A DNA stretch of 64,000 nucleotides from Methylacidimicrobium sp. AP8 (GTDB lineage: Bacteria > Verrucomicrobiota > Verrucomicrobiia > Methylacidiphilales > Methylacidiphilaceae). The notes under the pieces are model-generated. The model searched no databases. It saw only the letters and a list, made by a program, of their open reading frames with translations, and had not been told where the DNA came from. The position numbers and the translations under genes are program-made. Shown piece after piece: positions 1 to 64,000 of the stretch. Position 1 is the stretch's first letter; each line of letters opens with the position of its first letter. The stretch is taken from positions 806,001 through 870,000 of the forward strand of contig NZ_LR797830.1 in NCBI RefSeq assembly GCF_903064525.1. Direction: 5' to 3'.

Positions 1-265
1 GACCCGCAATGGCGGCCATCTCACCTTCGCCCTACCCGCGAGGAATCGGACGAAGCATCTATGGTCGTTCTGGGCGGACGTTCGGAAGAGGCTCAAAGCG
101 GCGCATGCAGCGCATGCCCGGTCGGGAGGCAACCATCTGCCTCCCGCGCCTCTGTCCCCGAAATCGCGGGCATTGGGCGCTACCCGGGCTTTGCCGGCGA
201 AACCCCGGCACGCGAACCGTCAGCAGCACTGTTCGGCCGACGTCCTGGACGATCTTCCCTGGTAG
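1..265 (+). CDS. tnpB: 3' end of an IS607-type tnpB, cut by the window start
   Basis: The frame starting at base 2 reads about 87 codons to a TAG at 263-265. It matches nearly residue for residue the C-terminus of the TnpB at 54980-56608, including the [14 protein letters not shown] and [11 protein letters not shown] stretches and the final DDLPW. TnpB proteins are RNA-guided nucleases carried by IS200/IS605 and IS607 elements. Nothing can be said of the N-terminal and nuclease parts, which lie outside the window, so whether this copy is complete is unknown. Confidence 0.8.
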   Translation, partial: TRNGGHLTFALPARNRTKHLWSFWADVRKRLKAAHAAHARSGGNHLPPAPLSPKSRALGATRALPAKPRHANRQQHCSADVLDDLPW

Positions 266-295
266 GGGAATGGTTGTCTATGGTTTTAGGAACGG
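1..295 (+). mobile_element. Right end of an IS607-type element (copy 1)
   Basis: Bases 1-295 are a near copy of 56344-56638, the right end of the complete element in katG. Identity is lost right after the shared end TTTTAGGAACGG (ends at 295). The downstream flank CTTGCAAAGGCTTTGGGC differs from those of the other two copies, as expected if 295 is the element boundary. Confidence 0.8.
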
Positions 296-361
296 CTTGC
301 AAAGGCTTTGGGCTTGTGGCCCGGCCCGCTCTCCGGCTAAGTGCTCACGAGAGGGGAACCG

Positions 362-871
362 ATGCGAACGCCGGGAGCGGGGAACCGGGGAGGGTTGACC
401 GGCATGATTCTGCTGCTCCTCCTGGGATGCAGCCCGGTCCCGGAGTCCACGCGGGTGACCGTGGGGCATCCGGGTGCCTTCGCTTCCATCCGCCGCCATC
501 CGGGAGTCTATCGGGGCCGGCCGGCGCTTCTCGGGGGAAGGATCGTCCGGGTCGTGACTCTCGACAATCGGACCCGGATCGAGATCGACTGCTTACCGCT
601 GGATGACGACGAACGCCCCATCGGCGAGGCGCGCGGGGAAGGCCGTTTTCTGGCCGAGATCCCCGAAAAGGTCTCCCCCGGCGCCTACCCTTGGGGACGG
701 CTGGCCACCGTCTGGGGCACCTTCGCCGGGACGGCGGAAGGCCGGCCGCTGGTGGCGGCGACGAGGGTCTACGTCTGGCCGCACCGTTACGGCGGGGAGC
801 CGCTCTACCCGCCCGCGCCCTACCGGGAAGGCAGCATCGGCGCCGGCTGGGATCCGGGCTGGTGGTGGTAG
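362..871 (+). CDS. Slp-family outer-membrane lipoprotein
   Basis: 169-residue lipoprotein. A short basic N-terminus and a hydrophobic LLLLL core lead into a lipobox LLGC with the acceptor Cys near residue 22. The body follows the Slp/YeaY pattern: YRGRPALLGGRIV, a sugar-like beta core with LPLDDDERP, GRFLAE, and a late VWGTFAG. Slp-type lipoproteins sit in the outer membrane and are linked to starvation or acid stress; their mechanism is unknown. The C-terminus is rich in Tyr, Pro and Trp. I chose ATG 362 because it follows a GAGAGGGG Shine-Dalgarno; a GTG at 341 is in frame but weaker. Confidence 0.75.
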   Translation: MRTPGAGNRGGLTGMILLLLLGCSPVPESTRVTVGHPGAFASIRRHPGVYRGRPALLGGRIVRVVTLDNRTRIEIDCLPLDDDERPIGEARGEGRFLAEIPEKVSPGAYPWGRLATVWGTFAGTAEGRPLVAATRVYVWPHRYGGEPLYPPAPYREGSIGAGWDPGWWW

Positions 872-902
872 GGGGGCCGCAGGAAGCGCGGGCGGGGGCC
901 GG

Positions 903-2072
903 CTAATAAACGTCCTTGTGGTACCGCTTCTCTTCCTTGGCCAAGGTGACGTTCACGTAGTGGGCGGCTTCTTCCGGGCTTAGGCCGCCGAAGCGCTGCG
1001 CGATCTCGATGAGCGCCTGATGCACGTCCTTGGCCATCCGGTGGGCGTCTCCACAGACGTAGATATGGGCTCCCTCTTGCAGCCAGGCCCAGAGCGTGCC
1101 GCCGTGCTCGAGCATCCGGTGCTGGACGTAGACCTTGTGAGCCTGATCCCGCGAAAAGGCCGTGTCGAGGCGGGAAAGGACCCCTTTGCGGTGGAACTCG
1201 AGAAACTCCTCTTCATAGAAGAAATCGGTCGCCCGGTGCTGCTCCCCGAAGAAGAGCCAGTTCTTTCCCGTATGGCCGAGGGCGGAACGCTGCTGGAGAA
1301 ACGCCCGAAAGGGGGCCACCCCCGTGCCGGGGCCGACCATGATCAGGGAAGCCGCAGGGTCTTCGGGAAGCCGGAAATGCTTGGCCGGCTGCACATAGAC
1401 CGGAAGCTGGTGGGGTTCGGTCGGTTGGAGCCGGGCGAGATAGCCGGAGGCGTGCCCGAGCTTTTCCCGGCCGTTGGAGCGGAACCGGACGACGGCGACC
1501 GTCAGGTGAACCGCTTCCGGATGGATCGCGGGCGCCGACGCGATCGAGTAGAGCCGAGGAAGCGCGCGGCCGAGGAGGCCCAGAAGCTCGTCGACCCCGA
1601 AGGAGACGCCGGGGTAGGCCTGCAGAATGTCGACATAGTCCTTGCCATGCAGATAGGCGTCGAGGTCGGGCTCGCTTTGGCAGAGGGCCTGGAGCCGGTC
1701 GCGGCTCTCCCCGGGGGGAAGCTTCTCGGCGAGGGCGCGGACGAACTTTTTGGTCGGCCTGTTGAGGACGAACTGCCGCGAGAGAATCTCCCGGAGAGGG
1801 GCCTGCTGGCCCTGCACAGAGGCTGTCTCTTCTCCCGAGAACCCGAGGGCGCGGAGCATCTCCTCCACAACCTCCGGCGGGTTGCGGGCGAAGACCCCCA
1901 AGGAATCCCCTACCTGATAGGAGATGCCGCTGCCGGCGATATCCACCACGATGTGCCGCGTCTCCTTTTCGGAGCCCGGGAGGGTCAGGAGGCGGTTTTC
2001 CGTGATTCGGGCGGGAAACGGATTGGCGCGGCTGTAAGGAGTATTGGTCCGGGGAGGCGACGTATCCGTCAT
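903..2072 (-). CDS. cysJ: Sulfite reductase flavoprotein-type FAD/NADPH reductase (CysJ C-terminal type)
   Basis: 389-residue ferredoxin-NADP reductase-like protein corresponding to the FAD and NADPH domains of CysJ. It shows the FAD motif RLYSIAS (about residue 173), the NADPH site GPGTGVAPFRAF (about 248), YVCGDAHRMAKDV near the end, and the hallmark C-terminus KRYHKDVY. It should pass electrons from NADPH to the CysI hemoprotein (45634-47361) to make sulfide. The flavodoxin (FMN) domain of classical CysJ is missing, so an outside flavodoxin or direct transfer would be needed. It is unlinked to cysI and divergent from the PRTase-uvrB operon, with a 138-base intergenic region. Confidence 0.85.
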   Translation of the reverse strand: MTDTSPPRTNTPYSRANPFPARITENRLLTLPGSEKETRHIVVDIAGSGISYQVGDSLGVFARNPPEVVEEMLRALGFSGEETASVQGQQAPLREILSRQFVLNRPTKKFVRALAEKLPPGESRDRLQALCQSEPDLDAYLHGKDYVDILQAYPGVSFGVDELLGLLGRALPRLYSIASAPAIHPEAVHLTVAVVRFRSNGREKLGHASGYLARLQPTEPHQLPVYVQPAKHFRLPEDPAASLIMVGPGTGVAPFRAFLQQRSALGHTGKNWLFFGEQHRATDFFYEEEFLEFHRKGVLSRLDTAFSRDQAHKVYVQHRMLEHGGTLWAWLQEGAHIYVCGDAHRMAKDVHQALIEIAQRFGGLSPEEAAHYVNVTLAKEEKRYHKDVY

Positions 2073-2210
2073 TCGCTGGTCAAGATAGTCAAAAAGAAGT
2101 TAAATAGCTATCCCGTGAGGGAGGAAAAAGACAAGCGGAAAACGTGGGCGCCCGGCTAAGCTTGGCACGGAAGGACCGAGAGGAAACGCCGTCGGGAGCC
2201 GCTGCTAACC

Positions 2211-2922
2211 ATGAGAGAAGGAAGATTTCGGAATCGGAAGGAGGCGGGCAGGCTCCTGGCCGAAGCGCTGCTCGAGTACGGGGGACGGACGGACACGGTG
2301 GTGCTGGGACTCCCCCGCGGCGGGGTCGTGGTCGGGGCGGAGATCGCGAAGATCCTCCACCTGCCCCTCGATGTCTTCACCGTCCGCAAGCTCGGGGTGC
2401 CCGGACAGAAAGAGCTGGCGATGGGAGCGATCGCGACCGGCGGCGCGATGGTGTTGAATCCTTCGGTGATCGAATACCTGGGTATCGACGAGCGAACCAT
2501 CGCGCAAGTCGCGGAGAGGGAGCGTCGGGAGCTGGAGAGGAGGGAGGCGCTCTTTCGCAAGGGGCTGCCGCCGCTTGCAATCGGAGGCAAGGTCGCCATC
2601 TTCGTCGACGACGGCATCGCGACCGGGGCGACGATGCGGGCGGCCGTGGCGGCGGCCCGCAAGCTCGGCCCGCGGGCCGTCATCGCGGCCGCCCCGTCGC
2701 GCCCCCTCGGTGGTCGAGGAGATGACCGGGCTTGTCGACGAGTGCTTCGTGCTGCTGACGCCGGCATCCTTTTTCGGCGTAGGACAGTGGTACGAGGAGT
2801 TTTCTCAGGTTGAGGACGACGAGGTCTGCGCTCTGCTGCACGAGGCGGCGGCCGCCAGAGCAGCGGAGGCGGGAAGGAGGCGTCCGCAGCCGCCTCCAGA
2901 GGAAAGGGGGGCGGACCGGTGA
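2211..2922 (+). pseudogene. Phosphoribosyltransferase-family protein, frameshifted
   Basis: The first frame (2211-2813) encodes a PRTase: GLPRGGVVVGAEIA near residue 26 and the PRPP-binding loop VDDGIATGATM near 128. After about base 2690 the family-typical C-terminus continues in the next frame (SVVEEMTGLVDECFVLLTP, then FGVGQWYEEFSQV) and stops at 2920-2922, overlapping the uvrB GTG by four bases. The expected reading around the break is AAPVAPPSVVEE, which needs two more bases in a C/G-rich stretch. The gene is therefore either a real pseudogene or carries a sequence error. The substrate is unknown; the family acts on PRPP with a base or similar acceptor. Confidence 0.75.
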
Positions 2923-5036
2923 GCACGGAAAAGGCCGGGGGTCTCTTCCGGTTGCGCGCCCCGTATGCTCCCTGCGGCGATCAGCCCCAGGCCATCGAGG
3001 CGATCGTCCGCCGGATACAAGAGGGGCAGCGGCACACGACCCTCCTCGGGGTGACCGGATCGGGAAAGACCTTCACGGTCGCCAGCGTCATCGCGCGGCT
3101 CGACCGGCCTGCCCTGGTGATCTCGCACAACAAGACGCTCGCCGCCCAGCTCTACAGCGAGCTCAAGCAGTTCTTCCCGGAGGCCGCCGTGGAGTATTTC
3201 GTCTCTTACTTCGATTACTACCAGCCGGAAGCCTACATCCCGAGCACCGACACCTACATCGAAAAGGATTCGAGCGTGAACGAAGAGATCGAGCGGTTGC
3301 GGCTTTCGACGACGATCTCCCTGCTCTCGCGCCGGGATGTCATCGTGGTCGCCAGCGTCTCCTGCATCTACGGGTTGGGTTCTCCGGAAGACTACGAAGG
3401 GCTTGCCTTCGCCCTGGAGGTGGGAATGGAACTGCGCCGGGAGGAGCTTCTGGCGCGCTTGGTCGAGATGCAGTACGAGCGAAACGACGTGGCGCTCTCC
3501 CGAGGGCGGTTTCGGGTCCGGGGCGACGTGGTCGAGGTCTGCCACCGCTCGGCGGAGGAAGGCCTGCGGATCGAGTTCCTGGGAGACCGGATCGAGCGGA
3601 TCAGCGAATTTCAGCTGCTGACCGGCAACGTGCTCACCCGGCTGCGCAAAGAGATGATCTTCCCGGCCCGCCACTTCGTGACCCCGTACGAGAAGATGAA
3701 GAAAGCGGTCCAGTCGATCCGGGAGGAGCTCGAGGAGCGGGTGGCCGAGCTCGAATCCCAGGGGAAGCTGCTGGAAGCCCAGCGCCTGCGGCTGCGGACG
3801 ACGTACGATCTAGAGCTCCTCGAGGAGCTCGGTTTCTGCAGCGGGATCGAAAACTACTCCCGCCACCTGAGCGGCCGCGCCCCCGGCTCGCGCCCCTACA
3901 CGCTTCTGGATTTCTTCCCGAAGGATTTCCTGACGGTGATCGACGAGTCGCACGTCACGATCCCGCAGATCCAGGGCATGTATGCGGGGGATATGGCCCG
4001 GAAGCGGGTACTGGTCGAGCACGGCTTCCGCCTTCCCTCGGCGCTCGACAACCGCCCGCTGAGCTTCGCCGAATTCACCTCGATGGTCGGTCAGACGCTC
4101 TACGTTTCGGCGACGCCGGGAGACTACGAGCTCGGCCTCTGCGGCGGAGAAGTGGTGGAGCAGATCATCCGGCCGACCGGCCTCCTGGACCCGGTCGTCG
4201 AAGTCCGCCCGCTCCAAGGGCAGATCGACGATGTGATCGAAGAGATCCGCAAGAGGGGTGCGGAAAAGGAGCGGTCCCTGGTGCTGACGCTGACGAAGCA
4301 GACGGCGGAAGATCTAGCCGACTATCTGCGCGAGCTCGGCCTGCGCGTCCGCTACCTCCATTCGGAGCTTGACGCGATCGAACGGGTCGAGATCCTCCGC
4401 GGGCTCCGCGCGGGCGATTTCGACGTGCTTGTCGGGATCAACCTCCTCCGGGAGGGGCTCGATCTCCCGGAGGTCTCGCTGGTGGCGATTCTCGACGCGG
4501 ACAAGGAGGGCTATCTGCGTTCGGACAAGTCGTTGATCCAGATCGCCGGAAGGGCTGCGCGCCATATTCATGGGACCGTGCTGCTCTATGCCGAGCGCAA
4601 GACTCGAGCAATCGAAAACCTGCTGGAGGTGACCGCCTACCGGAGGAGCAAGCAGATCGCCTACAATCAGGCTCACGGGATCACGCCCCGCAGCGTCCAG
4701 CGCGGGGTTCAGGAGAGCTTGCGAGGGCTGCTGCGCGCCGAGGCGCAGGCGGTGGAGCGGTTGCACGGGGACGAATCCCGATTCGATCTCGAAGAGGTGC
4801 TCCGGGATCTCCAGCGGGAGATGGTTGAAGCGGCGGCATCGCTCGACTACGAGAAGGCGGCGCTCCTTCGGGATCAAATCGAGGAGCTCCGCCGCCAATC
4901 CGGCGTCGCTCCCCTCCGGCCCGCGGGTTCGGGAAGGCGGGGGGGCACGGGTAGGCCCAAGCGGAAGCGGCGTCCCTCCTTCGCCGGGCCGCGGAAGGAT
5001 CGAGGCGGCTCCGGGAAGCCGGGTTCGGCCGCTTGA
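2919..5036 (+). CDS. uvrB: Excinuclease ABC subunit B
   Basis: 705-residue UvrB, the damage-verifying helicase-like subunit of UvrABC nucleotide excision repair. Walker A GVTGSGKT is at 44-51, the DNA-clamping beta-hairpin region YFDYYQPEAYIP at about 97-108, the Walker B-like DESH at 342-345, helicase motif VI with QIAGRAARH, and a C-terminal UVR domain (LDYEKAALLRDQIEEL) that contacts UvrC. A basic, low-complexity tail follows. Length is slightly above the usual ~670. The GTG start overlaps the stop of the upstream PRTase (GTGA), so translation is probably coupled. It has no frameshift, unlike the gene before it. Confidence 0.97.
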   Translation: MSTEKAGGLFRLRAPYAPCGDQPQAIEAIVRRIQEGQRHTTLLGVTGSGKTFTVASVIARLDRPALVISHNKTLAAQLYSELKQFFPEAAVEYFVSYFDYYQPEAYIPSTDTYIEKDSSVNEEIERLRLSTTISLLSRRDVIVVASVSCIYGLGSPEDYEGLAFALEVGMELRREELLARLVEMQYERNDVALSRGRFRVRGDVVEVCHRSAEEGLRIEFLGDRIERISEFQLLTGNVLTRLRKEMIFPARHFVTPYEKMKKAVQSIREELEERVAELESQGKLLEAQRLRLRTTYDLELLEELGFCSGIENYSRHLSGRAPGSRPYTLLDFFPKDFLTVIDESHVTIPQIQGMYAGDMARKRVLVEHGFRLPSALDNRPLSFAEFTSMVGQTLYVSATPGDYELGLCGGEVVEQIIRPTGLLDPVVEVRPLQGQIDDVIEEIRKRGAEKERSLVLTLTKQTAEDLADYLRELGLRVRYLHSELDAIERVEILRGLRAGDFDVLVGINLLREGLDLPEVSLVAILDADKEGYLRSDKSLIQIAGRAARHIHGTVLLYAERKTRAIENLLEVTAYRRSKQIAYNQAHGITPRSVQRGVQESLRGLLRAEAQAVERLHGDESRFDLEEVLRDLQREMVEAAASLDYEKAALLRDQIEELRRQSGVAPLRPAGSGRRGGTGRPKRKRRPSFAGPRKDRGGSGKPGSAA

Positions 5037-5056
5037 GCCGCCCTTTGGGGAAAGGA

Positions 5057-5992
5057 ATGGCGGATCGCCCTCCATCCCGACGCGCAGGGAACGGATCTCG
5101 ATCCGGAGAGGAGATCCACCGGCCTCTCTATCGATCGCTTTGGTTTTCGCTCGGTGTGCTCGCGGCGCGCTTCCTCCCGAGATCGGCGGCGCGGGGCCTC
5201 GGTGCCGGTGCGGCCCTGGCCTTCGCCTTCCTCCGGGGCGGGCATGCGGCCGTGGTGGCCCGCAATTTGCGGCTGATCCGCGGTCGATCCGTCGGGAAGG
5301 CCGATTCCCGCAAGGTCTATTTCCGCTTCGGCAAAACGATGGGCGATTACTTCTACCTGGGGACGCGATCCGCCGCCCGGGCGCGGGAGCTCATCGCGGA
5401 ACGGATCGGCTACGACGGGCTTCTGGCGGCTTACCGGAGCGGGAAGGGAGCCCTCCTGTTGACGGGCCATCTCGGCTTCTTCGAGCTGGGAGGGGTGCTC
5501 CTCTCGGGCCTGGGGTTTCCGACCGTGATCCTCACCTTTCCTGAGCCGGACGACGATCTCTCCCGGTGGCGCTCGGCCTATCGGCGCCGCTGGGGGATCG
5601 AGACGCTCGAGGTCGGAGAAGACGCCTTTTCTTTCCTCGCCGTCCGTCGGGAGCTTGCCCGGGGGAAATTCGTCGCCGCCCTGGTCGACCGTCCCTCGCC
5701 GACAAGCCGCATTTCGGTCCGCCTCCCCCATGGGCGGCTGCCGGTTTCGACCGGAATCCTCTATCTGGCGATCCGCGAAGAAGTCCCGGTCTTCGCTGTG
5801 ACGGTCACCGAGAGGCCCGACCGCCGCTATCGGGTCTGGTGCAGCGCCGCGCTCCGCTTGCCGTCGGGCCCGGCCGGCCTTGCGTCGGTGGAAGCCGCCA
5901 GCCAGCGGGTCTTCGATGTCCTAGTCCCCGAAATTGCGGCCGCTTGGAGCCAGTGGTACCAGTTTGTCCCCCTGGGAGGAGAGGGGCGATGA
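5057..5992 (+). CDS. LpxL/HtrB-type lipid A acyltransferase
   Basis: About 311 residues of the lysophospholipid acyltransferase family that adds secondary acyl chains to lipid A at the inner membrane. The catalytic HX4E motif is seen as GHLGFFE at about 137-143, with an N-terminal hydrophobic anchor and the later LVDRPS motif. I chose ATG 5057 (preceded by GGGGAAAGGA); an in-frame TTG at 5033 overlaps the uvrB stop and is the alternative. The stop overlaps the next ATG by four bases. Clustering with a PlsC and a GT2 protein supports a cell-envelope lipid role. Confidence 0.85.
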   Translation: MADRPPSRRAGNGSRSGEEIHRPLYRSLWFSLGVLAARFLPRSAARGLGAGAALAFAFLRGGHAAVVARNLRLIRGRSVGKADSRKVYFRFGKTMGDYFYLGTRSAARARELIAERIGYDGLLAAYRSGKGALLLTGHLGFFELGGVLLSGLGFPTVILTFPEPDDDLSRWRSAYRRRWGIETLEVGEDAFSFLAVRRELARGKFVAALVDRPSPTSRISVRLPHGRLPVSTGILYLAIREEVPVFAVTVTERPDRRYRVWCSAALRLPSGPAGLASVEAASQRVFDVLVPEIAAAWSQWYQFVPLGGEGR

Positions 5993-6900
5993 ACCTCTTA
6001 GGCTCTTTCCGTTCGCGGCTGGGGCGCGGGAGAGCGCATTCGGTTCCGGCCGAAGGAAGCGGGCGGGCCGACGGTTCCGCGGCCAGAGGGGATCCGGTTG
6101 CGCCAAGCGGCGGCCAGGCCGGTGCGCCCGCCGGCCGCCGCGGCGCGGACCTCCTCGCGTCGATCGGCGAGTATGCCCGCTTCTACTGGGCAGTGGCATT
6201 CTTTTGGCTCGGCAGCCTCCTCTGGAGTCTTGCGGCCTCGCTTCTCGGGCTGCTGTTGCCTCCGCGGGCGGGAGCGCGCGCCGGCCAGTTCCTGATCATG
6301 TCCGGCTTCCGGCTCTTCCTCTTGCACATGCGGCTTCTCGGCCTCTTCCATTGCGATCTATCCGCCCTCGACCGGCTGCGGAAGGAAGGGCCGTTGCTGC
6401 TCGTCGCCAACCATCCCGCGCTGCTCGATGCGGTGCTGGTGATCTCCCGGCTTCCTCGGGTCGTCTGCCTCACCAAGGCGGGCCTATGGAGGAATCCGTT
6501 CCTGGGAGGATGCATCCGCCTGGCCCGGTATATCCGCAGCGATTCGCCGCTCCGGCTGGTGCGGGAAGCGAAGGAGGCGGTTCGGCGCGGCGATCATCTC
6601 TTGATGATCTTCCCGGAGGGGACCAGGACCGCGACCGGCCCGGTCAACCGGTTCAAGGCCGGGATCGCCGTCGTGGCCCGGGCGACCGGTATTCCGGTGC
6701 AGACGATATTCTTGGAAGGGAGCTTCCCGTACCTGGCCAAAGGATGGCCGCTCCTTCGCAAGCCGCGGTTCCCCCTGGTCTACCGGGCGCGGCTCGGGCG
6801 CCGGTTCTCGGCGGACGGAGACGCCCGCGAGTTCCTCGAGGAGCTCGAGCGCTACTACCGTCAGGTCCTCGCGCGGACCCCGTCGATCCCCGCCCGATGA
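5989..6900 (+). CDS. 1-acyl-sn-glycerol-3-phosphate acyltransferase-like (PlsC family)
   Basis: 303 residues. Acyltransferase motif I NHPALLD at 141-147 (catalytic His142/Asp147) and motif III FPEGTRT near 208-214. A hydrophobic segment at about 67-92 suggests membrane anchoring. The first ~55 residues are a Gly/Ala/Arg-rich extension absent from short PlsC proteins. The family transfers an acyl group to lysophosphatidate or a related lysolipid. The start ATG overlaps the previous stop (ATGA) and follows GGGAGGAGAGGGG. The gene is translationally coupled on both sides. Confidence 0.85.
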   Translation: MNLLGSFRSRLGRGRAHSVPAEGSGRADGSAARGDPVAPSGGQAGAPAGRRGADLLASIGEYARFYWAVAFFWLGSLLWSLAASLLGLLLPPRAGARAGQFLIMSGFRLFLLHMRLLGLFHCDLSALDRLRKEGPLLLVANHPALLDAVLVISRLPRVVCLTKAGLWRNPFLGGCIRLARYIRSDSPLRLVREAKEAVRRGDHLLMIFPEGTRTATGPVNRFKAGIAVVARATGIPVQTIFLEGSFPYLAKGWPLLRKPRFPLVYRARLGRRFSADGDAREFLEELERYYRQVLARTPSIPAR

Positions 6901-7631
6901 CTGCGCGCTCTCTGGTCCTGATCCCGAGCTACAATACGGGTAGGAGAGTCCTCCAGACCGTGGAGGAAGCCCGCCGGTTCTGGGAGCCGGTCTGGGTGGT
7001 CGTCGACGGGAGCGACGATGGGTCCGAAGAGTGGCTGCGCCGGAGGGAGGAAGCGGATGCAGGCCTTCGCGTCTTTTCCCTGGAGCGCAACCGCGGGAAA
7101 GGGGCGGCGATCCTCCATGGGTTGCGGGAGGCGGCGAAGCTCGGGTTTACGCACGTGCTGACCATGGACGCCGACGGGCAGCACCCTGCAGCCGCCATTC
7201 CGCGGTTTTTCGACGTTGCCGCCGCCCATCCCGAAGCGATGGTGCTCGGAATCCCCCTTTTCGACCGGAGCGCACCCGCGCTGCGCGTCGGAGGGCGGAA
7301 GATCTCCAACTGGCTGGCGCGCATCGAGACGCTGGGGGGAGACGTAGGCGATGTCCTCTTCGGGTTTCGGGTCTATCCGGTCGGCCCCCTCCTGGCGGTC
7401 ATGGCCGGCTGCCGGACGATGCGGCGGTTCGACTTCGATCCCGAAGCGGTCGTCCGTCTCTACTGGAACGGCGTGGCCGCGATTCAGCTGCCGGCCCCGG
7501 TACGCTACTTTTCCCGGCGGGAAGGGGGAGTCTCCCAATTCCGCTACCTGCGCGACAATCTCCTCCTTGCCCGGATGCACGTCCGCCTGCTCTGCGGAGC
7601 GGCGCGCCGGCTACTCGGAGGAGGGCGGTAG
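6897..7631 (+). CDS. Family 2 glycosyltransferase
   Basis: 244 residues with the GT-A fold of dolichyl-phosphate-mannose synthase-like GT2 enzymes: N-terminal LIPSYNTG, VVDGSDDGS at about 36-43, NRGKGAA, and the nucleotide-sugar/metal site MDADGQH at 90-96. There are no transmembrane segments, so it is likely cytoplasmic or peripheral. It is the last gene of the PRTase-uvrB-LpxL-PlsC cluster, with an ATGA overlap to the previous gene. The acceptor is probably a lipid or glycan of the envelope; the exact sugar cannot be told. Confidence 0.85.
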   Translation: MTARSLVLIPSYNTGRRVLQTVEEARRFWEPVWVVVDGSDDGSEEWLRRREEADAGLRVFSLERNRGKGAAILHGLREAAKLGFTHVLTMDADGQHPAAAIPRFFDVAAAHPEAMVLGIPLFDRSAPALRVGGRKISNWLARIETLGGDVGDVLFGFRVYPVGPLLAVMAGCRTMRRFDFDPEAVVRLYWNGVAAIQLPAPVRYFSRREGGVSQFRYLRDNLLLARMHVRLLCGAARRLLGGGR

Positions 7632-7688
7632 GGGGCAGCGTCCGGGGATCCGGCCGCGGGGGAGAGAGCTGGAAGGAGAGCAGCGCGG

Positions 7689-8552
7689 CTAAAAATCCTT
7701 CCCCTCGGGGATCGCCATGGGGAGGGAGACGGCGCGCAGGCCCCGCGCCCGGAGGATCGGGAGAAGGGACGAGAGGACTTCGGCGCTGACGGGCTCTCCG
7801 GCGGGCGTGCGCGCGGTCGATCCGTCGTGCAGGAGGAGGATGTCGCCTGCCGCCAGGTTGCGGATCAGGCGGCGGAGGATGACTTCGGGTGTCCGGCAGA
7901 CCGTGTCGAAACCCCGGCGTGTCCAGGAGACGTAGCGGAGACCTGCCCGAGCGAGCGCCGGAGCGAGAAACGGGTTGCGGAAGCCCATGGGCGCGCGAAA
8001 GAAGCGGGGAGGGGTGCCGGCCCCCTCGGCCAGGACCGACTGCGCCCGGCGGATCTCGCGCCGGAGCGCTCCCAAGGAGGAAAAGGCGAAAAAGTTGGAG
8101 TGGCGGAAGCTATGGTTTTCGACGCTGTGGCCGCGCCGCACGATCTCCCGGAGGATCTCCGGGTGCCGTTGCGCCTGTTCGCCCACGCAGAAGAAGCTCG
8201 CTTTGGCGCCATGCTCCTCCAAGAGGTCGAGGATCTTCGGAGTGACTTCCGGGTCGGGGCCGTCGTCGAAGGTCAGAACGACAAGTTCCCCTGCGGCGGC
8301 CGAAGGGAGGCGAACGAGGTTCGGGCCGAGCAAGGAGCTTCTCGGCCAGAGGCCGGCGAGAGTGAGGAGGAGTTGATCGGCGAGGAAGACGGCCAGGAAC
8401 CAGCTCCAACGCTCCGGAAAGAGCAGAAGGGCGGCGGCGAGAGCGGCGTGGAGCCAAACGGAGAAGCGGACGAAGGGGGAGCGATGCCGGCGCGCGGCGT
8501 TCTCCGCAAGGCCGGCGGGACGGTCCGGAAGCGAAGATCTCGATCGGCTCAT
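7689..8552 (-). CDS. Polysaccharide deacetylase (NodB domain)
   Basis: 287 residues. The NodB homology domain starts at VVLTFDDGPDP (metal-binding Asp pair near 96-97), followed by the His motif GHSVENHSFRH, the RAPMGFRNP segment and LLHDG near the end. Two hydrophobic segments before the domain (about residues 30-70) anchor it in the inner membrane. The family removes acetyl groups from N-acetylated sugars of peptidoglycan, chitin or exopolysaccharide. ATG 8552 leaves a 4-base gap to the DUF218 gene upstream, so the two form an operon. An in-frame TTG at 8573 would overlap that gene. Confidence 0.85.
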   Translation of the reverse strand: MSRSRSSLPDRPAGLAENAARRHRSPFVRFSVWLHAALAAALLLFPERWSWFLAVFLADQLLLTLAGLWPRSSLLGPNLVRLPSAAAGELVVLTFDDGPDPEVTPKILDLLEEHGAKASFFCVGEQAQRHPEILREIVRRGHSVENHSFRHSNFFAFSSLGALRREIRRAQSVLAEGAGTPPRFFRAPMGFRNPFLAPALARAGLRYVSWTRRGFDTVCRTPEVILRRLIRNLAAGDILLLHDGSTARTPAGEPVSAEVLSSLLPILRARGLRAVSLPMAIPEGKDF

Positions 8553-8556
8553 GCGC

Positions 8557-9303
8557 CTACCGGATGCGATCAAGCATGCGCCGGTTGCGGGTCCAGGAGG
8601 CGTAGGTCCGGCCCACCAGGTACCAGTGGACCAAGAAAGCCTCCGCCAGCAGGCGCCCGATCTCCCCGCAGGAGGCCGACCAGTGGTCTTCGGCGGCGCA
8701 CACAGTGTGCGGAATCCCGAGCCCGCAGGCGAGGAGCGAGCTGCGGGCCAGATGGAAGCGGCTGGTGACGAGCGCGGCCGGGCGGGGATCCGCGGGAGGA
8801 GGCGCCGACCGGTAGAAGCGGAGGTTCTCCAAGGTGTGGCGGGACCGCTCCTCGCGTACCAGCGCGCTTTCGGGCACGCCGCGGCTCCGCAAGTAATCCG
8901 CTCCCGCCTCCGCTTCGGTGGGCGCTCCTTCCGCGGTGCGCCCGCCTAGGAGAAAGATGGTCGAGCCCGGCGCGGAGCCGAAGAGTGCCAGCGCGCGCTC
9001 CAGCCGGCGCCGATAGGTGGGTGTGGGCCGGCCGAATGGGTCTAGGCAGGAACCCAGGACGACGATCCGGGAGAAGCCGTTCGCCGAGCTGCGGCTGCGG
9101 CGGGCGGCGCGGAGGACGGAGGCGAAAGCGCACCAATAGCTCAATGTCCCCGAAGCGAGGATGGCCGCCAGGGAAAGGGCGAGCATCGACAGGCCGTCGG
9201 CCCCGAGGAAGAAGGAACCGAGCTCCGGGTTCCCGCTCCGGCACCGCCGCCACCACCGCACCGCTCCTTGTCCCTGCAGGAGGCCTTGGCGTGCTCTAGC
9301 CAT
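8557..9303 (-). CDS. DUF218 (YdcF/ElyC/SanA-like) membrane protein
   Basis: About 248 residues. One N-terminal transmembrane segment is followed by the DUF218 core: IVVLGSCLDP, FLLGGRTAEGAPTEAEAG, VREERSRHTLENLRF and LVTSRFHLARS. Members are implicated in envelope or peptidoglycan-precursor maintenance; the enzymatic activity is unknown. The start is uncertain. The frame is open to 9612, but any start beyond 9457 overlaps the oppositely oriented gene at 9458, so ATG 9303 is preferred. ATGs at 9384 and 9459 also exist. Confidence 0.75.
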   Translation of the reverse strand: MARARQGLLQGQGAVRWWRRCRSGNPELGSFFLGADGLSMLALSLAAILASGTLSYWCAFASVLRAARRSRSSANGFSRIVVLGSCLDPFGRPTPTYRRRLERALALFGSAPGSTIFLLGGRTAEGAPTEAEAGADYLRSRGVPESALVREERSRHTLENLRFYRSAPPPADPRPAALVTSRFHLARSSLLACGLGIPHTVCAAEDHWSASCGEIGRLLAEAFLVHWYLVGRTYASWTRNRRMLDRIR

Positions 9304-9457
9304 CGGCCCGATGGTGCCCGATTCCCGGTCGAAAGAAAATCCGCTTGTCGGGCTGGCGCCGGCTCGGCTACGAACGTTGCGCATCAGGCGGGCCGGCAGG
9401 CCCCGGATCGCCTGGAGCAGCCCTGCCACGCCGCGGTGATGGAGGGCGTTCTGTCTC

Positions 9458-10228
9458 ATGGAAAAGCGATCCGTGCCTTTTCTCGCTCTGGCGCCGGTCT
9501 TCCTGACCTTGGGCGGATGGCTGGCCACGGCCGGACCCGGGGCGACGTCCGCCTGGGCGGAGCCGGGAGGCGAGGCGGAGCGGATCGTCCATCGGCTGGC
9601 GGAGCAGGACAAGCGGCTAGCGCTCCGCCGCCGCCAGTTCGATTACGATCTGCTGATCATCCGGCAGAGGCTCGACGCCGACCGGCGCATCGTTTCCGAA
9701 AGCAAGGAGCGCGTGGTGGTCTACGCCGACCGAGCCCCCGATTACGGCTCCCGTCCGGAAAAGGGTCCGGAAGGGGAGACCGCCAAGGCGGCCAAAGAGG
9801 AGCCCTTCGAGGTTCTCAACCTCATCGATCATTACTTCTATGCGATCGACGGCAGCGAAACGGTCAACGGGGTCGATTGCTACAAGATCCGTTTCACCCC
9901 GAAACCGAACATGCCCTACCGGAATCGGGAGGAGAAGGTGTGCAACGCCGTCTGGGGCCACCTCTGGGTTTCCAAGGAGGATTACTCGCTTATGCGCAAC
10001 GAGGGCTTTCTCGGCCATCCGGTCTCCGTGGCCTGGTTTTTCGCCCGGCTCTACGAGTTGCACTTCCGCTGGGAATCGCAGCGGCTTCCGAACGGCGACT
10101 GGGGACCGAAGGAGGTTCGCTATCGGTATGCGGTCCATATCCCTTTCGGGTGGTTGCGGGAGAGGGTGATCCGCCAGTATCGCGACTTTCGGTATCACGA
10201 GGGCTCGAGGAAGCCTTTGGCCCGATAG
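9458..10228 (+). CDS. Secreted protein of unknown function
   Basis: 256 residues with an N-terminal signal peptide (basic MEKR, hydrophobic core, cleavage likely after SAWA). The body has DYDLLIIRQRLDADRRIVSESKERVVVYADR, then a central EVLNLIDHYFYAIDGSETVNGVDCYKIRFTP section and a strand-rich C-terminal half. This resembles, in layout, LolA-like periplasmic proteins that report on outer-membrane or lipid state, but I see no decisive motif. It lies 87 bases before pyrH on the same strand. Confidence 0.6.
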   Translation: MEKRSVPFLALAPVFLTLGGWLATAGPGATSAWAEPGGEAERIVHRLAEQDKRLALRRRQFDYDLLIIRQRLDADRRIVSESKERVVVYADRAPDYGSRPEKGPEGETAKAAKEEPFEVLNLIDHYFYAIDGSETVNGVDCYKIRFTPKPNMPYRNREEKVCNAVWGHLWVSKEDYSLMRNEGFLGHPVSVAWFFARLYELHFRWESQRLPNGDWGPKEVRYRYAVHIPFGWLRERVIRQYRDFRYHEGSRKPLAR

Positions 10229-11059
<831 letters not shown>

Positions 11060-11121
11060 CGGCGACTTCTCTTGTTGCAGGCGGACCGCTTTCCTTTCAG
11101 AATGTGTCCGAACGGCGAGGT

Positions 11122-11685
11122 ATGAGCAGCTTCGAAGAGATCCTTTTGCGGACCGAAGAACGCATGGAGAAGGCGGTCGGGCATCTGCGCGAGGAGTTCG
11201 CCTCCGTGCGATCGGGCAAGGCCTCGCCCGAGCTGGTGGCGAACATCCCGGTCGAGGCCTACGACTCTTCGATGCGCCTGCGCGATCTGGCGGCCATCAC
11301 GGCGCCCGATGCCCATCTTCTTCTGGTCCAGCCTTGGGATCCGACCGTCGTCGATGCGATCCGAAAGGCGATCGAGGAAGCGAGGATCGGGATCAACCCG
11401 ATTGTAGACGGCAAGCTGATCCGGCTGCCCGTTCCTCCGCTTTCCGAAGAGCGCCGGCACGAGATGATCCGCGTGGTGCGCCGGATGGCCGAGGAAGCCC
11501 GAGTGGCCCTACGAGGCGCGCGCCGACATGGACTGGAGGAGGCGAAAGCCTTCCAGAAGGAATCGGATGTGAGCGAGGACGATCTGGCCCGCACCGAAAA
11601 AGACGTGCAGAAGCTAACCGACCGGTTCATCGGCGAGGTCGACCGGCTTCTCCAGGCGAAGGAAGCCGAGCTTCTGAAGGTATAG
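11122..11685 (+). CDS. frr: Ribosome recycling factor
   Basis: 187 residues, the normal RRF size. It shows the N-terminal helix ending in [15 protein letters not shown], the domain II segment [31 protein letters not shown], and the C-terminal helices with [12 protein letters not shown] and [16 protein letters not shown]. With EF-G it splits post-termination ribosomes. The ATG at 11122 follows GGCGAGG. It sits downstream of pyrH, as in most bacteria. Confidence 0.96.
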
Positions 11686-11705
11686 CCGCAAAGGACGGAG
11701 TGCAG

Positions 11706-12287
11706 TTGAGTGCCAAGACGATTCTGCTTCTGGTCGGCGACTTCGTCGAAGACTACGAGGCGATGGTGCCCTTCCAGGCCTTGCGGATGGTCGGTCACCG
11801 GGTGGACGCGGTCTGCCCTGGAAAACGGGCTGGAGAAAGCGTCAAGACCGCGATTCACGATTTCGAAGGCGATCAGACCTATTCGGAAAAGCCCGGTCAC
11901 CGCTTCGTCCTGAACGCTTCCTTCGCGGAGATCGATCCCGGCCGCTACGACGCGCTGGTGATCCCCGGAGGAAGGGCCCCGGAGTACCTGCGCCTGGAGC
12001 CTGCGGTCCTCTCCCTGGTGCGCCATTTTCTCGACGAACGCAAGCCGGTCGCCGCGATTTGCCATGGCGCCCAGCTGCTCGCCGCTGCCGGAGGGCTGGC
12101 CGGGCGGCGGGTATCCGCCTATCCCGCGGTCGGCCCGGAGGTGAAGTCGGCGGGAGGGTTCTACGTCGAGCTCCCGATGACCGGAGCCCTCGTCGACGGC
12201 AACCTCGTCACCGCTCCCGGCTGGCCGGCCCATCCGGAATGGCTCGCCCGCTTTCTGGAGCTCTTGGGGACCCGGGTGATCCCCTGA
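11706..12287 (+). CDS. DJ-1/PfpI-family protein
   Basis: 193 residues of the class I glutamine amidotransferase-like superfamily. Early [27 protein letters not shown] and the nucleophile elbow AICHGAQLL (Cys near residue 118) match PfpI/YhbO-type proteins, which are linked to protease, glyoxalase or deglycase roles in stress. The start is either TTG 11706 (AAGGACGGAG spaced well) or GTG 11700. It follows frr by only 20 bases, so it is probably in the pyrH-frr transcript. Confidence 0.85.
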
Positions 12288-12328
12288 GCAGCGGGTAGGC
12301 CCGCTGCTCGGCGGAAAGGAGCTTGACC

Positions 12329-12814
12329 GTGGAAAGAACGGCACGGGGCACCGCTTGGTCGCGCTGCGGGTTCTTCTTGCTTGCCTGCCTGCTCGGCGGC
12401 TGCGCCAACGTCGGCTACATGCCCACCGAAGGCCAGGGGCTGCTCCTGCCCGCCAAGCCGGGCACCAAGCGGGTCGTGGATGGCATGGACGTCTGGACCC
12501 GGGGAGGACCCGACCGGCCGTCCTGGGTGCTGGGGACGATCCTGGAGACCAGGGGCAAGGGGCCGATCGGCGGGGGCGGAACCTTGCGCGGTCTTGTCAA
12601 ACAGGCCAGGAAGCGTCATGCGGATGCCGTCGTTCTCTTGCAGAAGCAGAGCCAATGGGTGGGCGACGCGCTCGAGGAGTTCGTCCTGCCCGATTGGGAG
12701 GTCAACCGGGAGGCGCTGCTCATCCTCTACCGGCGGCCGGAGAAGGCGGCCGGCGGCCGTGAGCGGGCGACGCCGGCTAGAGCCAACCTTCCAACGCCAA
12801 CCGGACCAGGCTGA
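12329..12814 (+). CDS. Small lipoprotein, paralogue of the gene at 34892
   Basis: 161 residues. The signal peptide ends in the lipobox LLGGC (Cys near residue 23). The core WVLGTILETRGKG ... RGLVKQARKRHADAVVLLQKQ aligns with YIVIGTIDAGSG ... RAVDKAKEVGADAIILVQTE of the 34892-35326 protein: a strand GTI, a Gly-rich loop, an amphipathic helix, then A(D)A-hydrophobic. This suggests a shared small alpha/beta fold of unknown function. GTG 12329 follows GGAAAGGA. The 3' end overlaps the convergent gene by 38 bases. Confidence 0.65.
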   Translation: MERTARGTAWSRCGFFLLACLLGGCANVGYMPTEGQGLLLPAKPGTKRVVDGMDVWTRGGPDRPSWVLGTILETRGKGPIGGGGTLRGLVKQARKRHADAVVLLQKQSQWVGDALEEFVLPDWEVNREALLILYRRPEKAAGGRERATPARANLPTPTGPG

Positions 12815-13115
12815 TGACGACCGCTCCGGCGATCGCGGAGCCGAAGGAGGGAACGATGAAGCCCGTGACGAGCTTGCCCGTCCAGTACAGGAGCAGCGCG
12901 TTGATCACAATCAGGAAGAGGCCGAAGGTCAGCAGGATGAAGGGGAGGGTGAGGGTGACGAAGATCGGCTTGAGCAACGCGTTGATGATGCCGAGCACGA
13001 GGGCGGCCACCAGCAGGGAGCTCAGGCTTTCGTAGCGGATGCCGACGAACTTGAGGTGCGCGGCGACGAAGATGGCGATGGCCAGAATGAGCCAGCGGAT
13101 CAAGATGGTTCCCAT
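12777..13115 (-). CDS. Phage holin family IV / YvlD-like membrane protein
   Basis: 112 residues with four predicted transmembrane segments and the family pattern SSLLVAALVLGIINALLKPI, TLPFILLTFGLFLIVINALLLYW and a last helix VPSFGSAIAGAVVISLV. Proteins of this group (phage_holin_4_2, YvlD) are chromosomal integral membrane proteins, often in envelope-stress operons, and are not proven holins. ATG 13115 is preceded by GGGAAAAAAGG; the frame is open to 13253 but the upstream part has no membrane character. Confidence 0.8.
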   Translation of the reverse strand: MGTILIRWLILAIAIFVAAHLKFVGIRYESLSSLLVAALVLGIINALLKPIFVTLTLPFILLTFGLFLIVINALLLYWTGKLVTGFIVPSFGSAIAGAVVISLVRLALEGWL

Positions 13116-13364
13116 GGCGCGCCTTTTTTCCCCGGCGCCGGAGCCGTTGACAAGAACAAACGCCGGCGCGCCGCCGGCAGGAAGAGGCATCCCTAGCAGC
13201 CTGATCGCTCCTTGCCGGATCGATCGTATCGCTTCGTAACAAAAATGTAACATGGAGACCGCTTGCCTCCCCGGCGGCGGACCGATAGTCTTACCATCGC
13301 ATTGCGGATCCGACCGCGATCGAGCGGGAAGGAGGCGAAGGAGAAACCTACGGCAGGAGGCATC

Positions 13365-14666
13365 ATGCGCGGCGCGGGCATATCGGAAGTCGTCGGCAAA
13401 ACCATCGGTAACAAGAGGGACCGAACACTCGCGAGCTCTTCGATCCCGGCGGGTCCGCTTTCTCCGGCCCGGCCCCGCCGGACGGGCCGAAGGCGGCTCG
13501 ATTTTCCCGAGTTCGTTCTGGGGGCTTCCCTTCTCGCGCTCCTCGGGGTGGCCGTTGTCGCCTCATGGCAGCACCGGCGGAAAACGCCGGCTCCGCCCGC
13601 CGTCGCTCCGGCTCCCGCCTCCGCGCCGATTCCCGCTTCCCTGGAGGACGACGAACCCCACTCCCTGGCGCGAGCCCGCGCCGACTACGAGCGGTGGCGG
13701 GAGCAGATGATCCGCTGGATCCGCGGCGACGACGGAGGGGTCGGGCAGGCTAAGCGGCTCGATCCGGCGGCCGAGGCCCGCTTCCTGCCTCCGATCGAGG
13801 CGGCCCGGGCTTGCCTCCAACGCCATCTTCACCGCGGGGTCACGATCGACGCTCTGGAGCCGGTCGGCTTCGACCGCGCGGGTGACGGAGTCGCAATCGA
13901 CTACCGCGCGACCGTCCGCTCGCCCTACTCCCTCTACGTCGTCCCCGCCGTGCCGGTGCCGATTCCCGCGGACGGTCCCCCGCCCTACATCCGCACCCTT
14001 CCCTACCTGCTGCTCTCCCACTTCCTCCCGCCCGGCTACCTACATGATTTCGGGAAGAAATTCCTCGTGCTTCCCGCGAACCAGCCGCTCTCCTTTCGCT
14101 GGCGGGTCGAGCGTGCCCGGGTGGTGGACGGCCGGTGGAAGATCCTCCTGGCCGCCCCGGCCCTTCTCCAATGGGATTGCAGCTTCTATGCCGCGGAGCT
14201 GATGGCCATTCGCGAAGGGAACCCGCTCCCCCTCCATCTGGCGGGGGATCGCTGCTTGGAACCCGATCGGCGGGCGTACTGGGAGACCGTCAACGGGTTT
14301 CTCTTCCATTACGACTCGGTCTGGGGTGTGCCCGGGGCTTGGGCCCTGGGCTATGCGGCCAGGGCGCAGGCGATGCTTCCGCCGAGCCCGCTCGCAGGGT
14401 GGGTCGCGCGGAATCCGATCCTCCGGCTCGAAGCGGTCCGGCCGGTTTCCGGAGCGTGCGTGGCCTTGGCGCGCTATCCCGCGGCTACCGACTGGGCGGG
14501 GCCGATCCTGGCTCCCGCGAGGCAGCTGGCCCCCCGGGATGCCGAATTTCGTTTCGTCCAGGCTTATCGCGACCTAGCCGAGGCGCGCAACCGGGCGATC
14601 GACGGCTTCCTCCGGCAGCGGGCGCGGTTCGAGGCCGATCGGAACAAGATCCGGCTTCCCCGGTAG
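13365..14666 (+). CDS. Membrane-anchored protein of unknown function
   Basis: 433 residues. A basic cytoplasmic N-terminus, one transmembrane helix (FVLGASLLALLGVAVVASW, roughly residues 50-68), then a Pro/Ala-rich linker and a large extracytoplasmic domain. Recognisable blocks are DYERWREQMIRWIRGDDGG, PYIRTLPYLLLSHFLPPGY, LLQWDCSFYAAELMAIREGN and a helical C-terminal tail with many Arg. I do not recognise the family. ATG 13365 has a strong CAGGAGG site four bases upstream. It is divergent from the holin-like gene. Confidence 0.6.
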   Translation: MRGAGISEVVGKTIGNKRDRTLASSSIPAGPLSPARPRRTGRRRLDFPEFVLGASLLALLGVAVVASWQHRRKTPAPPAVAPAPASAPIPASLEDDEPHSLARARADYERWREQMIRWIRGDDGGVGQAKRLDPAAEARFLPPIEAARACLQRHLHRGVTIDALEPVGFDRAGDGVAIDYRATVRSPYSLYVVPAVPVPIPADGPPPYIRTLPYLLLSHFLPPGYLHDFGKKFLVLPANQPLSFRWRVERARVVDGRWKILLAAPALLQWDCSFYAAELMAIREGNPLPLHLAGDRCLEPDRRAYWETVNGFLFHYDSVWGVPGAWALGYAARAQAMLPPSPLAGWVARNPILRLEAVRPVSGACVALARYPAATDWAGPILAPARQLAPRDAEFRFVQAYRDLAEARNRAIDGFLRQRARFEADRNKIRLPR

Positions 14667-14917
14667 GCGAGGGTGAAGGGGCCCGCCCGCGCCGCCCGGA
14701 CGGCGGAGGCAGGGCAGATCGAAAAAGAGCCGCGTTTTTGCCGAAGAAGAGATGGGGGAGTAGGAAGCGGCATGGTGGGGGCATCCGGAGAGGGAGAAAA
14801 CGAGGCGGAAGGCCAACCCGGTGTTGCGGGAGCGGGGCGAGCCGCCGGAACCTCCTCTCGCCCGGGAGCCGTGAGGTCGATGCGCCCGCTCGGAGCGACA
14901 GCCTTCCCGTCTTGGCC

Positions 14918-16063
14918 TCAGCCGCCGGCGTTTTTCTGGATGCGCAGCCGCTCCGGAGAAAAGTCCGCCGCGCAGACGCCTTCGGCGGCGACATGGGGAG
15001 GGAAGGGCTCTCCGGTCAAGAGGGCGGCGGCGACTTCCCCCACCGCCGGCGAGGTTTCGATTCCGAAGCCGCCGAGCGCCGCGACCCAAAAGAAGCCGGG
15101 AAGGTCGGGATCCCATCCGAGGACCGGGCGCTCGTCGGGGACGAAGGAGCGGAGGCCCGCCCACCGGCGAAGCCGGGAGGCGGGGCCGAGGGGCAGGGTT
15201 GTCGCTTCGGCCAGCCTCTGGAGGAGCAGCCGGCAGTCGGCTTCCTCCGGCTGGGCGTCGCAGGGCGGAACCGGGGTCTGGTCGGCCGGCGAAGCCAAAA
15301 GCTCCTCTCCCCACGGCCGGAAGTAGAACCGCTCCCGAACCTCGAGCACCATCGGCCAGCGTGCGATCCCGGCTGCGGGGTCCGGCCGGAAGGTCATCAC
15401 GGTTCTCCGCTTGGGCACGAGTCCGATCGGCCTCGCCCCGGCCAGCCGGGCGATCCGGTCGCTCCACGCCCCGGCGGCGTTAACCAGGAGGGGAGCCGAA
15501 TAGTCGCAGGCGGAAGTCCGCACCCGCCAAAGGCCGTCCTTCCGCTCGATCTCCCGAACCTCCGCTCCCAGCTCGATGCGGCCGCCCCGCGCGAGAATGC
15601 CTTCCTGCAGGGTTGCCAGAAGGGCGGGGAGGTGGATATCCATTCCCCCGGTTTCCAAAGCGGCTCCACCCACGTACTCGGGGCGGAGCACAGGGACGCG
15701 CGCGCAGGCTTCCTCCGGAGCGAGCCGCTCGATCGGAGTCCCGCTCTCTCTTGCCCCTTGCACGAAGGCTTCCAGAGCGGGCAGATCGGCCGATGAGCAG
15801 ATGAAGAGAGCATCGCGGGGAGAGGCGAGCCTGCGTTCGGGCAGGGTTCGCGGGGGATCGGCGAAGAAGGGCCGGCTGGCTCGACAGAGGGCGCGGACGC
15901 GGGCGACCCCGTGGCTTCCGCGGAAAAAGACGGCGGAGCGGCCGGTCGAATGGTAGGCGGGCCTGGTCTCCCGCTCGAGGAGGAGGACCGAACGGCCTTT
16001 CCCGGCCAGGTGGTAGGCGGTCGTAAAGCCGGCGATCCCCCCGCCGATGACCAGGACGTCCAT
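14918..16063 (-). CDS. FAD-dependent oxidoreductase (DadA/glycine oxidase type)
   Basis: 381 residues of the DAO family. The Rossmann FAD site VLVIGGGIAGFTTAYHLA is at 3-20, followed by LLERE, the STGRSA segment, an LVNAAGAWSD motif near the middle and the C-terminal FAD contact ALGGFGIETSPAVGE. These enzymes oxidise amino acids or secondary amines; the substrate here is not clear. It is the last gene of a minus-strand run with an ABC exporter and a lipoprotein (14-base gap). Confidence 0.85.
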   Translation of the reverse strand: MDVLVIGGGIAGFTTAYHLAGKGRSVLLLERETRPAYHSTGRSAVFFRGSHGVARVRALCRASRPFFADPPRTLPERRLASPRDALFICSSADLPALEAFVQGARESGTPIERLAPEEACARVPVLRPEYVGGAALETGGMDIHLPALLATLQEGILARGGRIELGAEVREIERKDGLWRVRTSACDYSAPLLVNAAGAWSDRIARLAGARPIGLVPKRRTVMTFRPDPAAGIARWPMVLEVRERFYFRPWGEELLASPADQTPVPPCDAQPEEADCRLLLQRLAEATTLPLGPASRLRRWAGLRSFVPDERPVLGWDPDLPGFFWVAALGGFGIETSPAVGEVAAALLTGEPFPPHVAAEGVCAADFSPERLRIQKNAGG

Positions 16064-16077
16064 CGGCTACCGGCCTC

Positions 16078-16485
16078 CTACTTCTCCTCCGAGCCCTTCG
16101 GGAGGCCGTTTACGAAGGCGTCGACCTTCGCCTTGGTGAACTCGATGGTGAGCTGAGCGTGCTTGAGCTCGAGCTTCGCCAGCTCGCCGGTCTCCTTGGG
16201 CGACTGGTTTCCCTTCAGCGTTTCCCGCTCGCGCTCCCGAAGGGCCTCCCCGAGGGCGGCCAACGCATCGGCCGCCGCTTGCTTCGTTCTTTCCGAGGGG
16301 TGGCGGCGGAACTCGGCGATTCGTTCTTCGGCCGTCTTGGCCTTCTGCTCGGCGCTGCAGCCCAGGAACAAAAGCAGGGGCGCAGCCAAAAGCAGGAGGC
16401 GGGCCAAGCTCCGCCGGCGGCTGGGACCGATACCGGGTGCGCAAGGGGCGAACGCGGAAGCCTCTTGGAATCGACAGCGGATCAT
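16078..16485 (-). CDS. Small helical lipoprotein
   Basis: About 135 residues from ATG 16485. After a long basic N-region comes LLLLAAPLLLFLGC (lipobox Cys near residue 44), then a charged, mostly helical mature part (RIAEFRRHPSERTKQAAADALAALGEALRERERE) ending in GSEEK. No Shine-Dalgarno is obvious at 16485; an upstream ATG at 16536 is possible. Function unknown. It lies between the ABC permease gene and the FAD oxidoreductase gene. Confidence 0.6.
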   Translation of the reverse strand: MIRCRFQEASAFAPCAPGIGPSRRRSLARLLLLAAPLLLFLGCSAEQKAKTAEERIAEFRRHPSERTKQAAADALAALGEALRERERETLKGNQSPKETGELAKLELKHAQLTIEFTKAKVDAFVNGLPKGSEEK

Positions 16486-16563
16486 AGACAAGATGAAAGC
16501 GAAAAGAAGCCGGGAAGCCAGCGGGAAATGGAGCAAGAGCGGGGGGTCCGCCTCCGAAAAGGC

Positions 16564-17355
16564 TCAGAAGAGGATGCGGGGATAGAGCCTTGCGCCGAGA
16601 GCCGTCAGCAGGAGGAAGCCGGCCGCCAGCACCGCGAAGTCGGTGCCCAGGCCGACCGCGCTCTCCGCCTGGGCGAGCATGAGCGTCCGTAGGGCATCCA
16701 CCAGGTAGGTCAGCGGGTTGAGGCGCGAGACCAGACGGAGCCAGCCCGGCATGAGGGCGATTGGATAGATGGCGTTGCTGGCGAAGAAAAGCGGCATGGT
16801 GAGCAGTTGGCCGATGCCGATGAGCCGCTCCCGTGTCTTGACCAGACAAGCGACGATCAGGGAAAGGGTGCAAAAGAGGCCCGAGCCGAGGAGGGTGAAT
16901 GCGAAGAGAGCGACCATCGCTCCCGGCCGCCACCGGATTTGCACGCCGAGGGTCGCTGCCAGGCCGAAGATCACGACCGCCTGCGAAAGACTCCGCACCC
17001 CGCCCCCGAGCGCCTTCCCCACCACGAGCGTCCATCGGGGTGCGGGGCTGACGAGGTACCGGGTGAGGACCCCGGAATCTTTCTCCCAGATCGCGGAGAT
17101 GCCGTAGAAGATCGAGAGGAAAAGGGCGCTCTGAGCGAGGATGCCGGGCGCCAGAAAATCGAGGTAGGGAAGCCGGCCGGTCGGGATCGCGCCGATCCGG
17201 TCCATCACTTGGCCGAAGATCAGGAGCCAGAGCAGGGGTTGCACAAGCCGGGTGAAGAGCTCGAGGGGATCGTGGCGGAGCTTCCGGAGCTCGGCCTCCG
17301 CGATCGCCAGAGCCTGATCCCCGGCGGCGAAAAGCTCGGCCAGCCGCTTATCCAT
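16564..17355 (-). CDS. ABC-2 type permease (DrrB family)
   Basis: 263 residues with six predicted transmembrane helices. The ABC-2 signature region includes FLAPGILAQSALFLSIFYGISAIWEKDSGVLTRYLVSPAPRW and the late PLFFASNAIYPIALMPGWL and NPLTYLVDALR. It forms an exporter with the overlapping ATPase upstream (8-base overlap). Substrates of such pairs are drugs, lipids or polysaccharides; none can be assigned here. Confidence 0.9.
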   Translation of the reverse strand: MDKRLAELFAAGDQALAIAEAELRKLRHDPLELFTRLVQPLLWLLIFGQVMDRIGAIPTGRLPYLDFLAPGILAQSALFLSIFYGISAIWEKDSGVLTRYLVSPAPRWTLVVGKALGGGVRSLSQAVVIFGLAATLGVQIRWRPGAMVALFAFTLLGSGLFCTLSLIVACLVKTRERLIGIGQLLTMPLFFASNAIYPIALMPGWLRLVSRLNPLTYLVDALRTLMLAQAESAVGLGTDFAVLAAGFLLLTALGARLYPRILF

Positions 17356-18181
17356 GGCGCCGGATCGCCTTGCGCGTGCGCAGCGTCTCCGCGTAGGAGC
17401 CGCCTTCCGGAGGGAGAGGCTCTCCTGCGATGTCCAGGAAGACCTCCTCCAGGCTCCGTCGCCCGGTTCCGGCGCGGCAGAGCTCTTCGGGAGATCCCAG
17501 GCGGACGAGGCGTCCCGAGCGGAGGAAGCCGACGGTTTCGCAGAGCGCGGCGGCTTCTTCCATGTAGTGGGTGGTGAGGAAGATCGTTATCCCCCACTGC
17601 TCCCGGAGCTCGCGCAGGCGGCGCCAGAGGGTGCGCCGGGCGGCCGGATCGAGCCCCGCGGTCGGTTCGTCCAGGAAGAGGACCCGGGGGCGGCTGACGA
17701 GCGCCTGCGCAATCTCCAAGCGGCGGATCATTCCTCCGGAGTAGTGGCGGACGAGGTCCGCGGGCCGGTCGATGCCCATGAACCCGAGGGCTTCTTCGAT
17801 CCGCTGGCGCCGCTGCGCGCGGGGAATCCGGTAGAGCTTGGCGCCGATCCAGAGGTTTTCGTAGGCGGTCAGTTCGGGGTCGGCGGATAGCATTTGCGGG
17901 ACGTACCCGATGCGGGCGCGCACCGAGGTCGGGTCGCGGACCACGTCGTGGCCGTCGACGCGCGCGGTTCCCGAAGAGGGCGGGAGCAGGGTGGTAAGCA
18001 TGCGGATCGTGGTGGTCTTGCCCGATCCGTTGGGTCCCAGCAGCGAGAAGATCGTGCCCGCGCGCACCTGGAAGGTGAGCCGATCGACGGCGCGGAGAGA
18101 GCCGAAGCGCCGGCAGAGCTCCTCCGTTTCCACCGCCAAGGGAGTGGGATCGTCTTGTGCGATCGGGGAAAAGCCCAGCAT
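17348..18181 (-). CDS. ABC transporter ATPase (DrrA family)
   Basis: About 277 residues. Walker A GPNGSGKTTT, Q-loop YVPQML, ABC signature (HYSGGMIRRLEIAQAL), Walker B VLFLDEPTAGLD and H-loop TTHYMEEA are all present, plus the C-terminal DrrA-type tail with RRSLEEVFLDIAG. It energises the DrrB-like permease. ATG 18181 is assumed; the frame is open to a TTG at 18238. The pair is divergent from the beta-helix gene at 18310. Confidence 0.9.
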   Translation of the reverse strand: MLGFSPIAQDDPTPLAVETEELCRRFGSLRAVDRLTFQVRAGTIFSLLGPNGSGKTTTIRMLTTLLPPSSGTARVDGHDVVRDPTSVRARIGYVPQMLSADPELTAYENLWIGAKLYRIPRAQRRQRIEEALGFMGIDRPADLVRHYSGGMIRRLEIAQALVSRPRVLFLDEPTAGLDPAARRTLWRRLRELREQWGITIFLTTHYMEEAAALCETVGFLRSGRLVRLGSPEELCRAGTGRRSLEEVFLDIAGEPLPPEGGSYAETLRTRKAIRRHG

Positions 18182-18309
18182 TGCGTTCTGCCCAAGCGCT
18201 GTCCTTTTCCTTTTGCCCGAGCGGCCCGCCGATGGCAACTCTTGGGAAGCGGGACCCGGACGGGAACGGCTTGCTGGACGGTTCGGCTTGAGGCAGTCTG
18301 GCAGGCGGA

Positions 18310-20875
18310 ATGGCTCGGCTCGTGCCTCTGGCGTATGCCTTCTTGCTCACCTCTTTGTGCCCGACCGTCCGCGCCGCCAAGATCTTCTGGGCCTCGGAGC
18401 CGGTGGCACCGGGGGAGATGGCTCTCCTCTACGGGGGTGACCTCGGGGGAGTCCAGTCGATCACTACCTGGCCGCTCGAAGACGGAGAACCCAAGGAACC
18501 GCGGGGCGGCTTTCCCGACGCGCCTGCGGCGACCGTTTCGGTGCCGGTATCGCAATCCTCCTCCGCCTCCATCAAGGTTCCCATTCCCGCAGCCTTTCAA
18601 ACGGGCATCTTCGCTGTCGATGCCGGTGGGGATAAGCTCCTCCTCAACCTTCCGAAGCCGGAATGGAGCCAGCCGGAGCGCCTGCTGCCGGGGCTAGAGG
18701 AGAACGAGGCCGCGCCGGGGAGTCGAATCGATGTCTTCGGGCGCAACTTCGTTCTCGACGTGGAGGAGCCGAAGCGGGCTCTGGTCCTGCTTCGGGAGAG
18801 CGCGACGGGGAAGGCGATCCGGCTCGCGCCGGATACCGTCGAGCGGTATCGCCTCTCGGTCCGGCTCCCCGAGGACCTCGCTGCCGGGAACTACGAGATC
18901 TGGGTCCACAACGGGCACGGAGGCGAATGGGGATGGGGCGGGGGCGCCAAGCTGGTCGTCAAAGCCGCCGAAAGCTGGCCGTCGACCGTTTACGACGTGC
19001 GCGAATTCGGGGCGAAGGGGGACGGGCTAACCGATGATTCGGCGGCCCTGCGGAAGGCGCTGGCCGCGGCCGAAAAAGGAGGAGGAGGCATCGTCTACCT
19101 GCCGGCGGGCACCTATGCGGTGCGGGAGTCCTTCTTTCTGCCGCCCAAGACCCTGCTCGAGGGAGACGGCAAGGACTTCACCTGGCTGCAATGGCCGCAG
19201 AACGCTCCGCACGCGCCGAGCGACTTCCTTCCCGCCGTGCTCTACGGCGGGGGGCGCTATTCGATCGAAGGCCTCTCGCTTGTGGTCCGCAACGCGCGAA
19301 GGGTCCTTCTCGATCTTTCGGTCGTGGCCGATCGGCTCCTGCCGGTGGAGCTGGCCGAAGAGGAGATTCCCGCGGCGTTTTTGAAAAAGGCCGCCGCCGT
19401 TCCGTGGGAAACCCGGGACCTCTTTCTGCGCGAGGTGCGGATCGACTACCTGCCCTTCGCGGGCGCTCCGAGCCGGGAGCCGGAGCGCGATCCGCAGTGG
19501 GCCTTGGGCCGGTGGGGGCTGGGGGCCGGGAGGACGAGGAGCTTTCCCTCTTTTGGGAGGCGTCCGCAACGTGGAAATTTCCGGTTGCGAGTTCCTCGGG
19601 ATGCGCCACCGGCTGCTCGACCTGCGCAACGGACGGATCGTCGACAACGACTTTTCGAATCCGATGGGCGCTTTTTCTCGGACGGCAGTGGGCGGACGCT
19701 ACGTCGCTTTCCTGGATAATTGGGTTGCCGACGGCAGCGTCCTGCAAAGCCACTTGGACGCCTGCCGTTTCTTTGTCATCGCGCACAACCGCTTCAGCGA
19801 TTTCGGCCGGGGCGAGCGAATGGCCTTCCGGATCCAAGGCGAACCGCTCCGCGGAAAATGGTTCGCCAAGGGGAATCTCCCGGTTCGGCGCCTCCCGGTG
19901 GAGCGGATCGAGGGGAAGACGATCCGGCTGCGCGGGGGACGGTTGGCTCCGGGAGAGTTGCGGGGCGCGGGGATGCGGATCGAAAAGCCGGACGGCCGGG
20001 AAGACTGGATTCCGGTCCAAGACAATGCCGACGCGTCGGTCGTCCTGGCCTGGCCGGTCGAGGCCGGCACCGAGGCTCCCGATTGGGTGGAAGTGGCCGG
20101 ATATCTTCCCCCGCGGCTGGCCACCGTCTCCCGGTGCTCCGGGAAGGAGCTTTTCCTCGCCGAAAAGCTTCCCGGCGATTACAGCGGTCTCGGCGTCCAA
20201 ATCGTCAGCGGCCGAGGCGCGGGACAGGTGCGGACGATCGTTCGAGCGGAGGGAGAGCGGGTCACGGTCGACCGCGAGTGGGACGTCGCTCCCGACGCGA
20301 CGAGCCAGGTCCTGCTCCACCAGGTGCAGGGAAACGGGATCTTCTTCGCCAACGAGGCCGAGGATCCGAACGGCCTCTTTGTCGGAACGGGAGATCTCTA
20401 CGACTCGGTCTTCGACGCCAACACCCTGCGGAGGAGCTCCGGCATCTGGGAGAGCTCGGGAACCTTTCTGCAGTTCCTCGAGAACGTCCTCGACGTCGCC
20501 GTCAGCTATGCCGAGCCGTCCGCGGGAGCCCCGGCCCTGCCCGGCCGCGGCATGCTCGGGATTCTGGCGGGCGGGGAGCTGGCCGAGCGTTTCGCCAGCC
20601 CTTTCGAGCTGGTCCGCGGCGTCGTCTTCCGCCGGAACCGCCTCGCGTTCGGCCACCGTGTCCGAGTAGGATCGCGGCCGGGAGGAAGCGGGTTGGCCGC
20701 GGTGGTCGCGCGGGACCTAGTCATTGACCACAACTGGTTCGAGCACGGGCAGGTCGGAATCGAGCTCGAGCGCGGCGTTCGCCAAGCGGTACTCTCCCGG
20801 AATCTTTTCTTCGACATCGCGCTGCCCCAGCAGGTCGGTCAGGCGACCGAGGTGGAGATCCTGCCCGAGCGCTGA
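18310..20875 (+). pseudogene. Secreted right-handed beta-helix protein (pectate-lyase-3 superfamily), frameshifted
   Basis: Two frames make one protein of about 850 residues. Frame one (18310-19719) has a signal peptide ending near VRAA, an N-terminal beta-sandwich region with PGSRIDVFGRNF, then the pectate_lyase_3 entry motif VREFGAKGDGLTDDSAALRKAL near residue 230 and YLPAGTYAV. From about 19512-19550, inside runs of five G, the beta-helix continues in the next frame (GGVRNVEISGCEFLGMRHR) to 20875, with repeated short strands such as NRFSDF, NTLRRSSG and NLFFDIA. One extra base explains the break. It probably acts on an extracellular glycan; catalytic residues cannot be assigned. Confidence 0.75.
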
Positions 20876-20898
20876 CTCTCCCATCCGGAGCCCGTCGC

Positions 20899-21648
20899 CT
20901 ACAACTCCTGGAAGGTCGGCCGGATCAGGATCTCGTTGACGTTGACGTGCGGCGGCCGCGTCACGGCGTAGACGATCGCCGAAGCGATGTCTTCGGCCTG
21001 CAGGGCGCGGCCCTCCTCGAAGTTCTTTTGGATCTCCTCGAGGGCCGCGCGGTCGGTGATGGTCTCGAGGAGCTCGGTGATGACCGCTCCGGGCTCGATG
21101 ACGGTGACGCGGATGTTGTCGGACGGGGAGAGCTCCATCCGCAACCCTTCGGAGAGCGCACGGACCGCGTACTTGGTCGCGCAGTAGACCGCGCTTCCCG
21201 GATAGACCTTTCTGCCGGCGACCGAGGAGAGGGTGACGATGTGGCCGCTTTTCTGGGCCAGAAATCGGGGCAGCACCGCCGCGATGCTGGCCAGGACTCC
21301 CTTGAAATTGACGTCCACCGTCGCCATCCACTCCGCCACGTGCAGGTTCCGCATGAGCGAAATGGGCATGATGCCGGCGTTGGCGACCAGGATGTCGATT
21401 CCTCCGAACTGCTTGCAGGCGGCGTCGACCACGTTTTCCACCTCGCTCGGCTCCCGGACATCGCAGCGGATGGGTAGCGCGTTCCCCCCTTCGTCGGCGA
21501 TCCGGCGGGCGAGAGCTTCGAGTCGGTCGAAACGGCGGGCGGCGGCGACAACGTTCGCCCCCTCGCGGGCGAGGGCGAGAGCGGTCGCTCGGCCGATGCC
21601 GCTTGACGCACCGGTGATGATGGCGGTCTTGCGGGAAAGCGGCTTCAT
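20899..21648 (-). CDS. Short-chain dehydrogenase/reductase
   Basis: 249 residues. Classical SDR motifs: cofactor site TGASSGIGRA at about 12-21, an Arg after strand 2 (AAARRFDRL) favouring NADP, CDVREPSEV, NAGIM, and the catalytic Ser-Tyr-Lys in LSSVAG and YCATKYAV. It resembles the YdfG/serine-dehydrogenase-like SDRs acting on small hydroxy acids. ATG 21648 has GGAG six bases upstream; an ATG at 21660 is in frame. It is convergent with the beta-helix gene and divergent from the 21763 lipoprotein. Confidence 0.9.
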   Translation of the reverse strand: MKPLSRKTAIITGASSGIGRATALALAREGANVVAAARRFDRLEALARRIADEGGNALPIRCDVREPSEVENVVDAACKQFGGIDILVANAGIMPISLMRNLHVAEWMATVDVNFKGVLASIAAVLPRFLAQKSGHIVTLSSVAGRKVYPGSAVYCATKYAVRALSEGLRMELSPSDNIRVTVIEPGAVITELLETITDRAALEEIQKNFEEGRALQAEDIASAIVYAVTRPPHVNVNEILIRPTFQEL

Positions 21649-21762
21649 TGTCGGCTCCATTTCTCGGGCTAGGCTAGCAAAGCGCTTGGGGGAAGGTCGA
21701 GAACCCATCCGCTTTTTGCCATAGAAATCGGCTTCGGCAGGCTGTAGGCTTTCCGGAAGACC

Positions 21763-22194
21763 ATGCAGACGACCTCCTGGGCCGGCATCCCCTTCCGGTT
21801 CGTGCTCGCCTTGGCGACGCTCCTGTCGATCGGCGCCTGCTCGCGCCAAGAGATCTGCCCGGCGGTGACCGAACAGGACAAGAAGCAGTTCGCCGAAGCC
21901 CTCCAGGCCAGGCCTCTTGTCCGGATCACGGTCCTTTCGATGGTTCCCAGCCGCATCTACCGGTGTGGGGTCGCGGTGCGCTGGTCGACCTCGGTCAACA
22001 TGATCACGCTTTCCGCCGAGGGAAGGCCGACGACCACCTACTGCGGCAGCTTCGAGATGGCGGCCGACTTTCCCCGCAACTCCTTCGGAGAGATCGCCGT
22101 GGCTTCGGCGCTTCCCGCGTATTGGTCGGACACGGTCCGGGAAATTCAGGGCTATGCGTTGATGAGCCGTCGGCCTTCCGGCGCTCCGCGGTAA
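21763..22194 (+). CDS. Small lipoprotein of unknown function
   Basis: 143 residues. The signal peptide has a hydrophobic core VLALATLLSIGAC with lipobox Cys near residue 26. The mature part carries VRITVLSMVPSRIYRCGVAVRWSTSVNMITLSAEGRPTTTY, which looks like a strand-rich domain with two further Cys. No family is recognised. It ends 37 bases before the convergent lhr stop. Confidence 0.55.
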   Translation: MQTTSWAGIPFRFVLALATLLSIGACSRQEICPAVTEQDKKQFAEALQARPLVRITVLSMVPSRIYRCGVAVRWSTSVNMITLSAEGRPTTTYCGSFEMAADFPRNSFGEIAVASALPAYWSDTVREIQGYALMSRRPSGAPR

Positions 22195-22231
22195 CCGGAG
22201 AGGGCCGGCTCGCGGCCGGCAGGGCGGCGGG

Positions 22232-25200
22232 CTAATCCCGTGCGTCGGCGCGCCGGAGGAGTCGCTTGGTCGCCTCCCACTCCTCGCGGGGATCGAGGCG
22301 GCGGAGAAAATGGCTTTTGCCGGATCGGAGAACGGCGATCGGCTCGCCGTCGCGGTAGAGCAGGCGGTTACCGGCCAGGGCGGGCAGCCGCTCCCCCGGC
22401 GTGAGGATGCCGACCAGGTTGGCGGGATCGGCGGCGCAGACCGAGACCCAGGAGCCAGACTTCGGCCGGTCCCGGATCTTCCGCAGGGAAGCGGCCGCCT
22501 CGGGGAGGGCGAACTGCTCTCCGGAGAAGCCGGCGACGAAGCGTCCGCCGCGGATTTCTTCGCGCGCTTCCAAGCGGCGGTAAATGCCCACAAGCTGCCA
22601 CCACGGGGGTAGCCCCTCCTCCCGTTCCAGGAGCCGGCGAAAGACCACGCCGTAGCGCCGGAGCAGCACGCGGGCGATCTCCTCCGCCCGCTCTTCGTCT
22701 CCCAGGGCGCAAACCGGAGGTGTGAGTGACCAGCGGCCGGCAGGAACCTCCCGGTCCCTGCGGCGCCCCCGCTCGGGCCGGAAGAGGCGCAGGCCGGAAA
22801 AGCCGTCGGAATGAACCAGCCCGCTCCCGGCCAGCTCGGCCAGCGCCTCCGTAGCTTCTCCGCGGAGCAGCCGGCAGTTCTCCAGGATGTCGGAGAGGAA
22901 GGAGGGGCCCCGGCTTTGGAGGTAGGCGAAGATCGTCGCCGCCCGGGGGCGCAGCCGCCCGGGAGCGGAAAGGTCCCCGTTCGACCAGACCGCAAGCCGG
23001 CCGCGGGGCAAAACGGCGACGGGGGAGGAGGCCACCAGCCGCGGGTTCTTGTTCTCCTCCGGCCGTCGGCGCAGCCGGTGCCAGAAGAAGCGGCCGTCTA
23101 GGCAGAGCCGTTCGAGCCAATCCGGATCGAAATCGGCGATCCGGGCCGGCAGAAGCTCCTGCTCCCAGGCTTCCGCCGGCGCCGAAATCCCTTCGAGCAG
23201 CGGGAGGACCGCATGCAGGCTCTCCGGGCCGCTCCCGCGCTCCTCCGGGGCGAGCCGCTGCCATGCCAAAAGAAAGCGAAGGAAGTCCAAGGCCGAGACC
23301 GGGCGAACCGACCGGCGGAGGCTCTCCTGCGCATAGCGATGGATCCGCGCGAGCAACCCGCGGGGGCACCACTGCTCTTCCTCTTCCCCGGGGAGCCAGC
23401 GGCCGCGGAAGAGGAAGCCCTCCGCTTCGAGCGCCGCCAGGGAAGGGAAGAGCCGCTCGGCCGGCAGTCCCAACGGCCGGCCGAGCGCGGTGGCGGACAG
23501 AGGGCCGAGCCCCTGGAGGCGTCCGCGGAGGATCTCGCGGAGCGCAGCCTCCGGATCCCACGGGGAGGAGGCCGGAGGCGGACCCGTCTTTCCGCTGACG
23601 ATCTCCCCTTCCGGAAAGAGCGCTTTCCAGTGGGCGAGCCATGCGGGGGAGCTCCAGAGCAGATCGCGGATACCGGGCCGGGGCCGGAACGCGATCGCCC
23701 TCCCCGCTTCCGCCAGCTCCTGCAAGAGCCCTTCCCAGGACCGCGCCGGTCTTTTCCCGAAGCGGCGGAGCGGCTCCGGACAGCCCGTGCGGGCCTCCCG
23801 TTCGGTAAGGAATCCCAAGAGTAGAAGGGCGTCCTCCATCTGGTCGGGGTCTTGCGGATCCGGCCAGGCTTCCTCTTGGACGCAACGCACCGCCTGCGGG
23901 TCGGCAATGGAGAGCTGCCGGAGATCCGAAAGCGGGAGCCGTCCGGAGTAGGCGACCGCACGGGCGCGGCGCTCCTCGGCGGGAGCGGGGTCGAGAAAGG
24001 AGTAGGGGCGGGCGGCCAGGATTCCCCGGGCAGCCGGGGAGGGTTCGCGCAGATCGCGGGCCTCCGCGGCGATGGCGCCGCCCCGCAGCTTGCGAAGGAG
24101 ATCCTCCAGCCCGTCCGCGTCCATCGCCTCCGCAAGGCAGTCGCGCAGCGTCTGCTCGACCAGCGGGTGGTCGGGGCATTCCCGGTCGCCGCCAAGGTTT
24201 TCGGGGCAGGCGACCGCGTCGGGGAAGATCGCCCCGAGCAGCTCCTCGGCCTCCATCCTCTGGAGAAGGGGAGGGACCCTGCCCCCTCCTCGGCGTCGAG
24301 CGACCGCGAGCGAGATCGAGGCGGTCCAGCGCCAGCGGATCGTGAACATCGGGCTGGTCAGGAGCGCCTGGATCAAGACCGAGCGGACCGACTCCGGGTG
24401 GAGGAACGAGAGGATCTCCTCGAGCGGAAAGCTATGCGCGTGGGTAAGCGAGAGAAGGATCGCATCCTCGGTCGCCGCCGCCTGCAGCTCGAAGTTGAAC
24501 TTTCGGCAGAAGCGCTTGCGGAGCGCGAGCCCCCAGGCGCGATTGATCCGGCTCCCGAAGGGCGAATGGATGACGAGCTGGGTTCCGCCCGACGGATCGA
24601 AAAAGCGCTCGATCGCGATGCGTCCCGGATGGGGGACGAAGCCGAGGGCCGCTCGGGTGGCCGCCAGATAGGCGGCGAGCTCTCGAGCGGCGCGCCCGGG
24701 GAGGCCGATCCACCCCTCGAGCTTTTTGCCGGCGTGTTCCGCCGCGTCGGGAAGCCCGCGTTCTTCTGCTTCCGCAAGCCACTGGTCCACGCGGCGGCGG
24801 ACCCTGCCGGCACACGCGGAGAGCTCGCGGCTGCGGCCGGGCAGCTCCCCGAGCCAGAACGGAATCGTGGGAGCCTCTCCGCGGGCGTCTTCGACGCGGA
24901 CGACCCCGCGCTCGATCTTGCGCAACCGCCAAGAGGTGTTGCCCAGCGCGAAGATATCTCCGGGAAGGCTCTCGACCGCAAAGTCCTCGTTCACCGTTCC
25001 CAGGGTGATCCCCTCCGGTTCCGCGACGACGGCGTACTCCCCGGCGTCCGGAATCGCGCCGCCGCCCAGCAGGGCGGCCAGCCGAGCGCCCTTGCGCGGG
25101 AGGATGCGGTTGCGGGCGCGGTCCCGGAAAAGGAAGGCGCGGCTGCCCTCCCGCCTCGGAGAGTAGCCCTCCGCCAGCATCGCCACGACGCGCAGAAATT

Positions 25201-26533
25201 CCTGGCGGCGGAGCCGGCGATACGGATAGGCCCTCCGGACCGACCGAAAGAGCTCCTCTTCGTCCCGCGGGCCGGCGGCCACCTCGGCGACGATCTGCTG
25301 GGCGAGGACGTCGAGGGGGGCTTCCGGGATCACGAGCCGGTCGAGGACTCCCTCCCGGATGGCCAGAAGGAGCCCGGCGCACTCGACCAGCTCGTCCTGG
25401 CTCAGCGGAAAGAGCCTCCCTTCGGGGACCGCTTCTCCGACCCGGTGGGCCGATCGGCCGACCCGCTGGAGAAGGGAAGCGATCGACCGAGGCGAGCCGA
25501 GCTGGCAGACAAGGTCGATCTCGCCGACGTCGATGCCGAGCTCCAAGGAGGAGGTGGCGACGAGAACCGAGAGCCGCCCGGTCTTCAGCCGCTCCTCGGC
25601 CGCAAGGCGCCGTTCCCGGCTCAGGCTCCCGTGATGGGCGGCCACCGCCGCTTCCCCGAGGCGTCCGGTCAGGTGGTGGGCGACCCGCTCGGCGAGGCGG
25701 CGGCTGTTGACGAAGATAAGGGTTGTCCGGCGGGAGCGGACCAGATCGGCCAAGCGATCGTAGATCTCTTCCCAGACCTCGGTCGAGAGGACCGGCTCCA
25801 AAGGGGAAGAGGGCAGCTCGACCGTGATCTCCATCTTTCGCCGCGATCCGAGGTCGACGACGGCGCAGGGCGCCGATCCCCTCTCTCCGACCCCGGTAAG
25901 GAAGTGGGCCAACTCGCGGATCGGCCGCTGGGTCGCCGAAAGCCCGATGCGCTGGAAGGGCACGCGAGTCAGGGCGGCGAGCCGTTCCAGGGAAAGGGAG
26001 AGGTGGGCCCCCCGCTTTCCGGAGGCCACGGCGTGGATCTCGTCGAGGATGACGACTCGGACCGTGGAGAGCAGAGCGCGTCCGCCGCCGCTGCCGAGAA
26101 GGAGGTAGAGCGACTCCGGGGTGGTCACCAGGAGATGGGGAGGCCGGCGGAGGAGCCGGGCGCGCTCCGACGCCGGGGTGTCCCCGGTGCGTGCGCCGAT
26201 CCGGATTTCCGGGGCCGGGATTCCTTTGGCGGCGAGCTCCCGGCCGATGCCGGCCAGCGGTTCCAAGAGGTTGCGCTGGACGTCGTAGGAGAGGGCACGG
26301 AGCGGAGAGACGTAGAGGACGGAGACCTCCGGGCGGAGCTCCCCGGACTGGCTTTGGCGCACAAGCTCGTCGATCGCCGCAAGAAAGGCGGCCAGGGTCT
26401 TCCCCGAGCCCGTCGGCGAGGCGAGGAGGACCGGCCTGCCGCTCTGGATGAGCGGCCAGGCCGCCGCCTGGATCGGGGTCGGGGCTCCCAGCGTCTTGGC
26501 AAACCAGTCACGGACGGCGGGATGAAAGTTCAT
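22232..26533 (-). CDS. lhr: Lhr-type large ATP-dependent helicase
   Basis: 1433 residues, the size of full-length Lhr. The N-terminal ~850 residues are the Lhr core: Q-motif PTPIQAAAWP, Walker A ASPTGSGKT, DEIH box in VVILDEIHA, SATQRP, then RecA2 with VATSSLELGIDVG and QRVGRSAHR, followed by the winged-helix and beta-barrel region. A long C-terminal extension (about 850-1433) is present, as in mycobacterial and enterobacterial Lhr. It is a superfamily 2 3'-5' helicase with roles in DNA repair. A 959-residue opposite-strand ORF is a shadow. Confidence 0.95.
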   Translation of the reverse strand: MNFHPAVRDWFAKTLGAPTPIQAAAWPLIQSGRPVLLASPTGSGKTLAAFLAAIDELVRQSQSGELRPEVSVLYVSPLRALSYDVQRNLLEPLAGIGRELAAKGIPAPEIRIGARTGDTPASERARLLRRPPHLLVTTPESLYLLLGSGGGRALLSTVRVVILDEIHAVASGKRGAHLSLSLERLAALTRVPFQRIGLSATQRPIRELAHFLTGVGERGSAPCAVVDLGSRRKMEITVELPSSPLEPVLSTEVWEEIYDRLADLVRSRRTTLIFVNSRRLAERVAHHLTGRLGEAAVAAHHGSLSRERRLAAEERLKTGRLSVLVATSSLELGIDVGEIDLVCQLGSPRSIASLLQRVGRSAHRVGEAVPEGRLFPLSQDELVECAGLLLAIREGVLDRLVIPEAPLDVLAQQIVAEVAAGPRDEEELFRSVRRAYPYRRLRRQEFLRVVAMLAEGYSPRREGSRAFLFRDRARNRILPRKGARLAALLGGGAIPDAGEYAVVAEPEGITLGTVNEDFAVESLPGDIFALGNTSWRLRKIERGVVRVEDARGEAPTIPFWLGELPGRSRELSACAGRVRRRVDQWLAEAEERGLPDAAEHAGKKLEGWIGLPGRAARELAAYLAATRAALGFVPHPGRIAIERFFDPSGGTQLVIHSPFGSRINRAWGLALRKRFCRKFNFELQAAATEDAILLSLTHAHSFPLEEILSFLHPESVRSVLIQALLTSPMFTIRWRWTASISLAVARRRGGGRVPPLLQRMEAEELLGAIFPDAVACPENLGGDRECPDHPLVEQTLRDCLAEAMDADGLEDLLRKLRGGAIAAEARDLREPSPAARGILAARPYSFLDPAPAEERRARAVAYSGRLPLSDLRQLSIADPQAVRCVQEEAWPDPQDPDQMEDALLLLGFLTEREARTGCPEPLRRFGKRPARSWEGLLQELAEAGRAIAFRPRPGIRDLLWSSPAWLAHWKALFPEGEIVSGKTGPPPASSPWDPEAALREILRGRLQGLGPLSATALGRPLGLPAERLFPSLAALEAEGFLFRGRWLPGEEEEQWCPRGLLARIHRYAQESLRRSVRPVSALDFLRFLLAWQRLAPEERGSGPESLHAVLPLLEGISAPAEAWEQELLPARIADFDPDWLERLCLDGRFFWHRLRRRPEENKNPRLVASSPVAVLPRGRLAVWSNGDLSAPGRLRPRAATIFAYLQSRGPSFLSDILENCRLLRGEATEALAELAGSGLVHSDGFSGLRLFRPERGRRRDREVPAGRWSLTPPVCALGDEERAEEIARVLLRRYGVVFRRLLEREEGLPPWWQLVGIYRRLEAREEIRGGRFVAGFSGEQFALPEAAASLRKIRDRPKSGSWVSVCAADPANLVGILTPGERLPALAGNRLLYRDGEPIAVLRSGKSHFLRRLDPREEWEATKRLLRRADARD

Positions 26534-26754
26534 GCGCTTCCCGCGCTGTCGGGCTTCCTAATCAATGGCCGGATCGCGGCCCGCCGCAAGGTCGGCTCTC
26601 TCCCTGGCTCCTATCGGGTTTCGGGCGGGGCGCCCGGCGCAGAAAAATCGTCGACAACGGCCCGCGACCGCTCCAGATTTCCGGCGGAAGGAGCGAAGAG
26701 CCGCCGGTTTCGGCACGGCGGCTGCTTGTAGTGCAAGGAAACAGGAAAGAGGCC

Positions 26755-28224
26755 ATGGAGCGGCGGAAAGGAGCGGGGCAGGAGTCGCCGAATTCCGCCG
26801 CCCGTCCGGCGCAATTGCACCGCACCCTTTCGGCGGTCGACTTGATGCTCCTGGGGGTGGGAGCGATCGTAGGCGCCGGGATCTTCGTCCTCACGGGCGT
26901 TGCCGCGGCGACGGCGGCCGGGCCGGGCCTCATCCTTTCCTTCGTCGTGGCGGGCCTCGCCTGCCTCTTCGCCGCGCTCTGCTACGCCGAGTTCGCCTCG
27001 ATGGTGCCGACGGCGGGGAGCGCCTATTCCTATGCCTCCTTGAGCATGGGGGAGTTCGCCGGCTGGCTGACCGGCTGGAACCTGATCCTGGCCTACCTGT
27101 TGACCGGTGCCGTGGTGGCGATCGGCTGGTCGGGATATTTTCAGGAGCTTCTCTCGGGGATCGGGATCTCCCTCCCCGCCGCCTTCGGCAAGGCTCCCCA
27201 CGAGGGAGGCTGGCTTAACTTGCCGGCGGCGCTGATCGCCCTCGGGCTCAGCGGGGTCCTGGCCTTGGGGGCTCGGGAGAGCGCGCGTTTCAACCACTGG
27301 ATCGTCGGGGTGAAGCTCGGCGTGATCGCGCTTTTCCTGGTGGCGGCCGCGCCCCATGTCCGTCCGGAGAACTGGCAGCCGTTGCTCCCGTTCGGCTGGA
27401 AGGGGGTGATGGCCGGAGCCGCGCTCATCTTCTTCGCCTATGTCGGCTTCGACGCGGTTTCGACGGCGGCCGAGGAAGCAAAGGAGCCGCAGCGCGACCT
27501 GCCTCGCGGGATCCTCGGATCGCTCGCCGTGTGCACCCTGCTCTACATCCTGGTGGGAGTGGTCTTGACCGGGATCGTTCCGTACCGGCTTCTCAACGTC
27601 AAGGACCCGGTCGCCTTCGCGCTGGTGCGGGTTGGGGAGCGGACGGCGGCGAACCTCGTCGCGGTGGGGGCCATCGCCGGGATCACCTCGGCTCTCCTGG
27701 TGAACATGTACGGCCAATCCCGCGTCTTTTTCGCCATGTGCCGGGACGGCCTCCTGCCGGCTTCCTTGGGCAGGATCCACCCCGTTTCCCGGACGCCGGT
27801 GCGGATGATCGTCCTGATCGGAGCCGTCATCGCGGGAATCGCGGGTTTTTTCCCGATCGAAACCGTTGCGGAGCTCACCAACATGGGGGCGCTGGCCGCC
27901 TTCATGGTCGTCGCTCTCGGAGTCCTGGTCCTTCGAAAGAAGAGCCCCGGCCTCCGACGGCCGTTCCAGGTTCCGGCCATGCCGTGGACCGCTCTGGCCG
28001 CGATCGGCTCTTGCGGCTACTTGATGACTAACCTAAGTCGCAAGACCATGGTCTGGTTCGCGGCGTGGATGGCCGCGGGCGCTCTGCTCTATCTGCTGGT
28101 GCTCTGGGGCCGTCCGGGACGACCCGCTCACGCGGTCCTGACGCGGGGAGCCGCCGAGGGGGAGCAAACGGTGCCCCTTCCCGAAGATCTCTGGTTCGCA
28201 ACGCCTTCGGACTCCTCTTCCTGA
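26755..28224 (+). CDS. APC-family amino acid permease
   Basis: About 489 residues with twelve predicted transmembrane helices. The APC pattern is clear: LMLLGVGAIVGAGIFVLTG in TM1, AALCYAEFASMVPTAGSAYSY in TM2-3, and FFAYVGFDAVSTAAEEAKEPQRDLP around TM6 (substrate and Na/H site). It is close to the YfnA/cationic amino acid transporter type. The C-terminal tail is short and acidic. ATG 26755 follows AAAGAGG; a GTG at 26731 is in frame. It is divergent from lhr. Confidence 0.92.
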   Translation: MERRKGAGQESPNSAARPAQLHRTLSAVDLMLLGVGAIVGAGIFVLTGVAAATAAGPGLILSFVVAGLACLFAALCYAEFASMVPTAGSAYSYASLSMGEFAGWLTGWNLILAYLLTGAVVAIGWSGYFQELLSGIGISLPAAFGKAPHEGGWLNLPAALIALGLSGVLALGARESARFNHWIVGVKLGVIALFLVAAAPHVRPENWQPLLPFGWKGVMAGAALIFFAYVGFDAVSTAAEEAKEPQRDLPRGILGSLAVCTLLYILVGVVLTGIVPYRLLNVKDPVAFALVRVGERTAANLVAVGAIAGITSALLVNMYGQSRVFFAMCRDGLLPASLGRIHPVSRTPVRMIVLIGAVIAGIAGFFPIETVAELTNMGALAAFMVVALGVLVLRKKSPGLRRPFQVPAMPWTALAAIGSCGYLMTNLSRKTMVWFAAWMAAGALLYLLVLWGRPGRPAHAVLTRGAAEGEQTVPLPEDLWFATPSDSSS

Positions 28225-28407
28225 CCTTTCCTATGGCGATGACCCGGGGGGCCGGCGCGCCGCCCGCCCGCCGGGAAGCGGCCGAGGAGCCGCGGAAGCC
28301 GGCTCCGAGGCGCGGATGCGGGCACCTCTTCTCCCGCGAAAAGCCGAGGGGGCGTTTCCGGCCGTGCGGTACGGAAAAGGGAAAAAATCGGCGCCCGGCC
28401 GCGCGCC

Positions 28408-28455
28408 CGAGCCTATTTGCTGCGCCTCGCCTGCGAAATTTGTGAGAGATGGCGG
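28408..28455 (+). repeat. Relic of the MITE right end (copy E)
   Basis: The segment GCCTATTTGCTGCGCCTCG ... GAAATTTGTGAGAGATGGC matches the right third of the MITE copies at 39647, 49508 and 58510 with several changes. The left end is missing and there is no target duplication. It lies in the 230-base gap between the permease and VanZ genes, right against the VanZ stop; nothing else is visible in that gap. Confidence 0.5.
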
Positions 28456-28899
28456 CTATCCGTTTTCGTGGATTTCCGCTGTTTTTCCCGATTCGGATTG
28501 GGAACAGCGATCGGCTTGTTGCAGGCGGCGGCTCGCCCTTCGATGTCGTTCGACCAAGGCGGCCAGAACGGCGCCCAAAAATCCGCCGGAAAGGTCGGCC
28601 GCCCAGTCGAAGGGATCGGGAGTTCGGCCGGGAATGAGCCGCTGGTAGTTCTCGTCGAGCGCGCCGAGGATCGCGACGGCGGCCGTAGCCGCGGGCGTGC
28701 TTCCGCCGGCCAGACGCGCGAGGAGGCCGGCTCCGGAGTAGGCTATCCCGTGGAGAAGCTTGTCGTTTACCCGGCTAACCTCCCGGGGCAGGTTCGCTCC
28801 CGGGATGCTGGAAAGGGAAAGCAGGAGCAGCGCATAGGCAAAAAAGGCGATCCAGAGCGGGCGCCTGCTCGAAGACCTCGGTGCGGCGGGACGGCTCAC
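28456..28899 (-). CDS. VanZ-family membrane protein
   Basis: 147 residues. A first hydrophobic segment (PLWIAFFAYALLLLSLSSIPG), the VanZ hallmark NDKLLHGIAYSGAG, a second helix region with AAVAILGALDENYQRLIPGR, and DPFDWAADLSGGFLGAVLAAL. The GTG at 28899 overlaps the stop of the NusG-like gene (GTGA), so the two are coupled. VanZ-like proteins are small membrane proteins often found with exopolysaccharide genes; activity unknown. Confidence 0.8.
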   Translation of the reverse strand: MSRPAAPRSSSRRPLWIAFFAYALLLLSLSSIPGANLPREVSRVNDKLLHGIAYSGAGLLARLAGGSTPAATAAVAILGALDENYQRLIPGRTPDPFDWAADLSGGFLGAVLAALVERHRRASRRLQQADRCSQSESGKTAEIHENG

Positions 28900-29477
28900 G
28901 GGGCGGGCTTTCCCGGCTTGGGCTCGCGCGTCGTTCCCACCGTCAACGTTTGCGCAAACCGCGGGTCGGGGATCACGACATCCGCGGCGGCGACCTCCGT
29001 TTCGACCTGGCGGCCGAGCCATTCGAGGAGGATGCGGACGCGCTCCTTGCCGGGGAGGTACTTGCGGACGATGGCGTCGATGCCGCAGAACGGGCCGGCG
29101 CCGATCTTGACCTCCATGCCCGGCTCGGGCAGGCATTCGAGGGTTAGGAGGTTTTCCGGGCCCAACCGCTGGCGCAGATGGTCGACCGCTCCGTGGGGAA
29201 TGTGGGGATATCGGCCTCCGAACCGGACGATCTTGGCCACCCCTTGGGCGTAGCGGACCGCGTTGAGGCGAACGAGCGGCTCGAAGCAGGCAAAGAGATA
29301 GCCGGGAAAGAGCGGCTCGATCGTCCAGACACGTTTGCCCTGGCGCAGCCGGCAGTAGCGGATCAAGGGCAAGACGGCCTCCACCTCCTCGAGCCGGAGC
29401 AGCGAGTCGTAGGCGATGCGTTCTCGCTTCGGCTGGGCGCGCAAGCAGAACCACAGCCGTTCGTGCGGGGAAAACAT
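28896..29477 (-). CDS. NusG/RfaH-like specialised antiterminator
   Basis: 193 residues. The N-terminal NGN domain is recognised by WFCLRAQPKRERIA near residues 7-20 and PLFPGYLFACFEP near 50-62; a KOW-like part follows (PGMEVKIGAGPFCGIDAIV). Such NusG paralogues bind RNA polymerase and help it through long operons, typically exopolysaccharide or lipopolysaccharide clusters. No such long cluster lies in this window, so its target is elsewhere. ATG 29477 has a weak ribosome site. A perfect hairpin lies just upstream. Confidence 0.8.
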   Translation of the reverse strand: MFSPHERLWFCLRAQPKRERIAYDSLLRLEEVEAVLPLIRYCRLRQGKRVWTIEPLFPGYLFACFEPLVRLNAVRYAQGVAKIVRFGGRYPHIPHGAVDHLRQRLGPENLLTLECLPEPGMEVKIGAGPFCGIDAIVRKYLPGKERVRILLEWLGRQVETEVAAADVVIPDPRFAQTLTVGTTREPKPGKPAP

Positions 29478-29488
29478 CGTCGTGTTGA

Positions 29489-29515
29489 CTCGCCGCCTAC
29501 GCGGCAGGCGGCGAG
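29489..29515 (-). promoter_or_regulatory. Hairpin in the leader of the NusG-like gene
   Basis: CTCGCCGCC, a 9-base loop, and GGCGGCGAG form a perfect 9-bp GC-rich stem, 11 bases upstream of the ATG at 29477 when read on the minus strand. It would occlude or sit next to the ribosome site. No U-run follows, so it is not a classical terminator. Function is inferred from position only. Confidence 0.35.
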
Positions 29516-29777
29516 CGTTTCCGGTTTGCGAAAGCCCCCTTTGCCGATCCAAGCACTAGCCGCGAAGGAGCGGTTCGTCAAGAGACGAATGACCGCCGGA
29601 GCCTCCCGATGCCGAAGCCAGGGCCGGCGCGGCGTTTTGCCGTCCGCCGTTGCCGGCCGGGCGGATCCACCGGCAACGGTCTACCACTGAATGTCGGCGG
29701 CACCGAATATTCCGGTGTGGCGAAGGCGGCTGCGGCCGTATAACCTGGAACCATCTCCCGCACGCAAAGGGGCGACG

Positions 29778-30833
29778 ATGAAATGCCGGCGCACAAGCCT
29801 ATTGCTGACCATGGCCATGGCGGCAGGCTTGGCCGCCCCGTCGGATGCGTGCACGCGTGCGGAATACCATGGGCGGGACGGCCTCAACATCACGGGACGC
29901 ACTATGGATTGGAAGGAGCCGATCCCTGCCAGCTTGTGGATTCTGCCTCGCGGCATACACCATGACGGGCTTGCCGGGCCCCATTCGGCCCAATGGACTT
30001 CCCGCTACGGCAGCGTGGTCGTCAGCGCCTTCGGAATCGCCTCGGCCGACGGCATGAACGAGAAGGGCCTGGTGGCCAATATGCTGTGGCTGCCGGGCTC
30101 CAAATATCCCGAGGCCGAACATCCCGAGAACCGGTTGAGCATTTCCTTATGGGTACAGTACTTCCTCGACAATTTTGCCACGGTGGACGAGGCGGTGCGG
30201 GCCATGCGGGAGCATCCGGTGCAGGTGATCTCCGATCGGATTCCGGGCACCGACATCTACACCACCGTGCATCTGTCGATTTCGGACGCAAGCGGCGACA
30301 ATGCGATCTTGGAATATATCGAGCGGAAGCTCATCATCCACCACAGCCGTGACGATCAAGTGATGACCAACGAGCCGGAGTACGATCAACAGCTGGCCCT
30401 GGCAACGTATTGGAAGGAGGTGGGCGGCACGGTATTCCTGCCGGGCACCAGCCGCTCCGCCGACCGTTTCGCACGAGCCGCTTTTTATATCCACGCCATC
30501 CCCGAGACCGGCAATGCCGTCGAGGGCGTCGCGGAGGTGATGAGCCTGATGCGCAACGTGTCGGTGCCCATCGGCATTTCGACGCCGGAGAAGCCGAATA
30601 TCTCCAACACGCGCTGGCGCGTCGTGGCCGACCAGAAAAACCTCATCTACTACTACGAGGCGGTGACGACGCCGAACACGTTCTGGGTCGACCTCAAGAA
30701 GGCCGATTTCCGAGCCGGCGCGCGGGTGTTGCGGTTGCCGCTGGAGAAGGACGAGATCTACTCCGGTGATGCGATCAAGCATTTCCATCCGTCAACGCTT
30801 TTCCCGTTTCTTCCGGTCTCGCCGAAGCGGTGA
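29778..30833 (+). CDS. Linear amide C-N hydrolase (choloylglycine hydrolase / penicillin V acylase family)
   Basis: 351 residues. The signal peptide (MKCRRTSLLLTMAMAAGLA) ends at SDA, exposing Cys25, the N-terminal nucleophile of this Ntn-hydrolase family (CTRAEYHG). Further conserved blocks are GRTMDWKEP, DGMNEKGLVANMLWLP, LWVQYFLDNFATVDEAV, TDIYTTVHLSISDASGDNAILEYI, MTNEPEYDQQL, and SADRFARA near residue 230. It should act in the periplasm on an amide such as a bile-salt-like conjugate, penicillin V or N-acyl homoserine lactone. ATG 29778 follows AAAGGGG. Its 3rd-position usage (many AAT, TAT, CAT) looks less GC-biased than its neighbours, which may mean recent transfer. Confidence 0.88.
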   Translation: MKCRRTSLLLTMAMAAGLAAPSDACTRAEYHGRDGLNITGRTMDWKEPIPASLWILPRGIHHDGLAGPHSAQWTSRYGSVVVSAFGIASADGMNEKGLVANMLWLPGSKYPEAEHPENRLSISLWVQYFLDNFATVDEAVRAMREHPVQVISDRIPGTDIYTTVHLSISDASGDNAILEYIERKLIIHHSRDDQVMTNEPEYDQQLALATYWKEVGGTVFLPGTSRSADRFARAAFYIHAIPETGNAVEGVAEVMSLMRNVSVPIGISTPEKPNISNTRWRVVADQKNLIYYYEAVTTPNTFWVDLKKADFRAGARVLRLPLEKDEIYSGDAIKHFHPSTLFPFLPVSPKR

Positions 30834-31435
30834 GGCATTCCGGGCTTGGCGGCGGCCGGCCGCAACCGCCGGCCTATCGATTGCGGTATGTTGCCCTTGG
30901 GGTGTTTCCGCCGGCAACCCGGCAGCCCACGCCCGCGAGGTTCCCGCCTTCCCGGCTTGAAGCCGGAAAATGCCGCCCAACGGTGCCGAAGTTTCATCCG
31001 CCCGGCACCGTGCGTCCTGGAGAGCGGACGGAAGCCGGCCAGCCGGGGAAAGCGATTCCGCCGGTTCCCTGTGCCGGGGTGCGCGCAACTTTCTTTGCAG
31101 CTCGGCGACAAAGCGGCAAATCCGCTCGATCGCAAAAAAAAGCAGAGACGGCTCATGCCTTCTCCGTCCGGGCAATCCCTGTCGAAAACAGCGGGCCGCT
31201 GCGAGGCCAGGCCGCGGGCCGGCGACGACCGCGGAATCCCGGCCGGGCTCGGAGCCGGCTTGTGAGCGCCCGACAGAACAAGGCTCCGGATCGGCAATGC
31301 GGCGTCGCCGACGGGCATGCGCCATCGAACGAGATGCCCGAGAGAGAGATGCCGCAGAAGGGGCACGGCCGGCTCCTTGCGATTGCGGAATCGGCGGCGA
31401 TCGTTCCCCTGTCGGCCCCTTGGAGCAGCAGAGCG
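30834..31435. other. Non-coding stretch, no supported gene
   Basis: About 600 bases with only arginine-rich shadow frames. A minus-strand frame has a CPFCG motif near 31350 but no convincing start, length or neighbours. The stretch leads into the IS607 right-end relic and looks like decayed sequence at the border of the accessory island. Confidence 0.5.
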
Positions 31436-31618
31436 CCCGTGCGGTCGGGAGACAACCATCTGCCTCCCGCGCCTCTGCCCCGGAAAGCCCGGGCATTGGG
31501 CGCTACCCGGACTTTGCCGGCCAAACTCCGGCATGCGAATTGTCGGCAGCATTCTTCGGCCGACGTCGTAGACGATCCTCCCTGGTAGAGGAAGGATGGT
31601 CTATGGTTTTCGGAACGG
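31436..31618 (+). mobile_element. IS607 right-end relic (copy 2)
   Basis: The segment from GCGGTCGGGA to TTTTCGGAACGG matches the right end of the katG-borne IS607 element (56456-56638) and of copy 1 (114-295) with scattered substitutions. The last ~50 tnpB codons are kept, ending at the TAG 31586-31588. Upstream of 31436 there is no similarity, so the rest of the element is gone. The flank CGGCGGGAGAGACCGATCC after the end is unique to this copy. Confidence 0.75.
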
Positions 31619-31737
31619 CGGCGGGAGAGACCGATCCGGCCGGGAGCCGCAGGAGCTGCAGGCAGGGCGACCGGCGCCGTCCGAGCGGCGAGCACAGGCT
31701 CTGCGGAGAAGGAAGCCGGGCGAAAGAGTCAGTCCGC

Positions 31738-32181
31738 TTACCTTTGGCCGGATTCGGCCCGTTTCTTAAGCGCTGCGTTCATGGCCTCCAGCCCACGCCG
31801 GCACCTCGGCTCCATCAGTGGCCAAAGGCAAGGGACCAGAAGGCCCTGGAAGGTCTCTCCGTGGTGAAGAAGGACCTTCCTTGGGCCCTGGATCTCAAGG
31901 ACAAAGCGATGGTCTCCGGCCAGCAGGCGCGGGGAGAGCCAGTAACAGGTCCAAGATAGCTCCCGGTTCGGCTCCACCGTGCGGACCTCGGCGTTCATGG
32001 CAACCGAAGGCGAGTCGGGTGCGCAGACGCGAAGCGCCAGCCGCTCCCCCGGACGGGCTTCTCCGCGCACCGAGCGGAGAAAAGGATTCCATTGGGGATA
32101 GCAAGAAAAGTCGACGAGTGCATTCCAGAGGGCCGCGGGGGAAGCCGCAATCTCGATTTTGGTCTGAACGGTTCGGTTCAT
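31738..32181 (-). CDS. SRPBCC (START-like) domain protein
   Basis: 147 residues covering one START/Bet v1-like domain. The typical opening EIAASPAALWNALVDFSCYPQWNPFL is followed by GERLALRV, a central ELSWTCYW strand, and the LLHHGETFQGLL strand before a C-terminal helix. These proteins bind hydrophobic ligands; ligand unknown. It lies between the IS607 relic and IS21/IS481 remnants, so it may be part of the transferred island. Confidence 0.8.
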   Translation of the reverse strand: MNRTVQTKIEIAASPAALWNALVDFSCYPQWNPFLRSVRGEARPGERLALRVCAPDSPSVAMNAEVRTVEPNRELSWTCYWLSPRLLAGDHRFVLEIQGPRKVLLHHGETFQGLLVPCLWPLMEPRCRRGLEAMNAALKKRAESGQR

Positions 32182-32357
32182 GGTTGAGTACCGTGTTTAA
32201 AAAAGGCCCTTCACCATATCTTTCCCTGACCCCCACATCCTTTCCTACCCTTTTCCGGTCCGGCTCAAGCGGGTAGTTCCCACAAGCAGCGGGGAATACG
32301 CCAGCCCGTGTCCCTGGTACGTTGACCGGGATCGCTTTGCCGGCCGACAGCCAAAAA

Positions 32358-32556
32358 TGACCCCCTGACGACATGTGGAATTGACCCCCTGGAGACAACA
32401 GGAGGTGTTCCTGGGAAAGGAAGAAGGGCAGCATCTTCTGCGATTACGCAGGAGGAGATGCTGGAACCGGAGGGAGTGGGTTGGATGATGGCTTTGCATG
32501 ATCTGGGTCGGGGAACCAAGCGGATCCCTCGGGGGCTAGCCGCCTGTCGGCCTTGA
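32358..32556 (+). mobile_element. IS21-like element remnant
   Basis: Two direct copies of TGACCCCCTG (32358-32367 and 32382-32391) resemble the repeated ends of IS21 elements. The frame 32458-32556 reads MLEPEGVGWMMALHDLGRG then TKRI, the pattern of the IstA N-terminal helix-turn-helix, and then stops. The rest of istA and all of istB are absent. Bases 32182-32357 and 32557-32726 hold no recognisable gene. Confidence 0.45.
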
Positions 32557-32726
32557 TGCGAGAGCTTGCCATGATCCGCGGCCGGTCCGATGCGCCATGG
32601 GGAGGGACTGTCTCGAGAACCGGAAAAACCAGGATAATGCGACGGTAGTTCTTCCGGCGGGGTGTCCGCTTGTTTGTGTGCGGGTGCAAATTGCGCGTGT
32701 GATGCTTGCCCTTAAAAGGCGCTATC

Positions 32727-33793
32727 TGTTGGGGTTCGCATGATTACCTTCTAGAAAATCGCCGTCCGTTGCTGATCGGGCGTGCGGTGCTTCGGGAGGT
32801 TGTGGCAAGCTGGAAAGCCGAGGTAAAGATATGAGAATCACCCTGCACAAAAATGCGACGACTACGCCGGCGATCCGCACGGCGATTCTGGCGGGCGAAG
32901 GGCAGCGATTACGAGTTGGCGAAGCAGTTTCGCGTGACTCGGGAGACGATTCGTCGGTGGCGGAAGCGGGATTTTGTCGAGGATGCCAGCCACACCCCGC
33001 ATCATCTTCCGACGACACTCAATGCGGGACAGGAAGAGCTGGTGATCTACTTGCGCACGCAGCTCCGGCTGCCGCTGGACGATCTGCTGGCCGTCATCCG
33101 CGAATTTATCGAACCCTCCATGACCCGCTCGGCCTTGGGCCGGCTCCTGCGGCGCCGAGGCCACTCCCGGCTGCCTCAACCGGAAAAACCGGCCAATCCC
33201 ACTCAACCCTTTAAAGTTTACCTGCCGGGCTACTTTCATGTGGACCTCAAATACCTGCCCCAGATGGCCGACGAGACGTCTCGCCGTTATGTCTTCGTCG
33301 CCAAGGACCCGAGCCACCCGTTGGGTCTTCTTGGCGGTCAAGCGTGCAAAGACCCCAGCGGCCGCCCGCAGCTTTCTCCAGGCGCTGGCCAAGGCGGCAC
33401 CCGTGAAAATCCGAACCATCCTCACCGATAACGGCAAGGAGTTCACCGATCAGGTCTTCGGCCAAGAACCCAAGGATGCCACCGGATCCCATGAGTTCGA
33501 CGCGCTCTGCCAAGCATTGGGAATCGAGCACCGCCTGACCAAGCCAAAGTCGCCTCGCACCAATGGCATGGTGGAGCGCTTCAACGGAAGACTGGCGCAG
33601 ATCCTCCGTACTCATCACTTCCAAAGCTCCCTCGACCTGAAAACCACGCTCCACCGCTACGCCTGGCTCTACAACGAACACCACCCTCAAAAATCGCTCA
33701 ATCACCAAACCCCACTTCAGGCCCTAAAAACATGGCAACAATCCCATCCGCATCTCTTCCAAAAAGCAGTACGCAATCATGCGGGACCTGACA
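32727..33793 (+). mobile_element. IS481-like insertion sequence, right end lost
   Basis: The left end is proposed at TGTTGGGGTTCGCATGATTA (32727), about 100 bases before the transposase start. The transposase frame runs to about 33793, where it passes directly into a helicase gene. No right inverted repeat is seen, so the element was cut there by a deletion or recombination. Confidence 0.6.
32831..33793 (+). pseudogene. IS481-family transposase, two frameshifts
   Basis: The protein is spread over three frames. MRITLHKNATTTPAIRTAIL starts at 32831; after one extra G near 32903 the helix-turn-helix follows in the next frame (SDYELAKQFRVTRETIRRWR). After one extra C near 33310 the DDE core continues in a third frame: ATRWVFLAVKRA, LTDNGKEFTDQ, and KSPRTNGMVERFNGRL with the catalytic Glu. 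The end NHAGPDT is where relatives stop; the stop codon is missing and reading passes into the helicase remnant. The transposase cannot be functional. Confidence 0.8.
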
Positions 33794-34867
33794 CGCGCCG
33801 ACGAGAAGCAGTTAGGGGCCATTTTCGAGAAGGAAGCCTACCGCATCGGTCTGGCCGATCTGATCCGGCAGGGCTATCTCTCGCGACTGATCGTGGACAC
33901 CCTGCCGCTGTCGGGAGGGGGCATTGATTTGGCCGGTGTCTCCGTCCGCAAGGGAGAGTTCGTCGAGGAGGAAGCGGCAGACGCAATCGCTCCCTACCTC
34001 GACGAGATCGCCGGGATCATCGCCGCGCACTACGCCGACCGCCGCATCCTGGCCTTCTTGCCGCTGCGCAAGACTTCGGAGGCCTTCGCGTCGGCATGCC
34101 TTGCTCACGGTATGAAGGCTGAGCATGTCGACGGCGAATCTCCCGATAGGGCGGAGATCCTCGAGCGGTTTCGCCAGGGGAAAACCCGACTCCTGAGCAA
34201 CGCCATGCTGCTCACCGAGGGATTCGACTGTCCAGCGGTTGATGCGATCCTGATTCTGCGGCCAACGCGCTCGAGGGTTCTCTACCAGCAGATGATCGGG
34301 AGGGGGACGCGGCTCTTCGAGGGGAAGCGCGATTGCCTAATCCTCGATCCCTGCTTTGTTCACGATCGCCTACCGCCCTTGCGGGCCTCCTGCCTGGTCG
34401 CCAAGGACGCCGAAGAAGAGAAGCGCATCGATGCAGCCGGCTGCAAGGACCTACTGGAGGCAGCCGAGAAAGCAGAAGAAGCGCGCCGGGAGCGGGAAGA
34501 GACGCTCGTATCCCGCCTTCAGGATCATTCGCGCAGGATCGTCGCGGACTACTTGAGCATCATGCTCGCCGAAGCAGAGGACTACGAGCCTGTCTTAGCG
34601 TGGGAGAGCGCGCAACCTACTCCGAGGCAATTGGACGTGCTGGACAAGGCCGGCTTCGACACGAGCCTCATTTCCTCGCGCGGCCTTGCGAGCAAGCTCA
34701 TCGACGGCATGCACAAGAGGAGGGCAAGAGGACTTGCCACCTTCAAGCAGGTGAGACTGATGCGAAGGCTCGGCTACCGGGGCGATGCGACCAAGGCGAC
34801 GTTCGAGGAGGCGAATGCGTGGATCGGGGAGCGGCTGAACAAGAAGAAGCCCGCTTCGGTGGCGTGA
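33779..34867 (+). pseudogene. C-terminal part of a phage-type superfamily 2 helicase
   Basis: 362 residues that begin inside the IS481 end. From residue 5 (TRADEKQLGAIFEKEAYRI) the sequence matches the middle of phage and prophage DEAD/DEAH helicases, just after motif III. RecA2 motifs follow: LLTEGFDCPAVDAILILRPT and the motif VI YQQMIGRGTRL. The C-terminal region is helical and charged (EAAEKAEEARRERE). Walker A and the DEAD box, which should lie upstream, are missing. This is a fusion remnant; activity is unlikely. Confidence 0.75.
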
Positions 34868-34891
34868 GCGAGGAGAAGAAAAGGAGAAACC

Positions 34892-35326
34892 ATGAACACG
34901 AAATCCCTATTGATCGCCTGCGCCTTGGCGCTTTGCCCTGTGGCAAGCGCCCATGCGATTCTTGCGAGATGGTATCCCTTGGAAGTGCCGCATCGAGGAC
35001 CGCTCGGCAGCGGCGAACATTCCATAGTCCATGGGATGAAGATCTACCGAACACCCCCCTCGCGGCCATACATCGTGATCGGCACAATTGACGCGGGAAG
35101 CGGACTCTTCGGATCTCCGAGAACTCGCGCAGTAGACAAGGCGAAGGAAGTGGGAGCCGATGCGATCATCCTGGTTCAAACGGAACGCTGGCCTACTGGC
35201 GGGCAGGCTTGGGGATGGGGGCAAGGAACACACGCGGGAGGCGGGATCGGAGGACTAAATTACATACAGAAGTACGCCGTGATCGGCCACTACCAAGCAA
35301 TCAAGTGGATCAAGGGCGAGAAGTAA
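34892..35326 (+). CDS. Small secreted protein, paralogue of the lipoprotein at 12329
   Basis: 144 residues with a signal peptide (MNTKSLLIACALALCPVASA, cleavage near HA). The core PYIVIGTIDAGSGLFGSP and RAVDKAKEVGADAIILVQTE aligns with the 12329-12814 lipoprotein. A Gly/Trp-rich stretch (GWGQGTHAGGGIGG) and a last strand follow. Function unknown. A clear AAGGAG lies before ATG 34892. It follows the truncated helicase by 24 bases. Confidence 0.65.
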   Translation: MNTKSLLIACALALCPVASAHAILARWYPLEVPHRGPLGSGEHSIVHGMKIYRTPPSRPYIVIGTIDAGSGLFGSPRTRAVDKAKEVGADAIILVQTERWPTGGQAWGWGQGTHAGGGIGGLNYIQKYAVIGHYQAIKWIKGEK

Positions 35327-35495
35327 GGCCGGAGCTTGCGAAGAATCGCGGGATGGTTGGGGGGTGTCTGATGGAACGGTGAGGCTTGATTTTCCATGCG
35401 TAACCGGGAAGGACGCCTACGCCTAGGGCCGGGAACAAATCCTATCCGCAGTTTCCTTAAGCATCCTGTCGATGCTCACCCGATCGGGCCACCGC

Positions 35496-35987
35496 TCATC
35501 CGCCGCCAGCTTTCTCCGGTGCTTCATGCGCAGCCTCGTTCAAGGAATCCTGTACCAAATCGGCTACCGCTCCCTCGGCCTCGGTCTGCTTCCGACGCTT
35601 GCGGCCGGCGTTCCGGATAATACCCAGAGCGTGCCGCGCCACGATCCTGCGGGCTTCCTTATCGCCCTGGTATCTGTCCGAGCAAAGCCGTGGTTCAAAT
35701 TCTTGAGCCTTGCGGAGGGCTTCCTCGCGCAAATCGACGGCAACCTGCTTCCCGTACAGCAAAAGCCATGCTTCGATGCAGCGCGAGGTAAGCATGCCCT
35801 TGGGGATGCCTCGTTGGGAGAGCTTCGAGCGGATTTGGTCCGCATGCTCGGTGAGCATCCCGACATCAACCGGCTCCATGGAGATACACCCGAAATTCGG
35901 ATCATCGACGATCCGAAGCAGAGCCTTGTAGTGGCTTCCGGCGGCGGCGACAAGCTGTCTGTAGATAGCCTTCGCCGTGGATGACAT
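35496..35987 (-). CDS. Hypothetical protein of the accessory island
   Basis: 163 residues, mostly helical and basic, starting MSSTAKAIYRQLVAAAGSHY and ending in GGG. There is no signal peptide or transmembrane helix. The GRKRRKQTE patch could bind nucleic acid. I recognise no family. Codon usage is less GC-rich than the core genes. An in-frame ATG at 35999 is the alternative start. The opposite-strand frame of similar length reads less naturally. Confidence 0.45.
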   Translation of the reverse strand: MSSTAKAIYRQLVAAAGSHYKALLRIVDDPNFGCISMEPVDVGMLTEHADQIRSKLSQRGIPKGMLTSRCIEAWLLLYGKQVAVDLREEALRKAQEFEPRLCSDRYQGDKEARRIVARHALGIIRNAGRKRRKQTEAEGAVADLVQDSLNEAAHEAPEKAGGG

Positions 35988-36145
35988 CAGTAAGCGCATG
36001 GAGCGACTCTACGACAAGGGACGGGCCTTGGCAACACACTGGTAAGACAGAGCGCATCTACCCCTGGTTGGCCAAGGAGCAAAATTTTCCCGGCGGCGGG
36101 ACGAACAGGGGGCACTCGCTATAGGCACGCGGCGCGCCCCAAACC

Positions 36146-36165
36146 CCTGCGCGAAAACGCGCAGG
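36146..36165. repeat. Perfect hairpin, 8-bp stem
   Basis: CCTGCGCG-AAAA-CGCGCAGG: an 8-bp GC-rich stem with a four-base A loop. No T-run follows on either side, so it is not a simple terminator. Confidence 0.6.
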
Positions 36166-36189
36166 TGCCGGGGCGGGAGGGGAGCGCAT

Positions 36190-36203
36190 GATAATGCGTT
36201 ATC
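36190..36203. repeat. Inverted repeat GATAA-TGCG-TTATC
   Basis: A perfect 5-bp inverted repeat around TGCG, followed by a further TCAATAATCC. It is 25 bases from the next hairpin. Confidence 0.45.
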
Positions 36204-36226
36204 AATAATCCCCTACCCCCTACCAC

Positions 36227-36244
36227 GGCCTTACTGATAAGGCC
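36227..36244. repeat. Inverted repeat GGCCTTA-CTGA-TAAGGCC
   Basis: A perfect 7-bp inverted repeat. The CTTACTGATAA core recurs about 50 bases downstream, in GTCTTACTGATAATCC near 36285. Confidence 0.5.
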
Positions 36245-36312
36245 TTACACCTTGGAGAGATCCGTGGCTCCGCGCCTACGGCGTCTTACTGATAATCCAC
36301 AATCCATCGCCC

Positions 36313-36379
36313 ATTCCCGGCCGACGTTCCCGGACGTCTTCACCGCAGACCCAAATTCCGGCCGACGTTCCTGGACGTC
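36313..36379 (+). repeat. Two direct repeats of a GGCCGACGTTCC-GGACGTC unit
   Basis: Copies at 36313-36338 and 36355-36379 share ATTCC, GGCCGACGTTCC and GGACGTC with one substitution and one length difference. Each unit is itself partly palindromic (GACGT ... ACGTC). Confidence 0.55.
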
Positions 36380-36518
36380 CCGACGTCCGCCGGTGAAGAG
36401 AGACTACGAACGATCCGCTGAGCACGCGCCCCACGCCCTACGAAATGAGAAGGCATTCTCAATAGCAGCCTCGCGCAAAGCACGCGGCGCGAGAGACCGA
36501 CCGAGCCCCTGGAGGTTC

Positions 36519-36597
36519 TGGAGGTTCAATTTTAAAACCTCCAGCGCATAAGTCATTGATGGACAAGGCCGCTGGAGGTACTGGAGGTTCTGGAGGT
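36519..36597 (+). repeat. Five copies of CTGGAGGT
   Basis: CTGGAGGT begins at 36519, 36528, 36572, 36581 and 36590, in a 9-base rhythm within each group. Between the groups lies CCTCCAGCG, which can pair with CGCTGGAGG at 36571, and a T-run follows the last copy. This is either a repeat array or a fold with terminator-like character. Confidence 0.55.
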
Positions 36598-36837
36598 TTT
36601 TTTAACAAAGGGGGGCGAAATGCAGAGATGAAGGCCGAGCTTGATGCCCCAGCCTACCCGAAGCGCGGCGTCGAGGCTCGAAGCGTTGCCCAACCCCTGC
36701 TCCGGCTATTGCCACTTTATTGGCAGAATAGAAGCATACGAACCCGTTTGTTTGCGTATCTATCGTTACACATTTGTTCTTAACGCAATAAGCTCCCTAG
36801 GGCTTCTACCAGGGAGGATTGCGTCTTTATATCTGGT

Positions 36838-36911
36838 TGGTCCCGGGCCGATTCGAACGGCCGACCTACGCTTTAGGAAAGCGCTGCTCTATCCTGCTGA
36901 GCTACGGGACC
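36838..36911 (-). tRNA. tRNA-Arg (anticodon CCT)
   Basis: Read on the minus strand, a 74-base cloverleaf: acceptor GGTCCCG/CGGGACC with discriminator A; D-arm GCTC ... GAGC; anticodon stem GCGCT/AGCGT with the 7-base loop TTCCTAA (anticodon CCT, decoding AGG); T-arm GGCCG-TTCGAAT-CGGCC. CCA is not encoded. Its 3' end faces the accessory island at 30834-36837, as expected if the tRNA served as an integration site, but I found no repeated 3' end inside the window. Confidence 0.93.
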
Positions 36912-37093
36912 TGCTTGGTCGGGAGCAGAACACCGGTCGGACGTGGGATCTCCGCGTCCCGCTGAGCAACCTTAGGCGAAGGCGTCGGCGGCGGCAAGGC
37001 TCCGTGGAAGGCGCGGGCGGATTCTGCCTGGAGCCGCGCGGAAATCTCTTGTGCTCGGATCCCCCGGATCCAAAGATCCCGTCGCTTTGCGGT

Positions 37094-38370
37094 ATGGCGT
37101 TCATGAGCCGGGGGAGGCACAACGGGTTGGCGGGCCTTGGGTTGCTGCTATTGGCCTTGGCGGGCTGCGCGGGCGCCCCGCGCATCCCTCCCGGCCATGG
37201 CGGCGTTGCGGGGAGGGGGGGCATGCGGCCCGGGGGCGGGCCGGAAACCGTGTCTCTCTCCTCTCCCGGGGGCCGGAGATGCTCGAGGCCCTCTTCGCTG
37301 CCATGGAAGGGGCCCGGGATCACATCAACTTGGAATTCTACATCCTCGAGAACGTGTGGATCGAGGGGAGAAGCCTCGAAGATCTGCTTATCGAAAAGCT
37401 CCATTCGGGCGTCGCGGTGAACCTGATTGTGGACGGCTACGGCTCCCGGCGGGCCGGCCATGCCTTTCTTGAGCGATTGCGGAAGGAAGGGGCGAGTGTC
37501 CTGCTGTTTCATCCGATGGACGCGGCAGGGATCCTGCGGATCGATCGGCTCAACGAGCGCGACCATCGGAAGATCCTGGTGGTGGACGGCAAGGCGGGGT
37601 TCGTGGGCGGCATCAACCTCTACCCGGTCTACCTGAACCAGGCGGAGCCGGGTGCGGTGCAGCGGCGGGACTTCCATCACGTCCTCTGGAATGACCTGGT
37701 AGCGCGGATCGAAGGGCCTGCTGTCGCAGAACTCCAGCGGCTCTTCTTTGCCACCTGGTCGAAGGAGAAGGGTCCGCCGGTCGAGAAAAAGGCGTACTTC
37801 CCTAAGATCGCAAGCGTAGGGAGCGAATGGGTCCGCGTGATCGGAAGCGGGCCGGAGAAGAATCGGGCTCTTTTTTACCGGGAGCTTCTGGAAGCGATCC
37901 ACGCTGCCGGGCGCAACATCGATCTCTGCACCGGCTCCTTCGTGCCGACCCGGCAGCTGGTCGAAGAGTTGGCCGAGGCGAGAGGACGCGGGGTGGCCGT
38001 GCGCCTCGTCTTGCCGTCGGCCCTCTACCATCCGGGGGTGGAAATCGCCGGGAGCGCCGATTACGAGCAGCTCCTGCGAGCGGGGGTCCGCATCTGGGAG
38101 ATGCCCCAGGAGGTCCTCCATGCGAAGCTGGCGTCGATCGATGGGGCCTGGATCGCGGTAGGTTCTTCGAATCTCGACGAGCGGAGCGTGCTCTTTAATC
38201 AGGAGGTCGATGCGATCATCCAGGGGAAGAAGACCGCATCGGCGGCTGAGAGGGTCATGGAAGCGGAGATCGCCCGAGGCCGGGAGATCACCCTTCGGGA
38301 GTGGCGAAGGCGGACTCTGCTGCGGCGGACGAAGGAGTTTCTTTCCGGAATGTGGCGGGTGCTGATGTAG
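37094..38370 (+). pseudogene. Phospholipase D-like (cardiolipin-synthase type) lipoprotein, one frameshift
   Basis: The first frame from ATG 37094 (or 37103) gives a lipoprotein signal with LLLLALAGC. In the GGGGG region near 37227-37238 the frame changes, and the catalytic part runs to 38370. It has two HKD motifs: HRKILVVDGKAGFVGG and HAKLASIDGAWIAVGSSN, each followed by conserved turns. Similar proteins make cardiolipin or hydrolyse phosphodiester lipids. The product would be periplasmic and lipid-anchored if the frame were restored. An open frame from 37051 lacks any signal. It is the tandem paralogue of 38385-39646. Confidence 0.75.
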
Positions 38371-38384
38371 GGGTGTTTCCCGCG

Positions 38385-39646
38385 ATGCATCGGCTCAACA
38401 AGAAGCGGCCGATCAGATGGGCTTGGTTCGGCCTCCTCGGGACTGGTTCTGGCCGGCTGCGTGCCCACGCCGAAGATCGCCTTGCGCCCCGATCCACCCG
38501 GAGAGGCGCTCGGGCGGCAGCTGGCTGCGGATGCCGCGTTGTATCCGAAGCCTGCCGGTCCGGGCAACCGGGTGAATCTGCTGGCCGACGGCATGCGGAC
38601 CTTCGAGGCGATGTTCGCGGCGATGGAGCGGGCCGGAGCCCACATCAACCTCGAATATTACCTCTTCGAGGATCTCCAAGTCAGGCCGAAAAGCCTGGGC
38701 TATCTTTTGCAGGAGAAGCTCCGGTCCGGCGTGGCCGTGAAGATCATCCTGGACGGCTACGGCTCCTACCGGACCAGCCCCGCTTTTCTTGGAAGGGCTG
38801 CGACGGGCGGGGGCGCGGATTCTCGTCTTCCGGCCGCTCATCCCGGAGGCGATGCTTGGGGTGAGCCGGAGCAACGATCGCGACCACCGGAAGATCCTCG
38901 TGGTCGGCGGGAAGGTCGGCTTCGTCGGGGGCGTCAACTTGGCCCGGGTTTACCGGAATTACTCCGATCTCCGGGCAGCCGCGCGGGGGGACTTCCGGCA
39001 CGCCGATTGGAGCGATATCGCCGCCCGCATCGAGGGGCCGGCGGTGGCCGATCTCCAGCGGCTCTTCTTTGCCGCTTGGACGAGCCGGCACGGGCCGGCG
39101 GTGGAGAAGAGAAACTATTTTCCAAAGGTCGCGGAGGCGGGGAGCGAACGGGTCCGGGTGGTCGGCAGCGGACCCGGGCGCGACGAAGCGCTCTATTAAT
39201 GAATAGAAGCTTGCTCGAGGCGATCCACCTGGCGCGTCGGAGCGTGGATCTGTGCACCGGCTTTTTCGTTCCCATTCGACAGGAGGTCAAGGAGCTTGCC
39301 CGGGCGGCCCGGCGCGGCGTTGCCCTCCGGTTGGTCCTACCCTCGCCGGTCAACGACCGCGAGGTGCGCGCGGCGGGACGGGCCGATTACGGGCGACTGC
39401 TCAAAGCCGGAGCAAGGATCTGGGAAGTGGGGGGGGCGGTGCTCCATGCGAAGTTCGCCACGATCGACGGGGCCTGGAACTCGGTAGGGTCCTCGAACAT
39501 GGATCGGAGGAGCGTCGTCTACAACGATGAGGTCGATGCGATCATCTTCGGCGGGAATACGGCTGCGGCCGCACGGACGCTCATCGAGGAGAACATCGCC
39601 CGCTCCAGGGAGGTCACGCTCGATACTGGGCACCACCGGGACTTAG
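38385..39646 (+). pseudogene. Second phospholipase D-like lipoprotein, several frameshifts and MITE-truncated
   Basis: The paralogue of the preceding gene lies in pieces. MHRLNKKRPIRWAWFGLL starts at 38385. After a shift near 38435 the lipobox LVLAGC and FEAMFAAMERAGAHINLEYY follow. One extra T near 38790 moves to the frame with HRKILVVGGKVGFVGG. About five extra bases near 39197 create TAA and TGA before the frame with HAKFATIDGAWNSVGSSN. In the first HKD motif, the usual Asp (VVDGK) is Gly (VVGGK). The C-terminus is replaced by the MITE inserted after 39646. This is a dead gene. Confidence 0.8.
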
Positions 39647-39830
39647 CGGCCATTTCTCACAAGCTTTCTCCTACGGCTTGCAAAAAACGGGCTCGTCTGC
39701 TTCGCTCCCGCTTGGTTTTCCATCCTCGCAGTATGTCTTCATACAGCTCCGGTGGAAAACCTGCGCCCGCCTCGCACCCAAGCCCATTTGCGGCGCCTCG
39801 GCTACGAAATTTGTGAGAAATGGCCGTTAG
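39643..39830. mobile_element. MITE copy A with TTAG target duplication
   Basis: A 180-bp element (39647-39826) with termini CGGCCATTTCTCACAA and TTGTGAGAAATGGCCG, perfect 16-bp inverted repeats. It is flanked on both sides by TTAG (39643-39646, 39827-39830), a non-palindromic 4-bp duplication that shows insertion. It interrupts the 3' end of the second PLD gene. It has no coding capacity. Confidence 0.85.
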
Positions 39831-40048
39831 GGGAACGGATGAACGAGTTCTTCGCATCGTTCTGGCGCTTCTTGATGTAGCGGTGTAGTCGCTTCCCGCT
39901 TCGTGATCGAGCCACCGGTCCGGATCCTCCTGAGAAGGGACCGTCGGAAGCAGCCCGCCTTCGGCGGGAACGAAGGTAGGAGAAGCGGCACAAAAAAGGT
40001 TGGTTTTCCGGGAGGATAGGTCACAAGGTTTCTACAGTCAGGAGTCCC

Positions 40049-43283
<3,235 letters not shown>

Positions 43284-43287
<4 letters not shown>

Positions 43288-44135
43288 GGCACGATCGTGG
43301 GCTTGTCTGCTTCGAAGGAGTAGCGCTCGACCTGGATCCAGCGGCCGTCTTCTTTCTCGGGGGCTTTGTGGATCTTAACCTGGTCGACGACGAGCTTCCC
43401 GTCCTTTTCGGCCAGCCAGAAGTCGATGTCGTAGATCTTCTCGGGCTCGCCCTTCTCCCGGAAGTCGGTGCAGGCGAAATAGTCCTTGTCGGGGATGCGC
43501 CGGACCGGGTTGTGGATCTCGACGAACTCCAAGGGGATCTCCTGTCCGGTCTTCTCGTCCCGGATCCGCAGGACCCCGCCGCCTTCGCGGATCTTGTCGG
43601 CGATATATTCATGGATGGCCGCCTTGACCTCCCACGCCCGCTTATACTCGGTCTGCCCGGGGTGCTCGCTCACCGGGAGCCACCACCAGGGGACCGGAAG
43701 CCGACTTACCAGCGTCCAGCCGTTTCCCTCCTTCCGCGGAATCTTATGAATTCGGATGTCCATAAGGACGAGCTTCTTTCCGCGGGGCTTGAACCAGAAG
43801 TCGAGCTCGTAGGGTTTCGGCGGATCGAAACCCTTTTCGTGGAAGTCGACCGCCGCGAAGTAGCCGTAGCCCGCGATCGTCCGGACGAGCCGGATCCGGT
43901 CGAAAAGCAAGGGAATCGAGCGGTTTTCCACCGGATCCGGGAAAAGGAAGACGCCCTGGTGCTCCCGGCTCTTGTCCTCGATGTATTGCCGGGCTTCCGC
44001 TTCGACCTCTTTATGGGTGAAGACCTCTTCCTCTCCCTGCGCCGCCGCTCGCCCCGCGAAGGAAAGGAAGACACCCAGGAAAACGGAGGTAAGGGAAATG
44101 CGGAGGGGGAATAAGCGGGACACTGCGGTCGACAT
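43284..44135 (-). CDS. Secreted protein with a tandemly duplicated ~103-residue domain
   Basis: 283 residues. The signal peptide has a hydrophobic stretch near 10-30, with cleavage near RAAA. Residues 42-145 and 169-272 are clear repeats of each other: an EARQYIEDK / IHEYIADK helix, GVFLF / GVLRI, IPLLFDRI / IPLEFVEI, GYFAAVDFHEKG / DYFACTDFREKG, YELDFWF / YDIDFWL, and DIRIHKIPRKEGNGW / QVKIHKAPEKEDGRW. A Trp/Pro-rich linker joins them. The fold looks cystatin-like or NTF2-like, but I do not recognise the family. It is translationally coupled to queA. Confidence 0.7.
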
Positions 44136-44242
44136 TGCGAAAAATATTGTAATCACATTTGGCTATGTCAAGATTTCCTACGGGGAACTTTCCCTATCGG
44201 GAAATGGATGGCATGAAGAGAAAGGTGTCACGAGGACGGGCG

Positions 44243-45124
44243 ATGACGGGAAAGAAGCGGGTGCAGGCGCGGGCCAGGGCGTCGCGGCCCTTGCCTCGCC
44301 ATGAAGAGGTGACCCTCTGGTTGCGGGATCAGATCCAATCGCGCTGCTACGCGCAGGGAGACCGGCTCCCGTCGGAAAAGGAGCTGCAGGAGCGATTCCG
44401 GGTGAGCCGGATCACCGTCCGGCGGGCGCTCCAGACCCTGGAAGCCGACGGCCTGATCTACCGGCGGCAGGGGGTCGGGTCGTTTGCGGCCGAGGGTCGG
44501 CTCCGGCAAGGGCTGGTTCGGCTGACCGACTTTTCGGAGGACATGGTGCAAGCGGGGCTGCGGCCGAGCTCCCGTGTCCTTTTCTACGGCCGGGAAGCGG
44601 CAGGTGCACAAGTCGCCAGCTGCCTCGGTCTGCGGGAAGGCGAGCCCTGCGTCCGGCTCGATCGGTTGCGGCTCGGGGACGGGCAGCCGATCGCGCTCGA
44701 TCAAACCTGGCTTCCGACGGAATACGGGAGAAGGCTGGAAGGACAAGATCTGACGGTGAAGACGATCTACCGGATTCTCGGAGCGGAGTACGGGATTCCG
44801 GTGCTGCGCGGACACTACCGGATCGAAGCGGTCGAAGCCGATCCGGCAGTGGCCGAAGCCTTGGGCATCGAGGCGCGCCGACCCCTGCTGCTGATCAGCC
44901 GTCTCTCGTACACGACCGGGAACAAGCCGATCTACTTCCAGAAACGCTACTATCGTCCGGACCGGGTTGTCTACGAGGTGGAGCTCGAAAGAGCGAGCCG
45001 GCACGATGGAGGCCTGGTGCCGGTAGGGATGCCGCTGCGAAGCTTCGCCCCCGTCTTTCCGCATGCGGGAGGGGAAAGCAAGGGTAAAGATCTGCCCGAA
45101 GAGGGCAAGGAGGAGAATGGATGA
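44243..45124 (+). CDS. GntR-family regulator (HutC/UTRA subfamily)
   Basis: About 293 residues. The winged-helix DNA-binding domain covers roughly 15-85 (LPSEKELQERFRVSRITVRRALQTLEADGLIYRRQGVGSF), and the UTRA ligand domain follows (CVRLDRLRLGDGQPIALDQTWLP, ISRLSYTTGNKPIYFQKRYYRPDR). It probably controls the DoxX gene it overlaps (ATGA). ATG 44243 with a CGAGGACGGG site is preferred; ATGs at 44204 and 44213 are in frame. The ligand is unknown. Confidence 0.9.
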   Translation: MTGKKRVQARARASRPLPRHEEVTLWLRDQIQSRCYAQGDRLPSEKELQERFRVSRITVRRALQTLEADGLIYRRQGVGSFAAEGRLRQGLVRLTDFSEDMVQAGLRPSSRVLFYGREAAGAQVASCLGLREGEPCVRLDRLRLGDGQPIALDQTWLPTEYGRRLEGQDLTVKTIYRILGAEYGIPVLRGHYRIEAVEADPAVAEALGIEARRPLLLISRLSYTTGNKPIYFQKRYYRPDRVVYEVELERASRHDGGLVPVGMPLRSFAPVFPHAGGESKGKDLPEEGKEENG

Positions 45125-45627
45125 AGCATGCGGATCGCTGGCTGGCGGTGTTGCGGATCGCGCTGGGTCTTCTCTTCTTGGAAAGCGGGATCCACAAGCT
45201 GAGCTGGGGCTCCCGGGAAAGGGGGCTGCCGTTCCCCGTCGTGTCCGAACGGTGGCGCCAGGCCTTGCCCCACCGGCTTTTGGAGTTCGCGGAGAAGAAC
45301 CCGCTACCTTGGTATCGATCTTTTCTCTACCATGCGGCGATTCCGAACGCGGGCCTGCTCGCCGCCTTGGTCGCCTGGGGGGAGTTCCTGATCGGCCTCT
45401 CGCTGGCGATCGGCCTCTTGAGCCGTGCCGCTTCGTTCGCCGGCGGCTTCCTGATGGCTAACTACTTTGTCGCCAACTCCTGGATGGGCCTCTGCCAGCG
45501 GAACCTCGATCTCTCGCTCCTGGTCGTCTTCCTGGTCCTCGGATTTGCGGACGCGGGGCGGCGCTGGGGCCTGGACGGTTGGCTCTTCGGTATCGGCAAG
45601 CGCGGCGAGAGGCCGGGGGTTGGATGA
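45121..45627 (+). CDS. DoxX/DoxD-family membrane protein
   Basis: 168 residues with four predicted transmembrane helices. Family features are RIALGLLFLESGIHKL at the N-terminus, AWGEFLIGLSLAIGLLSRAAS in the middle and NLDLSLLVVFLVLGFADAGR at the end. DoxX proteins are associated with quinone-linked oxidation or redox stress; DoxD is the thiosulfate:quinone oxidoreductase subunit. It is translationally coupled to the GntR regulator, with AAGGAGGAG before ATG 45121. Confidence 0.85.
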   Translation: MKHADRWLAVLRIALGLLFLESGIHKLSWGSRERGLPFPVVSERWRQALPHRLLEFAEKNPLPWYRSFLYHAAIPNAGLLAALVAWGEFLIGLSLAIGLLSRAASFAGGFLMANYFVANSWMGLCQRNLDLSLLVVFLVLGFADAGRRWGLDGWLFGIGKRGERPGVG

Positions 45628-45633
45628 GCCGGA

Positions 45634-47361
45634 TCAGGCGGATGCCACCGCTCCGGCCGCCGCTTCCTCGTGAAACTGATCGGGAGTAGGGAGGGGGCCG
45701 CGCGGCCGGGTCCGGGCCCAATATTGGCTGAAGCTCTCCTCGGGAAGGCGCTCTCGGGCGAATGCTGCGAGGTAGCCATGGACCAGTCCCGGGATCTCTT
45801 CGAGGCTTACGCTCCGTCTTTCCAGGCTGGCGAGACGATCGCCGGCGAGGCTGCCGCCCGCATAGAAGGCATACTTCCCGGGCGAGCGGCCGACGAAGGA
45901 AAGATCGGCGTTGTAGGGTCGCGAGCAGCCGTTGGGGCATCCGCTCATCCGGATCAAGATAGGCTCCTCCCGAAGCCCGAGTTCTTCGAGGGAGCGGTCG
46001 ATCTTCTCCATCAGGGAGGAGAAGACCCGCTCGCTTTCCGCGAGGGCGAGTCCGCAGGTGGGAAGGGCCACGCAGGCATGCGCCGTGCGCCGCGCCGCGG
46101 TCCTCGGCGGAGAGGTAGGGACGCCGTGCCGGGCAAAGAGCTCCTCGAGCTGGGCCTTTTGTTCGCGCCCGATGCCGACCAAGAAGAGGTTGCCGTTGGC
46201 TGTCAGGCGGATCGGAAGGCCGAAATCGGCTGCCGCCTGCCGGAGCGCGCTGCGGAGGCGGGGTCCTCCTTCCCGATCGAGGATGCGGCCGTTTTCGACG
46301 AAGAGGCCGAGAAAGAGCTTGCCGTCCCCCTGCTCGTGCCAGCCCAAGGGATCGGCGACCGTGGTGAAGGAAAACGGGCGGGGCGGCTCCGGAGCGAAGG
46401 AGAGGCGGGAGGCAACCTCTCGGCGGAGCCAGTCAATGCCCCGATCGAGGAGGAGATACTTGAGGCGGGCTCGCTTGCGGTCTTCTCGGTTGCCGTAGTC
46501 CCGCTGAGTGGTCACGACGGCCACCGCCGCTTCCTGTACCCGTTCCTTGGGTACGTAGAAGAGAGGTTCGGCGAGGTGGGGCTGTGTCTGCCGCAGGCCG
46601 TGGGTCATTCCATGGCTGCCTCCGACCAGGAGGGTGTACCCCTCCACCTCCTGTCCTCTCGGATGGGCGACAAGGCCGAGGTCGTTCGAGAAGACGTCGA
46701 CGTCGTTGCGCGGCGGGAGGGCGATTGCGATCTTGAATTTCCGCGGGAGATAGGTCGCCCCGTAGATCGGCTCTTCTTCCTCGGCGGAGCCGCCGTCTCC
46801 GATCGGCAGAGGCTCCCCGTCGATCCATACCTCGCTGTAGGCATGGCTCCGGGAAAGGAAGAGCCGGCCCAGTTCGGCGGCGAGCTCCTGGAGCTCGCGA
46901 TGGATCGTGTCCGCGGTCGGAACGGGTGTCGCAAGCGTGTTGCGGACTACGTCCCCGCACGCCCCCCAGGTAAGGATGCCCGAAGAGATGATTTCGGCGA
47001 TGGCCCGCCGGAGGTCGATCTTTCGTACCCCGTGGAGCTGGATCCCCTGGCGGGTCGTGATCCGCAGCGTCCCGTTACCGACCGTGCCCGCGAGGTGGTC
47101 GAGCACCAAGTACTGCGCGGCGCTCAGCCGGCCGCCGGGAGTTTTGGTCCGGATCATGAAGATCCAGTCCTTGTCGAGGCCGGCCTTTCGCCGTTCGGCT
47201 CTCGTATCCCGATTATCCTGCTGGTAGCTCCCGTGGAACTTGAGGATCTGGGCGTCGGTGTCCGAAAAATGGGTGGCGGTCGCGTCGCGAAGCGCGGCGG
47301 CAAGGGTTCCCCGGAGCCTTCGGCTCTGTTCCTTGATCTGTTCTACCGGGTTCGAAGACAT
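45634..47361 (-). CDS. cysI: Assimilatory sulfite reductase hemoprotein
   Basis: 575 residues. Two sulfite/nitrite reductase repeats: the sulfite-binding Arg region GNGTLRITTRQGIQLHGV near 100, and the Fe4S4-siroheme ligands in CVALPTC and CPNGC near residue 430-480 (C-x5-C and C-x3-C). It reduces sulfite to sulfide with electrons from a CysJ-type flavoprotein, here possibly the short one at 903-2072. ATG 47361 is preceded by GGAG; the frame is open to 47397. A palindrome lies just upstream. Confidence 0.93.
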   Translation of the reverse strand: MSSNPVEQIKEQSRRLRGTLAAALRDATATHFSDTDAQILKFHGSYQQDNRDTRAERRKAGLDKDWIFMIRTKTPGGRLSAAQYLVLDHLAGTVGNGTLRITTRQGIQLHGVRKIDLRRAIAEIISSGILTWGACGDVVRNTLATPVPTADTIHRELQELAAELGRLFLSRSHAYSEVWIDGEPLPIGDGGSAEEEEPIYGATYLPRKFKIAIALPPRNDVDVFSNDLGLVAHPRGQEVEGYTLLVGGSHGMTHGLRQTQPHLAEPLFYVPKERVQEAAVAVVTTQRDYGNREDRKRARLKYLLLDRGIDWLRREVASRLSFAPEPPRPFSFTTVADPLGWHEQGDGKLFLGLFVENGRILDREGGPRLRSALRQAAADFGLPIRLTANGNLFLVGIGREQKAQLEELFARHGVPTSPPRTAARRTAHACVALPTCGLALAESERVFSSLMEKIDRSLEELGLREEPILIRMSGCPNGCSRPYNADLSFVGRSPGKYAFYAGGSLAGDRLASLERRSVSLEEIPGLVHGYLAAFARERLPEESFSQYWARTRPRGPLPTPDQFHEEAAAGAVASA

Positions 47362-47368
47362 GCGCCTA

Positions 47369-47384
47369 TTACTCCATAGAGTTA
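47369..47384. promoter_or_regulatory. Palindrome upstream of cysI, candidate operator
   Basis: TTACTC-CATA-GAGTTA: two 6-base half-sites with one mismatch, 8-23 bases upstream of the cysI ATG on the minus strand. It is well placed to block initiation. The arrangement resembles Rrf2-type (CymR/IscR-like) operators in style only; no Rrf2 gene is in the window. Confidence 0.4.
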
Positions 47385-47461
47385 CTGTGCAATGCAACGA
47401 AAAAAGCCCCTAGGTCGCGGATTTTCGATCTTTTGCTTCCGGCCGGATGCCCGATCTGCGA

Positions 47462-48031
47462 TCAATAATCGGGCTCGTTCCCCGGCTTCCACTTGATGCT
47501 GCAGCCGATGCTGGGCCGCTGCTCCGCCGGAGGGGGCTTGCCTGCGAGGACCGCTTCGATGGCGGCTCGGAGCTCGGCGCCCGTGACCGGTATGGAATTT
47601 CCGGGACGGCTCGAGTCGTACTGGCCGCGATAGACCAGGCGCTGGTCCCGATCGAACAGGAAGAAATCCGGAGTGCAGGCTGCCCGATAGGCCTTGGCGA
47701 CCTCCTGCGTTTCGTCGAAAAGGTAGGGGAAGGTGTAGCCTACCTCCTTGGCAACCTTGGCCATCTGCTCAGGGGCGTCGTCGGGATAGCGGACGGGATC
47801 GTTGGGATTGATGCCGACCGCGGCCAGCCCGCGGCGTTGGTACTCGGCGACGAGCTTGGCTAAGTGGTGTTGGATATGTTTTACGTAGGGGCAGTGGTTG
47901 CAGAGGAAGATCACCAGCAGTGCGGGAGATCCGGCGAAATCGGAAAGAGAGATCCGCTTCCCGGTGGCGTCCGGAAGCGAAAAGGGAGGGGCTTGCGTTC
48001 CGAGCGGAGCCATTACAGATGTAGCAGCCAT
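47462..48031 (-). CDS. Thioredoxin-fold redoxin with CNHCP motif
   Basis: 189 residues of the AhpC/TSA-like thioredoxin superfamily. The N-terminal part APPFSLPDATGKRISLSDFAGSPALLVIFLCNHCPYVKH holds a CNHC redox pair near residues 44-47; later TPDFFLFDRDQRLVYRGQYD contains the cis-Pro. There is no signal peptide, so it is cytoplasmic. A small family of CxxCP redoxins has this form; the partner is unknown. It lies 100 bases upstream of cysI on the same strand. Confidence 0.85.
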   Translation of the reverse strand: MAATSVMAPLGTQAPPFSLPDATGKRISLSDFAGSPALLVIFLCNHCPYVKHIQHHLAKLVAEYQRRGLAAVGINPNDPVRYPDDAPEQMAKVAKEVGYTFPYLFDETQEVAKAYRAACTPDFFLFDRDQRLVYRGQYDSSRPGNSIPVTGAELRAAIEAVLAGKPPPAEQRPSIGCSIKWKPGNEPDY

Positions 48032-48201
48032 GGCAAGATTGTAAGAGGTACGTCGTGGAGGACAAATCCTTTTTGGGATCGACCAGGGCCGTCAAGGGCG
48101 AGCGGTTCTGCTTGCGGGGCTTTCGGTCTTGGGGATAGCTTAGCCGCCGAGATGGGGAGGGAAGCAACGCAATACCAGGGAATCGTCTTACGGAGAACGC
48201 C

Positions 48202-49029
48202 ATGAACCCGGGAGGGAAGAGAGTAGGAGAGGTCATCAGTCTGCGGCGCTATCCGGTGAAGTCGATGAAAGGCGAGGAATTGGCGGCCGCTCGCGTCGGC
48301 ATGCAGGGGATCGTCGGCGACCGCCATTTCGCCTTCCGCGACGTCGAGACCGGAAAGATCGTCAGCGCCAAATACCCGGCCAAGTGGGGGAAGATCTTCG
48401 ACCTGCCGGTCTCTTGGATTCGCTCTCCGGAGGAGTCGAAGGAGCCCGTCGTCCGTTTCCAGCTTCCGGGAGGAGAGTGGCGGCGGAGCGATGATCCGTC
48501 GGCGGCCGAGCCTCTCTCGGCCCTCTTCGGCCGGAAGGTCACCCTGCTCTCCTCCGCGATCGATGGAGCATGCCTTGAGGAGTATTGGCCCGACATCGAA
48601 GGGCTCGCCCACCGGGAGGCGACCACGGATGAGAAGATGCCGGCCGGCACCTTTTTCGACGCCGCACCGATCCACCTCATTACGACGGCGACCCTCCGGG
48701 CCCTCCGGGAGCTCTATCCGGAAGGCCTCTTCGAAACGCGCCGCTTCCGGCCCAATTTCCTGATCGCGTTGCCGGACGGAGAGCGCGGCTTTGTCGAGAA
48801 CCTCTGGATCGGGAAGCGGCTCCGGATCGGAGATTCCCTGCGGCTCGAGGTGACGATGGGCTGCGGCCGCTGCGTGATGACGACCCTGGCCCAAGGGGAT
48901 CTCCCCCAGGATCCAGGCATCCTCAAGACGGCGGCGCGCCATAACCGCGCAGAGGTCGGCGTCTACGCGAAGGTTCTCTCCGAGGGCCGGGTGTGGCGGG
49001 GGGCACCGGTCGTCATCGAAGAAGGATAA
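48202..49029 (+). CDS. MOSC-domain protein
   Basis: 275 residues. An N-terminal MOSC beta-barrel (VISLRRYPVKSMKGEELAAA) is followed by the MOSC core with FDAAPIHLITTATLRAL, RRFRPNFLIALPDGERGFVENLWIGKRLRIG, and the conserved Cys segment MGCGRCVMTTLAQGDLP. MOSC domains bind molybdenum cofactor and act in sulfur-carrier or N-hydroxylated-base reduction roles (YcbX/mARC type). No ferredoxin domain is attached. It is divergent from the redoxin. Confidence 0.88.
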   Translation: MNPGGKRVGEVISLRRYPVKSMKGEELAAARVGMQGIVGDRHFAFRDVETGKIVSAKYPAKWGKIFDLPVSWIRSPEESKEPVVRFQLPGGEWRRSDDPSAAEPLSALFGRKVTLLSSAIDGACLEEYWPDIEGLAHREATTDEKMPAGTFFDAAPIHLITTATLRALRELYPEGLFETRRFRPNFLIALPDGERGFVENLWIGKRLRIGDSLRLEVTMGCGRCVMTTLAQGDLPQDPGILKTAARHNRAEVGVYAKVLSEGRVWRGAPVVIEEG

Positions 49030-49148
49030 GCGGCAATTCTTCGGCGGCCTGCGCCGCTCGGTCCGTCCGGGTGCCCCGGGACCTTGCTCCCGATGCACCG
49101 GAACATTGCGCTTGCACCGGCGCTGCTCGCCCCGTAAAGAAAGGGGCT

Positions 49149-49322
49149 ATGAAATCCTTGAGCGTTCTCTCCCTGCTGTCGGTTCTGCTCTTCGGCGTCG
49201 CGGGCACCCTTCACGCCGACTCGATGCTCGCCAAGAAGAAGGCCCAGTGCGCATGCGCGGAAAAGTGTGCCAAGAAAAAGGCTTGCGCGGTCCATAAGCA
49301 CGAAGACTGCGATTGTTCGTAA
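49149..49322 (+). CDS. Small secreted Cys/Lys-rich peptide
   Basis: 57 residues. A signal peptide (MKSLSVLSLLSVLLFGVAG, cleavage near LHA) precedes a short mature part with six Cys: CAC, C, C, CDC, plus two His and many Lys. This looks like a small metal-binding or redox peptide. Ribosome site AAAGGGG precedes ATG 49149, and a strong terminator follows the stop by 26 bases, which supports a real gene. Confidence 0.65.
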   Translation: MKSLSVLSLLSVLLFGVAGTLHADSMLAKKKAQCACAEKCAKKKACAVHKHEDCDCS

Positions 49323-49347
49323 TCGGCCGGTGCGCCAGGATCCCGGA

Positions 49348-49380
49348 GCGGGCGGCTGCTGAGCCGCCCGCGCTTTTTTT
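49348..49380 (+). terminator. Rho-independent terminator
   Basis: GCGGGCGGCT-gctg-AGCCGCCCGC, a perfect 10-bp stem with a 4-base loop, followed by GC and seven T. It ends the Cys-rich peptide transcript. Confidence 0.9.
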
Positions 49381-49503
49381 CCCCTTGGTTTCTCTTGAGC
49401 TTGGCGTTACCGCCGGCGCAAGTCGGCTCCCCTCTCGCAACGGGGGAGCACGCGCGGCCTGATCCGGTTGTCGGGGCGTCGCGGCCGAAGAAGGCGCCGG
49501 ATG

Positions 49504-49687
49504 CTAGCGGCCATTTCTCACAAGCTTTCTCCTACGGCTTGCAAAACGGGCTCGTCTGCTTCGCTCCCGCTTGGTTTTCCATCCTCGCAGTATGTCTTCA
49601 TACAGCTCCGGTGGAAAACCTGCGCCCCTCGCACCCAAGCCCATTTGCGGCGCCTCGGCTACGAAATTTGTGAGAAATGGCCGCTAG
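49504..49687. mobile_element. MITE copy B with CTAG target duplication
   Basis: A 176-bp element (49508-49683) with the same 16-bp inverted termini as copy A and nearly the same interior. CTAG flanks it at 49504-49507 and 49684-49687. The right CTAG is also the left flank of the IS1182 element. Confidence 0.85.
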
Positions 49688-51234
49688 CAGCTTGTCGGGG
49701 TTAATGCGAGAGAGCCGCAATGGTTGCGAAACCTCCCTTCCGGGGTGGCAAGAATTTTCCTGCCGAAGCCCAAAAGCGCAGAAGTCGAGACCGCAACCAG
49801 CGCGCCGAGGAGGGTGGAGAGCGAGGCGATGCTGGGAGATCCGGTAATCCCTCCTTGGCTAGGCCCGATTCGGCGTCCTCCCATAAGCTTCCAAAGGCGC
49901 TTGAAGTTGTACGCCAAGCAGACCAACGACCATTCGCCCTGGACTTTGGCTTGCCCGCGGAGCCGAAACGCTCGGAAGCCCATCACCGATTTAATGATGC
50001 CGAAGACTGGTTCGACGGTCTGCTTGCGTCGAGCATAAAGGCGGCGGCCGTCCGGGCTGGCGAGCTTTTCGATCATCTTCCGTCTCCACGGGGCGGTATA
50101 TTCAACAGGCTTCTCCCGACGACGATCGGCGGGTCGGAACTCGTATCGCCGACGACATTCCAGAGCTTCAGCCCTCATCGCACAGTAGACTTCGATTCCC
50201 TCCGCCTGCAGAGCCTCGACCTGTTCGCCATTGGCATAACCGGTGTCCACCAGCACTGCACGGACCCGACCGGCTTCCGTAGGAATGGCCCGCACGTCGG
50301 CTTCCAACTCGCCGATGTCGTTGGCGCAGACGCTCACCCGAGCCGAAAGCACCAAGGCACTCCCGTCCGCATCCACGGCCGCCTGCGCATTGTAGCTCTG
50401 TTCAAAGGCTTCGTTTCGGCTCCTGCGCATCAGCCGGCTCTCGGGATCGGTCAGGTTGGCTTGCTCCTCCGCCCCAGGCTTCTCCTCCGGAGGGTGGATA
50501 TGCCGCCCTTTGGCACTCCCCTTGCGCGCTTCCCGTTCTTTTCCCTTCCGCTCGTAATCCGCACGCTCCCGCTCCGCTCGCTCCTTGGCCCGTTCCTCCA
50601 GCCGGCGTTGCGCTTCCTCCAGCTTTGCCTGGAGCCGCTCCCGCCGACCAATCTCCTCAGGTAGCTTGCCCGGATCCGCTTCCTCTCTCCGGTCCGCTTC
50701 CTCCGCCCTCTTCAAGAGATCTGCCACATCCGCCCGCAGAAGCTCCACCAGTTCTCCGGCCCGCTCGTAGGTCACATTCCGATGCTTGCTCGCGTTGGCC
50801 CGAATCTTCGTCCCGTCGACACTCACCCCCCCGACCTTCAAAAGCTTCATCTCCCGGGCCAACTCCAAGACCTTCAAAAAGCAGTCCGCCACCGCAGCAA
50901 AGTTCTCCCGCCGAAACCGGCAGATCGTGTCGTGATCCGGATGGGTGTTCGCACAAAGATAACGCACCGCCACATCCCGCCGCGTCGCCGCCTCGATCCG
51001 TCGACTCGAAAAGATCCCGTTGGCGTAGCAATAAATCAAAAGCGAGAGCATCATCGACGGCGGATACTGTGCGTCCCCAGTCCCGCGTACGTTCACCCGA
51101 AAGCCCCGCAGATCCATCCTCTCCACCGCCTCGATGACAAAATGCACCAAGTCGTCCTCCTCCACCCAATCTCGCAGGTCCTCGGGCAAAAGCATCGGCG
51201 TCATCCGATCCACCGTCACAAATCGCTCAGCCAT
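49684..51234 (-). CDS. IS1182-family transposase
   Basis: About 516 residues. The N-terminal VEEDDLVHFVIEAVERMDL and YPPSMMLSLLIYCYANGIFSSRRIE match IS1182 transposases. The DDE core is seen in VGGVSVDGTKIRANASKH, ALVLSARVS through VRAVLVDTGYANGEQVEAL, and VEPVFGIIKSVMGFRAFRLRG with the catalytic Glu. A long charged coiled-coil insertion (EEAQRRLEERAKERAERE) sits in the middle, and a C-terminal tail reads through the left end of the IS. The stop TAG at 49684-49686 lies in the CTAG target. ATG 51234 follows AAGAGGG; 51249 is also possible. The frame is intact. Confidence 0.92.
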   Translation of the reverse strand: MAERFVTVDRMTPMLLPEDLRDWVEEDDLVHFVIEAVERMDLRGFRVNVRGTGDAQYPPSMMLSLLIYCYANGIFSSRRIEAATRRDVAVRYLCANTHPDHDTICRFRRENFAAVADCFLKVLELAREMKLLKVGGVSVDGTKIRANASKHRNVTYERAGELVELLRADVADLLKRAEEADRREEADPGKLPEEIGRRERLQAKLEEAQRRLEERAKERAERERADYERKGKEREARKGSAKGRHIHPPEEKPGAEEQANLTDPESRLMRRSRNEAFEQSYNAQAAVDADGSALVLSARVSVCANDIGELEADVRAIPTEAGRVRAVLVDTGYANGEQVEALQAEGIEVYCAMRAEALECRRRYEFRPADRRREKPVEYTAPWRRKMIEKLASPDGRRLYARRKQTVEPVFGIIKSVMGFRAFRLRGQAKVQGEWSLVCLAYNFKRLWKLMGGRRIGPSQGGITGSPSIASLSTLLGALVAVSTSALLGFGRKILATPEGRFRNHCGSLALTPTSC

Positions 51235-51282
51235 GCCCTCTTTTACCATATTCCAGAAGGAAAAGGAAAGTCCGACAGGCTG
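49688..51282 (-). mobile_element. IS1182-family insertion sequence
   Basis: A 1595-bp element with imperfect inverted ends: CAGCTTGTCGGGGTT on the left and, read inward, CAGCCTGTCGGACTT on the right. It is flanked by CTAG at 49684-49687 and 51283-51286. Copy B of the MITE abuts the left CTAG and degenerate copy D follows the right one. Confidence 0.85.
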
Positions 51283-51286
51283 CTAG

Positions 51287-51417
51287 GCGCCATTTTTCCG
51301 CTTGGTTTTTCCTGCCCGCAGTATTCTTCCTGCAGCTCCGGTCGAAAACCTGCGCCGCGCCTTCCCACTCAAGCCTATTTGCGGCGCCTCGGCTACGAAG
51401 TGTGTGAGAAATGGCGG
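51287..51417. mobile_element. Degenerate MITE (copy D)
   Basis: This begins GCGCCATTTTTCCGCTTGG and ends GTGTGAGAAATGGCGG, keeping the middle (GCAGTATTCTTCCTGCAGCTCCGGT) and GCGGCGCCTCGGCTACGAAG of the MITE. About 45 bases of the left part are deleted and there is no flanking duplication. It starts right after the right CTAG of the IS1182 element. Confidence 0.7.
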
Positions 51418-51646
51418 CTCGCTGCGCGGATCGGCCGCGCGTCGCCGGCACGACGGTGTACGAGCGGATCGCAAGCATCCTGCGGGACCCGGTCGCTTGA
51501 CCGGCCGGTTCCCTGTCGGCCGCCGCTTCCGGGCAAGAAAAGGCTTCCGAAAAGGGATTCTCCGTCTCGGCGCCCATAACCAGGCGCAATCGGATCATAA
51601 GAAAACGTTATTTCCATGATCATCGCCTAAGCGGTTATGCTTCAAA

Positions 51647-51679
51647 AGCGGCCTTGCTCAATACGTGAGAGCGGCCTTT
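51647..51679 (+). promoter_or_regulatory. Direct repeats upstream of fdh
   Basis: AGCGGCCTTG (51647-51656) and AGCGGCCTTT (51670-51679) are spaced 23 bases apart, just upstream of the fdh ribosome site. A LysR gene ends against fdh. These could be activator half-sites, but no test is possible from sequence alone. Confidence 0.3.
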
Positions 51680-51709
51680 GTTTCGAAACGATGATGGAGA
51701 GGAAAAGAC

Positions 51710-52861
51710 ATGAAGATCCTATGCGTTCTCTACGATGATCCCGTAAACGGGTATCCCCCGAAGTATGCCCGGGATTCGATCCCGGTGATCAAGCGCTATC
51801 CCGACGGCCAAACGACCCCCAGCCCCGAGCGGATCGATTTCCGGCCGGGCGAGCTCCTGGGCTGCGTTTCCGGGGAGCTGGGCCTCCGCCGGTTTCTCGA
51901 GGAACGGGGCCATACCCTGGTCGTGACTTCGGACAAGGATGGGCCGAACTCGCGCTTCGAGCGGGAGCTCCCCGATAGCGACGTGGTCATCTCGCAGCCT
52001 TTTTGGCCCGCTTACCTGACCCGCGAGCGGATCGAGAAAGCGGCGAAGCTCAAGCTGGCGATCACGGCGGGAATCGGTTCCGACCATGTCGACCTGAAGG
52101 CGGCCAACGAAAGAAAGATTACGGTGGCGGAGGTCACCTACAGCAACAGCATCAGCGTCGCCGAGCATGTGGTGATGATGATTCTCTCCCTGGTCCGGAA
52201 CTACCTCCCCTCCCACGACTGGGTGCGGCGCGGCGGCTGGAACATCGCCGACTGCGTGGAGCGGGCCTACGACCTCGAAGGGATGCAGGTGGGGACGGTC
52301 GCGGCGGGCCGGATCGGCCTAGCCGTCCTGCGGCGCCTCAAGCCCTTCGACGTCGGCCTCCATTACACCGATCGCCACCGGCTGCCGCCGGAGGTCGAGG
52401 CGGAGCTGGGCCTCACTTACCATCCCGACGCGGCTTCGATGGTCCCCCACTGCGACGTCGTCACGATCAACTGCCCCCTCCATCCGGAGACCGAGCATCT
52501 CTTCAACGACGCGCTTTTGTCCAAGATGAAGCGGGGCTCCTATATTGTGAACACGGCGCGTGCCAAGATCTGCGACCGGGACGCCATCGTCCGGGCCTTG
52601 GAGAGCGGCCGGCTTGCCGGCTACGCCGGGGACGTCTGGTTTCCGCAGCCGCCTCCGAAGGATCATCCCTGGAGGACGATGCCTCATGAGGGGATGACCC
52701 CGCATGTTTCCGGGACGACTCTCTCGGCCCAGGCTCGCTATGCGGCGGGAGTCCGGGAGATCCTGGAATGCTGGTTCGACGGGAAGCCGATCCGCAAGGA
52801 GTACCTGATCGCCGAAGGGGGCAGCCTGGCCGGGGTGGGCGCACACTCCTACAGCGTCTAG
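51710..52861 (+). CDS. fdh: NAD-dependent formate dehydrogenase
   Basis: 383 residues of the D-2-hydroxyacid dehydrogenase family, matching metal-free methylotroph/yeast-type FDH: VLYDDPVNGYPPKYARDSIP at the N-terminus, the formate-binding SQPFWPAY, TAGIGSDHVDL, NSISVAEHVVMMIL with the catalytic-site Asn, NAD site VAAGRIGLAVL, NTARAKICDRDA (Arg), and MTPHVSGTTLSAQ with the catalytic His. It oxidises formate to CO2 with NADH production, the last step of C1 oxidation. GGAGAGGAAAAG precedes ATG 51710. The 3' end overlaps the convergent LysR stop by four bases. Confidence 0.95.
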   Translation: MKILCVLYDDPVNGYPPKYARDSIPVIKRYPDGQTTPSPERIDFRPGELLGCVSGELGLRRFLEERGHTLVVTSDKDGPNSRFERELPDSDVVISQPFWPAYLTRERIEKAAKLKLAITAGIGSDHVDLKAANERKITVAEVTYSNSISVAEHVVMMILSLVRNYLPSHDWVRRGGWNIADCVERAYDLEGMQVGTVAAGRIGLAVLRRLKPFDVGLHYTDRHRLPPEVEAELGLTYHPDAASMVPHCDVVTINCPLHPETEHLFNDALLSKMKRGSYIVNTARAKICDRDAIVRALESGRLAGYAGDVWFPQPPPKDHPWRTMPHEGMTPHVSGTTLSAQARYAAGVREILECWFDGKPIRKEYLIAEGGSLAGVGAHSYSV

Positions 52862-53883
52862 CCGCTGCTCGAAGCCGGAAGGCCGCCGCGGGCTAGCGGA
52901 TCGCGGCTCCCCTGGAGCAGATCGAGGAACGCGGCGGCCGCGGCGGAGCGCTTGGTCGGAGGGGCAGCGAGGACGGCAAGGCGCCACCACAATCCCTCGG
53001 GGGGGTTGATCCGCAGCGCCGCAAGCTCGGGATATTCCTCCCGGAGCACGCTGGCGGCCACGAAGCCGATCCCGAGCCCTGCCCGGGCGGCTTCGATGAC
53101 ACCCTGGGCGCTGGGTAGCTCGACATGGCCCGGCGGCTCGATCCGCAGCCTTGCGAAGGCCCGCTCGACGGCCCGGCGGACGCCGGAATCGGCCTCCCGC
53201 CAGAGCACCTTTTCCCTTTTGAGGTCACGCAGCGCGACCCCTCGAGGGAAGTCGCGCGCCAGCCGACTTTCCCGGCGGGCCACGACCAGAATCTCTTCGC
53301 GGATCCAAGGTATCCGGACGTAGTCCGGCGGAGGGCGTCCGCAAAGCGGCTCTTCGACGAATACCAGATCGAAATCCTCCGCGCGACCGGCGATCTCCCG
53401 GGAGGAGCCGATCTCCATCTCCACCCGAATGCCCGGGTAATGGTCCTGAAAAGCAACCAAAGGACAGGGCAGGTAGTGGCTTCCGATCGTGACGGTCAGG
53501 GCGATCCGGAGCCGGCCCTCGATCCGGCTCTGCAGCCGCTGGACGAATTCGCGGGCGGCCGCGACCCCTTCGGCGACCCGAAAGGCATGCTTGCGCAGCT
53601 CTTCCCCGGCGGGTGTAAGACGGAGGCGGCCCTGCTCGAAACGGCACAATGGATCGCCGACCGCTTCCCGCAGCTTCCGCAACTGAGCCGAAACCGCCGC
53701 TTGGACCACATGGAGGCGGCGGGCGGCCAGGCTGACGCTGCCCAGCTCGGCCACGAGCGCAAAGGCCACCAGCTGGCTGGGATGAAGATCGGGAAGGCCG
53801 GAAGCTACCCTATTGGCGATCTTGCTCGCCGCGCGTCGCTTGCCGCTGTGCGAATCCGGGATGATCTCCACGCGGGATCGCAT
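52858..53883 (-). CDS. LysR-family transcriptional regulator
   Basis: 341 residues. The helix-turn-helix at about 30-90 (LVAFALVAELGSVSLAARRLHVVQAAVSAQLRKLREAVG) is followed by a type-2 periplasmic-binding-like effector domain with EGRLRIALTVTIGSHYLP and RAGLGIGFVAASVL. It is convergent with fdh and divergent from katG (158-base intergenic region), so either could be its target. No OxyR-type Cys pair is evident. ATG 53883 follows GGAG; the frame is open to 53961. Confidence 0.9.
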   Translation of the reverse strand: MRSRVEIIPDSHSGKRRAASKIANRVASGLPDLHPSQLVAFALVAELGSVSLAARRLHVVQAAVSAQLRKLREAVGDPLCRFEQGRLRLTPAGEELRKHAFRVAEGVAAAREFVQRLQSRIEGRLRIALTVTIGSHYLPCPLVAFQDHYPGIRVEMEIGSSREIAGRAEDFDLVFVEEPLCGRPPPDYVRIPWIREEILVVARRESRLARDFPRGVALRDLKREKVLWREADSGVRRAVERAFARLRIEPPGHVELPSAQGVIEAARAGLGIGFVAASVLREEYPELAALRINPPEGLWWRLAVLAAPPTKRSAAAAAFLDLLQGSRDPLARGGLPASSSG

Positions 53884-53984
53884 CGTATGCTCCGACTCCT
53901 CCCGGAAGCAATCGAAAGGAGCGAGCATCCTGGGCCGGCCGGAGCTTCGCACCGATGGCAAAGGGATTGGGGTTGTCCGTCTAA

Positions 53985-54398
<414 letters not shown>

Positions 54399-54425
54399 TA
54401 GCAAGTTTAATGGCAGTATGTCCGA

Positions 54426-54987
54426 GTGAAGTTGAGTGTCTGGGCCAAGCGGCAGGGCGTCTGCTACAAGACGGCCTGGCGGATGTGGAAGGAGGGGCGT
54501 TTGCCCGTTCCGGCCGAGCAGTTGCCGACCGGAACGGTGATCGTGCATGCGGAGCCCTCGCAACCCAATGGGGTCGCCCTTTACGCACGGGTATCGAGCT
54601 CCGATCAGAAAGCGGATCTGGACCGGCAATTGGCTCGGCTGACCGAGTTCGCGCTGAGCAAACGGTTGCCGATCGTCAAGGCCCTCAAGGAGGTCGGCTC
54701 CGGAATGAACGGCCATCGGAAAGGCATGATCGGGCTCTTGCGTGATCCGAAGGTTGGCGTCATTCTGGTGGAGCATCGGGACCGGCTGATGCGCTTCGGC
54801 TTGGAGTACGTGGAAGCGGCTTCTGTACGCGCAGAGCCGATCGGTTCTAGTGGTCGATCCGGACGAGATGACCGACGATATCGTGCGCGACCTGCACGAG
54901 GTCATAGTTTCGATGTGTGCCAGGCTTTACGGGAAGCGATCCGCCCAGAACCGCGCCAAGAAGGCGCTGGAAGCGATCCATGAGTAA
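54426..54987 (+). pseudogene. tnpA: IS607 TnpA serine recombinase, frameshifted
   Basis: The N-terminal MerR-like helix-turn-helix (CYKTAWRMWKEGRLPVP), the resolvase core ALYARVSSSDQKADLDRQL with the catalytic Ser, and VILVEHRDRLMRFGLEYVEAA lie in one frame. Near 54815-54825 about two bases are missing, and the C-terminus continues in another frame (LVVDPDEMTDDIVRDLHEV, ending ALEAIHE with TAA at 54985-54987). Read through, this frame overlaps the tnpB ATG by 8 bases. The intact part ends in unrelated residues, so the copy is probably inactive. Confidence 0.85.
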
Positions 54988-56455
54988 GCTCCCGGTTGTC
55001 ACCTACCAGACCCGTTTGCGGCTCACACCCGAGCAGTCGGCGTCGCTTGATGTCTATGCGGAACTCTACGGGCGGGCGCAGCGGACTCTTTTCGCCAAGA
55101 TGCGGGCTGGCGCATCCATAAACGAGCTCAAGCGGTCGTTCCTGCGCCGGTTCGGCCTCACCGCCCGGCAGTTCAACGCCATTCGGGTCGAGCTCGAAGG
55201 CAAGATCGCCTCGATCCGGGAAAGGCGGCCTGAGTTGATCGAGGAGTTACAAGCACGAATCAAGAGAGGCCAGAAAGCAATCATCAGGCTTGAGAAGAAA
55301 GCGCCTGGATCGAACACCCTGCATCAGAAAAAGCGTCGGCTTGCCATCCTCCAGGCCAAACTCGCCGCTCTGAGCGCCGATCAGGAGTCCGGCCGGGTCC
55401 GGCTCTGTTTCGGTTCCCGCCGCCTCTTCCGCAAGCAGTTTGCCCTGGAAGAGAACGGATACGCCAGCCACGCCGATTGGAAGAAGGATTGGCAGGCGGA
55501 GCGGAGCAGCCAGTTCTTTGTTCTTGGATCAAAGGACGAGACATTGGGCAACCAGTCCTGCCAGGCGGTAGCCGAACCGGACGGCGGCCTACGGCTGCGG
55601 TTGCGGCTGCCGAACGGATTGGGGGAACCAAGCAAGCATCTGGTGATTGAGGGTGTTCGCTTCGCCTACGGCCAGGAAGCGATCCTCCAGGCCCTCTCCG
55701 TCGGCCGGGTCGTGACCGCACAAACCAAGACGGGGAAGCTCGTCCGCAAGCGGGAGGGATCCGCCGTAAGCTACCGCTTCGTGCGGGACCGGAAGGGCTG
55801 GCGGGTGTTCGTGAGCGTCGAGGCGCAACCGGTTGCCCTGGCGACACGCCGCCTTGCCGGAGCGATCGGCGTTGACATTAACCCGGATCATCTTGCCTTG
55901 GCCGAAACGGATCGCTTTGGGAATCTCGTGGGAATCCGCCGGATCGGATTGCATCTCTATGGGAAGAGCGAGGAGCAGGCGAAAGCCGCGATCGGCGATG
56001 CGTGCCGACAGATCGCCCGGGCCTGCGCCGAATCGGGCAAGCCGCTCGTGATCGAGCGATTGGATCTTCGCAAGCGGAGGGCCGAACTCGAGTCGGTCGA
56101 TCCCGTCCGGGCTCGCTCGCTCTCATCCTTCGCCTACGCCAAGACGATCTCCATGCTCAAGGCGGCTGCCTTTCGCGCCGGTGTGGAAATGATCGAAGTC
56201 GACCCGGCCTACACTTCCGTGATTGGCGCGGTCAACCACGCGCGCCGTCACGGCATCGGTTCTCACCAGGGCGCGGCCTACGCCATCGCCCGGAGAGGAT
56301 TGGGCCTATCCGAGCGCCCGTCCGTGCGGGAGGCCGTCGTGCCGACCCGCAATGGCGGCCACGTCACCTTCGCCCTACCCGCGAGGAATCGGACGAAGCA
56401 TGTGTGGTCGTTCTGGTCGGACGTTCGGAAGGGGCTCAAAGCGGCGCATGCAGCG

Positions 56456-58495
<2,040 letters not shown>

Positions 58496-58505
58496 TGAAG
58501 CGGCC

Positions 58506-58690
58506 CTAGCGGCCATTTCTCACAAGCTTTCTCCTACGGCTTGCAAAACGGGCTCGTCTGCTTCGTTGGGCTTGGTTTTCCATCCTCGCAGTATGTCTTC
58601 ATACAGCTCCGGTGGAAAACCTGCGCCCGCCTCGCACCCAAGCCCATTTGCGGCGCCTCGGCTACGAAATTTGTGAGAAATGGCCGCTAG
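58506..58690. mobile_element. MITE copy C with CTAG target duplication
   Basis: A 177-bp element (58510-58686) with the same 16-bp inverted termini as copies A and B, flanked by CTAG (58506-58509, 58687-58690). It lies 7 bases after the katG stop and 28 bases before the stop of the convergent secreted-protein gene. Its interior differs slightly from the others (CTTCGTTGGGCTTGG). Confidence 0.85.
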
Positions 58691-58718
58691 CCGGTCCTCT
58701 TTGGATCGGCTTGCGCCT

Positions 58719-59066
58719 TTATGGGCTCGCTTTAGCCTTCTCGCCTTCCCCCTTGGGGTTGCCAATCTGGACGGTGTTCGCCTGGAGCTTATCGCCCGCC
58801 TTGCGGGCGTGAATCACCACGCGCTCCCCGGGGAGGAGATCGGCGGCCGTGGCGGGCTCCTTCGCCTTCCCTTTGGAGATCTGCGAACGGTCGGTCAGCT
58901 CGACGGGAACCGACTTGCCGTCGCGCGACTTCACCGTGACCACGTTCCCTTCCACGGAAGCCACCACCCCGATGACGTGGATCTCATTGCCGTGGGCGAA
59001 GCTCGAAACCACGCCCGAACCCAAGAGCAAGCAGGAAAGCAGAACTCCAACCGCGCTGTGCCTCAT
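58719..59066 (-). CDS. Small secreted DUF5666-like protein
   Basis: 115 residues. The signal peptide (MRHSAVGVLLSCLLLGSGVVS, cleavage near SFA) precedes an OB-like strand series: IHVIGVVASVEGNVVTVKSRDGKSVPVELTD, KGKAKEPATAADLLPGERVVIHARKAGDKLQANTVQIG, and a Lys/Glu tail. This is the pattern of DUF5666-type periplasmic proteins of unknown role. GGGAGGA precedes ATG 59066. Confidence 0.7.
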   Translation of the reverse strand: MRHSAVGVLLSCLLLGSGVVSSFAHGNEIHVIGVVASVEGNVVTVKSRDGKSVPVELTDRSQISKGKAKEPATAADLLPGERVVIHARKAGDKLQANTVQIGNPKGEGEKAKASP

Positions 59067-59170
59067 TGACCGATCCTCCCGTTTTTCGATTGTTCCGCCG
59101 TGCGCCCGCCTTCTGCGCCCTTGCGGAAGGTCGACTGCGACCGGAAGCCTACCGGCTGCCCGAGCTCCGT

Positions 59171-59770
59171 TCAAGGAGAGCTTTTCTCCTCTCCTTCCAG
59201 GAAGCGCTCTTCCTCTTCCTCCTCTTGGCGCTCCTTCGGGCCCTTCGGGTTGAGCTTCTCCATCTGGACTTCCTCCTCGCGCGTGAGCTTCGGCAGGTGC
59301 CGGAGGAAGAGCACGAGCTTCCAGCTCTCCGCATCGTGGCCTTCTTCCCCCCAAGCGGGCATTCCGGTGAGCCGGATTCCGTTATGGATGATGTAGTAGA
59401 GCTCTCCGTCGGTGAGGCGCTGGGTCTCCTCCTTCCGCATATCGGGAGGCCGCGGATAGAGGTTCTTGCCCATCTCGGTCTGGCCGCTTCCGTTGTTGGC
59501 GTGGCATTGGGCGCAATGGTCGGCGTAGTGCTCCATTCCCTGCCGTATCCATTCGGGGGTCGGGGGGAAAGGATTCTGCCGGTAGCGTTCTTCCGCGGGG
59601 ATCGAGAGCCGGTAGATCCGCTTGGCCAGGAAGGCTTCCCAGGCGGGCGGGGCTTCGCGGGCTCCGAATCCCTGGCGGATCGCGAGAACAATCCCCAGGA
59701 GGGTGAGGGCGCCAAGGAGGGCGAGCCCGCCGATCAATGTTCTCCAGAGAAAAACGACCTTCCGCAGCAT
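59171..59770 (-). CDS. Membrane-anchored c-type cytochrome (monohaem)
   Basis: 199 residues. An N-terminal transmembrane anchor (about 11-33) is followed by one haem-binding CAQCH near residue 88 and a Met ligand candidate in GMPAWGEEGHD. The sequence GMEHYADHCAQCHANNGSG is the class I cytochrome c pattern. The C-terminus is very rich in Glu (EEEEEERF). The redox partner is unknown. GAGGAGG precedes ATG 59770. Confidence 0.88.
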   Translation of the reverse strand: MLRKVVFLWRTLIGGLALLGALTLLGIVLAIRQGFGAREAPPAWEAFLAKRIYRLSIPAEERYRQNPFPPTPEWIRQGMEHYADHCAQCHANNGSGQTEMGKNLYPRPPDMRKEETQRLTDGELYYIIHNGIRLTGMPAWGEEGHDAESWKLVLFLRHLPKLTREEEVQMEKLNPKGPKERQEEEEEERFLEGEEKSSP

Positions 59771-59883
59771 GCCGACCTCCTCTTTGGGTGCAGAAACAAT
59801 AGGAAGCTTTCCCGGGCGGGGTCCAGGCAAGAACGCTTTCCCGGAGCTGCCCGCGCGCGGGCCGGCCGGCGCTCTTGGATCCG

Positions 59884-61149
59884 TCAGGGGACTGCCGGGT
59901 GTCCCGCGGGCATGCGGTTGGCTTCGATGATTCTCTGAATTGCTTCGGCGGCGCCGCGCAGCTCGACCTCTTCGTCGTAGACCGAAGTGGTGTAGTCGGA
60001 GCGATAAGCGCTAGGCGGAATCTCGGTTATGGGCTCCAGGACCGAGCGGCCGCGCCGCCACACGTCGATCCTGGTCACGCAGGATAGGCCCGGGCGTAGC
60101 GGATGCTTGCGAAGCTCGTCGGGGTCGATCCGTATGCGGACCGGTACGCGTTCGACGATGTGGATATAGTTGCCCGTAGCGTTTTCCGGCGGCAGCAGCC
60201 CCAGGTTGTTCCCCGCGCTCGGGACAATGCCTTCCACGACGCCGCGGTAGCGGACTTTGCGATGGTAAAGATCGACCGTGATCCGGGCGGGCTGGCCCGG
60301 CCGGACGTGGGTCAATTCCACCTCCCGGTAGTTGGCCTCGACCCAAAGATAATCCAAGGGAATGATGAAGAGCAGCGTCTTCTCGGGGAGGACCTCATCG
60401 CCGGGCTGGACCGCCCGCTTGGCGACGTAGCCCGAAACCGGGGCGACGACGTTGCGCCGGATGTGATCGAGATAGGCGCTGCGGTAGAGGGCGGCCGCGC
60501 GGAGGACCTCCGGGTTGGTGGCGACCGTCGTACCGTGAACCCGCGCTTCGACGCTGGCAAGCTGGTCTTGGAGATCCCGGAGAACCGACTCGGCCTCGCG
60601 AAGCTGCCACTGGGTATCCTCGACGAGCTGGTAGGAGACCGCTCCTTCGGCGACCACGCTCTGGTAGCGGGCGAGGTCGGAGCGCGCGCGGTAGACGACT
60701 GCCTGCTGAGCCGCGATCCGGCTTCGGAGAGTGGCCGCCTGCCGGAAGAGCGTTTCGACCCGGCGGACCGCGTCGGCCAGCTCCGCTTCGGCGTGCTGGA
60801 GCGCCACCTTGGTCTTCACTCCGTCGAGGCGGACGAGGACCTCTCCCTTTCGGACGTACCGGGTCGAATCGGTACGAACCTCGGTGACGGTGCCGGCCAC
60901 TTGGGCCTTGAGCGGCACTAGGTTCCCGGTCACGTAGGCGTCGTTGGTGATGATCCAGAAGCGTCCCCAGAAAAGCCAGTAGAGGAAAACGGCGGCCGCC
61001 AGCGCCCCGAAGATCGCCGTAAGGAGGCGCAACCGGCGGGAGCGCGCTTCGACCAGGGTGGGAAATCTCCCGCGCCGCGCCTCATCCGGAGGGGGGAAGA
61101 AGCGTCTCCAGAGAAGGACGAGGCGTTCCCAAAATCGAGGGCGGGGCAT
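59884..61149 (-). CDS. HlyD/EmrA-family membrane fusion protein
   Basis: 421 residues. A cytoplasmic basic N-terminus, one transmembrane helix (about 42-62), then biotinyl-lipoyl halves (TNDAYVTGNLVPLKAQVAGTVTEV and APVSGYVAKRAVQPGDEV) around a coiled-coil hairpin (LQHAEAELADAVRRVETL), and the beta-barrel with VEANYREVELTHVRPGQPARI. It links the inner-membrane pump to the outer-membrane channel. It is the last gene of the efflux operon, 15 bases after the TolC-like gene. Confidence 0.93.
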   Translation of the reverse strand: MPRPRFWERLVLLWRRFFPPPDEARRGRFPTLVEARSRRLRLLTAIFGALAAAVFLYWLFWGRFWIITNDAYVTGNLVPLKAQVAGTVTEVRTDSTRYVRKGEVLVRLDGVKTKVALQHAEAELADAVRRVETLFRQAATLRSRIAAQQAVVYRARSDLARYQSVVAEGAVSYQLVEDTQWQLREAESVLRDLQDQLASVEARVHGTTVATNPEVLRAAALYRSAYLDHIRRNVVAPVSGYVAKRAVQPGDEVLPEKTLLFIIPLDYLWVEANYREVELTHVRPGQPARITVDLYHRKVRYRGVVEGIVPSAGNNLGLLPPENATGNYIHIVERVPVRIRIDPDELRKHPLRPGLSCVTRIDVWRRGRSVLEPITEIPPSAYRSDYTTSVYDEEVELRGAAEAIQRIIEANRMPAGHPAVP

Positions 61150-61164
61150 GGAGGAACCTGCTGG

Positions 61165-62631
61165 CTACTGGGTGGTCTGTGTCTGGTAGCCTCCGCCAAG
61201 GACCTCGTGAAGGGCTACGACCGACTCGAGGTGGGATGCGGTTAAGGAGGAAAGCCGGAGCTCCTGCTCCTGGGCCGCCAAGGAAGCCTCGATCAGATCC
61301 ATCCGGGTGACGAGTCCCGCCTGGTAGCGGGAGTCGGTGAGTCGGGTGAACCGGTGGGCGGCAGAAAGAGCCGTATCCTGCGTCGTGAGGTTTTCCACGC
61401 TCTCCTTCCATTGCGCCAGCGCATCGGCCACGGACCGGGCGGCGTCGAGCACCGCGGCGTTGTACCGCTCGACGGCGATATTGTACTCCTCTTGCTCGGC
61501 GACCAGCCGGGCGGTGAGCTGCCCCCGCTCGAAGAGCGGTAGGGTGATCGCCGGTCCGACCATATACATAAACGCCTGCGCGGGAGCAAGGAGGACGGTG
61601 GCCATGTTCAGGCTCTGGAAGCCGGCGAAGCCCACCAGGTTCACGTTCGGGTAGAAAGCGGTCTTGGCCACCTTGACCCGCTGGGCGGCCAACTCGACGC
61701 GCCAAAGCGCGACGGCGACATCCGGGCGGCGGCTTAAGAGCTCGAGCGGAACCGTCGACGGCAGCGGAAAGCGCCTCGGGAAGGAGGCGGGCGCGATCCG
61801 GATGGTCCTCCCCCAGTCGGGCCCTTTGCCGGCCAGGGTGGCGATCTCATCCCGCAAGACCGTTTCTTCCCGCTCGAGGATCCGCTCCCGCTGCCGAGCT
61901 GCCGCAAGCCGCTGCTCCAAGCTATAGACCGGCAGCAGGGTGTCGATGCCGGCCTTGCGATGGCGGGAGCGGGCCAGGGCGAGGTCCTCCCGGAGCTGAG
62001 CGACCATCTTTTGGACGATCTCCTTCTCTTCCACACGGGAAAGAAGCTCGATGTAACGGCGTGCGATCGTAGTCGACAGGGAGAGCTGGGCGACGGCGAA
62101 CTCGGCCATGGCGGCGCGCGCCTCGCCTACGGCCGCGCGGATGCGCGCGCGGTCCTCGCCCCACAAGTCGACGTGATAGGTGAAAAAGGCGGGGCTGTAG
62201 TCGGCGAACGCGAAGGAGCGGCCTCCGAAGGGCCCGAAGAAGCTCGAGCCGGGGATCTGCCAGATGCCGAGGGTGTCGTTCAAGAGCCAAGGCCGCCCTT
62301 CGAGCCCGGGAAGCAGCCGTCCCCGCTCGTGAGCGGCGATAGCCCAGGAAGAGCGGATTCTGTCGGCGGCCGCCCGCAGTCCCGGATTTCCGGAAAGCGC
62401 TTCGTCCAGGATCCGGTCAAGCTCGGAGGAGTGTAAGTCTTTCCACCAGAGAGGGCGGGTCCATTCCGGAGAGGGGCGGACGGGCCCCGCGGCAGCCAAC
62501 GTCTTCTCCATCGGCGGAAGCGGCATCTTTTGCGCCACCGGGGTGCCCTTAGGGAGGAAGGCGCACCCCGTCAGGGCCATGGCTCCGGAGAGAAGCGGTG
62601 CGGCACGGAAAGAAAAGAGGAATCGAATCAT
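61165..62631 (-). CDS. Outer-membrane efflux factor (TolC/NodT family)
   Basis: 488 residues. Lipoprotein signal with MALTGC (Cys near 23), then the two OEP repeats typical of NodT/OprM factors: LDEALSGNPGLRAAADRIRSSWAIA and RRYIELLSRVEE in the first, and SRRPDVAVALWRVELAAQRVKVAKTAFYPNVNLVGFAG and ARSVADALAQWKE in the second. It forms the trimeric exit duct. The ATG overlaps the stop of the MFS gene (ATGA). Confidence 0.93.
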   Translation of the reverse strand: MIRFLFSFRAAPLLSGAMALTGCAFLPKGTPVAQKMPLPPMEKTLAAAGPVRPSPEWTRPLWWKDLHSSELDRILDEALSGNPGLRAAADRIRSSWAIAAHERGRLLPGLEGRPWLLNDTLGIWQIPGSSFFGPFGGRSFAFADYSPAFFTYHVDLWGEDRARIRAAVGEARAAMAEFAVAQLSLSTTIARRYIELLSRVEEKEIVQKMVAQLREDLALARSRHRKAGIDTLLPVYSLEQRLAAARQRERILEREETVLRDEIATLAGKGPDWGRTIRIAPASFPRRFPLPSTVPLELLSRRPDVAVALWRVELAAQRVKVAKTAFYPNVNLVGFAGFQSLNMATVLLAPAQAFMYMVGPAITLPLFERGQLTARLVAEQEEYNIAVERYNAAVLDAARSVADALAQWKESVENLTTQDTALSAAHRFTRLTDSRYQAGLVTRMDLIEASLAAQEQELRLSSLTASHLESVVALHEVLGGGYQTQTTQ

Positions 62632-64000
62632 GGGTTTCCGCTTTCCTGAAGCCAGCGGCGGGCCAGGCGCACGACGGGGACCAGCGCCAGCATGGCGGCC
62701 ATCACCAGAAAGCCCCAGGCTGCGAAGCGGAAGGCATCCTCGAGGCTAAGAATGTTGGCGTGGAGGAGCAGGCGGTGGTTGAGCAGCCATCCCAAGCCTT
62801 GCTCTTCCCCGAGTCCCGATTGGTGCAGGCGGTCGAGAACCTCGTCGGTCATGGGTCCGAATGGGGGGAAGGTCTCGGTGAGGCGCTTCTGGTCAAAGGC
62901 GGTTCTCCGGTAGAGGATCGACACGAACCCGTCGATGCCCAATCCGCTGGCCAGAGCCCGGAAGGAGGCGCTGAGCTCAAGGGCGTAAGCCTGCTTGCGC
63001 GGAGAGAGTCCGGCCACCATCAATCCGCCCAGCGGGCGCAAAAGCGTGCCCAGGCAGAGTCCCTCGAGGACTTGGGTGCCGAGGATCGGGAAGAACCAAG
63101 AGCGACGCTCGAAATAGTCGTAGTAGCTGAAGAGCCAGCAATAGAGGGAGAAGAGGAGGAGGTTTCCGCAGGCGAAGAGGCGGAGGTGGTGCGCCTTGGG
63201 CGGCAGCTGGCTGAAGAGTCCGGCAGCGGGTAGAGAAAGGAAGAGAAGGGGAACAAAGATTTGGGCGGCGAGGAACGAGGTGAAGCCGCCGAAGCTCGGG
63301 AGCTGGACGCGGACGAGCAGAGTCGTCCAGAGGCCGAAGAAAAAGAAGAAGGCGACGGTCATCGTCAGGATGCCGACGCTGAAGCCTGGCCGCAGGAAGA
63401 GGCGCAGGTCGATCAGGGGATAGCGTTCGCCGAGCTCCCAGACGACGAAGTAGGCGATGGCGATCAGCCCGCCTAGCAGGAGCCCGACGACCAAGGGAGA
63501 GTTGTACCAATCGTAATCGTCGCCCATGTTGAGGGCGGACTGGATCGAGAGGATTCCCGATCCCAGAAGGAGAGCCCCGATCCGATCCCAGGGCCGGCTG
63601 GGACGGACGTCCGGCCGTCCGGCCAGAAGCACGCAAATCTCGCCGGCCAGGAGCAGGAGCGGAGCATTCACCAAGAACCAGCTCCGCCAACCCCACCGTT
63701 CCTCCATCAAGGCTCCAGCGACCGGGCTCAGCGAGTACGGAGCGAGCCCGGCCATGCTCCAGAAAGCGGCCACGACGGGCCTCCGCTCCTCCGGATGTTG
63801 CTCGAGCAGGATCGTCTGGGCGAGCGGGACTGCGACGCCCGACCCAAAACCTTGCAGGATCCTTCCCCCCAGAAACGGGAGGAAGGTGGGGGCGGCGGCG
63901 CAGAGGAGGCTCCCGGCGGCGGCCGTCCATATCGACCCGCGAAAAACCTCCAGATAGCCGAAGCGCGCGGAAAGGGCCGGGCCGAGGACGAGGCCGAACG
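62628..64000 (-). CDS. MFS efflux pump, DHA2/EmrB type (5' end outside the window)
   Basis: About 456 residues are in the window. The frame stays open to base 64000, beyond the GTG at 63773, and reads FGLVLGPALSARFGYLEVFRG, then FLGGRILQGFGSGVAVPLAQT, the TM4-5 region of 14-TM MFS drug pumps. TM5 motif C-like SLSPVAGALMEERWGWRSWFLVN follows, then further helices. It should export a toxic compound with protons. The stop overlaps the TolC-like ATG, so the operon order is pump, duct, fusion protein. Confidence 0.9.
   Translation of the reverse strand, partial: FGLVLGPALSARFGYLEVFRGSIWTAAAGSLLCAAAPTFLPFLGGRILQGFGSGVAVPLAQTILLEQHPEERRPVVAAFWSMAGLAPYSLSPVAGALMEERWGWRSWFLVNAPLLLLAGEICVLLAGRPDVRPSRPWDRIGALLLGSGILSIQSALNMGDDYDWYNSPLVVGLLLGGLIAIAYFVVWELGERYPLIDLRLFLRPGFSVGILTMTVAFFFFFGLWTTLLVRVQLPSFGGFTSFLAAQIFVPLLFLSLPAAGLFSQLPPKAHHLRLFACGNLLLFSLYCWLFSYYDYFERRSWFFPILGTQVLEGLCLGTLLRPLGGLMVAGLSPRKQAYALELSASFRALASGLGIDGFVSILYRRTAFDQKRLTETFPPFGPMTDEVLDRLHQSGLGEEQGLGWLLNHRLLLHANILSLEDAFRFAAWGFLVMAAMLALVPVVRLARRWLQESGNP

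Follow-up and report, generated by a model that had tools for sequence, protein, structure and literature searches.

The host genome, a single contig of 2,300,970 bp (2.30 Mb) from an acid-loving methanotrophic bacterium of the genus Methylacidimicrobium, harbors a real and recently active MITE family, a new example of an ordinary kind. Three full-length copies and decayed relatives lie in the window, that is, the entire 64-kb stretch analysed here (genome positions 806001-870000; Table 1). The MITE structure, combined with mobilisation in trans by the transposase of a resident IS1380-family insertion sequence (IS) at YTAR targets, is the best explanation of the observations and very probably the right one.

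Table 1. Features of the window, in window coordinates
Feature	Position	Strand	Remarks
Decayed half of a MITE relative	28384..28455	+	81% identity over 70 bp
PLD/cardiolipin-synthase-like ORF	38461..39816	+	PF13091 match; TIGR04265 match below cut-off
TTAG target duplication left of copy 1	39643..39646
MITE copy 1, 180 bp	39647..39826	+	2-bp A insertion; inside 3' end of cardiolipin-synthase-like gene
TTAG target duplication right of copy 1	39827..39830
CTAG duplication left of copy 2	49504..49507
MITE copy 2, 176 bp	49508..49683	+
CTAG common to copy 2 and adjoining IS1182-family IS	49684..49687
IS1182-family transposase ORF, 521 aa, P0001	49684..51249	-
IS1182-family IS	49688..51282	-	NF033551 337.6 bits; neighbour, not driver
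Decayed, internally deleted MITE relative	51287..51417	+	85% identity over 119 bp
CTAG duplication left of copy 3	58506..58509
MITE copy 3, 177 bp	58510..58686	+	GTTGGG interior variant
CTAG duplication right of copy 3	58687..58690

In all three copies, the terminal 16 bp form perfect inverted repeats (TIRs) that read exactly CGGCCATTTCTCACAA, and in copies 2 and 3, the inverted match extends to 20 bp once CTAG is counted in. The earlier note had described these copies at 39647, 49508 and 58510, with 16-bp inverted ends, TTAG on both sides once and CTAG on both sides twice, and a visible 4-bp YTAG duplication, all of which read as stated; of the interiors of about 177-180 bp that it reported, the size stands for the entire element (176-180 bp), the stretch between the TIRs being 144-148 bp. 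With up to 3 mismatches, the window contains 8 TIR matches, whereas 0.45 would be expected and none of 100 shuffles gave more than 2, so that a chance origin of the ends is excluded. The decayed half-element retains a right end, CCGCCATCTCTCACAA, on the minus strand, and the internally deleted relative adjoins the end of the IS1182 element opposite copy 2. The MITE is predicted to fold, over its whole strand, into a single long imperfect hairpin, with an RNA minimum free energy of -88 kcal/mol (z = -10.2) and a z of -8.9 for DNA, in line with the suggestion of the earlier note that the entire element can fold.

Genome-wide, the pattern of the ends, with up to 2 mismatches allowed, yielded 104 matches, compared to 2 for the reversed control pattern, and in a DNA search of the host genome, the best 40 of 71 candidates were scored, at 94-100% identity. 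Resolution of 52 host matches produced at least 45 full-length MITE copies and several fragments, a genome-wide search for the ends being the check that the earlier note had proposed; because only 40 of the 71 candidates were scored, 45 is a lower bound. The full-length copies are 176-183 bp long, within the range of about 30-300 bp that defines a MITE, and apart from a chance open frame, they hold no coding region of gene size. Among the resolved copies, there are 35 distinct sequences, and nine copies are identical over 178 bp. With indels ignored, twelve copies equal the consensus (0% distance) and the most diverged one differs from it by 14%, so that the amplification is recent: a burst, judged from these sequences, on top of older, decayed copies. 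Two pairs of copies have matching outer flanks on one side (genome positions 80927 with 802243, and 1324499 with 2197873), which suggests duplicated segments or insertion into another repeat, so that not all 45 copies are independent insertions.

The earlier note had allowed that duplications might be missing at most sites; instead, identical 4-bp flanks surround 34 of the 45 full-length copies, whereas re-dealing the right flanks among the copies gave a mean of 13.3 identical pairs and a maximum of 22. The duplicated tetranucleotides are CTAG (20 copies), TTAA (6), TTAG (3), CTAA (2), and CTAT, TTGA and TGAA (1 each). Thus, YTAR accounts for 31 of the 34 duplications, whereas only 9% of the NTAN tetranucleotides that the window contains are YTAR (p about 6e-29), and the YTAR-type reading extends from the copies in the window to the family as a whole. 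Against the background of window sites, the palindromic forms CTAG and TTAA are favoured over TTAG and CTAA (odds ratio 3.8, p = 0.009). CTAG itself is scarce, with 37 occurrences in the window compared to about 204 expected from base composition, a more than fivefold depletion; TTAG, CTAA and TTAA are likewise depleted.

Comparison with relatives supplied the empty sites that the earlier note had proposed to look for. Copy 1 interrupts the PLD/cardiolipin-synthase-like gene at codon 395, replacing the native C-terminus of the protein (FFASFWRFLM*) with a tail of about 57 residues that the MITE encodes; the native reading frame resumes past the element, and joining the flanks in silico restores a C-terminus ending in LGERMNEFFASFWRFLM. 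In six of six congeners, this site is empty and the protein ends with FFA[S/T]FWRFLM. Judging from the sequence, loss or change of function of the host protein is possible. The copy 3 locus is also empty in six of six congeners, with both flanks syntenic. At a third locus, that of the copy at genome position 1400922, the alignments of the flanks to two congeners break off just before the junction.

A search of the host genome for DDE_Tnp_1 transposases produced 42 matches, and motifs resembling the MITE end recur at the edge of one group. The copies in this group can be aligned along about 1,710 bp, where they are 97-99% identical, and have the left end CCCCCATTTCTCACCA (in variants, two with CGGCC and one with CCGCC) and the right end CCCCGATTTCTCACCA or variants thereof. 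The transposase belongs to the IS1380 family (NF033539, 395.3 bits, cut-off 180; PF13701, 507.4 bits, cut-off 34.7), and at least 4 of the host copies retain intact transposase reading frames. The left ends match the 16-bp MITE TIR at 13 to 15 positions, with 15 of 16 in the two copies that have the left end CGGCCATTTCTCACCA; the exact MITE end (CACAA) is absent from all host IS1380 copies. Thus, the search for an IS sharing the inverted repeats of the MITE, as envisaged in the earlier note, found a close match but not an exact one. Eight of the nine IS1380 copies with both ends have identical, TA-centred 4-bp flanks (CTAG, TTAG, CTAA or ATAG). The core ATTTCTCAC recurs unchanged, mostly beside YTAR, in IS1380 elements from the congeners and from Acidobacteria metagenome-assembled genomes; at one IS1380 locus of the congener G006 (L087), the ends and flanks equal those of a locus in M. 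tartarophylax 4A (L118). On sequence grounds, the IS1380 family is the only autonomous element found whose ends and duplication match those of the MITE, and the transposase most likely acts on the MITE in trans, given the matching ends and the common target rule.

Under this scenario, the fold-back MITE of about 178 bp, which lacks a transposase gene, would rely on the transposase of the 1,710-bp IS copies. The enzyme would recognise the core ATTTCTCAC together with the outer variants CGGCC, CCGCC or CCCCC, excise the element, and insert it at 4-bp, TA-centred YTAR sites, mostly the palindromes CTAG and TTAA, with duplication of those 4 bp. The AlphaFold2 model of the transposase (pLDDT 85.6) produced seven PDB matches at E <= 1e-3, all to Tn5 or piggyBat transposases, with overall TM-scores of 0.3-0.45, so that the connection is at the level of the fold only. 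Both Tn5 and piggyBat are cut-and-paste transposases that form hairpins, and a similar Tn5/piggyBac-like chemistry may, on the strength of the model, apply to the MITE. The IS1380 family has been paired with eukaryotic piggyBac (PMC10045372, PMC5718144), and both are described as duplicating 4 bp and having CC..GG termini (PMC10045372). Likeness between the MITE and the IS is confined to the termini, with a longest exact match of 11 bp and unrelated interiors. For this reason, we rejected the idea that the MITE arose simply by deletion of the IS interior; it may have captured its ends, or its age may be such that the parent can no longer be recognised.

Besides the unrelated interior and the lack of an exact end match, one more feature runs counter to an IS1380 driver: the dominant MITE end starts with CG rather than with the CC quoted for the family, and the amplified host subfamily is CG..CG, not CC..GG. 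The outer end of this subfamily, CGGCC, is nevertheless present on two host IS1380 copies, which thus begin with CG on the left; most IS1380 ends are CC..GG. Among the 60 genomes searched, MITE relatives were found exclusively within the genus Methylacidimicrobium, mostly at 84-92% identity in G006, up to 90% in a second congener (G003), and weaker in four others, with none in the searched genomes outside the genus. Most congener MITE ends are CCGCC, like those of the congener IS1380 copies, and CC termini at one or both ends are found in most congener copies and some older host copies. In two congener copies (L045, about 1501-1662, and L041, about 1500-1677), both ends are altered together (CCTGTCTGTCTCAC / CCTGCCTGTCTCAC; CGGCCAGTTCTCAC) and the interior is unchanged, which suggests, as far as these two sequences go, that the two ends evolve in concert. 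In G006, a MITE-type end lies at a TTAA inside a decayed IS1380 copy (L098, about 2011), probably a nested insertion. Viral carriage was also considered and dropped, the end pattern having 0 matches in IMG/VR.

Two other IS families were considered as drivers. Elements of the IS5 group use YTAR targets, and the earlier note had, for this reason, hinted at an IS5-like transposase; the likeness to IS1380 ends would then be coincidental. Yet, no IS5 element with the MITE TIR was found among the 30 DDE_Tnp_1 loci examined out of the 42 matches: near-matching termini that are true ends at these loci belong to IS1380 copies, and those beside IS1182 copies are abutting MITE or IS1380 sequences. Given that the matching ends and the like 4-bp duplications are found on IS1380 elements instead, we regard an IS5 driver as extremely improbable. 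The IS1182-family element adjoining copy 2 has a hardly better, very poor claim: it is a physical neighbour that follows the same target rule (CTAG/YTAR), 5 of the 10 host IS1182 copies examined abut a MITE or IS1380 end, and a trapped member of the family yields 4-bp duplications (PMC3281130). However, its ends, CAGC[C/T]TGTCGG with CTAG on both sides, are unrelated to CGGCCATTTCTCACAA, on which account it was rejected, and no IS1182 relative was detected in four congeners (G001, G002, G004 and G005), each of which has at least weak MITE relatives. The stop codon of its transposase gene sits in the CTAG common to the IS and copy 2.

The remaining alternatives concern the MITE sequence itself. 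The very stable fold and a few base pairs compensated from one species to another (4 of 62) would suit a conserved structured RNA gene or an immobile regulatory element, the possibility of an RNA gene having been raised in the earlier note, but RNAalifold gives an unfavourable covariation term (+1.29 kcal/mol), the copies are dispersed with target duplications, and relatives lack the element at both informative loci; no Rfam match to the MITE reached the gathering score, tRNA being the sole Rfam match in the window. We rejected the RNA gene and assign this reading almost no likelihood. That the mobile element has additionally gained a host role, for example, as a transcription terminator or an mRNA-stability element at gene ends, is less far-fetched but still unlikely. 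It would be consistent with the strong hairpin and with the location of the copies, most of which lie outside predicted genes, many of them where two genes converge or at a stop codon. Only 10-11 of 44-45 copies lie inside predicted genes, compared to 50 of 87 background YTAR sites (p = 0.0002), although the gene calls behind these positions are approximate, coming from a small hexamer model for which long ORFs in the window served as training set. Nine of 44 copies lie on a stop codon, compared to 6 of 87 background sites, a weak signal (p = 0.04) from a hand-read count with one IS1182 artefact left out. The copies do gather mainly outside genes, probably because most in-gene insertions have been selected out, and purifying selection alone predicts such avoidance; YTAR contains stop codons, and duplication of a TAG or TAA stop leaves the gene intact, which provides a simple neutral niche for the MITE.

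Three IS1380 copies abut a MITE, with the CTAG in common (genome positions 328381, 469827 and 1939216), and MITE-made CTAGs are common to both IS1380 and IS1182-family copies. It is conceivable, albeit doubtful, that the MITE acts as a target dispenser, its CTAG duplicates serving as neutral landing pads that IS1380 and IS1182 elements use preferentially. If so, each insertion would set a CTAG duplicate beside a long palindrome, and MITE-CTAG-IS-CTAG-IS arrays would arise in a CTAG-depleted genome.

Correia elements (CREE), TIMEs and other bacterial MITEs are likewise short, with TIRs, fold-back RNA or DNA and target duplication, and Correia elements are multicopy as well. For many of the bacterial MITEs on record, the duplicated target is TA, and TIMEs combine Tn3-type ends with 5-6 bp duplications (PMC4133298), whereas the present family duplicates YTAR and has IS1380-type ends. 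MITEs linked to the IS5 family have a similar YTAR-type target, but here the ends and the resident transposase are of the IS1380 type. Compared to the IS1380 elements themselves, with their eukaryotic counterpart piggyBac, the MITE has the same TIR core and TA-centred 4-bp duplications but no transposase, an unrelated interior, and the CGGCC/CACAA end variants. Within mainly open literature, ISfinder being outside its scope, we recognised no paper that ties a MITE to IS1380, and at the level of titles and abstracts, none that describes IS1182 CTAG targets as observed here or such MITEs in verrucomicrobial methanotrophs.

The significance of the finding is that it connects a MITE family that is recent, high in copy number and fully bounded with IS1380, in a genus of methanotrophs where congeners supply the empty sites. 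Excision by piggyBac leaves no scars, and this family could be used to test both the preference of IS1380 for palindromic YTAR and piggyBac-like scarless excision.
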